Source: Opitutaceae bacterium (lineage in GTDB: Bacteria > Verrucomicrobiota > Verrucomicrobiia > Opitutales > Opitutaceae). Taken from it: a DNA stretch of 42,531 bases. Of this stretch, positions 1-42,531 are shown piece after piece. Where the stretch lies: positions 1 through 42,531 of the forward strand of contig JABIRI010000225.1 of the NCBI GenBank assembly GCA_018667915.1. Direction: 5' to 3'. Within the stretch, counting starts at the first letter, position 1; the number at the start of each line of letters is the position of its first letter. Made by a program: the position numbers and the translations under genes. The notes beneath the pieces were generated by a model that ran no database searches, was not told the DNA's origin, and saw only the letters and a program-made list of their open reading frames with translations.

Positions 1-810
1 CCCGGGGTATTTGCCCGCTCGGTTTTTCCGGACTCGACCGGTGAACCGATTTTCAAATTCGGCTCCACCTTGGTCGACTATCGCACGCCCTTTGAAAAGC
101 GCTGGGGTGGTTGGTATGTCACCGGCGAGCACGGGCGCACCCAACATCGTGGCAACATCATCGCCACGGAAGCCGACAACCAAGTCGTCTTCCCCACCGC
201 CGACGGTGCCAACGTCACTGATCTCTCGCCCTACTTCGATACGGACCGCTACCTCGCGCCAACCAGTGACATCGTTTCGTTTCTCGTTTTTGAACATCAA
301 CTCGCGGTGCAAAACGCGATCACTAAGGCTTCGATGGAGGCTCGGCGTATGTTGCACTATCAAGCTGGACTCTAGAAGGCGTTCGACGAACCGATCACCA
401 ACGAACCCGAATACGACAGCGTGAAGTCCGTCTTCTCCAGCGTCACGCGCGAGGTGGTCGATGCCCTCCTCTCCAAGGACGAAGCGGCCCTGCCCTTCGG
501 CATCAAAGGCATCCCTGAATTCGACCGTGACTATGCGAGTGAAGCGCTAAAGTCACGCGATGGAAAATCGCTCCGCGATCTAACCGTCCGCCGTCATCTC
601 TATCGTTACCGCTGCAGCCCGCTGATCTACTCGCCGATGTTTCAGGCGATGCCGGCACCGCTCAAAAAACAGATTTTCGAAACCCTCGCAGATGCACTGC
701 ATCCCGATGCGACCGACGAGCGCTACGGTTACATAAAAGCGGACGAGCGCGCGGAAATCTTCGCTATTCTCCACGATACCCTTCCCGATATCCGCCCCTT
801 TCTTAATTAA
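1..810 (+). pseudogene. Conserved hypothetical protein fragment (5' truncated by window edge), reading frame interrupted by a single in-frame TAG at 373-375
   Basis: Frame 1 is open from base 1 to 372 (..VDYRTPFEKRWGGWYVTGEHG..), then CTC TAG AAG GCG TTC GAC, then open again in the same frame to TAA at 808-810 (..KAFDEPITNEPEYDSVKSVFSS..RPFLN). Both halves read as protein-like sequence. Confidence 0.6.
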
Positions 811-830
811 CGAAATCCTTACTGCAGCCC

Positions 831-1670
831 ATGATGCGCTCCCCTCGTCTTCACCTCGCCCTCACGATCGTCGGACTGTCGACTCTCCTCCCCGTTTCCG
901 CCGCGGAACGCGCGAGCTACGATCTCAAAGAGAATCTGGCATACTACGACGAATCCGTCCGCGCGACCGACGACTACCTCGCCGAGCGCTGCGTGCTGGA
1001 TCTCTACCATCCGACCAATGCTGACGGTTACGCCACCGTTGTTTGGTTTCACGGCGGAGGCTTGCAAAACGGCAATAAGTCTATCGCGGAGCGCTTACAG
1101 AATCAGGGCATCGCCGTCGCAGCCGTAAACTATCGGCTGTCACCCCAAGCCACCTCGCCCGCCTACTTGGAAGACTCCGCGGCGGCCGTAGCCTGGGTGT
1201 TCAAAAACATCGCGCAGTATGGCGGTAACCCTGACAAAATTTTCGTATCCGGCAGTTCGGCCGGTGGCTACCTCACCAGCATGCTGGGGCTCGATAAATC
1301 ATGGCTTGCCGCCCACGACATCGACGCCGATCGCATCGCTGGGTTGATCCCGCTCGCCGGCCAAACCCTCACCCATTTTACGATCCGAACCGAACGCGGC
1401 CTGCCGCGCGAACGACCCGTGATCGATGAACTCGCGCCGTTGCACCACATCCGCGCCGATACTCCCCCGATCCTACTCGTCACCGGTGATCGCGAAATGG
1501 AGATGCTCGGTCGCTACGAAGAAAACGCCTACTTCTACCGCATGCTGAAAGTGGCCGGCCACCCCGACGTGCGCCTCATGGAACTCGACGGCTACGGCCA
1601 CGCTCCCCACGAGCCCTTTTACCCGCTACTACTCAGAGAGATAAAACGAGTATTGGCAAAAAAGAACTAA
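831..1670 (+). CDS. Alpha/beta hydrolase (carboxylesterase/lipase-like), secreted
   Basis: N-terminal signal-like sequence; oxyanion HGGG motif (WFHGGGLQNG) and nucleophile elbow GSSAGG; C-terminal GYGHAPHEP His region. Confidence 0.85.
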   Translation: MMRSPRLHLALTIVGLSTLLPVSAAERASYDLKENLAYYDESVRATDDYLAERCVLDLYHPTNADGYATVVWFHGGGLQNGNKSIAERLQNQGIAVAAVNYRLSPQATSPAYLEDSAAAVAWVFKNIAQYGGNPDKIFVSGSSAGGYLTSMLGLDKSWLAAHDIDADRIAGLIPLAGQTLTHFTIRTERGLPRERPVIDELAPLHHIRADTPPILLVTGDREMEMLGRYEENAYFYRMLKVAGHPDVRLMELDGYGHAPHEPFYPLLLREIKRVLAKKN

Positions 1671-1763
1671 ACAACCAACCCGATTTGACGCCTAATTAAC
1701 CCCGTTTATCTGGATCTACATTCCAGTTTTACAAGGTTAACCCCTAGAACTTCCCAAAGTCCT

Positions 1764-1769
1764 TATAAT
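1764..1769 (+). promoter_or_regulatory. Possible -10 element (TATAAT) upstream of kup
   Basis: Perfect TATAAT 70 bp upstream of the kup ATG; no convincing -35 at canonical spacing. Confidence 0.35.
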
Positions 1770-1838
1770 GCGATCCGGAATGGGGTTTTAAATAGAACTT
1801 GGAGCCTCAGGACTTCTGCAGTCAGGCTTCGCTCACTC

Positions 1839-3731
1839 ATGAGTTCTGCCGCTTCTTCTCACGGTGATCTGAATGCGCCCAAAGCGGCGATGGTCATCGG
1901 TGCACTCGGAGTCGTCTTCGGCGACATCGGCACCAGTCCGCTCTATGCGCTGCGCGAGGCGGTGCACCACCTACCGGAGGCCGAGCGAGCAGGCGCAGTC
2001 TATGGCGTATTGTCGCTGATTTTTTGGGCACTGATCAGTGTGGTGAGCATCAAATACGCCACGGTGGTCATGCGGGCTCATAATCAAGGTGAAGGCGGCA
2101 TCTTTGCCTTGCTCGCGCTCAGTGGGCTCGAGCATTGGAAACCCAAACAAAAGGTTCCGGGAGCGATCATCATTGTATTGATCGGGGCCGCGATGCTGTG
2201 CGGCGAAGGCGTGATCACTCCGGCGATTTCGGTGCTCAGTGCGACGGAAGGTTTGGAAGTCATTTTTCCCGCTGCGCACGACTACGTCATTCCGTTATGT
2301 ATCGTCATCTTGGTGGCGCTCTTTTGGGTGCAGCGCAAAGGCACGCATGTTATCGGATCCATGTTCGGTCCGATCATGTTGGTCTGGTTTAGCACGCTCG
2401 GACTGCTGGGATTATGGCGAATTTGGGAAGCACCCCAGATTCTCGGCGCAATAAATCCGTGGCATGGCTGGCAACTCCTGAGCACGCACCCGCACGCCGT
2501 TGTGGGAATTTTAGGCGGAGTGGTTTTGGCCATCACCGGGGTCGAAGCCCTCTACGCCGACATGGGGCATTTTGGACGCAAAGCGATCCTGCGCGCCTGG
2601 TATGGCATCGTTCTTCCCGGGCTCGTGCTGAATTACTTTGGCCAAGGTGCTCACGTCGTCGCCCACCCCACCGATATTGGGAACCCATTCCTCACCCTGG
2701 CTCCCGAAGGACCGCTGCGCATCGGGCTTGTGCTGCTGTCGGTGGTAGCGGCGATCATCGCGAGTCAGGCACTGATATCGGGCACATATTCGCTGATTCG
2801 GCAGGCCATCCAGCTCGGTTATTTTCCCCGCCTGAAGGTCCTCCACACTAATCCCGAACAACGCGGTCAAATTTATGTCCCGATGGTAAATTTTGGACTG
2901 GCTGTCGGCAGCATTGCGACGGTTCTGCACTTCGGCAGTTCATCCGCGCTCGCGGCGGCTTATGGTATCGCGGTCACCGGAACGATGGCCGTGACCACCT
3001 TTACGTTGTTCTTCGTGGCCACCCGCACCTGGAAGTGGGCCACGCCACTCGCGGCGGTAATGTGTCTCGCGTTTTGGACGATCGACTTGGGGTTCTTTGC
3101 GGCGAATCTGCCGAAGTTTTTTGAAGGCGGCTGGGTGCCGTTGGCGTTTGGTGCCATCCTGCTCGCCACCATGCTGACGTGGAAAGCGGGGCGCGTCGAA
3201 ATCGCCGACAAAATTTACGGCCACGCCACGCAAGGTCTGGAGCTCTCCGAGATCGCGAAGAGTTCTCATATCGTCCGGGTTCCCGGCAGCGCCGTGTTCA
3301 TGGTGGCTTCGTCTACCGGCACTCCCCTCGCCTTGCTCCACCATCTCAAGGCCAACAAAACCCTCCAAAAAACAGTGGTGCTCCTGACCGTCGCCACCGA
3401 AGAGGTCCCGACGCACCCCGATGACGAACGCCTCACGCTGGAGGAACTCGGGGAAGGCGTGTGGCGTGCGATCGGCCGTTACGGCTACATGGAGTCGCCT
3501 GACGTCGCCGATCTTTGCGCCCGTATCGCGGCGCAGGGCGTCCCGTTGAAGGACAACGCCACCACCTTCTACTTCAACCGGGAGATGATCCTCACCGGGG
3601 GCGATGCACCGATGTTCGCGTGGCAAAAAGCCTACTACGCTTTCCTATCCCGCAATGCTCAGCCGGTGAAAGATTATTACGCAGTGATGCCGACGCAGAT
3701 CATCGAAATTGGCATGCCCGTCCAGCTCTAA
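1839..3731 (+). CDS. kup: KUP/HAK/KT family potassium transporter
   Basis: 630 aa; GALGVVFGDIGTSPLYALRE start and many TM segments typical of Kup. Confidence 0.95.
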   Translation: MSSAASSHGDLNAPKAAMVIGALGVVFGDIGTSPLYALREAVHHLPEAERAGAVYGVLSLIFWALISVVSIKYATVVMRAHNQGEGGIFALLALSGLEHWKPKQKVPGAIIIVLIGAAMLCGEGVITPAISVLSATEGLEVIFPAAHDYVIPLCIVILVALFWVQRKGTHVIGSMFGPIMLVWFSTLGLLGLWRIWEAPQILGAINPWHGWQLLSTHPHAVVGILGGVVLAITGVEALYADMGHFGRKAILRAWYGIVLPGLVLNYFGQGAHVVAHPTDIGNPFLTLAPEGPLRIGLVLLSVVAAIIASQALISGTYSLIRQAIQLGYFPRLKVLHTNPEQRGQIYVPMVNFGLAVGSIATVLHFGSSSALAAAYGIAVTGTMAVTTFTLFFVATRTWKWATPLAAVMCLAFWTIDLGFFAANLPKFFEGGWVPLAFGAILLATMLTWKAGRVEIADKIYGHATQGLELSEIAKSSHIVRVPGSAVFMVASSTGTPLALLHHLKANKTLQKTVVLLTVATEEVPTHPDDERLTLEELGEGVWRAIGRYGYMESPDVADLCARIAAQGVPLKDNATTFYFNREMILTGGDAPMFAWQKAYYAFLSRNAQPVKDYYAVMPTQIIEIGMPVQL

Positions 3732-3743
3732 CCTCCCTTCATT

Positions 3744-4115
3744 GTGTCCACCAACCCCGATTTTGACAAACCGCGTAAACACTACGCGATGCGGACCGAA
3801 GAGAAATTCACGCGCGACAATCAGAAACGGGGACAGGAAGACCCCAACACGCCAAACGACGTCTGGGCGTGGCGCCAAGATCAGCGCAAAATTGAAAAAC
3901 AAGCCGGAGTCGACGATCTGGGAGAACTGAAAGACTACCGCCAAAAACGACGGCGTGATTTCTGGACAGTCATCATCCTGAACAACGTATTCTTCGGCGG
4001 CATGATGGGATTCTATCAAGGCAACCCCGTGGTGTTAATTTACGGATTCGCTGGCATTCTGATCGGCACCGTCGGCACCTACTGGATCCTCTACCACCTC
4101 ATGCGAAAATATTGA
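3744..4115 (+). CDS. Hypothetical protein with charged N-terminus and two C-terminal TM segments
   Basis: GTG start 12 bp after the kup stop; FWTVIILNNVFFGGMMGFY and VVLIYGFAGILIGTVGTYWILYHL hydrophobic segments. Confidence 0.65.
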   Translation: MSTNPDFDKPRKHYAMRTEEKFTRDNQKRGQEDPNTPNDVWAWRQDQRKIEKQAGVDDLGELKDYRQKRRRDFWTVIILNNVFFGGMMGFYQGNPVVLIYGFAGILIGTVGTYWILYHLMRKY

Positions 4116-4146
4116 GTCGAATCACGACTCGCGAATCGATGGGGCC

Positions 4147-4650
4147 TCACCCGGTCGCCTCGAACCGTTTGGCTTCGCGGTTTTTTTGCACGGTGCCAGC
4201 GGGGAAAAGCTGCCCGTTCATCGCGATGTAGACGCCGGGAGGAAGCACCTGCAATCCTCCCACCGCACAGCCCACATTGAACAGCGCGTCGTTTTGTCGG
4301 AACCGCGCGGGTAACATCGAGCCGGTGAAGACGATCGTCTTGCCTTCGATGCCGACGAGCGCCGCGGCGGTATCCGTCATGGTGTCGGTTCCGTGCGTGA
4401 TGAGGATCCGGTTTTCCGGCGCGGCTTCGACCCGTTCGCGGATCAGTTTTCGATCCGCCTCATCGAGTTCGAGGCTGTCTTTACGCAACACGCTCTCGAC
4501 TTCGTAGGCAAAGGTGACGTTGGCCTCGTGCAACAGCACCCCAATTTGGGGATCACCAATCTCGTAGGAACTGGTCGCATCAAAATACACCTTGTCGATG
4601 GTGCCACCCGTAGCGATGGCCCGTATGCTGAGGTCGGAAGAAGCGGACAT
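4147..4650 (-). CDS. Asparaginase domain-containing protein (short, N-terminal domain only)
   Basis: ATGGTID and THGTDTM motifs of the L-asparaginase family; 167 aa. Confidence 0.85.
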   Translation of the reverse strand: MSASSDLSIRAIATGGTIDKVYFDATSSYEIGDPQIGVLLHEANVTFAYEVESVLRKDSLELDEADRKLIRERVEAAPENRILITHGTDTMTDTAAALVGIEGKTIVFTGSMLPARFRQNDALFNVGCAVGGLQVLPPGVYIAMNGQLFPAGTVQKNREAKRFEATG

Positions 4651-4779
4651 ACGGGAAATCTATTCCCGAATCTTGCTCGAGCGAACCCAATTTGCCCCCA
4701 AATGAGGTGCTCACCTTGGACATTGCCAATTCCGCCTGAGTTTCGTCCAACTGAGGGGCGTCGCATTGCGCAACCACTC

Positions 4780-6492
4780 GTGAAAGCTCTCATTCCTGTA
4801 GTCACTTCGTTTCTCGAAACCCGGACCAGCCGGCAAAACCTGCTCGCGCTATTCAAGCTGCTCGGCGTTTTGGCCCTGTTGGTGACTCTATTCAGCGTGG
4901 GCTTCCACCTTCTCATGGAACGGGAAGGTCAGCACTTCAGTTGGATCACTGGCGTGTATTGGACGCTCACCGTCATGAGCACGTTGGGTTTCGGAGATAT
5001 CACCTTCCACTCCGACATGGGGCGGTTCTTCTCCATCATCGTGCTGGGCACCGGAGTCGTCTTTCTTTTGGTCCTGCTCCCCTTCACCTTCATCGAGTTT
5101 TTCTACGCGCCATGGATGAGAGCACAGGCTGCGGCCCGCGCGCCTCGCGAGCTCCCCATGAGCACCCACCGTCACGTGATCATGACCCAGCATGGTCCCG
5201 TTACGAAGATCCTGATCCGCATGCTGGAGAAACACGGATACCCCTATTTTTTCCTCGTGCCCACCGTGCCCGAAGCCTTGGAGATGCACGACCGCGACTT
5301 GCCCGTCGTTGTGGGTGATCTCAGCGATCCCGACACCTACGAACGGGTCCGCATTGACCAGGCCGCCCTCGTCGTCACCACGCGCTCGGATATCATAAAT
5401 ACCAATGTCACATTCTCTGTGCGGGAGATTAACGAAAAGATCCCGATCATTGCCACCGCGCGGTCCAATGCCGCCCGCGATGCACTCGAGCTCGCGGGAG
5501 TTTCCGATATTCTTTCGCTGGAAGAAATCATGGGCCAAGCCCTCGCGCGCCGCGTCGTTGACGCCGGATCTTGTGCCCAAATCATCGGCCGCCTTGAGGA
5601 GTTGGTCATCGCCGAAGCGACGGGCTACAATACCGACCTCGTGGGAAAATCTGTCGCCGAATGCAACATGCGGGCCCGGTCCGGCGTCACCGTCGTGGGA
5701 GTCTGGCAGCACGGTAAACTCGTGCCCCCTGATCCCTCCACTAACATCGATGAACATACCTTCTTCATCCTCAGTGGCACCCAACAACAAATCGACACTT
5801 ACAACGGAGTCTTTGGCCAAGTCCGAAACGAGAATGATACCGAACCGAGCGTATTAATCATCGGCGGGAGCCGAGTAGGAAGCGCCACCGCTCGGGCCCT
5901 CAATGAACGGGAAATCCAGTGGACGATTATCGAAAAAGAGGCCGACCGTATCCTCTACCCCGAGCGTAGTTTCATCGGAGATGCCTCCGAATTTGAACTA
6001 CTGGTCAAAGCCGGCATGCACCGTGCCACTACGATCATCATCACCACTCACGACGATGATACCAATACGTTCCTGACAATCTTCTACCGCAAGCTGCGCC
6101 CCAAAGCCCAGATCATCAGCCGATGCACCCACGAAGCCAATGTTTCGCGCCTCCACCGGGCCGGAGCCGACCTTGTGCTTTCCTACGCCGACATGGGCGC
6201 AAACCTGATCTTCAATGAACTCAAGGGTAAGGAAAATCTACTCCTCGCCGAAGGCGTCAGTGTGTTCTCAACTCCGGTTCCTCTCCCTCTCGTAGGTCTC
6301 ACCCTTGCCGAATCTTCCGTGCCCAGTCACACCGGTTGCTCGATCGTGGCGATCGACAGCGGCGGGCGGCGCGACATCGACCTGAAGCCCGATACGTTAC
6401 TCCCCGAAGACGGCATGATCACGCTGATCGGATCGGTGGAGGCCGAAGAAAGATTCCTCGCAAAATACGCCAGTCAAACGGCTACTTTGTAA
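4780..6492 (+). CDS. Potassium channel protein with tandem TrkA-N/TrkA-C (RCK) regulatory modules
   Basis: Two TM helices flanking selectivity filter TLGFGD; two Rossmann-like repeats (RHVIMTQHGPVTKIL.. and SVLIIGGSRVGSATARALNE..) and C-terminal TrkA-C-like region. The ORF track starts at 4393, but the GTG at 4780 (VKALIPVVTSFLE) fits better. Confidence 0.85.
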   Translation: MKALIPVVTSFLETRTSRQNLLALFKLLGVLALLVTLFSVGFHLLMEREGQHFSWITGVYWTLTVMSTLGFGDITFHSDMGRFFSIIVLGTGVVFLLVLLPFTFIEFFYAPWMRAQAAARAPRELPMSTHRHVIMTQHGPVTKILIRMLEKHGYPYFFLVPTVPEALEMHDRDLPVVVGDLSDPDTYERVRIDQAALVVTTRSDIINTNVTFSVREINEKIPIIATARSNAARDALELAGVSDILSLEEIMGQALARRVVDAGSCAQIIGRLEELVIAEATGYNTDLVGKSVAECNMRARSGVTVVGVWQHGKLVPPDPSTNIDEHTFFILSGTQQQIDTYNGVFGQVRNENDTEPSVLIIGGSRVGSATARALNEREIQWTIIEKEADRILYPERSFIGDASEFELLVKAGMHRATTIIITTHDDDTNTFLTIFYRKLRPKAQIISRCTHEANVSRLHRAGADLVLSYADMGANLIFNELKGKENLLLAEGVSVFSTPVPLPLVGLTLAESSVPSHTGCSIVAIDSGGRRDIDLKPDTLLPEDGMITLIGSVEAEERFLAKYASQTATL

Positions 6493-7505
6493 GCCAGACC
6501 TTGGCGTAGGATGAGATCGAGCAACGTTTCGTAATCCGTGCCCGCGGTCTCCACGGCCTCGGCAAAATCCTCTCCAAATGCGAGGCAGGGGTTGGGATTG
6601 GCCTCGAGGAGGTAAAATTCGCCCGCTTCGGACATGCGAAAATCCAAGCGCGCGTAACCCGTCAGACTCAGCGCGTGGTAGATGCGCTTCGACAGATCAT
6701 CCAAGCGACGGGCTTCCGTTCTCGTGAGCTTCGCCGGCACCGTGGAAAGACCGACTTCCTCTTGGTGCGCATAGCTCCACTTGAGTTTACTCGTCGCGAT
6801 ATTGGGCGCTCCCGCCGGTAAGTTTTTCATCACCATTTCCCACGGCGTGAATGTCTTCACGCGATCGTTGCCCACAATACTCATGTAAAGTTCACGGCCG
6901 GCAATATACTGCTCCGCGATGGCCGGACGACCTGTGCGCCGATGCAGAATTTCCACCCGCCGAGCGAGCGACTTGTCGTCCTTCACCACCGAGGCACGCG
7001 AAATCCCCACCGAGCCTTCGTCGATCAACGATTTCACCAGTAACGGAAACGCGAGTCGCGCGGGGCGACGCACTTTGCGACCCACCTCAAACACGGCAAA
7101 TTCAGGCACGGGTATGTCGTGATGAGCGAGAATCTGTTTCGAAAGGGCCTTGTCGTGCGCCAACGTCAGTCCACGCGGATTACACCCCGTGTAGGGAATT
7201 TTCAGCAGCTCAAGATAACTCACCAGATGCTGATCGAAAAGCGGCTGCCCATCAAACTCCTCCAACATGTTAAAAACAATATCCGGCTCAACGCGCTCGA
7301 TCGCTTGGCGCAGCGGATCGAGATCGCCGTAAAGACCCACGGTGTGCACCTCGTGCCCCATCTGCTCGAGCGTGGTCTTGACGTCATACTCCATTTTCCA
7401 CGGATGAATTTGTTCATCCGTGAGCCCTTCGATTGATTCCGGCGGCACCAAGGCTTCGTGCATCAGCGCCAAGATGCGCCGTGGTTTCAGATGACGGAGA
7501 CTCAT
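6474..7505 (-). CDS. ATP-grasp protein, D-alanine-D-alanine ligase family-like
   Basis: 343 aa; PYTGCNPRGLTLAHDKALSKQIL, FPLLVKSLIDEGSVGIS, ARLDFRMSEAGEFYLLEANPNPCL motifs typical of Ddl-type ATP-grasp. Confidence 0.85.
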   Translation of the reverse strand: MSLRHLKPRRILALMHEALVPPESIEGLTDEQIHPWKMEYDVKTTLEQMGHEVHTVGLYGDLDPLRQAIERVEPDIVFNMLEEFDGQPLFDQHLVSYLELLKIPYTGCNPRGLTLAHDKALSKQILAHHDIPVPEFAVFEVGRKVRRPARLAFPLLVKSLIDEGSVGISRASVVKDDKSLARRVEILHRRTGRPAIAEQYIAGRELYMSIVGNDRVKTFTPWEMVMKNLPAGAPNIATSKLKWSYAHQEEVGLSTVPAKLTRTEARRLDDLSKRIYHALSLTGYARLDFRMSEAGEFYLLEANPNPCLAFGEDFAEAVETAGTDYETLLDLILRQGLAYKVAV

Positions 7506-7583
7506 GCTGAGAACCAGCGTGGAATTGGCCGAAAAGACATGCGGACGAGCTCACAAGTGCGTCGGGCACAGGGCAACTCTCAA

Positions 7584-7605
7584 CGCGCTCACTCAAGCGA
7601 GCGCG
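7584..7605 (-). terminator. Possible hairpin downstream of the TonB-domain gene
   Basis: Inverted repeat cgcgctc (7584-7590)/gagcgcg (7599-7605); no strong T-run. Confidence 0.3.
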
Positions 7606-7655
7606 ATCGGGCACTCACCGCTTCCTTGCGGCGATCACCACCGAACGGGCGCCGC

Positions 7656-8444
7656 TTATTTATCCCGACTTCTTGTCCGAGACTTGCTCGAACCGCGTTT
7701 TTGCGGATCCGTCACCTCACCGACGCGTTCCCATTGATCCTGCTTCTTCTCATCGAACTTGTAGGATACCGCCATCGCCACCGGCGTGGGTTCGCCATCT
7801 TCGTTGAGATGGGGGGAGAAATCCAAACTGACCGTCGCCGCCAACGCGGAAGCGATAAAGTGAGGATCTTCGCCAATCAACACCTCGGGATTCACGACAT
7901 CGCCATACTCATCGATCACAAAATTGATTACGACTTCCTCCCGCTTGCCCGTGCCGTTCAACTGCGGCGGATAGTAGGGCTCGATCCAAGCCGAAGGTTC
8001 CGGCCACTCGCCAATATCATCGGCTTCGGTAGGTTCGTTTTCAAATCGTTTGAATACGTTACGTCCGGCCCACTTGCTGAGGGGATCGTCGGACCTCACG
8101 ACAAACATGACGGGCATTTTCACCCGTTGGTGCACGGGTAGGCCATCACGACGAGCCGGCGAAAATCGCCATTTGGCCAACACCTTTTTGACCGACTCCC
8201 CAAACGCTGGATGCGTGGCATAGGATACATCGGGGTTCTCCACCGCGCCCCGGCGCGTGACCTCAAAGATCACTTCGACCTGCCCTTCGACTCCAGCCGA
8301 GTGCAGGTCCTTCGGGTATTCAGGTTCGACCGGCCGCGTCAGACGCGGGGGCACGAAATTTTCGGCTGCGATCAGACCAACCATGCCAAAGACGCAGCCA
8401 AAGACGGCGCCGTGAATCAATCTCTTCGGGATCAGGTTACTCAA
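7656..8444 (-). CDS. Energy transducer TonB-like protein with two TonB C-terminal-type domains
   Basis: N-terminal hydrophobic segment, then two related units (RPVEPEYPKDLHSAGVEGQVEVIFEVTRRGAVENPDV.. and EPYYPPQLNGTGKREEVVINFVIDEYGDVVNPEVL..). Confidence 0.75.
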   Translation of the reverse strand: MSNLIPKRLIHGAVFGCVFGMVGLIAAENFVPPRLTRPVEPEYPKDLHSAGVEGQVEVIFEVTRRGAVENPDVSYATHPAFGESVKKVLAKWRFSPARRDGLPVHQRVKMPVMFVVRSDDPLSKWAGRNVFKRFENEPTEADDIGEWPEPSAWIEPYYPPQLNGTGKREEVVINFVIDEYGDVVNPEVLIGEDPHFIASALAATVSLDFSPHLNEDGEPTPVAMAVSYKFDEKKQDQWERVGEVTDPQKRGSSKSRTRSRDK

Positions 8445-9285
8445 TGACGGTATGCGTTCTGGATACTTCGCCTTTTTCGTAGTGGGACATCGCTTCGTCC
8501 ATCAGCTCGTTAATCCTAATTTGTCGTTGCGGGAAACTGGGGTGATTTGCGAGCCAACCGTTGGCCGTTGGACCGCCTTTTGAAGCGATGTCCTCTTCCA
8601 TGCGTTGCAGCAAGCGCAAGGATTGGCGAGGGTCATAACCGGCCTTGGCCATATAGATTAACCCGATGTGATCGGCTTCGAGTTCTTTGCCCCGATCAAA
8701 CGCGGACTGGGTAATCGCCGTAACCCCGCCACCGGCAGTCGAACCCACGCTGGGGACATAAATCCCGGTGCCGCCAATCGTGGTGCCAATCCCGATTGAA
8801 GTCGCCGCCCCCAGAGGCTTGAGCATCCAACCCTGCGAATATTTCTCGTGGGTGTGTCGTGCGGCGACGTGAGCGATCTCGTGTGCGATCACGGAGGCCA
8901 GCTGGTCTTCGTTTTCGCAAAAATCAATTAAACCCGAAAACACGCCGACTTTGCCTCCCGGCATGGCGAACGCGTTCATGACCCCCGGAGCGTGAAATAC
9001 CGCAAACTCCCAATCCGCGTGGGGGACATCCCAGAACACGGTTTTCGACAGACGACGGCCGATTTGCTCTACGATCCGGATTTGCGCCGGATTGCGCGAT
9101 GCACGCTGCATCTTCTTAATCGAAGCAAATTCTTCGGCGGCCTTCTTCGAAATGTCCTGATCGTCGACCAGATTGATGGCGTTACGGCCGGTAACGGGAA
9201 CTTCCTGACAACCAACGGAAGCCAACAGAGCAACCCCCACGAGGGTGGGCAGGAAAATGGAGCGTATAGAAAGTCGATTCAACAT
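8437..9285 (-). CDS. M48 family metalloprotease, lipoprotein (BepA/LoiP-like)
   Basis: HEIAH zinc motif, downstream ELEADHIG glutamate region, lipobox LLASVGC. ATG at 9285 preferred over ORF-track start 9408. Confidence 0.9.
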   Translation of the reverse strand: MLNRLSIRSIFLPTLVGVALLASVGCQEVPVTGRNAINLVDDQDISKKAAEEFASIKKMQRASRNPAQIRIVEQIGRRLSKTVFWDVPHADWEFAVFHAPGVMNAFAMPGGKVGVFSGLIDFCENEDQLASVIAHEIAHVAARHTHEKYSQGWMLKPLGAATSIGIGTTIGGTGIYVPSVGSTAGGGVTAITQSAFDRGKELEADHIGLIYMAKAGYDPRQSLRLLQRMEEDIASKGGPTANGWLANHPSFPQRQIRINELMDEAMSHYEKGEVSRTHTVIE

Positions 9286-9543
9286 GGCGAAGGACCAGGA
9301 AAATGGGCGGAAAGGGGGAAGCTCACAGAGACCGGCTAATGCCCAAAAATGTTCCACTCGGATCCATGATAGCAAGTTCGAGGCCCATTTTGCCCCCCGA
9401 CCACCCAACTAAACGCGCTTCACTCGTTGAAATTGCCTCAGAAACAGGCAGTTTTTCGAAAAATTCATTCAGACTGAACAAATCCTGATCCGGGCAGTCC
9501 AAACCCTCCTGCCCTAAAACTTTTCAATTCGCTCGATCCGAAC

Positions 9544-11220
9544 ATGTCAGATAAACAGCCCCCCAAGCATCAGGTCATAGATTGGAACCCCAACGCCTCC
9601 CAAGGTCAGGGTCCCAAAGGAACTACAGGCCGAAACAAAATCTTCGCCACGATCGCGGTCGTTTCCGCCCTCGTAGCCGTCGCTGCCATTGGACTCTCCT
9701 GGCGCGCCGTCCAACAACAAGAGGCGTCCAACGCTCCGGTCATTACCGCCGAAGAGCAGCAGGAACTCGCCTACAAGAGCCGCGGCCGGGCCGAACTCGC
9801 TTTCGAGACCGCATCCCAAGCCATCGGCGCCGCGCGTAGCCTGCCCATCAATCACGAGGGTCTCCTCCAAGAGATTGCCCTGATCGAAAAGGCTTTCCTT
9901 CTCGCTGAGACCCAACTCAAAAACGGCGACTACGCCGAAGCCGGTATCGCCCTCGAAACCGTGATAGCTAACACCGAGGTGTTCACCGAAACCGTCGAGA
10001 TGCAGCAAAACGCCAACAAGCGTTACGACGATCTCTACGCCCGCCTCCGCGCCGCCGAGCGCTACAAGGAGTTCTCCGTCACCTCCTATGATACCGCCTA
10101 CAGCTCCATCGGCGAGGGTCGCCACCTACTTGAAGCCGGTTCATTTCGCGCCGCCTGGCAAGCCTTTGATGAAGCGAGCGATACCCTCGATGACTTTGAG
10201 GCCCGCAAAAAAGAATTCGTGACCGAAAATCTGCGGGCCGGTCAACGCGCCTTGAAGAACGGCGATGGCCAAACCGCCGAACTCGCCTTCCAAACCGCCC
10301 TCAAATACGACTCCGCCAACGAAGCCGGCCTCCGCGGTCTCGATCGCACAGCCAACGCCGCGGAAGTGTTTGAGCTCCTCACCACCGCCAAGATCGCGGA
10401 AAAAAACGAGGACTTCGAACGCGCCATCGCCGACTACGACCGCGCCTTCGAACTCGATGAATTCTCCACCGTCGCTCAACAAGGCGCCGCCCGCGCCCGC
10501 TCCGACCAAAAGGAATCCCAGTTCAACGGATTCGTCGCCGCCGCTGAGGCGGCCGCCGAAGAAGAAGATTGGACGAATGTCATTTCCAACTACGAGCAAG
10601 CACTCGAAGTTGATCCCAAACGCGACGACATCGAAGACTCCCTCGACCTAGCGCACGAGGAACACCATGCCGCCATGGTCCATGACACGCTGAGCGAAGC
10701 CTACGATCTCGAACGTGAATACGAGTGGGACAAGGCCCGCGTCGCCTACGAGGAGCTGCTCGACCTCGAGCCCGACTACGAAGATGCCATCGAAGGTTTG
10801 ATCCGGGTGGGTCGCACCGTGCGGGCACTTCTGGAGTATGAAAAACTCCTCGAGCTTTCCGAACAGCACCTGCTCGCAGCCGACTATCAGTCCGCCATCC
10901 GCCGCTTCAACGAAGCGATGCAAACCAAGCCCAGCTACCTCGAAATCACCCCCGAGGCCGCAGAGATGCGTCGCCTGCTGGAGGTCAACAGCAAGCCGAT
11001 CGACATCACGTTCGTTTCCGACACCAAAACCTGGGTGAGCATCACCAATTTCCGTATGCTCGGAAAAATTAAGCAGGAGATGGTTTCACTGCCACCGGGC
11101 GACTACGAAGTCATTGGCCGTCGTAAAAACTATCAGGATGTGATGCTATTGCTCAAAGTGCGTCCGCAGATGTCTACCCATCTCGTATCGGTCATCTGCA
11201 AGACTCGCGCCGATTCCTAA
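9544..11220 (+). CDS. Membrane-anchored TPR repeat protein with C-terminal PEGA-like beta domain
   Basis: N-terminal TM (NKIFATIAVVSALVAVAAIGLSW), multiple TPR-like helices (YDRAFELDEFSTVAQQGAAR, YEQALEVDPKRDDIEDSL, YEELLDLEPDYEDAIEGL), C-terminal VSLPPGDYEVIGRRKNYQDV. Confidence 0.8.
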   Translation: MSDKQPPKHQVIDWNPNASQGQGPKGTTGRNKIFATIAVVSALVAVAAIGLSWRAVQQQEASNAPVITAEEQQELAYKSRGRAELAFETASQAIGAARSLPINHEGLLQEIALIEKAFLLAETQLKNGDYAEAGIALETVIANTEVFTETVEMQQNANKRYDDLYARLRAAERYKEFSVTSYDTAYSSIGEGRHLLEAGSFRAAWQAFDEASDTLDDFEARKKEFVTENLRAGQRALKNGDGQTAELAFQTALKYDSANEAGLRGLDRTANAAEVFELLTTAKIAEKNEDFERAIADYDRAFELDEFSTVAQQGAARARSDQKESQFNGFVAAAEAAAEEEDWTNVISNYEQALEVDPKRDDIEDSLDLAHEEHHAAMVHDTLSEAYDLEREYEWDKARVAYEELLDLEPDYEDAIEGLIRVGRTVRALLEYEKLLELSEQHLLAADYQSAIRRFNEAMQTKPSYLEITPEAAEMRRLLEVNSKPIDITFVSDTKTWVSITNFRMLGKIKQEMVSLPPGDYEVIGRRKNYQDVMLLLKVRPQMSTHLVSVICKTRADS

Positions 11221-11233
11221 ACCGCATTTCACT

Positions 11234-12073
11234 ATGACGACCGCTCGAGCATTCCTGCGACCCTCTGCCGGAGCTTTCCTGTTAGCCCTGAGCGCCACGT
11301 GGGCCGGTGCCCAAGTCGAACTGCCTCCCTTGCAAACCTCGGGATCAAGTCGGAGGACTTTGGAGAAACCTCAGTCCTACGAACCGGCTATTTTGCCCAG
11401 CGCTCGCGTGAATTCACGCAACGCTCGCAGCACCTCCAAGATTCCTGATCCCGGTATCTTTGACGGCACGGACTTCCCCGAGGAAGAACGCCCCGAACAG
11501 GCCCAGATCGCCCAATTTGAAAACCCCGGCGGACAACCCCCGCCTCCCACCAAGGACGAAAAAGGTCCCGGCCAACAAAAAGGCGGCGGCGGCTCCGGTC
11601 CCGGCGGTGATGGCGGGCAACAACCAGGCGGCGGTGGACCTCAACTCGCCGGCGGACCGCAAATTCCCGGACTCCCGCCCATCATGGGTGGCGGTGGTGG
11701 CGCCGGTGGCCAACCCGGCCCCCCTCCCCCCATTCCTGAAGGCGACCAAGGTGACGCCGGCCAACCCGGCGGCGGTGGCGAAGGCGAACCCGGCGAAGAA
11801 GGCCAAGAGGGTCAGGGCGGGGCCGAAGGCGCGCCCGAAGCACCCTCGTCGGAAGGCCAACAGGGCCGCGCCCTCGAAAAACCCTCTGAAATCCAAATCG
11901 GCGACGAGAATGCCAAACTCGCTGAAACCGACCTCCCTCAGACCGATCCCTCGCGCCAGCTCGAGAGTAAACCCGGCGAAGACCGCATGAGTGTAAAAGC
12001 GGCCTCCGGCAACCAATCCTCTAACCGCGGCAAAGGCTCCGAACGCGGCGTGGATATCCCCTCAAACCTCTAA
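11234..12073 (+). CDS. Secreted Gly/Pro/Gln/Glu-rich low-complexity protein
   Basis: Signal peptide (MTTARAFLRPSAGAFLLALSATWAGAQ), 13 bp after the TPR gene; GGG/PPP/GGEGEPGEEG low-complexity centre. Confidence 0.7.
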   Translation: MTTARAFLRPSAGAFLLALSATWAGAQVELPPLQTSGSSRRTLEKPQSYEPAILPSARVNSRNARSTSKIPDPGIFDGTDFPEEERPEQAQIAQFENPGGQPPPPTKDEKGPGQQKGGGGSGPGGDGGQQPGGGGPQLAGGPQIPGLPPIMGGGGGAGGQPGPPPPIPEGDQGDAGQPGGGGEGEPGEEGQEGQGGAEGAPEAPSSEGQQGRALEKPSEIQIGDENAKLAETDLPQTDPSRQLESKPGEDRMSVKAASGNQSSNRGKGSERGVDIPSNL

Positions 12074-12079
12074 AGCCCC

Positions 12080-13138
12080 ATGACCCGCGCGACCGCTTTC
12101 TTCTCGATCCTGATCCTCGCCACCCCGCTGACCCTTTCGGCCTATACGGTGGTCTTTCCCACCTCCGCCATTGAAGCCGCCTGGGAGCTCAACGCCGAAG
12201 AATTTAAGCAGGAATTCCCCGGCATCGATTTCACCGACCAAGAACTCACCGACGAGGGTTGGTATGTGCGCTATCAGCACGAGAACCTGACCTACTTTTT
12301 TGGCCCGATCGAATCCGAAGGCGAGGCCTACCAACACGAGGGTAAGATGCATGAGCTGCGCAACGACGTCGTAGCCAAACGCCCTGCACTCGGAACCAGC
12401 GAAGTCGATGTGGTGTTCTATTCCTACGATCCACGCATGGGCACCCCCGGGGGACCCGGCGGTTATGGCAACGGCGGCCCCGGCATGGTCGTCGATGGCT
12501 CCGATGAAGGAGACCCTTACGGCCAAGGTGGCCCGAACGATCAAGGCGACGGCACCGGCACCATGAACGGTCCCGGCCAAGGACTCGCTCAACTCGACCC
12601 CATGGGCCAAGGCCAGGGTCAAGGACAAGGCGGCCCACAAATGGGCCAGATGGGTAACCAAGCTGGCGGACAGGGACAACAAGGTCAGCAAATGGGACAA
12701 CAGGGATCACAGTCCGGTGGCCAGGGGCAACAAGGTCAGCAAATGGGCCAGATGGGTTCTCAAGCAGGCTCTCAGGGCCAACAGAGTGGCCAACAAGGGT
12801 CGCAGTCCGGGTCTCAGGGTCAGCAGAGCCAATCGCAAAGCGGCCAACAAGGGTCACAAGGTCAGCAAGGACTCATGAGTCAGCCCCAACTCGCCCAACT
12901 TGGTCAGATGCCCGGGCAACCTGGTCAGCCGGGACAACCTGGTCAGCCCGGTAGCCCAAGCTCATCATCATCCTCTTCGAGCAGCTCCAGCAGCTCGTCC
13001 TCATCTTCCTCCAGTTCGTCATCGAGTAGTTCTTCGAGTTCATCATCGAGCAGCCCCGCTTCGGGCCAACCCTCCCGCCCCAGCTCGAGCCTAGACATCG
13101 CCGAAATCATCCGCCGCCTCTTCGGCCTCGGCGGATAA
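12080..13138 (+). CDS. Secreted protein with N-terminal globular region, Gly/Gln repeats and 32-residue poly-Ser tract
   Basis: Signal peptide (MTRATAFFSILILATPLTLSA); follows previous gene by 6 bp; GQQGQQMGQ repeats and Ser32; short C-terminal helix-like DIAEIIRRLFGLGG. Confidence 0.7.
   Translation: MTRATAFFSILILATPLTLSAYTVVFPTSAIEAAWELNAEEFKQEFPGIDFTDQELTDEGWYVRYQHENLTYFFGPIESEGEAYQHEGKMHELRNDVVAKRPALGTSEVDVVFYSYDPRMGTPGGPGGYGNGGPGMVVDGSDEGDPYGQGGPNDQGDGTGTMNGPGQGLAQLDPMGQGQGQGQGGPQMGQMGNQAGGQGQQGQQMGQQGSQSGGQGQQGQQMGQMGSQAGSQGQQSGQQGSQSGSQGQQSQSQSGQQGSQGQQGLMSQPQLAQLGQMPGQPGQPGQPGQPGSPSSSSSSSSSSSSSSSSSSSSSSSSSSSSSSSSPASGQPSRPSSSLDIAEIIRRLFGLGG
12604..12958 (+). repeat. In-frame degenerate Gly/Gln/Met/Ser coding repeats
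   Basis: 20-nt identical copies caacaaggtcagcaaatggg at 12677-12696 and 12728-12747, spaced 51 nt (17 codons). Confidence 0.8.
12959..13054 (+). repeat. Poly-serine coding tract (32 consecutive Ser codons)
   Basis: Direct reading of codons agc tca tca tca tcc ... tcg agc agc before ccc gct. Confidence 0.95.
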
Positions 13139-13151
13139 AGGGGCAGCAGAT

Positions 13152-13214
13152 TGCCGAGAATTCGGCAGGATAAGTTGGATTATTGAACGGCGGGCCTTGC
13201 CGCCGATCAATAAT
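13152..13214 (+). terminator. Tandem hairpins downstream of the poly-Ser gene
   Basis: tgccga/tcggca (13152-13167) and attattga-a-cggcgg/ccgccg-a-tcaataat (13179-13214, one A.A mismatch, 6-nt loop). T-run weak. Confidence 0.5.
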
Positions 13215-13288
13215 TTCATCTTTAAATTCAATTCGGTGTAACCGACCGATGTTCCGACGCGTCGAAGGAGGACCAGCGCTTGTAAAAC

Positions 13289-14857
13289 ATGCGAAATAGC
13301 CACCCTCTTCTCCTTTTCTGGACTGCTTGCAGCACCATTCTGATTGCCGTTTTCGCGGGATTCCACTTCGGCCGAAAGTCGATTTTTTCCCAGGACCCTC
13401 CACGGGTGGTCACCGCGGAGTTCGAACAGTCGATCGATTCGATCAGTGCTCCATTCAGTTTTTCAGAACCCATTCCACTGAAACGCTTGGCCACGGAGTG
13501 GGAGCCACAACGGGCCTTGATCCTGTCTATGTCGTTTCCCGACAGCATGGCGTCACCTGATGTTGCCACATTTCAGATTCAGCTGCTGGCCATCGCCCAT
13601 CAATACACCGCAATTCTGGTATTTAGTGAACACGACCACACTCGGGCGCACGCCTACTTTCTGTCGCTGCTCGCGGATCATCCCCAGGCCGATAGTATCG
13701 CGCAAAAGACCCACTTCATCGACAGTCGCAATCTGATGCGCTGGGTTCGAGATTTTGGGCCACTGTTCGGTTACGATCTCAACCGTGAACTCGTCGCAAT
13801 CGACTTCGTTTATCGAAACCTCAATCGTGACCCCCGCCAGTCTAACCTGACGGAGTCGGATTCGTTCCGCCAATTTCTTTCCCAACAAGGCGATGCCATG
13901 CCTACGGACCTCGTGGTCGAACTTCGTCGACGCTATGAGGAGGAAGTGAGCCTCGTGCGCCCTCCTCTTATGATGGATGGAGGTGATTTTGTGTATGATG
14001 GAAACGGAAACGTATTCATCTCCGCCAAGACGCTGGTGCGCAATGGCGGGAACCACCGTAAGCTACAGACCCTCATCGAGGACTATCTCGGAGGATCAAA
14101 ATTACATGTTTTGGAAGCCCTGCCAGGCGCCACCGTCAATCACTTGGACATGATTCTGAAATTCGTCGATTCCGATACCGCACTCATTCCCTCCTACCAG
14201 TCTCCGCCGGTTGAGTCTTTAAACCGCTATCAACTGAATCTCACGAATCGCGTGCAAGAAGTCCTGAAAAACAATGAGACCTATCTGCGCGAAAAACTGC
14301 CCAACGTGCGTTTGATCAAAGTGCCCATGCCGCCCATCATGTTTAAGTCGGCCGACGAGGTATTCGTTGAAGTTCGCACCGAATTTTTCGAGATGATGGC
14401 ACTCGGACTCGAGGTTGTTACCGCTGAAGACCTCGGTCGTTTATCTGCCCGCGGACGAGCGAACCTCGAGATACAAATGAGAGAAGTTCTTCAAAAAGAG
14501 ATTGGGCGCGCCGACTTCGATTCCCTCAACGGTTTCGACTCCGTGCTTAGACACTATCAGCATATGCCATTGAGCAAATATCTCGACCTACACTCCGAGC
14601 CCGTCACCCGCTACCGGTCCTATATAAATAGTGTATTCTTACGCAATCCGGCGGGAGACCACGGATTCGTAATTCCGCGATTCACATCAAATCAACCAAC
14701 CGAAGCGGCCCAACTGAAGGACTGGGAAAATCAAGTGCAAGCGGCCTATAAGGTGGCTTGGCCCAAAGCTCAAATCCACTGGATAAACTGTGACAGCTTG
14801 GTTCCCGATATGGGTTTCGTGCACTGCATGACCATGACCGTGCCGGCCGGCCCTTAG
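13289..14857 (+). CDS. Agmatine deiminase/peptidylarginine deiminase-family protein with N-terminal membrane anchor
   Basis: WEPQRALILS, WVRDFGPLF, MDGGDFVYDGNGNVFIS, NHLDMILKFVD, GFVHCMTM correspond to guanidino-group-modifying enzyme motifs including catalytic Cys and His. Confidence 0.75.
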   Translation: MRNSHPLLLFWTACSTILIAVFAGFHFGRKSIFSQDPPRVVTAEFEQSIDSISAPFSFSEPIPLKRLATEWEPQRALILSMSFPDSMASPDVATFQIQLLAIAHQYTAILVFSEHDHTRAHAYFLSLLADHPQADSIAQKTHFIDSRNLMRWVRDFGPLFGYDLNRELVAIDFVYRNLNRDPRQSNLTESDSFRQFLSQQGDAMPTDLVVELRRRYEEEVSLVRPPLMMDGGDFVYDGNGNVFISAKTLVRNGGNHRKLQTLIEDYLGGSKLHVLEALPGATVNHLDMILKFVDSDTALIPSYQSPPVESLNRYQLNLTNRVQEVLKNNETYLREKLPNVRLIKVPMPPIMFKSADEVFVEVRTEFFEMMALGLEVVTAEDLGRLSARGRANLEIQMREVLQKEIGRADFDSLNGFDSVLRHYQHMPLSKYLDLHSEPVTRYRSYINSVFLRNPAGDHGFVIPRFTSNQPTEAAQLKDWENQVQAAYKVAWPKAQIHWINCDSLVPDMGFVHCMTMTVPAGP

Positions 14858-14879
14858 AAGGGTCCGCATTGCCTATTTC

Positions 14880-15887
14880 CTAGTTCGTGCGCACGGCGAT
14901 GAAGGCGCCGTCGTGCTTGTAAGCAACCTCACGCATGAGGTTCGCAAACTTCATGCCGGTGTGCGCTCCCATGAGCGGGTAGCGCAAGACCGTCGGAAAT
15001 CCGACCGCGTTGATCGAAACGTGCCGCGATCCGTCTTCTTTGCGCGGATTGATCGTTTCGAGTCGGGCGATAACCGGCTCCGCCTGGCCGGTAAATTCAT
15101 CACCGAAGACAAACACCGCCATATCCATTTCCGGGTTATCGGGCTGATACAGCGATCGGATGGCCCGGAAGATTCCCGGCACTGGGTTCGAATTACTAAA
15201 GGTGGGATAGTTCGCCAATGCCCGCATCGCGCCGAGGCGCGTTTCCGGCTTGTCATCGAGCCAGATTCCGGGAGTGCCGCGGAGCATGAAGCGGCCGTCG
15301 GCATCGAGGAACTGCACGCCTTTGATTTCCGGGTAACTATCTAAAACGTTTTGGATCTTCTCCATCGCCATCGAATTAAGTTGGTCGGTCGCGGTGTCGC
15401 GCATCGATCCCGAGGTATCAAAAACAAAGGCGATGTAGTTGCTCGCGATGGGCAGGCCCACCGGCAGGTTGATGTCGGGCAGCGGCATCTCCACATCGAG
15501 TTCCGTCTGCATGGAGGCGATCTGGTCTTTTTCGTCCTCCATCTCTACCATCATCTTGTCCTGTCCGGCTTGCAGCTGGGCGATTTGCAGGCTCAAGGTG
15601 TCCATCATCGAACGGAGCCGTTGGGAACGGGTCTGAGCTTGGTTGACCGAGTCCTTTGCTTCGAGCGCGCGCCGGGCAACTTCGGTTTCGCGGGCGTCGA
15701 GTTGTTCCATTTTGGAGAGCCGACGCTGGGCCACCTCCTGCAATTGATCCCGCAGCGTTTGGATCATATTGTTGGCCGAACCCATCGTAATCACGAACAG
15801 CAAAACGATCGCGCCGAATCCGCAACAGATGCAGTCGAGGAAGGACAGGCCGAAGTCGGCGGTCTCTCTTTTGGATCGGGCTCTCAT
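14880..15887 (-). CDS. VWA domain protein with ExbD/MotB-like N-terminal TM and coiled coil (VWA-1)
   Basis: FGLSFLDCICCGFGAIVLLFVITMG TM with Asp; long Q/E/R-rich coiled coil; VWA with intact MIDAS DTSGSM. Confidence 0.8.
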   Translation of the reverse strand: MRARSKRETADFGLSFLDCICCGFGAIVLLFVITMGSANNMIQTLRDQLQEVAQRRLSKMEQLDARETEVARRALEAKDSVNQAQTRSQRLRSMMDTLSLQIAQLQAGQDKMMVEMEDEKDQIASMQTELDVEMPLPDINLPVGLPIASNYIAFVFDTSGSMRDTATDQLNSMAMEKIQNVLDSYPEIKGVQFLDADGRFMLRGTPGIWLDDKPETRLGAMRALANYPTFSNSNPVPGIFRAIRSLYQPDNPEMDMAVFVFGDEFTGQAEPVIARLETINPRKEDGSRHVSINAVGFPTVLRYPLMGAHTGMKFANLMREVAYKHDGAFIAVRTN

Positions 15888-16954
15888 CGGATGTCAGGCC
15901 ATGACGGCGCGGGGCTAACCAGGGCACCTTCCGTGCGGTCCGCCAGTTGCCAGAAAAGGAATGGCGACGCGGGGTCTCCTTCCAATGGGTAAAGGATCGT
16001 ATTAATCGGAATATCGGATGCGGCGACACGCACGGCGGCATTGAAATAGCGCACCCGGTCCTGTTCCGAAACGAAGTCTCCGCTCGGATACGTGTCGCTT
16101 TGCGTCGGGAGTCCATCGGTGAGCATCACCACGGCATCGGGCACCGTGCTCAAACCGCGCAACACACTGAACGCACGCTCCATATTGGCGCCACCTTGTG
16201 GCACAATCTTCGCGAGCGAGTCCAACACCTCCTGAATCATTTCACCGTCTTCGCGATGGATCCAATCCACGGAGTGCGTATCGATCAGCGGCTCGGTTTC
16301 TTCCGCGAACATGAGCACTTGAAACGACGAGTCGGCTGGCAGTGACGAAATCATCCAACGAATCGAATCGACCACCCGGACCCATTTGGTTGAGGCGCGT
16401 TTCTCGTCATCAGTTTTGCTCTGCATGGCAACGGCTTCTTCAATGGTATTGCCCACCATGGAACCGGAAGCGCGAACGAGAAACAAGATGTGCTCCCCTT
16501 CCATTTGGAATCCGGTGAGATATTGGCGGCGTTTGACATTCGGAATCGGAACCGGATCGGGCACTTCGGCGGTGGCGAGCTCTTCTTTTTCCGCGAGCAA
16601 CTCCTCCATCTCCTTCTGCATCTTCGATTCGCTTTGGAGTAATTTTGCGAGCACCTGCTCGAGCTCGGTGACCTCCTCTTCGGTGATCGTATTGCGCGAT
16701 TCCGTTTGCTCGCTTTCGCCCTCGTCGGCCTGGGCCTCGAGCGTGATGCGTTCGATACGATCTTCCTGACTTTTCACATCAAACTCATACTGGCCCACCA
16801 CTTCGCGAATCTCGGCCAATTGCTGTTCCTGCGCGTTGCGCTGTTTACCGGCCACCAAAACAAAAAGCAGCAGCACACCGCCAAAGCCACAGCAGATGCA
16901 GTCCAAAAAGGAGATGCTAAAAATCTGCTGAGAGCGCCGTTTTCGTTTGGCCAT
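15884..16954 (-). CDS. VWA domain protein with ExbD/MotB-like N-terminal TM, degenerate MIDAS (VWA-2)
   Basis: FSISFLDCICCGFGGVLLLFVLVAGK TM; VWA start LVRASGSM; VVMLTDGLPT motif; ATGA overlap with VWA-1. Confidence 0.8.
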   Translation of the reverse strand: MAKRKRRSQQIFSISFLDCICCGFGGVLLLFVLVAGKQRNAQEQQLAEIREVVGQYEFDVKSQEDRIERITLEAQADEGESEQTESRNTITEEEVTELEQVLAKLLQSESKMQKEMEELLAEKEELATAEVPDPVPIPNVKRRQYLTGFQMEGEHILFLVRASGSMVGNTIEEAVAMQSKTDDEKRASTKWVRVVDSIRWMISSLPADSSFQVLMFAEETEPLIDTHSVDWIHREDGEMIQEVLDSLAKIVPQGGANMERAFSVLRGLSTVPDAVVMLTDGLPTQSDTYPSGDFVSEQDRVRYFNAAVRVAASDIPINTILYPLEGDPASPFLFWQLADRTEGALVSPAPSWPDIR

Positions 16955-16973
16955 GGCTGCGCTTAAATTCGAA

Positions 16974-18434
16974 TCAGGCTGTGCCTGGTCGGCTTTCGGC
17001 GACGATCAATAATTCCACTTCTTCGGAGCCGGATTTGATTTTCACCCGATCACCGGGAGCCATCAAGAGTGCACCGGAGTCAGGGGTTTCGATATGCCAT
17101 TCACCATCCTGACGGATGAGGCGAACCGGAACGGGACCCAGTCGCGCCAAGGAAGGAACCGCCGGAGCATCAGCGTTTTCATCGCCTTGTAAAACCTCCG
17201 GAAGTGCGTGCAACGAGTAGGCCGCTCCATCGACCACCAGATGGCTGGCCACCAGACCGGCCGAGGGTTGAGCAGCGGCGACATGAACGACTTTGACTCC
17301 ATCGCCGCTCTGGGTCGGTGCACTGGCAGAAACTTCCACTGTGCTTACCACGGGGACCATCGAGATATCTTCGGCGACGTCTAGGCCAGCGGCGAATTTA
17401 GCCGCACCGCGAGCCGCCGCTCCGTGCTGAAGATGCACCACCCGGCCGAAGCCGCGCGTCGCCAGCGCTTCGTCCATCCCCGGCAACATGCCAACCCGCG
17501 AACTCACCACGACGGTGACATCTTTCGGGTCAAACGAGCTATCGTTTAAGAATTTTACGGCCGCGGCGGCCCAACCTTGTTCGTGGGGGCCAAGATCACG
17601 GCGGATAGTTTCGCGCGGAAACGCCGCTTGATACACCCGGGACGAGGTCTGAATGGAATAACGGATGTCGGAGCCGTGGCTCCCATCGAGCAATTGCTCA
17701 CGCGTCTGTTCGTAGAAGAGTTGATCGAGTTCGCGTTGGGCGGTAACATCAAAAGCGGTCGCGCGCAGGAAACGGTTCCCCATCGATTTGTGCAGGCCTT
17801 GGATCAGCGGCACATATCCGAGTCGGGGCAACCGCATGTAACGGCGGCGATTCAGGCGGCCTTCAACGTCGGTGGTGAGCAAGGACATTGCGGCCGAATG
17901 AAGGTGCAAATCCATGTAAAGGATTCGCCCACCGGTAATGCCACCCATCGAGTCCGGATCGTTGAGGGAACTCGTGGAGAGCCCGCACAAACCCGCCAGC
18001 GGGATGCCCAGATCGCGGGCCATCGCGAGGATCAATCCCATCGCAGGATTATCCGAATCGGCGTCGCCGAGCAGCTGACCCGGCATAGCGAGGACCACCT
18101 TCTCGGGCTTCTCGGATTGGGCGCAGAGGTTTTCCCAGAAGGAATGCAAAAACGCATAGGCCAATTCGGAATAAGCCGGGGTGCGCGGTGGTCCTTCCAA
18201 ATCGGATGGAGACAGGGACAGATGCTCCCAAAAGACGTGACTGGCCGCCCGCGGATGCAGGCGCCATTCTTTCTCGGCCTCGCGACCAAAGACGAGTTCG
18301 GAGCCGTTCCAGGCCGCGAATGCCGGCCACGCGCCAGCCGCTTCGTTGACGACCGCCGGTCCATCCGTCGTCGGATCGACCACCGCCGCGTTAAAACCAA
18401 AATCGGAAAACTCAATTCCACATACGTGTGCCAT
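16974..18434 (-). CDS. Hsp70/actin-fold ATPase-like protein with C-terminal beta-rich (FHA-like?) extension
   Basis: GIEFSDFGFNAAVVDP (phosphate-1-like), RILYMDLHLHSAAMSLL (phosphate-2-like, degenerate), VTVVVSSRVGMLPGMDEAL...GAAARGAAKFAAG (adenosine-motif-like). Confidence 0.6.
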   Translation of the reverse strand: MAHVCGIEFSDFGFNAAVVDPTTDGPAVVNEAAGAWPAFAAWNGSELVFGREAEKEWRLHPRAASHVFWEHLSLSPSDLEGPPRTPAYSELAYAFLHSFWENLCAQSEKPEKVVLAMPGQLLGDADSDNPAMGLILAMARDLGIPLAGLCGLSTSSLNDPDSMGGITGGRILYMDLHLHSAAMSLLTTDVEGRLNRRRYMRLPRLGYVPLIQGLHKSMGNRFLRATAFDVTAQRELDQLFYEQTREQLLDGSHGSDIRYSIQTSSRVYQAAFPRETIRRDLGPHEQGWAAAAVKFLNDSSFDPKDVTVVVSSRVGMLPGMDEALATRGFGRVVHLQHGAAARGAAKFAAGLDVAEDISMVPVVSTVEVSASAPTQSGDGVKVVHVAAAQPSAGLVASHLVVDGAAYSLHALPEVLQGDENADAPAVPSLARLGPVPVRLIRQDGEWHIETPDSGALLMAPGDRVKIKSGSEEVELLIVAESRPGTA

Positions 18435-18465
18435 GATTTAAATAATAGAGGTTGAGGAGGCGGGA

Positions 18466-19350
18466 TCAGACAAACGTGCCATCGGCATCGTCTCGCGCCG
18501 GCACTTTCATGAGGTCCACAATTTTGATCCGGCAATATTCCTGAAAGTCTTGAATGAGGTGTTCTTGGCGCGACTGCAGCAGATGCATGAAGAACATCAG
18601 AATGATACTGAGCACCAGAGCGACGAGGGTCGAATTAAACGCCAATCCCAGCGAGTTGGTAACGCCGGCCAGATCGCCTTTCAGCGCCTCGTCGGCCTGC
18701 GCCAACGCATCACCAATACCGCGCACCGTGCCGATAAACCCGACGGACGGAATCGCCCAGGTGATGTAACGCACCAGCGACAGATCTGAGTCCAACTCAT
18801 CAGCCGCCGCTTGAGAGCGTTCCTGCACGGCGCCCGCCGCGTCCTGGATGGAGTGCGTCGCATTAAAACGCTGCAGCGCGGAGAGCACGAAGCCGGGCAG
18901 CAGCTTATTCGTCAGACTCCTCTCATTCTCCACCACGGTCTGAACCTCCTTCGAATAATCCAGCGCCGCCTCGGGCAAAATCCGTTGTCCGAGCTCGAGC
19001 TCGACAAATTCACGGCCGATCACTTGGCGCTCACGCCCCACCATCCAAAGTTTATAGGCCAAGAGGATCGTCGCCCAGACCATCAGGGTCAAACAGGCCT
19101 GCTGCTCGTAGTCTTTAAGGATAACGACGAAGTTACGTTGGGATTCTTCGGATTCCTCGGCTCCACGGTTTTCCAGGATGCGACGTGTGATCTCAACCTC
19201 CGCCGCTTGGGGGCGAATATATTGGCTGTAGAGCTGGCCGACACCAAGAATGGCGATCAACAAACCAACACTCTGGACGATAAAACCTTGGGTGAAAAAT
19301 CCTCGCTGGGGCAAAGAGGTCATGGGAGTTAAGAGCGCAGGGAATGACAA
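18466..19350 (-). CDS. MotA/TolQ/ExbB proton channel family protein
   Basis: Hydrophobic segments plus AIPSVGFIGTVRGIGDALAQAD...GVTNSLGLAFNSTLVALVLSIILMFF, characteristic of the MotA/TolQ/ExbB domain. Alternative start ATG 19323 (MTSLPQRG). Confidence 0.9.
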   Translation of the reverse strand: MSFPALLTPMTSLPQRGFFTQGFIVQSVGLLIAILGVGQLYSQYIRPQAAEVEITRRILENRGAEESEESQRNFVVILKDYEQQACLTLMVWATILLAYKLWMVGRERQVIGREFVELELGQRILPEAALDYSKEVQTVVENERSLTNKLLPGFVLSALQRFNATHSIQDAAGAVQERSQAAADELDSDLSLVRYITWAIPSVGFIGTVRGIGDALAQADEALKGDLAGVTNSLGLAFNSTLVALVLSIILMFFMHLLQSRQEHLIQDFQEYCRIKIVDLMKVPARDDADGTFV

Positions 19351-19478
19351 ATGTGCCGTGGAAAGTTAAAAATCTTACTGAACAATTTCCGAGGCATGCG
19401 TGTCAGACAACGAAACGCGAGTCTGCCTTGCTTCAAGCTCGCCCCTAATTAACTTCATTTTACCTCTACCGCTTTCCG

Positions 19479-20078
19479 GTGAAAAACATTCGTCGCCCGA
19501 TAATGAGAACTCCCGTCGCCGCCGCCATCCTCCTTTCCTTTGTCGTCCTGTCCGGATGCAAAGTTGCTCCTTCTAAAACAGCCAAAGGCGCCGGTATTGG
19601 CGGCGCCGCTGGTGCCCTCGGTGGAGCCATTGTAGGCAATAATACCGGATCCGGTAACGCCGCATCGGGTGCCGCCATTGGTGGTGCCGCTGGAGCGATC
19701 GTCGGTGGAGCCGTCGGACTCGTCCAAGAAATGAAGGAACGAAACGCCCAGGATCGCCTCGCTCAGGAGCGCGCCTACCAACAAGAGGTCGCCCGTAAAC
19801 GCCAGGAAGAGGCCCGCCTCAAGGAACAGCTTGACGAAGAACTCTCTATTGCACAAGGCTTTAGAATCACTGACGCCGAACTGAACGACGCTCAACGCCG
19901 GGCGGATGAGACCGCGGGCCGTCTCGCCGAACTCAAAGCTGAGCGCGAATGGGCTCTGAGTCGGAAAAAGGAACTTGATGAGACGGAAGCCAAGATCGCG
20001 GCCGAAACCGCCGAAATCGCTCGTCTCGAGGCTGAACTTGCGGAACTTCGCGGTGAAACTACGGTCAGCAATCCCTGA
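19479..20078 (+). CDS. Glycine-zipper lipoprotein with C-terminal coiled coil
   Basis: Lipobox VVLSGC; GAGIGGAAGALGGAIVGNN..GAAIGGAAGAIVGGAVG glycine zipper. GTG at 19479 or ATG at 19503. Confidence 0.75.
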   Translation: MKNIRRPIMRTPVAAAILLSFVVLSGCKVAPSKTAKGAGIGGAAGALGGAIVGNNTGSGNAASGAAIGGAAGAIVGGAVGLVQEMKERNAQDRLAQERAYQQEVARKRQEEARLKEQLDEELSIAQGFRITDAELNDAQRRADETAGRLAELKAEREWALSRKKELDETEAKIAAETAEIARLEAELAELRGETTVSNP

Positions 20079-20091
20079 CTCGCCTCTCTTC

Positions 20092-20814
20092 ATGGTCCGC
20101 TCCCCGCTTCAGCTTTCTCGTCTTTGCTTACTTGCCCTCGGCTTGCTCGTAGCAGCTGGCTGCACAAGTAACACCTACAACGTTAAGATCAACGCCATCG
20201 CCAACGATGCGAAGGAATCCGGTGAATCTTACCGCATCGTCACCAAAAATGGCGGCGACCCCCAAACCGACCTCCGCACCCGTGAAGCGGTGGACTATGT
20301 GAAAGCCGCCCTCTCGGGGCGTGGTCTTTACGAGGCGCCCAATCCCGAAAGCGCCGATATGGTGGTCGAGGTCGACTACGACGTCGAACCTCCCCGCGTC
20401 GAATTTGAATCCCGCTCTGTGCCGATCTTCGCCCGCATGGGCGGCGGCGTCCGTTCGGTCATCGTTCCCACCCGCGATTCTAACGGAAACATCCAATACC
20501 GCCGCGTGTCCGTCTTGGATCCACCCAGCCAGGAGCTGATCGGGTTCGAGGAAAAGACTATCCCGGTAACGGTTTACGAAAAATATCTTCGCGTATCTGC
20601 CCGCGAAAACGTAGCCAGCGGCGACGATGCCCCTCCCGAACAGCTCTGGAGCGTCTATGTTTCGAACGAAGCGGAAGATGATGACATCCGCAGCGCCTTA
20701 CCCGTGCTCGCCTCCGTCGTGGTCGATTATATCGGCGTCACCACCGAAAAGGATCAAGAGGTGAAGGTGAACTCCGAGACCGACGAGGTGGACTTCATTA
20801 AGCGCGGCATGTAG
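20092..20814 (+). CDS. Hypothetical lipoprotein (DUF4136-like region)
   Basis: ATG at 20092 (MVRSPLQLSRLCLLALGLLVAAGCTSN) with lipobox; ADMVVEVDYDVEPP pattern. The longer ORF from 19975 overlaps the preceding gene. Confidence 0.65.
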   Translation: MVRSPLQLSRLCLLALGLLVAAGCTSNTYNVKINAIANDAKESGESYRIVTKNGGDPQTDLRTREAVDYVKAALSGRGLYEAPNPESADMVVEVDYDVEPPRVEFESRSVPIFARMGGGVRSVIVPTRDSNGNIQYRRVSVLDPPSQELIGFEEKTIPVTVYEKYLRVSARENVASGDDAPPEQLWSVYVSNEAEDDDIRSALPVLASVVVDYIGVTTEKDQEVKVNSETDEVDFIKRGM

Positions 20815-20850
20815 GCGTTTCGCCCACCACTTCGCTCCCCAATTTCCACG

Positions 20851-20877
20851 AAACCCGGCCACTCGCCGGGTTTTTTT
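20851..20877 (+). terminator. Rho-independent terminator
   Basis: aaacccggc-cactc-gccgggttttttt stem-loop with T7 run. Confidence 0.85.
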
Positions 20878-20979
20878 GGGCCGGTATACCAGCGACTGAT
20901 GCAATAAAATGAAATTCGGGTAACAACAGGTTTGCCCCCGACGATCCGACATGCCCTGTTTTTCGCACTACCTCTTCGC

Positions 20980-22638
20980 ATGATTGGCTCCTTCTTCGAA
21001 ATCCTAGGTTCCCTGGGAATGTTCCTCTTCGGCATGAAAGTCATGTCGGAGGCCCTGCAAAAACTCTCCGGAGATCGCCTGCGCAGCCTCATGCGCACGA
21101 TGACCAGCAACCGCTTCGCCGGGGTCGCGACGGGATTCCTGGTCACCTGCATGGTCCAATCCTCGTCGGCTTCCACCGTCATGATGGTGAGCTTCGTAAA
21201 TGCGGGCCTCCTCAAGGTCGTCGAAGCGATTGGCGTGATCATGGGCGCCAACTTGGGCACGACCACGACATTCTGGATCGTAGGGTTTCTCGGGTTTAAA
21301 TTCAGCCTCTCCAAAATCGCACTTCCTATCATCGGAGTCGCGATGCCCTTCCTTTTTTCGCGAAAGTCGACCTTACGCGATACCGGTGAGTTTCTGGTCG
21401 GATTCGGTCTATTGTTTCTCGGTTTAGTCTTCTTAAAAGAGGCGGTCCCCGACATCAAAAACAACCCTGAGGCATTGGCCTTCATCCAGAGCTATACCGA
21501 CAGGGGTCTGCTTTCGATTCTCTTCTTTTTCGCCTTCGGCACCATCCTCACCGTCATTGTGCAATCCTCGTCGGTCGCGGGAGCCATAACCATCACGATG
21601 GCGGCCAAGGGCTGGATCGATTTCCCCACCGCTGCCGCGATTATTCTCGGCGAAAACGTAGGCACGACCATCACGGCCAACCTCGCCGCTCTGAGCGGAA
21701 ACTCCAACGCCAAGCGCGCCGCGCTCGCTCACTTTATCTTCAATATCATCGGCGTGATTTGGGCCGTCATCCTGTTTGTTCCCCTCACGCGCCTTGCCGA
21801 TTACATCGTGCCGGGTAACGCCATCGACCCGGCGAACATCCCCTATCACCTCGCCGCCTTCCACACCGGCTTCAACCTGTTGAATATTGCCCTGCTGATT
21901 GGTTTCGTGCCCAAGCTTGCTTCCGTGGTCGAAGGTTTGGTCAAAGATCGAAAAGCCAAGGTTTCTGATCGCGTGAAATTCGACTCCTCCGTCATTCCGC
22001 AGACCGGAGAACTCAATCTCGCCGAGGCCGAGGAAGATGTGCTCAAGATGAACCGACTGACCCGCGATTTGGTCAGCGGATTCGTCGAACTCTTCACCAA
22101 TCCTGGCGAGGATCTCGGAGACCGCGTCAAAGAGCTCAAACAGCTCGAAAAGGAGAGCGATCGTATGGCGGTCGAGACCACGGAATACCTACTGCGTTGT
22201 TCTGCTGGTCGCGTGTCCGATGCGTCCATGGCCAAGATTTCTTCCCTGCTTCGGGTCATTGCTGAACTCGAGGACATGTGCGACCGCGGCTACCGTCTGG
22301 TCCTACTCGCCGAACGACGTCACCGTAAGAAACGGGAACTCCCGCCCGAGACTCAGGAGCAGGTTCGCCAGTTCTCGGAACTCGTCCTGCGTTTTGTCGA
22401 CTTCACTTCCGATTGCCTGCGCCGCGGGGTGCAGTCGGCCGATATGGAAACCGCACACGCCTTGGAGAACCTGATCGACAAATTCCGTAAGAATTTGCGC
22501 AAGGAATCCATCCAGCGCATGCGCACCAGCGGAGATCAGGTGAAGGCTGAGATGCTCTACATCGATATCCTCAACAATATGGAAACGATCGGAGACCACT
22601 CGCTCAACGTGCTGCAGGTGCTGCGCCACGACGACTGA
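20980..22638 (+). CDS. Na/Pi cotransporter family protein with C-terminal PhoU-like domain
   Basis: GMFLFGMKVMSEALQKLSGDRLR, two QSSSA(S/V) repeats (VQSSSASTVM, VQSSSVAGA) typical of Na/Pi-cotransporters. ATG 20980 preferred over 20932. Confidence 0.9.
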   Translation: MIGSFFEILGSLGMFLFGMKVMSEALQKLSGDRLRSLMRTMTSNRFAGVATGFLVTCMVQSSSASTVMMVSFVNAGLLKVVEAIGVIMGANLGTTTTFWIVGFLGFKFSLSKIALPIIGVAMPFLFSRKSTLRDTGEFLVGFGLLFLGLVFLKEAVPDIKNNPEALAFIQSYTDRGLLSILFFFAFGTILTVIVQSSSVAGAITITMAAKGWIDFPTAAAIILGENVGTTITANLAALSGNSNAKRAALAHFIFNIIGVIWAVILFVPLTRLADYIVPGNAIDPANIPYHLAAFHTGFNLLNIALLIGFVPKLASVVEGLVKDRKAKVSDRVKFDSSVIPQTGELNLAEAEEDVLKMNRLTRDLVSGFVELFTNPGEDLGDRVKELKQLEKESDRMAVETTEYLLRCSAGRVSDASMAKISSLLRVIAELEDMCDRGYRLVLLAERRHRKKRELPPETQEQVRQFSELVLRFVDFTSDCLRRGVQSADMETAHALENLIDKFRKNLRKESIQRMRTSGDQVKAEMLYIDILNNMETIGDHSLNVLQVLRHDD

Positions 22639-22660
22639 GTTTCGGCTCCTTCTTCCCGCG

Positions 22661-23815
22661 GTGTCGTCTTCTCCCGACCTCAACGCCCTACGCGACCATT
22701 TAATCACGTGGAGTAACATCAATTCTGGGTCGCACCATGAAGCGGGCCGGTCGCAGATGGCCGGCACCTTGGCCGAGGCCATCGCGGAGCTCACACCACA
22801 CATTGAACGCATTCCCCTCGCCGATGGACGCACTGCCATCCGCGCCGAACTCCGACCTGACGCGAAAATCAAGGTGCTCTGCAGCGGCCACTACGATACG
22901 GTCTTCGAGGCCGATCACGGATTTCAGACCGCTCAAATTTCAGAGAATCCGCCGCGCCTCAACGGCCCCGGGGTCGCCGATATGAAGGGCGGCATCGTGG
23001 TGATGCTGGCAACCCTCGCCGCGTTTGAAAAATCGCCGCAGGCATCTGCCATCGGTTGGACTATTCTCCTCACCCCCGACGAAGAGATCGGTTCCCTCTA
23101 CTCGGCGGAGGTGATCGAGGCCGAGGCCACCCGGCATCAACTCGGGCTCGTATTCGAACCTGCCCGCGAATCCGGTGCCATGGTGCGATCCCGCGCGGAT
23201 ACTTCGATTTTCAAAATCGAGGTCCATGGCCGCGAGGCCCACGCGGGGCGGAACCCCGAAGAGGGCCGCAACGCCGTGACAGCCCTCGCTCAACTCTGCC
23301 TCGAAATCGACGCGCTGCCGCAATCGATTCCCGACACCTTGGTCAACGTCGGTAACTTCAACGGTGGTGGCACGGTCAACATCGTGCCCGATTTCGCCCG
23401 GGCCGAAATCAACGCCCGGGCTTCCACTCAAGCCGGAATCGACGCAATTACCGGTGCCATCAACGCCGCCGTCGCTGCGATAAACGACCGCGAGGGATTC
23501 ACCGCCCACCTCTCCGGCGGATTCAAATCTGCGCCTTTGCAGCTAACACCGGCTCGCGAGGCGCTCTTTGCCGCGCTGAGCCAATGTGCCCTCGCGCTCG
23601 GTCACCCGCCGCTCGAATGGGTGGACGTATCTGGCGGATCCGACGGCAATTTACTCCACGGCGCCGGACTTCCCGTCCTGGACGGGCTCGGCCCCATCGG
23701 CGGCGGGCTCCATTCCGATCGTGAATACATTGAGCTCCCCAGCCTCACCACCGCCGTGCATCGCACGACGCTTTTCCTCGAACGGCTTGCGGCCAACGAA
23801 ATCACGCTTCCTTAA
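22661..23815 (+). CDS. M20 family metallopeptidase
   Basis: GHYDTVF, GVADMKGG, TPDEEIGS, VHGREAHAGRNPEEGRNA motifs; GTG start. Confidence 0.9.
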   Translation: MSSSPDLNALRDHLITWSNINSGSHHEAGRSQMAGTLAEAIAELTPHIERIPLADGRTAIRAELRPDAKIKVLCSGHYDTVFEADHGFQTAQISENPPRLNGPGVADMKGGIVVMLATLAAFEKSPQASAIGWTILLTPDEEIGSLYSAEVIEAEATRHQLGLVFEPARESGAMVRSRADTSIFKIEVHGREAHAGRNPEEGRNAVTALAQLCLEIDALPQSIPDTLVNVGNFNGGGTVNIVPDFARAEINARASTQAGIDAITGAINAAVAAINDREGFTAHLSGGFKSAPLQLTPAREALFAALSQCALALGHPPLEWVDVSGGSDGNLLHGAGLPVLDGLGPIGGGLHSDREYIELPSLTTAVHRTTLFLERLAANEITLP

Positions 23816-23860
23816 CTTCTTACTTCATCCCTCCCACTTCCTCCCTAAGCTAACCCTCCT

Positions 23861-25165
23861 ATGTCTACTCCCCAAGGTCTCGGCACTAAAGCCCTCCACG
23901 CTGGTCAATCTCCAGATCCTACCACCGGTTCCCGCGCGGTGCCCCTCTACCAAACGACGAGCTACGTCTTCCGCGACGCGGAGCACGCCGCCAATCTCTT
24001 CGCCCTGAAAGAACTGGGTAACATCTACACCCGGATCATGAATCCGACCACCGATGTGCTCGAACAGCGCATGGCCGCCCTCGAAGGCGGCACCGGCGCC
24101 CTCGCCCATGCTTCCGGCCAAGCCGCCATCACCGACGCGATTCTCAACCTCGCCGGCAGTGGCGACCATATCGTATCCGTTTCCCAACTCTACGGCGGCA
24201 CCTACAATCTCTTCCACTACACCCTGCCCAAACTCGGCATCGAAGTGGACTTTGTCGACGCCGGCGATCCCGACGCTTTCACGCGCGCGTTGAAACCCAA
24301 CACCAAAGCGTTCTACGGCGAAGGCCTCGGGAACCCCGCCCTCAACATCTTCCCGATGGAAGAAGTCGGTGCCATCGCCAAAGAAGCCGGGGTGCCGCTC
24401 ATCATCGACAATACCGCCCTCTCTCCGATCCTGAATCGTCCGTTCGAATGGGGCGCCAACATCGTAGTGCACTCGACCACCAAATACCTCGGCGGTCACG
24501 GCACCTCCATCGGCGGCATCGTCGTCGACGGCGGCAATTTCGATTATGGTCAAGGCCGCTTCCCGGGCTTCACCGAACCCGACGCCTCTTACCATGGCCT
24601 CGTGCATTGGGATACGTTCAAAGCCTTCCCGCCCGCGGGTGATGCAAATATCGCCTTCATCATGAAGATGCGGTTGCAACTCCTCCGCGATATCGGCGCC
24701 TGCCAATCCCCCTTCAACGCTTGGCAAACCCTGCAAGGTATCGAGACCCTGCACCTGCGCATGCAACGCATCTGTGAGAACGCGCAGAAAGCCGCCGAAT
24801 TCCTCGCGGCCGACGATCGCGTGGCCTGGGTCAACTATCCCGGACTCGCCGACAGTCCAAACCACGCGGCCGCCAAGAAATACCTCAGCGGTGGTTTCGG
24901 TGGTCTCCTCGGTTTCGGCCTTAAGACCGGCTACGAAGGCGCGGGCAAGTTCATCGGTGGACTCTCCTTATTCTCGCACGTCGCCAACATCGGTGACGCC
25001 AAATCTCTCGCGATTCACCCGGCCAGCACGACACACAGTCAACTCACCGCCGACGAGCAAGTCGCTTCCGGCACCACGCCGGACTTCGTCCGTCTCTCCC
25101 TCGGCATCGAAGACTGGAGCGACTTACAAGCCGACATCGAAGCCGGCCTCGCCGCCGCAGGCTAA
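23861..25165 (+). CDS. metY: O-acetylhomoserine aminocarboxypropyltransferase/cysteine synthase family (PLP-dependent)
   Basis: QTTSYVFRDAEHAANLFALKELGNIYTRIMNPTTDVLE, STTKYLGGHGTSIGG, GIEDWSDLQADIEAGL. Confidence 0.9.
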   Translation: MSTPQGLGTKALHAGQSPDPTTGSRAVPLYQTTSYVFRDAEHAANLFALKELGNIYTRIMNPTTDVLEQRMAALEGGTGALAHASGQAAITDAILNLAGSGDHIVSVSQLYGGTYNLFHYTLPKLGIEVDFVDAGDPDAFTRALKPNTKAFYGEGLGNPALNIFPMEEVGAIAKEAGVPLIIDNTALSPILNRPFEWGANIVVHSTTKYLGGHGTSIGGIVVDGGNFDYGQGRFPGFTEPDASYHGLVHWDTFKAFPPAGDANIAFIMKMRLQLLRDIGACQSPFNAWQTLQGIETLHLRMQRICENAQKAAEFLAADDRVAWVNYPGLADSPNHAAAKKYLSGGFGGLLGFGLKTGYEGAGKFIGGLSLFSHVANIGDAKSLAIHPASTTHSQLTADEQVASGTTPDFVRLSLGIEDWSDLQADIEAGLAAAG

Positions 25166-25202
25166 GCCATTCGATCACCGAATCGTTTCCTGCTCGAAAA
25201 TC

Positions 25203-25232
25203 AAAGCCCTCCCGCAACGGAGGGCTTTTTTT
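25203..25232 (+). terminator. Rho-independent terminator after metY
   Basis: aaagccctcc-cgcaac-ggagggcttt followed by a T-run. Confidence 0.9.
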
Positions 25233-25305
25233 ATTTCGCCAAAGTTCCGCCGTGCCATCGACGTGTTTTCTGAGCCAATGTCACGGGCTCCCACCATCAC
25301 GCTGA

Positions 25306-26892
25306 ATGTCCGACTCGCCTAACGATCCCCTTCCTCCCAACCGAGCGCTTATCTTTGCTCGGCTATATCTCGGATGGGTAGTGATCGTGATCGCCGTTGT
25401 CATCGGGGCTCAAAGCCTGAGCAAATTCCACCATCCCGCTTTCGGATTCACGCGGTTGCTGCAAATCAGTCCTTCTTGGGGACAAAAAGGCCTGCCCGAA
25501 CTGCGCGAGGATTCGATCTATATTTATCGCGAGGAGGCCGGTTACGATGGGCAATTTTATGCGCAGCTCGCCTTGCGTCCGAGCCTGCAGGATCCCGCAC
25601 TGGAGCAGGCTGTCGACATTCCTTCGATGCGAGCTCGGCGTATCTTGGCTTCATGGGTCGCCGCGCTAGTCGGCATGGGCGACGGCGAGCGCGCCCTGCA
25701 CGCCTACGCTTGGCTCAATGTGATTTGTTGGATCGGGCTTGGGGCCGTGCTGCTGCGGCTTTTTCCTCCGCGCAGTCTGGCGAATCTCATCGCTTGGATC
25801 GGACTGATGTTTTCCGCCGGCGTGGCCACCAGTGTGGTTTACGCGCTCACCGATTTACCGGCCTTGTTGCTGCTGGCGATCGGTATGTTAGTGCTGCAAC
25901 GCGGTCATTTGAAATCTACCGCGGGTCTGTTCGCCGCCGCCTGCCTCACCCGCGAGACATCCGTGCTGGGAGGATTGATTGTATTCCAAGCCAACACTTG
26001 GCGGCAGCGCATCACCAACGGGGCCATCATCGTGGTGCCCCTCGCGTTGTGGTTTCTCTACGTGAGCCGTATTTTCCCCTCGAACCCCGACAGTCTGCAG
26101 AATTTCGCCTGGCCGCTGACCGCGCTCGGCGGAAAATTGCGCGATACGATTGGGATGGTGATTGCGACACCCCAAGACCGGTTGGCGTGGGCCGCGGTCG
26201 GTGCTGTCGTCGGTATCACGGTGCAAGCTGGTTGGCTGTTGGTGAGGCCTCAGCCGCGCAATCCGTGGTGGCAACTGGGCATCGGTTACGTGCTACTCCT
26301 GCTGGTCCTCGGCCCGCCGACGCTTGAAGGTTTTCCCGGCGCCGTGACGCGACTGCTGCTGCCGCTCCACCTCGCATTCAATATGCACGCCCCACGCACC
26401 CGCGCGGGTTTGGTGCTACTTTTGCTGGGCAATCTCTCCATCTTCGTCGGGGGTTACATGCTCTCTCAAGGCCCGCGCGATACCTTTGAGCTGAACCACT
26501 TTCATCGCCCCGAGGGACCTGTCATTGTCCACATCGAGGAAGGCTGGAATGGCGTGGAGCGTGGCGGGAAACACACGTGGTCGTGGAGCGGTGGAACGGG
26601 CCGAATTCGCATCCAACGTTTCACGGATTCCGACCAACCTGCCCCAGTTGGAGTGATTTTCACATCGGTTGGGGAACTCGGATGTAACGTCACGATCCAT
26701 CAGGGGAAGAAGCTCCTGTGGAAAGGTTTCACCAAGAAGCCGGGAGTAACCGTATCGCTGCGTGACATCGAACTCGATGAAACCGGCCGGGCGTGGCTGG
26801 ACTTCCACACCGATGATCCACCGTTTGTAGAACCGGTAACCGGGCGCCGATTGACGTTCGCAGTCTACAATTTCGGTTACCTCGATAATTGA
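25306..26892 (+). CDS. Polytopic membrane protein (glycosyltransferase-like, AZOBR-type)
   Basis: Many TM segments; EAGYDGQFYAQLALRP and conserved TDLPALLLLAIG. Confidence 0.65.
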   Translation: MSDSPNDPLPPNRALIFARLYLGWVVIVIAVVIGAQSLSKFHHPAFGFTRLLQISPSWGQKGLPELREDSIYIYREEAGYDGQFYAQLALRPSLQDPALEQAVDIPSMRARRILASWVAALVGMGDGERALHAYAWLNVICWIGLGAVLLRLFPPRSLANLIAWIGLMFSAGVATSVVYALTDLPALLLLAIGMLVLQRGHLKSTAGLFAAACLTRETSVLGGLIVFQANTWRQRITNGAIIVVPLALWFLYVSRIFPSNPDSLQNFAWPLTALGGKLRDTIGMVIATPQDRLAWAAVGAVVGITVQAGWLLVRPQPRNPWWQLGIGYVLLLLVLGPPTLEGFPGAVTRLLLPLHLAFNMHAPRTRAGLVLLLLGNLSIFVGGYMLSQGPRDTFELNHFHRPEGPVIVHIEEGWNGVERGGKHTWSWSGGTGRIRIQRFTDSDQPAPVGVIFTSVGELGCNVTIHQGKKLLWKGFTKKPGVTVSLRDIELDETGRAWLDFHTDDPPFVEPVTGRRLTFAVYNFGYLDN

Positions 26893-26905
26893 TCGAACCA
26901 CCCCA

Positions 26906-27853
26906 CTAGACGTGAGCTTTTCGCAATGTCTGCTGCAGGTTCTTCACAAATGCGCAGACCAGCGGTCCGGCTTCACGGTCGGGCCAGGTCGCAGCCCACC
27001 ACACGCGTTTCCAGCCACCGCGCCCAATTCGGCGAGCGACCAGTTCCCCTCTTTCAACCTGGGGCACAATCGCCCAGTTGGCCAAACACGCGACTCCCAT
27101 ATTGGCTCTGATCAGGGCGAACACCGCTTCCGTCAGACTCACGTTGGTAAAGCGCTCCGGCCACACCCCGGCGGGTTTCAGCACCTCGCGACACAACAAC
27201 GAATCTTCCGGACGTTTCGCGTAGATTAGCAAATTTTCACGCACGATATCCGCCGGCTGCACCACACGTTTTTTGGCCAACGGATTATCCGGATGCATGA
27301 GCAACATCATCTCGTCCTTCAGCGTAGGGGCCAGCGTCAGCTTCCGACCGCCTTGCGGGCGTTCCGTAGTCAGCACCACATCCACCTCACGGTTGACCAA
27401 CGCCTCTTCCCATCGGTTGGTCGCCTCCGCGACCAAATTTACCTCCACTTCGGGATACCCTTTGCGAAAATTTTCAATCACCTCGGGCAACCAGTGATAT
27501 CCGGTGTAACACTGCGTGCACATGCGGATCGTTCCGGCCGAGCCACTCGTGATGGCATCCAAACGTTGTTCGGTATCACCAATTACATTCAACACTTTCG
27601 CCGCCGCCTCCAACATGACTTCACCCGCCGCCGTCGGACGCATTGCCCGCGTCTCTCGCGAAAACAAGGGGGCGCCCACGCCGGACTCCAACGCCTTAAG
27701 CTGATGACTTAAGGCCGACGGCGTGAGCCGCAGGCGCTTGGCCGCGGCGGTGAGCCCCCGCATTTCCGCCACCGCCCAGACCAAGCGGAAGTCTCTCATT
27801 TCCAACCCGGAGTAGGCATCGAAAGAGCGAGCCTTATGTTGAATACTATTCAT
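26906..27853 (-). CDS. LysR family transcriptional regulator (MetR-like features)
   Basis: N-terminal wHTH (LTAAAKRLRLTPSALSHQLKALE), QCYTGYHWLP segment resembling MetR effector domains. ATG 27853 (MNSIQHKARS). Confidence 0.9.
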   Translation of the reverse strand: MNSIQHKARSFDAYSGLEMRDFRLVWAVAEMRGLTAAAKRLRLTPSALSHQLKALESGVGAPLFSRETRAMRPTAAGEVMLEAAAKVLNVIGDTEQRLDAITSGSAGTIRMCTQCYTGYHWLPEVIENFRKGYPEVEVNLVAEATNRWEEALVNREVDVVLTTERPQGGRKLTLAPTLKDEMMLLMHPDNPLAKKRVVQPADIVRENLLIYAKRPEDSLLCREVLKPAGVWPERFTNVSLTEAVFALIRANMGVACLANWAIVPQVERGELVARRIGRGGWKRVWWAATWPDREAGPLVCAFVKNLQQTLRKAHV

Positions 27854-27864
27854 CGTTATAGTGA

Positions 27865-27883
27865 TTAGTGTTAATTTTACTAA
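27865..27883. promoter_or_regulatory. Candidate LysR operator palindrome
   Basis: ttagt-gttaatttt-actaa in the 57-bp divergent intergenic region between LysR and the permease. Confidence 0.4.
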
Positions 27884-27910
27884 ATCCACATAAGTCCCTA
27901 AAATGGGCGC

Positions 27911-30337
27911 ATGTCCACGCTGATTTCCGATATTCTTTCCGCCCTTCGCTTCTTCAGTCGACGCCGTTTCGCGTTCTTGATCAGCGTGAGCACGATGGCG
28001 TTGGCGCTAGGGGCGAACACCGCGGTATTTTCGGCGCTGCGCGCCTTCATCTTTTCCAATCTCGGAGTGCCGGAAGCCGAGCGTAGCGTGTTTCTATGGA
28101 CGACCAAGGCCCTTCCGGGCCGGGGCACGGTCAACTTCTTCGGATCATATCCCAACTATGAGCGCCTGCGCGACCAGACCGAATCGTTTTCGGCGACTGC
28201 CGCGATGCTTACCTTGGATCTGAATTGGGATCAGGGAGATCAAACCACGCGAATTCAGGGTGTGCGGGTCACTCAAGACTTCCTTGATGTCTTCGATATC
28301 GAGCCGCAGTTGGGTCGCAAACTTCTGCCCGAAGAACATGGGCCCGGAGCTGCCCCCAGTGCATTGATCTCAGACCGGCTTTGGCGCAGTGCCTTCAACG
28401 CCAGTTCCGACGCCGTGGGACAAACCCTGCGCATCAACGGTGAACTCATCACGATCGTCGGCATTTTGCCTGCAAGGTTCGAACAGCCCTTCAACGCGCA
28501 GATGTGGCTGCCCTTTGATCTCCCCGAGCGCCTCTGGACCGCGATCAACGGCGGGCGTGGGCTTACACTCATGGGGCGTCTCAAAGAGGGCGTTTCGCTA
28601 GACGCGGCCAACCGCGAACTCACCCACTTCGCCAAAGTGAACGAACAGGTCGACCCGGCCAACGAAGACTGGGACTGGCTCGCGCAAGCGCTGCCCGAAA
28701 ACACCCTCGCAGGAGCAGGTAACGCCCTCTTGCTGGTGCAGGCCGGCGCCGGAATTCTGCTGCTACTCGCGGTCACCAACCTCACTTCGCTTCTCCTCGC
28801 CTGGTCCAGCGAACGTGCCCGCGAGAATGCCCTGCGCCTTGCCCTCGGCGCGAACGGTTGGCATCTCATCCGCCAATACCTTGTGCAAAGTATCGTGCTG
28901 GTTTCAGCGGGAGGCGCAGCCGGTCTGATTCTCGCCAACGCAGTCCTTCCTCTGCTCGGCTATCTGAATCCCAACCCTTCTTTTAATACCTTCATGGAGG
29001 AACTGTCCCTCGATCGCACGACCCTCGGATTTACCGGCGCGCTTATCTTGATCACCGCATTGGTGGCAGGGGTCCTACCCGCACTGCATGCCCGACGCAC
29101 CAATCTCGACGCCGTGCTGCGAGAAGGCGGGCGTAGCGGCGGCGCTGGTCCCACCTCCTTACGTTGGCAACGTATGCTGGTAATCGTGCAATCCGCCATC
29201 TCGGTCGTCATCCTGGTCGTTGCTGCTATGGCTGGGCTTGGTTTCAAAAAACTTTCCCATATCAACCTCGGATTTACCGCCGAAGATCGTGCGACTTTCC
29301 GGATCGAGTTCCCAACTCCATCACACGAATCCCATGAAGCACGCGCTCAATTTGTCCGCGAACTCGAACTCAACCTCGCGCAGGAGCCGACCCTCACGGA
29401 CTTCGGTTTCAGTTCCACGATTCCTGTGGGCGACATCCAATGGGGCGGCGGTTTCAAACCTCAACTCTCCAACGGGACCTTCACCGAAGAACCCCACGCA
29501 TTTCACTTTCGTCGTGCCTCACCTTCCTACACCCGCGTGTTGGGCACTAAGCTCGTGGAAGGCCGGCGGCTCAGTCCACATGACACCGCGGAGTCGCGCC
29601 CCATCGCGGTGATCAGCCAGTCGTTGGCTGAAAAATTTTGGCCCGAAGAAAGCGCGATCGGTCGCATGCTACAACCCAGTAGCCCGGCGGACGCGCCGTT
29701 GATCGAAGTCGTCGGGGTCGTAACAGATGTGCGCGATGCCGGTGCCGGATTTCCCGCGTCTGAAACGGTCTACGTGCCATGGGCGCAAAAATCCGTGCGA
29801 CGCGGTTGGATCGTTTTGCAAGGCCACGGCTCAACCGCCGATCTCCTCGCCGCCGGCCAACGGGCGCTGCGCAAAACCAGTCCCGCATTCGCGCCGATCG
29901 ATGCCTGTTCGCTGGAATCACTCGTCTGGCAGTCCCACGCCATCCCACGTTTGCAAATCACTTTACTGGGCGTGTTCGGAGCCATCGCTCTACTCATGTC
30001 GGTGCTCGGCACCTACGGCGTCATGTCGCAACTCGTGAACAACCAACGAGGCGATCTGGCGGTGCGCGCCGCGCTCGGTGCCTCGAATCATACCGTGCTG
30101 CGACACATCTTGCTGACCAACGCCCGTTTGGCCGCAGCGGGCATCGTCGCGGGGTTGGTCGCCAGCGGATTCATCGCTCACACGGCTGAGGCGGGGTTGA
30201 CGGGTTTTGATGCCTCTCCGCTTTGGCCTTATGCCCTTGGAGGCGGACTGCTGCTCGTGACTACACAGATCGCCAGCTTCATTCCCGCCCGCCGCGCCGC
30301 CAATATCGATATCGCCCAAACGCTCGCGGGAGAATGA
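27911..30337 (+). CDS. ABC transporter permease (MacB/FtsX-like, ADOP type)
   Basis: 808 aa with two FtsX-like TM blocks and MacB-PCD-like regions; ERARENALRLALGANGWHLIRQYLVQS and RGDLAVRAALGASNHTVLRHIL. Confidence 0.9.
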   Translation: MSTLISDILSALRFFSRRRFAFLISVSTMALALGANTAVFSALRAFIFSNLGVPEAERSVFLWTTKALPGRGTVNFFGSYPNYERLRDQTESFSATAAMLTLDLNWDQGDQTTRIQGVRVTQDFLDVFDIEPQLGRKLLPEEHGPGAAPSALISDRLWRSAFNASSDAVGQTLRINGELITIVGILPARFEQPFNAQMWLPFDLPERLWTAINGGRGLTLMGRLKEGVSLDAANRELTHFAKVNEQVDPANEDWDWLAQALPENTLAGAGNALLLVQAGAGILLLLAVTNLTSLLLAWSSERARENALRLALGANGWHLIRQYLVQSIVLVSAGGAAGLILANAVLPLLGYLNPNPSFNTFMEELSLDRTTLGFTGALILITALVAGVLPALHARRTNLDAVLREGGRSGGAGPTSLRWQRMLVIVQSAISVVILVVAAMAGLGFKKLSHINLGFTAEDRATFRIEFPTPSHESHEARAQFVRELELNLAQEPTLTDFGFSSTIPVGDIQWGGGFKPQLSNGTFTEEPHAFHFRRASPSYTRVLGTKLVEGRRLSPHDTAESRPIAVISQSLAEKFWPEESAIGRMLQPSSPADAPLIEVVGVVTDVRDAGAGFPASETVYVPWAQKSVRRGWIVLQGHGSTADLLAAGQRALRKTSPAFAPIDACSLESLVWQSHAIPRLQITLLGVFGAIALLMSVLGTYGVMSQLVNNQRGDLAVRAALGASNHTVLRHILLTNARLAAAGIVAGLVASGFIAHTAEAGLTGFDASPLWPYALGGGLLLVTTQIASFIPARRAANIDIAQTLAGE

Positions 30338-30343
30338 GCCACT

Positions 30344-31009
30344 CTACGGAACTTCATAAAATGGATTGGGCAGTTTGAAAATTCGCTCGGCGTGCCTGCC
30401 CGCCAAATCACTGCCTTGGTCGCCCAAACTCGCAATGATCGTCCAGCCCGCTTTCTCCAGTTGGATCCGACGCAACAATTTGCGCTCCGCCGCCGTATCC
30501 GCCGTATCTTCAGCCCCCTGGAAAATGATTTTCTCATACTCCCCCATGCCCTGGAGCTCGAGATTGCGCACCGTGCCTTCGACTTCCTCCGGCGCTCTGC
30601 GACCGGTCAGGAAAACCACATCCACCCCCAATCGTCGGGCCGTTTCATAGACTTCACGCATCGGAACGATCGCCGGGGCGGCGGCTTTTTCCACCCATAT
30701 CACCCACTCGTCATGTTCATACCCAAAATCCGTCGCGATCATCTGCGGGTAGTTCGACAACACCGTCTCATCGACATCAAAAACTACCAGCAACCGCTCG
30801 CCCGGCTGACGCATCGCCGCGCGTTGCTCGATCCATGCCGTGGCCCAATCCGCCACGCGGGCAACGTCCCGCAGATAGTTTCCGTTGTCGTGGTATTTGA
30901 TCACCGCGGCCTTTGCTCGCGAAAGATTCGGCGGCTCGGAAAACGCGATGTTCGCCATCGTTCCCGCCACGGCCAATCCGACCATCAGTCTAATTCGTGC
31001 GCCTATCAT
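30344..31009 (-). CDS. HAD family acid phosphatase (class B-like), secreted
   Basis: VVFDVDETVLSNYP, DVVFLTGRRAPEE, IASLGDQGSDLAG motifs. Confidence 0.85.
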   Translation of the reverse strand: MIGARIRLMVGLAVAGTMANIAFSEPPNLSRAKAAVIKYHDNGNYLRDVARVADWATAWIEQRAAMRQPGERLLVVFDVDETVLSNYPQMIATDFGYEHDEWVIWVEKAAAPAIVPMREVYETARRLGVDVVFLTGRRAPEEVEGTVRNLELQGMGEYEKIIFQGAEDTADTAAERKLLRRIQLEKAGWTIIASLGDQGSDLAGRHAERIFKLPNPFYEVP

Positions 31010-31111
31010 GCCCTCAGCAAATCGGTAGATCGCCGAGGGTCAACGTCCGCCCGTCGTCAGAAACTTTGACCCCCTCGCGCCGAATCGATGACATAAACCC
31101 ACTTCCTCATA

Positions 31112-31555
31112 ATGACCGATATCACATTTCAGTTCGCTCACTCTCGGGACGAGAGCCGCATCATCGCCTTGCTCCAGTCGGCTGCGCTTCCCACCGCTGA
31201 TCTACAGAACGCGGCGTGGGAGAACTTCATCCTCGCCCATCAGGCCGAGAAGCTCGTCGGCGTCATTGGTTTGGAACTGCACAATGCCTTTGGCTTGGTG
31301 CGATCCCTCGCAGTTACCGAATCCGTCCGAGGGGCCGGCTTGGGTTCCGACCTACTGCAACGCATCGAGGATCACGCTCGAACGAGTGATATCGGGCAAC
31401 TCGGGCTCATCACCGATAGCGCGCAGGCATTTTTCACCCGCCATGGCTATCAGACCGTGGCCCGATCGGATGCACCGCTGGCACTGCGTGAGACGGAGCA
31501 GTTTCGCTGCATCTGTCCCGATTCTGCCGCGATAATGTTGCAATCACTGAGTTGA
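31112..31555 (+). CDS. arsN2: GNAT acetyltransferase, ArsN2-like
   Basis: VRSLAVTESVRGAGLGSDLL acetyl-CoA motif, C-terminal CPDSAAIML typical of ArsN2; followed by aquaporin and arsC. Confidence 0.75.
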   Translation: MTDITFQFAHSRDESRIIALLQSAALPTADLQNAAWENFILAHQAEKLVGVIGLELHNAFGLVRSLAVTESVRGAGLGSDLLQRIEDHARTSDIGQLGLITDSAQAFFTRHGYQTVARSDAPLALRETEQFRCICPDSAAIMLQSLS

Positions 31556-31594
31556 CCCATGCGGCGCCGACCTTTGCGTTGGTCTGCGAACGCC

Positions 31595-32425
31595 ATGTCT
31601 GAAACGCCATCATTATCTCAGCAATGTCTCGCCGAAATTCTCGGCACCTTTCTACTCGTGCTTTTCGGCTGCGGGTCAGTTTGCGCAGCTGTTTTGACCG
31701 GAGCTCAGATTGGCGTCTTCCAGGTCGCGATGGTATGGGGGCTCGGTATCGCCTTTGCGATCCAGCTCACGGGCTCGATCAGCGGCGCCCACCTTAATCC
31801 CGCGGTCACCCTCGGATTCGCAGTGTGGCGTGGATTCCCCAAGACGAAGATCATTCCCTACCTCCTCGCGCAGTTTACCGGAGCGATGCTCGCTGCGCTC
31901 CTCCTGCTCGTCCTATTTGGCGACGCCCTCACTTCATTTGAAGCTGCCCAAAACATCACGCGCGGCGCGACCGGGGGCGAAGCAAGTGCCATGGTGCTCA
32001 CCGAGTTTTTCCCGAACCCCGGCGGCCGTCCATTGGCAGAAGCCACCATGGTCATGTCCGAATGGCGTGCGATGGGCGTGGAAATTATCGGCACTGCGAT
32101 ACTGATGCTCGTCATCCTCAGCGCCACCAATCCGAATAACCGAGGCGCACGGGCCGCTTACGTGCCTTGGACAATCGGACTCACCATCACCGTGTTGATT
32201 TCTTTGTTCGCGCCGCTCACCATGGCTGGCTTCAACCCGGCCCGGGATTTGGGTCCGCGGATCATCGCCGCCCTGACCGGCTGGGGCAGCAATGTATTCA
32301 CCGCCAATGGCTCCACCGGTTGGTTCACCGTTTATATCGTGGCCCCAATCCTAGGTGCCCAACTCGGCGGCCTCCTCCACTCCCGCCTCCTCGCTCCGGC
32401 CTATCGGCCGAAAAGTAGCGAGTAG
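31595..32425 (+). CDS. MIP family aquaporin/glycerol facilitator
   Basis: Two NPA motifs ([23 protein letters not shown]). ATG 31595 preferred over 31559. Confidence 0.9.
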
Positions 32426-32495
32426 CCCATTCCCTTCTCGTTCTCAAAAGCTCTGCCTCTCCGTCAAATCCGAAATCCGAATTCGTAAATCCGAA

Positions 32496-32930
32496 ATGCC
32501 AAAACCGCTTGTCCTCATTCTTTGCACCGGAAATTCCTGCCGCAGCCACATGGCCGAGGGCCTGCTGCGGCGAGCCGCCGGCGACTTGCTCGACGTCCAC
32601 AGCGCTGGCTCTAACCCAGCCGGTTACGTGCATCCCCTCGCCATCAAAGCGATGGCCGAAATCGACATCGATATCAGTGCGCACACATCCAAGCACATGA
32701 ACGAGTTTCTAGAAAAAGACGTGCACACCGTGATCACCGTATGCGGCAATGCCGATCAAGCCTGCCCGATGTATCCGGGGCAAGTTGCCCGTCATCATTG
32801 GGGATTCGACGACCCCGCCCACGCTCCGGGTAATGAGGAAGAACAACTCATCGTTTTCCGGCGGGTCCGCGACGAAATCCAAAAAGTCTTCGGCGCCTAC
32901 GCTGCCGGCTGGGCCGGCGCGTCCGATTGA
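32496..32930 (+). CDS. arsC: Arsenate reductase ArsC (low-MW protein tyrosine phosphatase/thioredoxin-type)
   Basis: [15 protein letters not shown]-loop, [14 protein letters not shown] Cys region. Confidence 0.9.
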
Positions 32931-32932
32931 GC

Positions 32933-33050
32933 CACGCCACTGTTATTTTTTACCTCAAAAAGGCACAAAACCATCCCGGTGCGATGCGCCTATAGGCGCA
33001 CTATAACTGATTGAATTCAGGATTACGCCTTTGCGCCTTTTTGCGGCAAG
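32933..33050. repeat. Intergenic repeat copy A
   Basis: Contains 16-bp perfect palindrome tgcgcctataggcgca (32985-33000) in context cgatgcgcctataggcgcac shared with copy B. Confidence 0.65.
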
Positions 33051-33067
33051 GATTCCGTCGCTCCGAC

Positions 33068-33772
33068 CTAGGGCAACTCACGGACGAGCAGGTTGCGGAA
33101 GTCGATCGGCGAACCCTCCGATTCCAAACAAATGTGACCGGTGGTCGTATTTGAATTATTGCCGCCGGACACTTCTTTGCCGTTCACCCACAGTCGAATT
33201 TCACCGTTGATGCAGCGGATGTAATAGTGGTTCCACTCGCCGTGAGGCTTGGTGGTTTCGTGGGTCGGAAACGACCGCGTGCCGTTGGGAGAGATCGGCA
33301 GGAACGGATCGAACTTCGCTTTACCAACGCCGAAAACATCGCCGTGGCAGGTGAACCAGTCGGCCTTCCGGTCACCCTTCTTTTCATAGTTGGTTTTGTA
33401 GCCCAGATCGAGGACTTGGACTTCGATACCTTGAGGAAGACGGTCCTCGTTGGTGCCCTCTTGCATGGCTTTGATCACGTCGGGGTAGGCCCAAACAAAT
33501 ATACCGGAATTGCCCGCGGGTTTATTGTGCCGCCACTCCGCACTGAGCTCGAAGTTCGTATACAGCTTCTTCGTGGCAATCACACCGATGGGTTGCCCGG
33601 TGCAGGCCACGGAGTTGCCCTCCCAGGTCCACGTGTCGTCCCCGCAATTGACGTCCATGAAATCGGATGCGGTGAGTTTCTCCCAACCCGGCCCCGAACC
33701 GTCGATCACGGGCGTGGGTAATTCGGCAAATAAAGGAAACGCAAGGACAGCAAACAGGAGTAGTTTTTTCAT
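33068..33772 (-). CDS. DUF1080 (3-keto-disaccharide hydrolase/LamG-like) secreted protein
   Basis: Signal peptide MKKLLLFAVLAFPLFA; WEKLTASDF, NSGIFVWAYPD, GEWNHYYIRCINGEIRLWVNGKEV. Confidence 0.85.
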   Translation of the reverse strand: MKKLLLFAVLAFPLFAELPTPVIDGSGPGWEKLTASDFMDVNCGDDTWTWEGNSVACTGQPIGVIATKKLYTNFELSAEWRHNKPAGNSGIFVWAYPDVIKAMQEGTNEDRLPQGIEVQVLDLGYKTNYEKKGDRKADWFTCHGDVFGVGKAKFDPFLPISPNGTRSFPTHETTKPHGEWNHYYIRCINGEIRLWVNGKEVSGGNNSNTTTGHICLESEGSPIDFRNLLVRELP

Positions 33773-33889
33773 CGGGGAAAGACGCAGCAGGAGTGAAGCA
33801 TCGATCTCACGGCCATAGTGAAATTGGGTCAATCTCTACGGCCCGGCAGTCGGCCGATGGTTATACACCGAGTTCGCAAAGATCACTAA

Positions 33890-34125
33890 GCCACTCCACC
33901 GCTATTTTCACAGGAGGAAACAGAGCCAAGCAGAGCCACTCCCCTGCTGTTTTATCGCCGCAAAAATGCACAAGACCAACCCGGCGCGATGCGCCTATAG
34001 GCGCACAAATCCTGTCCGATGCCCATCCGACGATCTTTGTGACTTTTTGGGGCCAAAGGCTCGTCCCGTCGGCTGACGGATTTCCGCGTTTTCTGTGTGT
34101 TCCGTGGGCAAAAATAGCCGCTCCA
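33890..34125. repeat. Intergenic repeat copy B
   Basis: Palindrome tgcgcctataggcgca at 33990-34005 plus tgtgttccgtggg at 34096-34108 (shared with copy C). Confidence 0.65.
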
Positions 34126-34143
34126 AATCGTCCTTCGGAAATC

Positions 34144-34160
34144 GCGCGGCACAGCCGCGC
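34144..34160 (-). terminator. Hairpin directly downstream of the topoisomerase subunit A stop
   Basis: gcgcggc-aca-gccgcgc; 3 bp beyond the stop codon at 34164-34166; no clear T-run. Confidence 0.45.
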
Positions 34161-34163
34161 TCC

Positions 34164-36290
34164 CTACGCTTCTTCGCCGATGCCGAGGACTTTGGTGACT
34201 TTGCGCACCGGATATTTGGTGACCGTTACGCCTTTGGCTCCACGGGTGCCGACCTTGGCTTCCGTCAGATCGTATTCGAAGTCCTTCACGCGGGCTTTGC
34301 AGCGGCCACTCAACTGTATGCGCAACAAATCAGGCATCGCTTCTTCATTCTTGGTGGCATCGAAGTAAACGACTTTGGAACCTTCGCTGGCAGTCAGCGA
34401 ATACAGTTTGTCCCGCGTAACTCCACCGACGGTGAAACGCTTGGCGAAACATTTGCCGGATTTCTTGTCCTGATAAAGCAACGTATAGAACTCAGGCGGG
34501 CCGTCTTTCTTGAAGACCGAAACGTGCAAAATATTTCGACCCATGAAGACCTTGTCCGCAATCTTGGTGACCTTGAGTGAGCCGTCACCCATGATGCAGA
34601 GAATCATATCGATCTCGCTGACTTCCGTAACGAACTCGTGTTGTCGCCAATTGCGGCCGATGAATCCACCTTCGCGATCCACGTAGAGGCGTTGGTTGGT
34701 GGCCACGACTTTGGCGACGTTGATCTGCTCAATCTCGTCAAAGGAAGTGCGGCGTTTACGGCCCTTGCCGTATTTGGTCTGCAACGTCTCGAACCAATTG
34801 ATGGCATAGTCGACGAGGTGCTTCAGGTCATGCTGAACTGCTTTGATGTCCTCTTCGATCTTCTTGATCTTCTCGTCGGCCTTGAACCGGTTGTAGGCGG
34901 ATATCCGCTTGATGCGAATTTCGGTGAGGCGGGTAATGTCCTCGTCGGTCACCGCTCGTTTGAGGCGCTCCAAGAACGGCGCCAATCCCGTGCGAATCTC
35001 TTCGAGCACGTTTTCCCACGTCTTGGATTTCTCGATCCGTCGATAGATACGCTCTTCGATGAAAATACGTTCGAGTGAATCCCAATGCCACTGTTGTTCG
35101 AGTTCACCGAGTTTGATTTCGAGCTCAAGCTTGAGCAGATCCACCGTGCGGTCCGTGGAGCGTTTGAGAATTTCCGAAACCCCGATAAAGACAGGACGAT
35201 CGCGGCCCTCGTGCGTCTCGATGGTGCAGGCCGATGGTGAGATCGACATTTGGCAATTGGTGAAAGCGTAAAGCTGCTGTTTGACCTTCTTCGGGTCGGC
35301 GCCCTGCGGCAGGTGCACGATGATCTCAACCTTGTCGGCGGTATTGTCGTCGACGTGCTTGATCTTGAGTTTGCCCTTATTATTGGCGGCGATGATCGAA
35401 TCGATGAGCGAGGTCGTGGTGGTGCCATGGGCGAGCTCGGTGATCGCGAGCAGGTATTTGGTTTCACCGGGCTTGATCGTCGCGCGAACCTTCACCTTAC
35501 CACCGCGCTTGCCGTCGTTGTAATCGGAGAAGTCAGCCGTGCCACCCGACGGGAAATCAGGACGGATGCGGAAGGTTTTCCCTTGGAGGTAATTGATCGA
35601 GGCGCGGCACAGATCGTTGAAGTTATGCGGCAGGATTTTGGTCGAAAGACCCACCGCGATACCTTCGGCACCTTCCAGGAGCACGAGAGGAAATTTAGCC
35701 GGTAACGTGATAGGCTCCTTAGCGCGGCCGTCGTAGCTCTGCTGCCACTCCGTCGTCTTCGGATTGAAGAGCACATCGCGCGCAAAGGGAGTGAGGCGCG
35801 CCTCGATGTAACGGGCGGCCGCCGCGCCATCACCCGTGAGCGTATTGCCAAAATTCCCTTGTGGCTCGATCAGGTAGCTACGTTGGGCGATGCCCACCAG
35901 TGCGGCTTCGATGGAGGCGTCACCATGCGGGTGAAATGCCATGGTGGCACCGACGATGTTGGCGACTTTGTGGAATCGGCCGTCGTCCTTGGTGAAGAGG
36001 GTATGGAGGATGCGTCGCTGCACCGGCTTGAGCCCGTCATGCAAATGAGGCACCGCCCGATCAAGAATCACATAACTCGCGTATTCGAGGAACCAGTCGC
36101 GATAGGCGCCTTCCAGCGGAGCTTCACCCGCTGTTTCTTCCGCCACGACCTCTCCCGCAGGAAGATTCTCGTCCGCCTCAGCGGCAGAGGAAACAGGCGG
36201 CGGAGTGGACTCCACCGGAGACTCCTTCGCTGCTTTGGCGTCAAATAACAGTTCGTCTTGGTCGTCTTCGGGTTTTTTGCGTTTGGGCAT
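34164..36290 (-). CDS. parC: DNA topoisomerase IV / DNA gyrase subunit A
   Basis: YASYVILDRAVPHLHDGLKPVQRRILHTL, HPHGDASIEAALVGIAQRSY, ARYIEARLT catalytic Tyr region. ATG 36290. parC versus gyrA not resolved. Confidence 0.85.
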   Translation of the reverse strand: MPKRKKPEDDQDELLFDAKAAKESPVESTPPPVSSAAEADENLPAGEVVAEETAGEAPLEGAYRDWFLEYASYVILDRAVPHLHDGLKPVQRRILHTLFTKDDGRFHKVANIVGATMAFHPHGDASIEAALVGIAQRSYLIEPQGNFGNTLTGDGAAAARYIEARLTPFARDVLFNPKTTEWQQSYDGRAKEPITLPAKFPLVLLEGAEGIAVGLSTKILPHNFNDLCRASINYLQGKTFRIRPDFPSGGTADFSDYNDGKRGGKVKVRATIKPGETKYLLAITELAHGTTTTSLIDSIIAANNKGKLKIKHVDDNTADKVEIIVHLPQGADPKKVKQQLYAFTNCQMSISPSACTIETHEGRDRPVFIGVSEILKRSTDRTVDLLKLELEIKLGELEQQWHWDSLERIFIEERIYRRIEKSKTWENVLEEIRTGLAPFLERLKRAVTDEDITRLTEIRIKRISAYNRFKADEKIKKIEEDIKAVQHDLKHLVDYAINWFETLQTKYGKGRKRRTSFDEIEQINVAKVVATNQRLYVDREGGFIGRNWRQHEFVTEVSEIDMILCIMGDGSLKVTKIADKVFMGRNILHVSVFKKDGPPEFYTLLYQDKKSGKCFAKRFTVGGVTRDKLYSLTASEGSKVVYFDATKNEEAMPDLLRIQLSGRCKARVKDFEYDLTEAKVGTRGAKGVTVTKYPVRKVTKVLGIGEEA

Positions 36291-36454
36291 TCGCGGTCTC
36301 GAAATGGGCAGTAAATAGGATCGAAAGGAAGAGCAGAATCGGTCGCCCGATCCGGGGCAAGCCCACTCATGATGAATTGCAAAATTACGGGTCCACGCCC
36401 CCGACATTCTTCACCCCAAGTTTACCCGCCTTCGGCGGCTCCAGAGGCGACGAG

Positions 36455-36655
36455 GGATCAAAAAAACCACACCTCCGCTGGTTATTTACCACGAAGGGAC
36501 ACGAACGTTCACCATTCGTTAATGCACCGGAAGCACATCAACCCCCCAAACAAACCCTGTATGGGTTGCGTCGCGTAACGGTGATGGAGGCATTCGTGCT
36601 TAAAGAAAACCAACCCCGCGGATCTACTGTTTCGGTGTGTTCCGTGGGTAAACCC
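36455..36655. repeat. Intergenic repeat copy C (degenerate)
   Basis: ttatttaccacgaagggacacgaac and tgtgttccgtgggtaaa (36636-36652) resemble parts of copies A and B. Confidence 0.5.
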
Positions 36656-36658
36656 CGA

Positions 36659-37948
36659 TCAAAGTTCCGCTTTTTCCGCTACCCGAGCGTGCACCCGTAG
36701 CCACTCCACGGCGGCATCGAGATCAGCGTCATATCCTTCGCGGATATCAGACAAACTTCGTTCAATCTCCACATCCGGCTCCACCCCGTTCCCTTCGAGA
36801 CGCGATCCATCGAGCGTTTGAAAATCATGCAGGCCGATCTGAATTTCACCTCCGTCACTCAAACGAAATTTACGGCTGGCGATCACCACGCCCGCGGTTG
36901 AACGACCGATCAAAGTCGCCCGCTCGTAGTGTTTGAGGACTTGAGCAAAAATTTCCGCCGAACTCGCCGAACCTCCCCCAATCAAAGCGACGACCGGGCC
37001 ATCATAACCCACTCCACTGCGCCACGCCGACTTCTCATCATCACGTTTCCCGGCCCGAGAAACAAACGCACCGTAGGACACCCGTTCTTCAAAAAAATCA
37101 TTCATCACGTGTTCGAGCGAAGAAACCGAACCTCCTCCATTATTACGGAGATCGAGAATTATGCCCGGTGCATCACGATGCTTAGCCAATCGTTCGCCCA
37201 GCCATTTATGGTATTCCGATTCGAACTCATCGAAACGCAGGTAGATCCACCCTTCGGCCGAATGCCTCTCCTCCGGAGGCATCCAATCCGGCAGCGTGCG
37301 AGCCAACAGAGGAATTGCGCGCTCCTTGCCCTCGGCATCCTCAAACAACCACGTATACGTCTCACCCGGAATACTCTCAAAACTGATTCGATCCTCCGCC
37401 AAAGTCTCTCCATCACGCGACAAGGCGATCCAACCCGGCTTGATCTCTGACTCCGCAGCCGCGCTCCCGGGCCGTAACTCGGTGATGATCCATTGGCCTT
37501 CCAGTCGCTCCAAGTTGAGCCCGACAAACGCACGTTCTTCGCGGTAGTCTTCCCACGCCTCCCGTGGGGTCATGGCACCCGTATGGCCATCGTCGAGTTC
37601 CCCGAGCATATCATTGATGACCTCATAAAGGTCCTCCCGGGAACCTTCCGCTCCCGCCTCATCCGCGTAGCGTTCATACGCCGTGGCCCAATCGGCTCCA
37701 TTAAATTCCGGATCGTAGAAGCGTTTGTTCACGAGCTTCCATGCCTCCATCAAAATCTTCTGTTGAGCCTTCGCCCGAGCCATTGTGCTGGCGTAAATGG
37801 GCTCAGTCGGAGCCGAGTTGCGTGGCAACGAACAGCCGCCCAAGAAGAGCAACGCGCCCAGCAGGGCACGGCCAAACAGACTACGGAAGGTGGGTCGAGA
37901 TACAGTCAAAGTAAGGGTGGAAGGGTGAACCTGCCAGAGCCCACCCAT
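36659..37948 (-). CDS. S41 family peptidase (C-terminal processing protease-like), lipoprotein
   Basis: Lipobox LLFLGGC; LGELDDGHTG, ILDLRNNGGGS, GSASSAEIFAQVLKHYERATLIGRSTAG. ATG 37948 preferred over 38131. Confidence 0.85.
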   Translation of the reverse strand: MGGLWQVHPSTLTLTVSRPTFRSLFGRALLGALLFLGGCSLPRNSAPTEPIYASTMARAKAQQKILMEAWKLVNKRFYDPEFNGADWATAYERYADEAGAEGSREDLYEVINDMLGELDDGHTGAMTPREAWEDYREERAFVGLNLERLEGQWIITELRPGSAAAESEIKPGWIALSRDGETLAEDRISFESIPGETYTWLFEDAEGKERAIPLLARTLPDWMPPEERHSAEGWIYLRFDEFESEYHKWLGERLAKHRDAPGIILDLRNNGGGSVSSLEHVMNDFFEERVSYGAFVSRAGKRDDEKSAWRSGVGYDGPVVALIGGGSASSAEIFAQVLKHYERATLIGRSTAGVVIASRKFRLSDGGEIQIGLHDFQTLDGSRLEGNGVEPDVEIERSLSDIREGYDADLDAAVEWLRVHARVAEKAEL

Positions 37949-37997
37949 CGCCGACAATAGCCAATATCTCGACAATCGAAGGGCATTCTGGGAACCT

Positions 37998-38396
37998 ATG
38001 ACACCCCTACCTCGTCCCATGTTCACCCGAATGTCTCCGTATCTTCTGATAGTCCTCTGCTCACAGTTGACGTCTTCCGCCTTCTTCGAAGATGCCTGCT
38101 GCACCGAGGAGGTCTGCGAACACCAATCCAAGCAGACCCCGCGATTCCAGACGGTGCAGGAGGTGGTGGATCACATTATTTCGGTCGCGCCACCCCAACA
38201 TTTGAAAACCCTCGGGCAACAGTCACGGTCCGAATTCCTTGGGATGCATTTCAAGTTGGATGAGGCTTTCGACCAACGGCTCGGGCTCAAAGATGGCAAT
38301 CAGGCTCTCCTCGACGACGCCGGCGCCAAAGGCCACCGCCGCGCCTGGCGCAACATCCGCATCGCCCTCTGGGAAAAACTACAAGAGTTGGAGTAA
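37998..38396 (+). CDS. Small secreted protein, DUF6794-like
   Basis: VQEVVDHIISVAPPQHLKTL...FLGMHFKLDEAFDQRLGLKDGNQALLDDAG resembles DUF6794 pattern; signal-like N-terminus. Confidence 0.55.
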   Translation: MTPLPRPMFTRMSPYLLIVLCSQLTSSAFFEDACCTEEVCEHQSKQTPRFQTVQEVVDHIISVAPPQHLKTLGQQSRSEFLGMHFKLDEAFDQRLGLKDGNQALLDDAGAKGHRRAWRNIRIALWEKLQELE

Positions 38397-38423
38397 TCCG
38401 CCCGACACATTCCCCGCACTCTC

Positions 38424-39860
38424 ATGATACCCCGCCCTTCTCTTTCCCTCCTCGCAGCTCTCTTTGGACTGAATGGGCTGATCACTTCCGCCGAACAACC
38501 GCGTTACAACGTGCTGTTCATCATCTCGGATGATCTGACCTACACGGCACTCTCATGTTACGGAAACACGGTTGTCCAAACGCCCAACATCGATCGATTG
38601 GCGAATCGCGGCGTGCGGTTTACGAAAGCCTATTGCCAAGGCACCTACTGCGGCCCCTCCCGCGCTTCTTTCATGTCGGGCTACTACCCACACGCCACCG
38701 GCGCGTTGGGCTATCACAATCCACGGCCTCAGATCGGCGACCGGCCCATGTGGTCGGAGCATTTTAAAGACAACGGCTACTACGCGGCCCGCGTGAGTAA
38801 GATCTTTCACATGGGCGTGCCGGGAGGCATCGAAGAAGGCGGCCACGGCGCGGACGACGAGCGATCATGGACCGAGCGCTTCAACAGTCCCGGCCCCGAA
38901 TGGGCGGCCCCCGGAGACGGCGAAACGCTGGAGTCGAATCCGGATGGCAAGAAGCCCGCCGTCGGAGGCAACACCTTTGTCGTCGTCGAAGCTGATGGAG
39001 ATGACCTCGTGCACTCCGACGGAAAGACCGCGGCCAAAGCGGTTGAGCTGATCCGCCAAAAACGTGATCAACCGTTTTGGCTGGGCGTCGGATTCGTCCG
39101 CCCTCACGTGCCGTTTGTCGCGCCACGCAGTTATTACCCGCCGTTTAAACCTTACGAAAAAATGGTGCTGCCGCCCAAGATTCCCGGCAATTGGGACGAT
39201 ATTCCCAAGGCGGCCATCAACTACAAAACGAGTGAGAACATGCAGATGGATATTCGCCGTCAAAAGAAGGCCATGGGCGGTTACTACGCCTCTGTCGCCT
39301 ACATGGACGCTCAAGTGGGGAAAGTCCTCAATGCTCTCGATGAAGAAGGTCTCACCGATAAGACGATCATCATCTTCACGAGCGATCACGGCTACCATCT
39401 CGGCGAACACGACTTTTGGGCCAAGGTGAGCCTGCGCGACGAATCTGCCGGCGTGCCCCTGATCGTTTGTGTGCCCGGCAAGAAACCCGCCGTCAGCGAT
39501 TCCCTGGTCGAGCTCCTGGACCTCTACCCGACCATCGCCGAACTCTGTGGACTGGAGATACCGGAAAACATCCAAGGCAAAAGCATCGTAAAGTTACTCG
39601 ACGAACCGGAACTCGAAGTGCGGGACACCGCGTTCACGGTGGCGCCCATGCGCAAAGGTTTTCTCCTCCGCGAAGAACGTTACGCCTACATGCAATACGG
39701 GGAAGATGCCGCCGGAGGCATCGAACTCTTCGACACTCAAAACGACCCGCAGCAATACACCAACCTCGTCGACGACCCGGCCCACGCCGCCACCGTCGCC
39801 CGCTTCAAAACCAAACTAGCCACCAAACTCCGCGACGTCCGCAACAACGATTTGCCGTGA
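38424..39860 (+). CDS. Sulfatase (iduronate-2-sulfatase-like)
   Basis: FIISDDLTYTALSCYGN, C-x-P-S-R formylglycine motif (YCGPSRASFMSG), FTSDHGYHLGEHDFWAK. Confidence 0.95.
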   Translation: MIPRPSLSLLAALFGLNGLITSAEQPRYNVLFIISDDLTYTALSCYGNTVVQTPNIDRLANRGVRFTKAYCQGTYCGPSRASFMSGYYPHATGALGYHNPRPQIGDRPMWSEHFKDNGYYAARVSKIFHMGVPGGIEEGGHGADDERSWTERFNSPGPEWAAPGDGETLESNPDGKKPAVGGNTFVVVEADGDDLVHSDGKTAAKAVELIRQKRDQPFWLGVGFVRPHVPFVAPRSYYPPFKPYEKMVLPPKIPGNWDDIPKAAINYKTSENMQMDIRRQKKAMGGYYASVAYMDAQVGKVLNALDEEGLTDKTIIIFTSDHGYHLGEHDFWAKVSLRDESAGVPLIVCVPGKKPAVSDSLVELLDLYPTIAELCGLEIPENIQGKSIVKLLDEPELEVRDTAFTVAPMRKGFLLREERYAYMQYGEDAAGGIELFDTQNDPQQYTNLVDDPAHAATVARFKTKLATKLRDVRNNDLP

Positions 39861-39895
39861 GCGCATGAGCGTGATTGGCTTCACGCACGCCCTGC

Positions 39896-41089
39896 CTATT
39901 TCACGTAGTGTCGAGTGAGCGTTTCGAGGATTTTGTTACGCACCACTTCGGGGTCGATCTTACCGAGTTTGCGGTAGAGCACGTTGCCCTTTTGATCGAC
40001 CAAAATGGAGTAAGGAATCGGCCCCGGCCAATCGGGATCCAAGACTTCAGCTAAATCGTCCACGCTGGAGCCGGTGTAAATGTAGTTATTGGTCGTGCGA
40101 CCTTCTTTGGCCACCGACTTGCTCAGCTTATCGCTCATCACGGCGCGGTGTTTGCTGAGGAACTGACGCGCCCGTTCCTGATGCGAGAGTTGGTCCAAGC
40201 TGATCGTGACCAACTCGAATTCCCGGCGGCTGAACTTGCGGGCGATGGCGGTGAGATCAGGAAATTCTTCAACGCAAGGACCGCACCAGGTCGCCCAGAC
40301 GTTGATCAGGCGGAGTTTCTCCGTGCCGTTGGCCCGGAGAGCAGCGACGCCCTCGGCATCAATCTGTTCAAGCGTGGCTTCCCTCCCCTGCCACTCTTTC
40401 TCTTCCTCCATGACATGCAGACTGCGCTCACGCCATTTCGTAGAGCAACCATGCGGCCGGGTCGTTTCCACCGGCACAGGTTTGCCGGCTAAAATTGCTT
40501 CCACTGCGTTCCGGGCATCGGGGGATTTGACCGTGGCGGGGTCCGCAAACCGCGAATCATCGAACCGGCCATTGTAGCGGAGTTTTCGATCACGATCGAA
40601 GATCAACACATGCGGGGTCGCCAAGCAGCCGTAGGCCCGCGCAACCTTTTGTTCATCGCCGTCGTAGAGAAAAGGAAACGTCCAACCGTAGTCTTCGGCG
40701 TAACGTTTCGAATCGACGAAAGTTTCTTCGTAGTCGGTATGGCCAAACTCATCCGGCCGCAGCCCCGAGGAGTGGTTGGGATTGATCGCGACAAACTTGA
40801 AGCTCTGGTTACTAAAATCTTCCACAAACTGCAACATACGCCCCATCGCGCCGTGGGAAGTCGGACAATGCGTGCCCGTGAAGTAGACTACGAGAACATC
40901 CGTGCCGCCAAAATCATCGAGCGTGTAGGTTTTCCCATCCGTCCCGGGCAACGAAAAATCGGGGGCGGCATCACCAATCGCCAAATTTGTAAACCCATCG
41001 GGCAAATCCTTGGGACTGACGGCGTGTAGTCCGATGGCTGTAATACCAATAACCAAAAAGAGAATGAGGTAAAAGCTGAGACGTTTCAT
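39896..41089 (-). CDS. Double thioredoxin-fold protein (peroxiredoxin-like + TlpA-like redoxin)
   Basis: [24 protein letters not shown] with THCPTS, and second domain [16 protein letters not shown]. Confidence 0.85.
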
Positions 41090-41165
41090 GGGGATAGAGT
41101 TGAGGGGAGCAACTTTGTGATCATTCTCTCATTTTTACGGTGAAAGCAACAACCCAGAGATCCAA

Positions 41166-41633
41166 ATGTTAACCGTCCGCGTTGACGATTTATCGGGACC
41201 GGAAGTGTCCGCTCTATTGACTGAACATCTGGCTGACGTGCGGAGCATTTCTCCCCTCGAAAGCGTTCACGCGCTCGATTTAACCCGTCTCCGTCATCCC
41301 GACGTCACGTGCTGGACCGTCTGGGCGGGCTCTGCCCTGGCGGGGTGCGGCGCCTTGCGGGAGCTCACGTCCCGGCACGGCGAGATAAAATCAATGCGCA
41401 CCGCGCAAGCATTTCGACGCCGCGGCGTCGGTAAGCACATGCTCGATCACCTCTTAGCCACAGCCCAACAAAGACGCTACGAAAGGCTGAGTCTGGAAAC
41501 GGGATCACAACCCGAGTTTGAACCCGCCCGGCGACTTTATACGGCAGCGGGCTTTACGGAATGTCCGCCGTTTGGTGACTATCGGGAGGATCCGAACAGT
41601 ATTTTTATGACACTGCGTTTGGGCGCGGAGTGA
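41166..41633 (+). CDS. GNAT family N-acetyltransferase
   Basis: IKSMRTAQAFRRRGVGKHMLDHLLATAQQRRYERLSLETGSQPEFEPARRLYTAAGF. Confidence 0.9.
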   Translation: MLTVRVDDLSGPEVSALLTEHLADVRSISPLESVHALDLTRLRHPDVTCWTVWAGSALAGCGALRELTSRHGEIKSMRTAQAFRRRGVGKHMLDHLLATAQQRRYERLSLETGSQPEFEPARRLYTAAGFTECPPFGDYREDPNSIFMTLRLGAE

Positions 41634-41672
41634 ACCACGCCACTGCGGACCGGGCGGAGCCGATCCCTCCCT

Positions 41673-42531
41673 TTAATGATCGGCTTCTTCGAGTTCGCCG
41701 GGTTTGAGGAGATGTTGAAACGCCTGCTTATTGGACGATTTCATGAACGCCTCTTTGGCCGAAATCGAGCCGTCATTGACCCGGTCCATCAAGCTCCAAT
41801 CCATCGTCGTCATGCCATCATTTTTACCACTCTCAATAATGGCTCGAATGTTCGCAATGGCACCACTGCGGATCGTGTTGGGCAACGCTTCATGTTTGAG
41901 CAAAATTTCGTGAACGGCGACCCGGCCCTTGGGTTGACGCTTACAGAGCAACTGCGCCACCACACCGGATAGACAGCCGGCCAACATCACGCGCACTTGA
42001 TTCTGTTCGTCAGCCGGAAAGGCATTGATGATACGATCCACGGTCTTGGGGGCGTTGTTGGTGTGGAGGGTGCCGAATACCAGCATGCCCATGGAGGCAC
42101 AACCGAGCGCAAGCTTGATGGTCTCGAGTTCACGCATTTCACCGAGCAGCAGAATATCCGGATCGTGCCTCATGGCTCCCTTCAGCGCGTCGCCAAACGT
42201 CTGGGTGTGCTCACCCACTTCACGATGCACGATTACCGACTTCTTCTTCGGATGCACAAACTCGATCGGATCCTCAATCGTGATAATGTGGCAGTCGCGT
42301 TCCTGATTGATGACGTTGATCATACTGGCCAGGGTCGTCGACTTTCCGGATCCCGTCGGGCCCGTCACGAGAACCATGCCGCGCGGGCGAAAGAGAAGAT
42401 CCTTAATCTGGGCAGGAAGCCCCAGTTGTTCCAGTGTCAGAAGCCCCGTGGGGATCTGCCGCAGCACGATACCAACGGTACCTTTCTGTTTCAGAATGCT
42501 GACACGAAAACGGGCGACCTCTCCATATCCG
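41673..42531 (-). CDS. pilT: Type IV pilus twitching motility ATPase PilT (5' end beyond window)
   Basis: GPTGSGKSTTLASMI Walker A, IITIEDPIEFVH, LLLGEMRELETI, GTLHTNNAPKTVDRIINAFP; frame open to the window edge. Confidence 0.85.
   Translation of the reverse strand, partial: GYGEVARFRVSILKQKGTVGIVLRQIPTGLLTLEQLGLPAQIKDLLFRPRGMVLVTGPTGSGKSTTLASMINVINQERDCHIITIEDPIEFVHPKKKSVIVHREVGEHTQTFGDALKGAMRHDPDILLLGEMRELETIKLALGCASMGMLVFGTLHTNNAPKTVDRIINAFPADEQNQVRVMLAGCLSGVVAQLLCKRQPKGRVAVHEILLKHEALPNTIRSGAIANIRAIIESGKNDGMTTMDWSLMDRVNDGSISAKEAFMKSSNKQAFQHLLKPGELEEADH

Follow-up and report, generated by a model that had tools for sequence, protein, structure and literature searches.

A MotA/TolQ/ExbB-family channel encoded with an Hsp70-like/FHA protein and two VWA proteins: a probable ion-driven motor of the bacterial envelope

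Motors of the ion-driven 5:2 type stand behind processes as varied as iron uptake, gliding, phage defence, the stability of the outer membrane and the working of flagella. The locus described here raises the question of what is built from a channel of this type when the adjoining genes encode an Hsp70-like protein and two VWA proteins, in the place where ExbD or MotB might be looked for. The original prediction, made from the DNA alone, took the set for an undescribed ion-driven envelope machine. The four genes lie in the window, by which is meant the whole stretch of 42,531 nucleotides of Opitutaceae DNA that was analysed:

18466..19350, minus strand: MotA/TolQ/ExbB-family channel subunit (Pfam search, MotA_ExbB, PF01618, E 5.5e-16)
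16974..18434, minus strand: protein resembling the Hsp70 nucleotide-binding domain, with a C-terminal FHA-like domain; probable pseudo-ATPase regulator (predicted fold, profile matches)
15884..16954, minus strand: VWAa, with a putative N-in single TM helix bearing Asp18, a helical stalk, and a VWA domain with a degenerate MIDAS (Asp18 in 90/90; VWA_3, PF13768, E 2.4e-4, below the Pfam cut-off)
14880..15887, minus strand: VWAb, with a TM helix bearing Asp18, a helical stalk of about 87 residues, and a VWA domain with an intact DxSxS MIDAS (invariant residues, AF2, Foldseek)

All four reading frames are present on the minus strand, and the tight co-directional packing that had been described is exact: running from the channel through the Hsp70-like protein and VWAa to VWAb, the spacings are 31 bp, 19 bp and then a 4-bp ATGA overlap. 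The frame given for the channel also stands, with the exception of its start, which is more likely to be ATG 19323 than TTG 19350, because the N-termini of the aligned homologues begin there. A plasmid record with annotation was looked for, and none was found.

The same arrangement is found well outside this genome. At least 348 related loci turned up when GTDB species genomes were scanned; of these, the best 80 belong to Opitutales and Puniceicoccaceae, Kiritimatiellota, Desulfobacterota and Gammaproteobacteria. When 94 loci were compared, 70 had the channel, Hsp70-like, VWAa and VWAb genes in the same order on one strand, in Verrucomicrobiota, Kiritimatiellota, Desulfobacterota and Gammaproteobacteria alike. 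A further 11, mainly from Puniceicoccaceae, have the channel and the two VWA genes with no Hsp70-like gene between the channel and VWAa, which is why we regard the Hsp70-like gene as accessory; the channel gene and both VWA genes thus form one co-directional set in 81 loci. In nearly all of the remainder the set runs off the end of a contig, and no other gene order was seen among the 94. The original prediction would have been refuted had the four genes not occurred together in other genomes; it was not, and as the same order recurs in dozens of them, the set is far beyond chance.

The two VWA genes co-occur in nearly every genome that has either. VWAb was found in 15 of 103 genomes of the order, with VWAa adjoining it wherever the contig allowed. 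The family is nevertheless patchy, being present in 18/289 genomes of the phylum and in 21/274 of the class of a Colwellia genome, with many close relatives lacking it. A tree of the three core proteins groups mostly by phylum, and their pairwise identities correlate (r 0.92-0.95), a correlation that shared ancestry alone would in part produce. In one genome (G008) the operon is split over two contigs (L042 and L144), VWAa and VWAb lying apart from the other two, and none of the four is missing. The channel and Hsp70-like genes of that genome adjoin apparent restriction-modification and PIN-type genes.

The Pfam match bears out the assignment of the channel to the MotA/TolQ/ExbB family. For the ion path, TolQ is the useful comparison: its T145 and T178 are known essential pore residues, equivalent to T148 and T181 of ExbB. 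The channel profile aligns to TolQ residues 99-211 (PDB 8odt), which places channel T208 and T241 on these two threonines, and both are invariant in 83/83 sequences. A reading in which the equivalent of ExbB Thr148 has gone from the channel was also considered, and is ruled out by the pairing of TolQ T145 with T208.

Both VWA proteins start with a basic stretch followed by one hydrophobic helix (peak at residues 16-34) that carries SFLDCICCGFG, as the original prediction had noted in describing a single TM segment with a common motif. Because the helix comes after a short basic N-terminus, each protein should, in the manner of ExbD, have its N-terminus in the cytoplasm and its VWA domain in the periplasm. 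The aspartate in this helix, D18, is invariant in VWAa (90/90) and in VWAb (90/90), 180/180 together. The name VWA is itself weak by sequence, and clear by fold for VWAb. For VWAb, AF2 predicts a single helix of 109 residues (16-124) followed by the VWA domain (pLDDT 82.8), and Foldseek matches this predicted fold to solved VWA domains such as that of BatB (3ibs, E 4e-6), while the sequence match of VWAa stays under the cut-off given above. The two proteins differ at the metal site. In alignments of 90, VWAb has D157, S159 and S161 invariant along with D18, keeping the DxSxS site in 90/90, and VWAa has S163 and D280 invariant with the first MIDAS Asp absent. Of the two, only VWAb has a full MIDAS.

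The resemblance to ExbB-ExbD and TolQ-TolR is therefore considerable, comprising a PF01618 channel with two pore threonines, and a single-TM partner with a basic N-terminus and an Asp at the start of its helix. The differences are that the partner here carries a stalk and a VWA domain rather than the ExbD/TolR domain (PF02472 has no match in the VWA proteins), that there are two different partners, and that the channel has one extra predicted TM segment. It had been proposed that the VWA N-termini be compared with ExbD by profile. This comparison is not significant (probability <1%) and is no better than that for control TM helices, although its best alignment pairs SFLD with PLID, Asp on Asp; as evidence from sequence that the VWA helix is an ExbD homologue, it has failed.

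It is worth asking, then, whether an ExbD encoded elsewhere could fill the pore, with the VWA proteins acting as side transducers on the edge of the channel pentamer, as TolA and TonB do. The genome does encode several ExbD proteins, and ExbB-family loci on contigs C354, C220, C271, C191, C245 and C267 adjoin ExbD (two each on C220 and C271). However, every ExbD in the genome, bar one weak match (C219), adjoins its own ExbB, and the search found none on the contig of the present locus (C12), where the VWA pair stands instead. The ExbB-family matches on C107 and C77 are likewise without an adjacent ExbD in these searches. A family of side-binding vWA transducers has been described (PMC12204202), which also has a TM-tethered VWA protein next to a TolQ-like motor, and the ExbB-ExbD-ExbD locus on C220, with its TM-tethered VWA protein (L142:3958-5286), resembles it and lends the idea some weight. 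The described transducers accompany a pair of ExbD/TolR proteins and bind through a His/SHLS motif (PMC12204202), whereas the VWA proteins here occur paired without ExbD, have the invariant Asp, and yielded no conserved His/SHLS motif in their helices. We consider it unlikely that they act from the side. The C220 locus is of some interest in itself, as an apparent copy of the side-binding class, with a large TPR-like gene, ExbB (L142:6161-6901), two ExbD genes and the VWA gene.

The same paper (PMC12204202; Mol Biol Evol 2025, msaf138) bears on whether the present system is new. Its second vWA family (TPH-vWA / TolQ-like, Fig. 4c-d) is described as TM-tethered vWA proteins that co-occur with tolQ homologues, in heterologous pairs, with no tolR/exbD and a conserved TM Asp, in Proteobacteria and Verrucomicrobia; AF3 places the helix with this Asp inside the pentamer of the TolQ homologue. 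This is apparently the same family as ours. A TolQ-like gene adjoins two different vWA genes in all 81 loci, the search of this genome for ExbD found none on contig C12, and the TM Asp of both vWA proteins (180/180) and the threonine ring of the channel (83/83) are all in place. We infer that the locus belongs to this vWA motor family, judging its sameness with the published one, whose query is from Idiomarina, by these features. The channel with its VWA pair can thus no longer be called undescribed, because that family has been reported, as a prediction of 2025 for which the account in PMC12204202 gives no function or experiment. The passage describing the family makes no mention of the Hsp70-like/FHA protein, of the PEGA/FGE/lipoprotein cluster or of the MIDAS asymmetry, and relative to it what is new here is the Hsp70-like/FHA candidate regulator, that asymmetry, and a better-defined gene neighbourhood. 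In the open-access literature, neither a review of 5:2 motors from 2022 nor a paper of 2025 on MotAB evolution mentions vWA proteins.

The Hsp70-like protein of this locus has no HSP70 match in a Pfam search, and indeed no match to any Pfam family. The structure predicted by AF2 (pLDDT 89) matches the nucleotide-binding domain of DnaK in Foldseek (E 2e-17, TMt 0.77), and profile searches match Hsc70 (141-353) and the Rad53 FHA domain (429-492). Pfam finds FHA in 15/54 homologues (best E 2.3e-14); the signature is clear in those from desulfobacteria and Woeseiaceae, and worn in the protein of the present locus. The substrate-binding domain of Hsp70 is absent, the C-terminus being FHA-like instead, and neither canonical phosphate-loop consensus occurs in any of 75 homologues. 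The protein thus combines the nucleotide-binding fold of Hsp70, its loops degenerate, with an FHA-like domain. The fold in the original term "Hsp70-like ATPase" is upheld, but the activity is doubtful, since the canonical loops are missing from all 75; to judge from these sequences, the protein is probably not a working ATPase. An active Hsp70 chaperone is ruled out by the absent substrate-binding domain and the degenerate loops.

Taken as a whole, the genes, their order, the invariant residues, the folds of VWAb and the Hsp70-like protein and the absence of an adjacent ExbD make it likely that the locus encodes an ion-driven inner-membrane motor of the MotA/ExbB/TolQ type, with a channel pentamer, a VWAa-VWAb heterodimer as its axle, and stalks leading to periplasmic VWA domains. 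The proposal that two Asp-bearing VWA partners take the place of ExbD or MotB gains from the co-occurrence across phyla and from the invariant ion-path residues. In such a motor, driven presumably by the proton (or sodium) motive force, the pentamer would surround one TM helix from each of VWAa and VWAb, which would form an obligate heterodimer. The two Asp18 residues would load and release the ion opposite the ring of Thr208 and Thr241, and ion flow would turn the pair, the motion passing along the long helical stalks to the VWA domains in the periplasm. These may pull on or remodel a lipoprotein assembly in the periplasm or outer membrane (TPR-PEGA, PEGA-FGE, glycine-zipper and other lipoproteins), though this target is a guess; VWAb would probably grip its partner through the metal site, with VWAa having a structural role. 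Gating or tethering of the motor is the probable role of the cytoplasmic Hsp70-like/FHA protein, which would be dispensable in some lineages. Besides the profile comparison with ExbD, two features speak against the model: the TM helix is rich in Cys and Gly (CICCGFG), unlike those of ExbD, MotB and TolR, and a stalk with a VWA domain is not a peptidoglycan-binding domain.

The loss of the canonical nucleotide loops from the Hsp70-like partner, and of the MIDAS Asp from VWAa, means that parts of the system are degenerate, and might suggest a complex that has ceased to work as an ion motor and now has a structural or signalling role, with the channel fold as a scaffold and the Asp structural. 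The residues kept without exception, however, are exactly those of the ion path, Asp18, Thr208 and Thr241, and such a complex seems improbable to us.

A Zorya-related anti-phage system, in which a MotA-family channel and an Asp-bearing partner serve in defence, is rejected as very improbable: the distribution is patchy even inside a family and the channel has weak ZorA profile matches (E 1.9e-5), but these are confined to the channel among the four proteins, none of which matches the peptidoglycan-binding ZorB, or ZorC, ZorD or ZorE, the channel (294 aa) has no long cytoplasmic ZorA tail, the channel/VWA phylogeny largely tracks the large taxonomic groups, and the neighbours are envelope lipoproteins rather than nucleases or other effector-like genes.

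What the motor might act on is suggested by its neighbourhood, which in the window includes:

8437..9408, minus strand: M48 metalloprotease lipoprotein, a frequent neighbour (PF01435, E 2.8e-30)
9544..11220, plus strand: TPR protein with an N-terminal TM segment and a PEGA-like C-terminus (TPR-PEGA), a conserved partner (TPR_2, E 7e-13)
11234..12073, plus strand: MID, a secreted protein of low complexity encoded between the TPR-PEGA and F5 genes (by position and a similar C-terminal end)
12080..13138, plus strand: secreted protein F5, with a conserved N-terminal domain and a Gly/Gln/Ser-rich tail (family in 13 loci)
19479..20078, plus strand: divergent glycine-zipper lipoprotein (YMGG zipper E 1.3e-6, YiaD family E 6e-13)
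19975..20814, plus strand: DUF4136-type lipoprotein, whose true start is probably more internal (PF13590, E 3e-4, below the cut-off)

Families of these proteins recur near the motor genes: the glycine-zipper lipoprotein in 34 loci, the M48 protease in 24 and the DUF4136 lipoprotein in 21. The glycine-zipper and DUF4136 lipoproteins (window 19479-20814) often flank the motor genes in Verrucomicrobiota, as does, convergently, the TPR-PEGA cluster. In the gammaproteobacterial and desulfobacterial loci, a lipoprotein (c5), the TPR-PEGA protein (homologous to that at 9544-11220, in most of these loci) and a TM-anchored protein (c4) precede the motor genes, and lipoproteins and an M48 protease often come after them. 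The c4 protein has four PEGA repeats and an FGE-sulfatase domain, the closest NCBIfam model being GldK/PorK (E 2e-29); this PEGA-FGE fusion is found directly upstream of the motor genes at L130:4383-6443 and in about 43 loci, outside Opitutales, and is absent from the cluster in the window. The four genes are thus part of a larger conserved trans-envelope cluster of TPR-PEGA, PEGA-FGE, lipoproteins and M48 protease. Lipoboxes are frequent (c5 30/39, c9 22/24, glycine-zipper 19/34, DUF4136 18/28), which together with the envelope and lipoprotein neighbourhood points to a machine that reaches the outer membrane.

There is a parallel here with the ion-driven GldL-GldM motor and GldK/PorK of type IX secretion, in that the operon in other genomes has an FGE-fold protein closest to GldK. 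It differs in that no GldL, GldM or GldN was seen, and in that the FGE protein is TM-anchored and fused to PEGA repeats. A bolder version of the motor model, which we regard as possible though rather doubtful, has the Hsp70-derived pseudo-ATPase, with an FHA domain reading phosphothreonine, switching the VWA motor on and off, and the motor working an outer-membrane assembly of PEGA, FGE and lipoproteins. If true, this would be a phospho-regulated functional counterpart of the GldLM-GldK arrangement.

The motor itself would be a widespread further branch of the 5:2 motors, based on VWA proteins and tied to an Hsp70-like/FHA protein, for which the conserved cluster supplies a parts list. The cultured carriers Pelagicoccus, Microbulbifer, Seongchinamella and Marinibactrum make deletion tests possible.

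Some smaller features of the neighbourhood may be added. MID and F5 were considered as homologues of the gammaproteobacterial c12 and c7 proteins, and homology was not supported on comparison. A gene family in the same position as MID does exist in Opitutales loci, the likeness consisting of position and a similar C-terminal end. The F5 protein has a long unbroken serine run near its C-terminus. Between its gene and VWAb lies a PF04371 peptidyl-arginine/agmatine deiminase-type gene (13289-14857, plus strand), which did not emerge as a recurrent neighbour elsewhere, and adjoining the M48 protease gene is that of a secreted protein (7656-8444, minus strand) that looks like two tandem TonB C-terminal-type domains. 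Small low-complexity proteins also stand next to the motor at L130:6443-6766 and, as the c26 family, in L066, L067, L069, L076 and L077. Their C-terminal ends are strongly conserved, being ISEDLSVSFPVDI-like in the gammaproteobacteria and EKGRVMPxGL-like in Opitutales, and are perhaps recognition signals.
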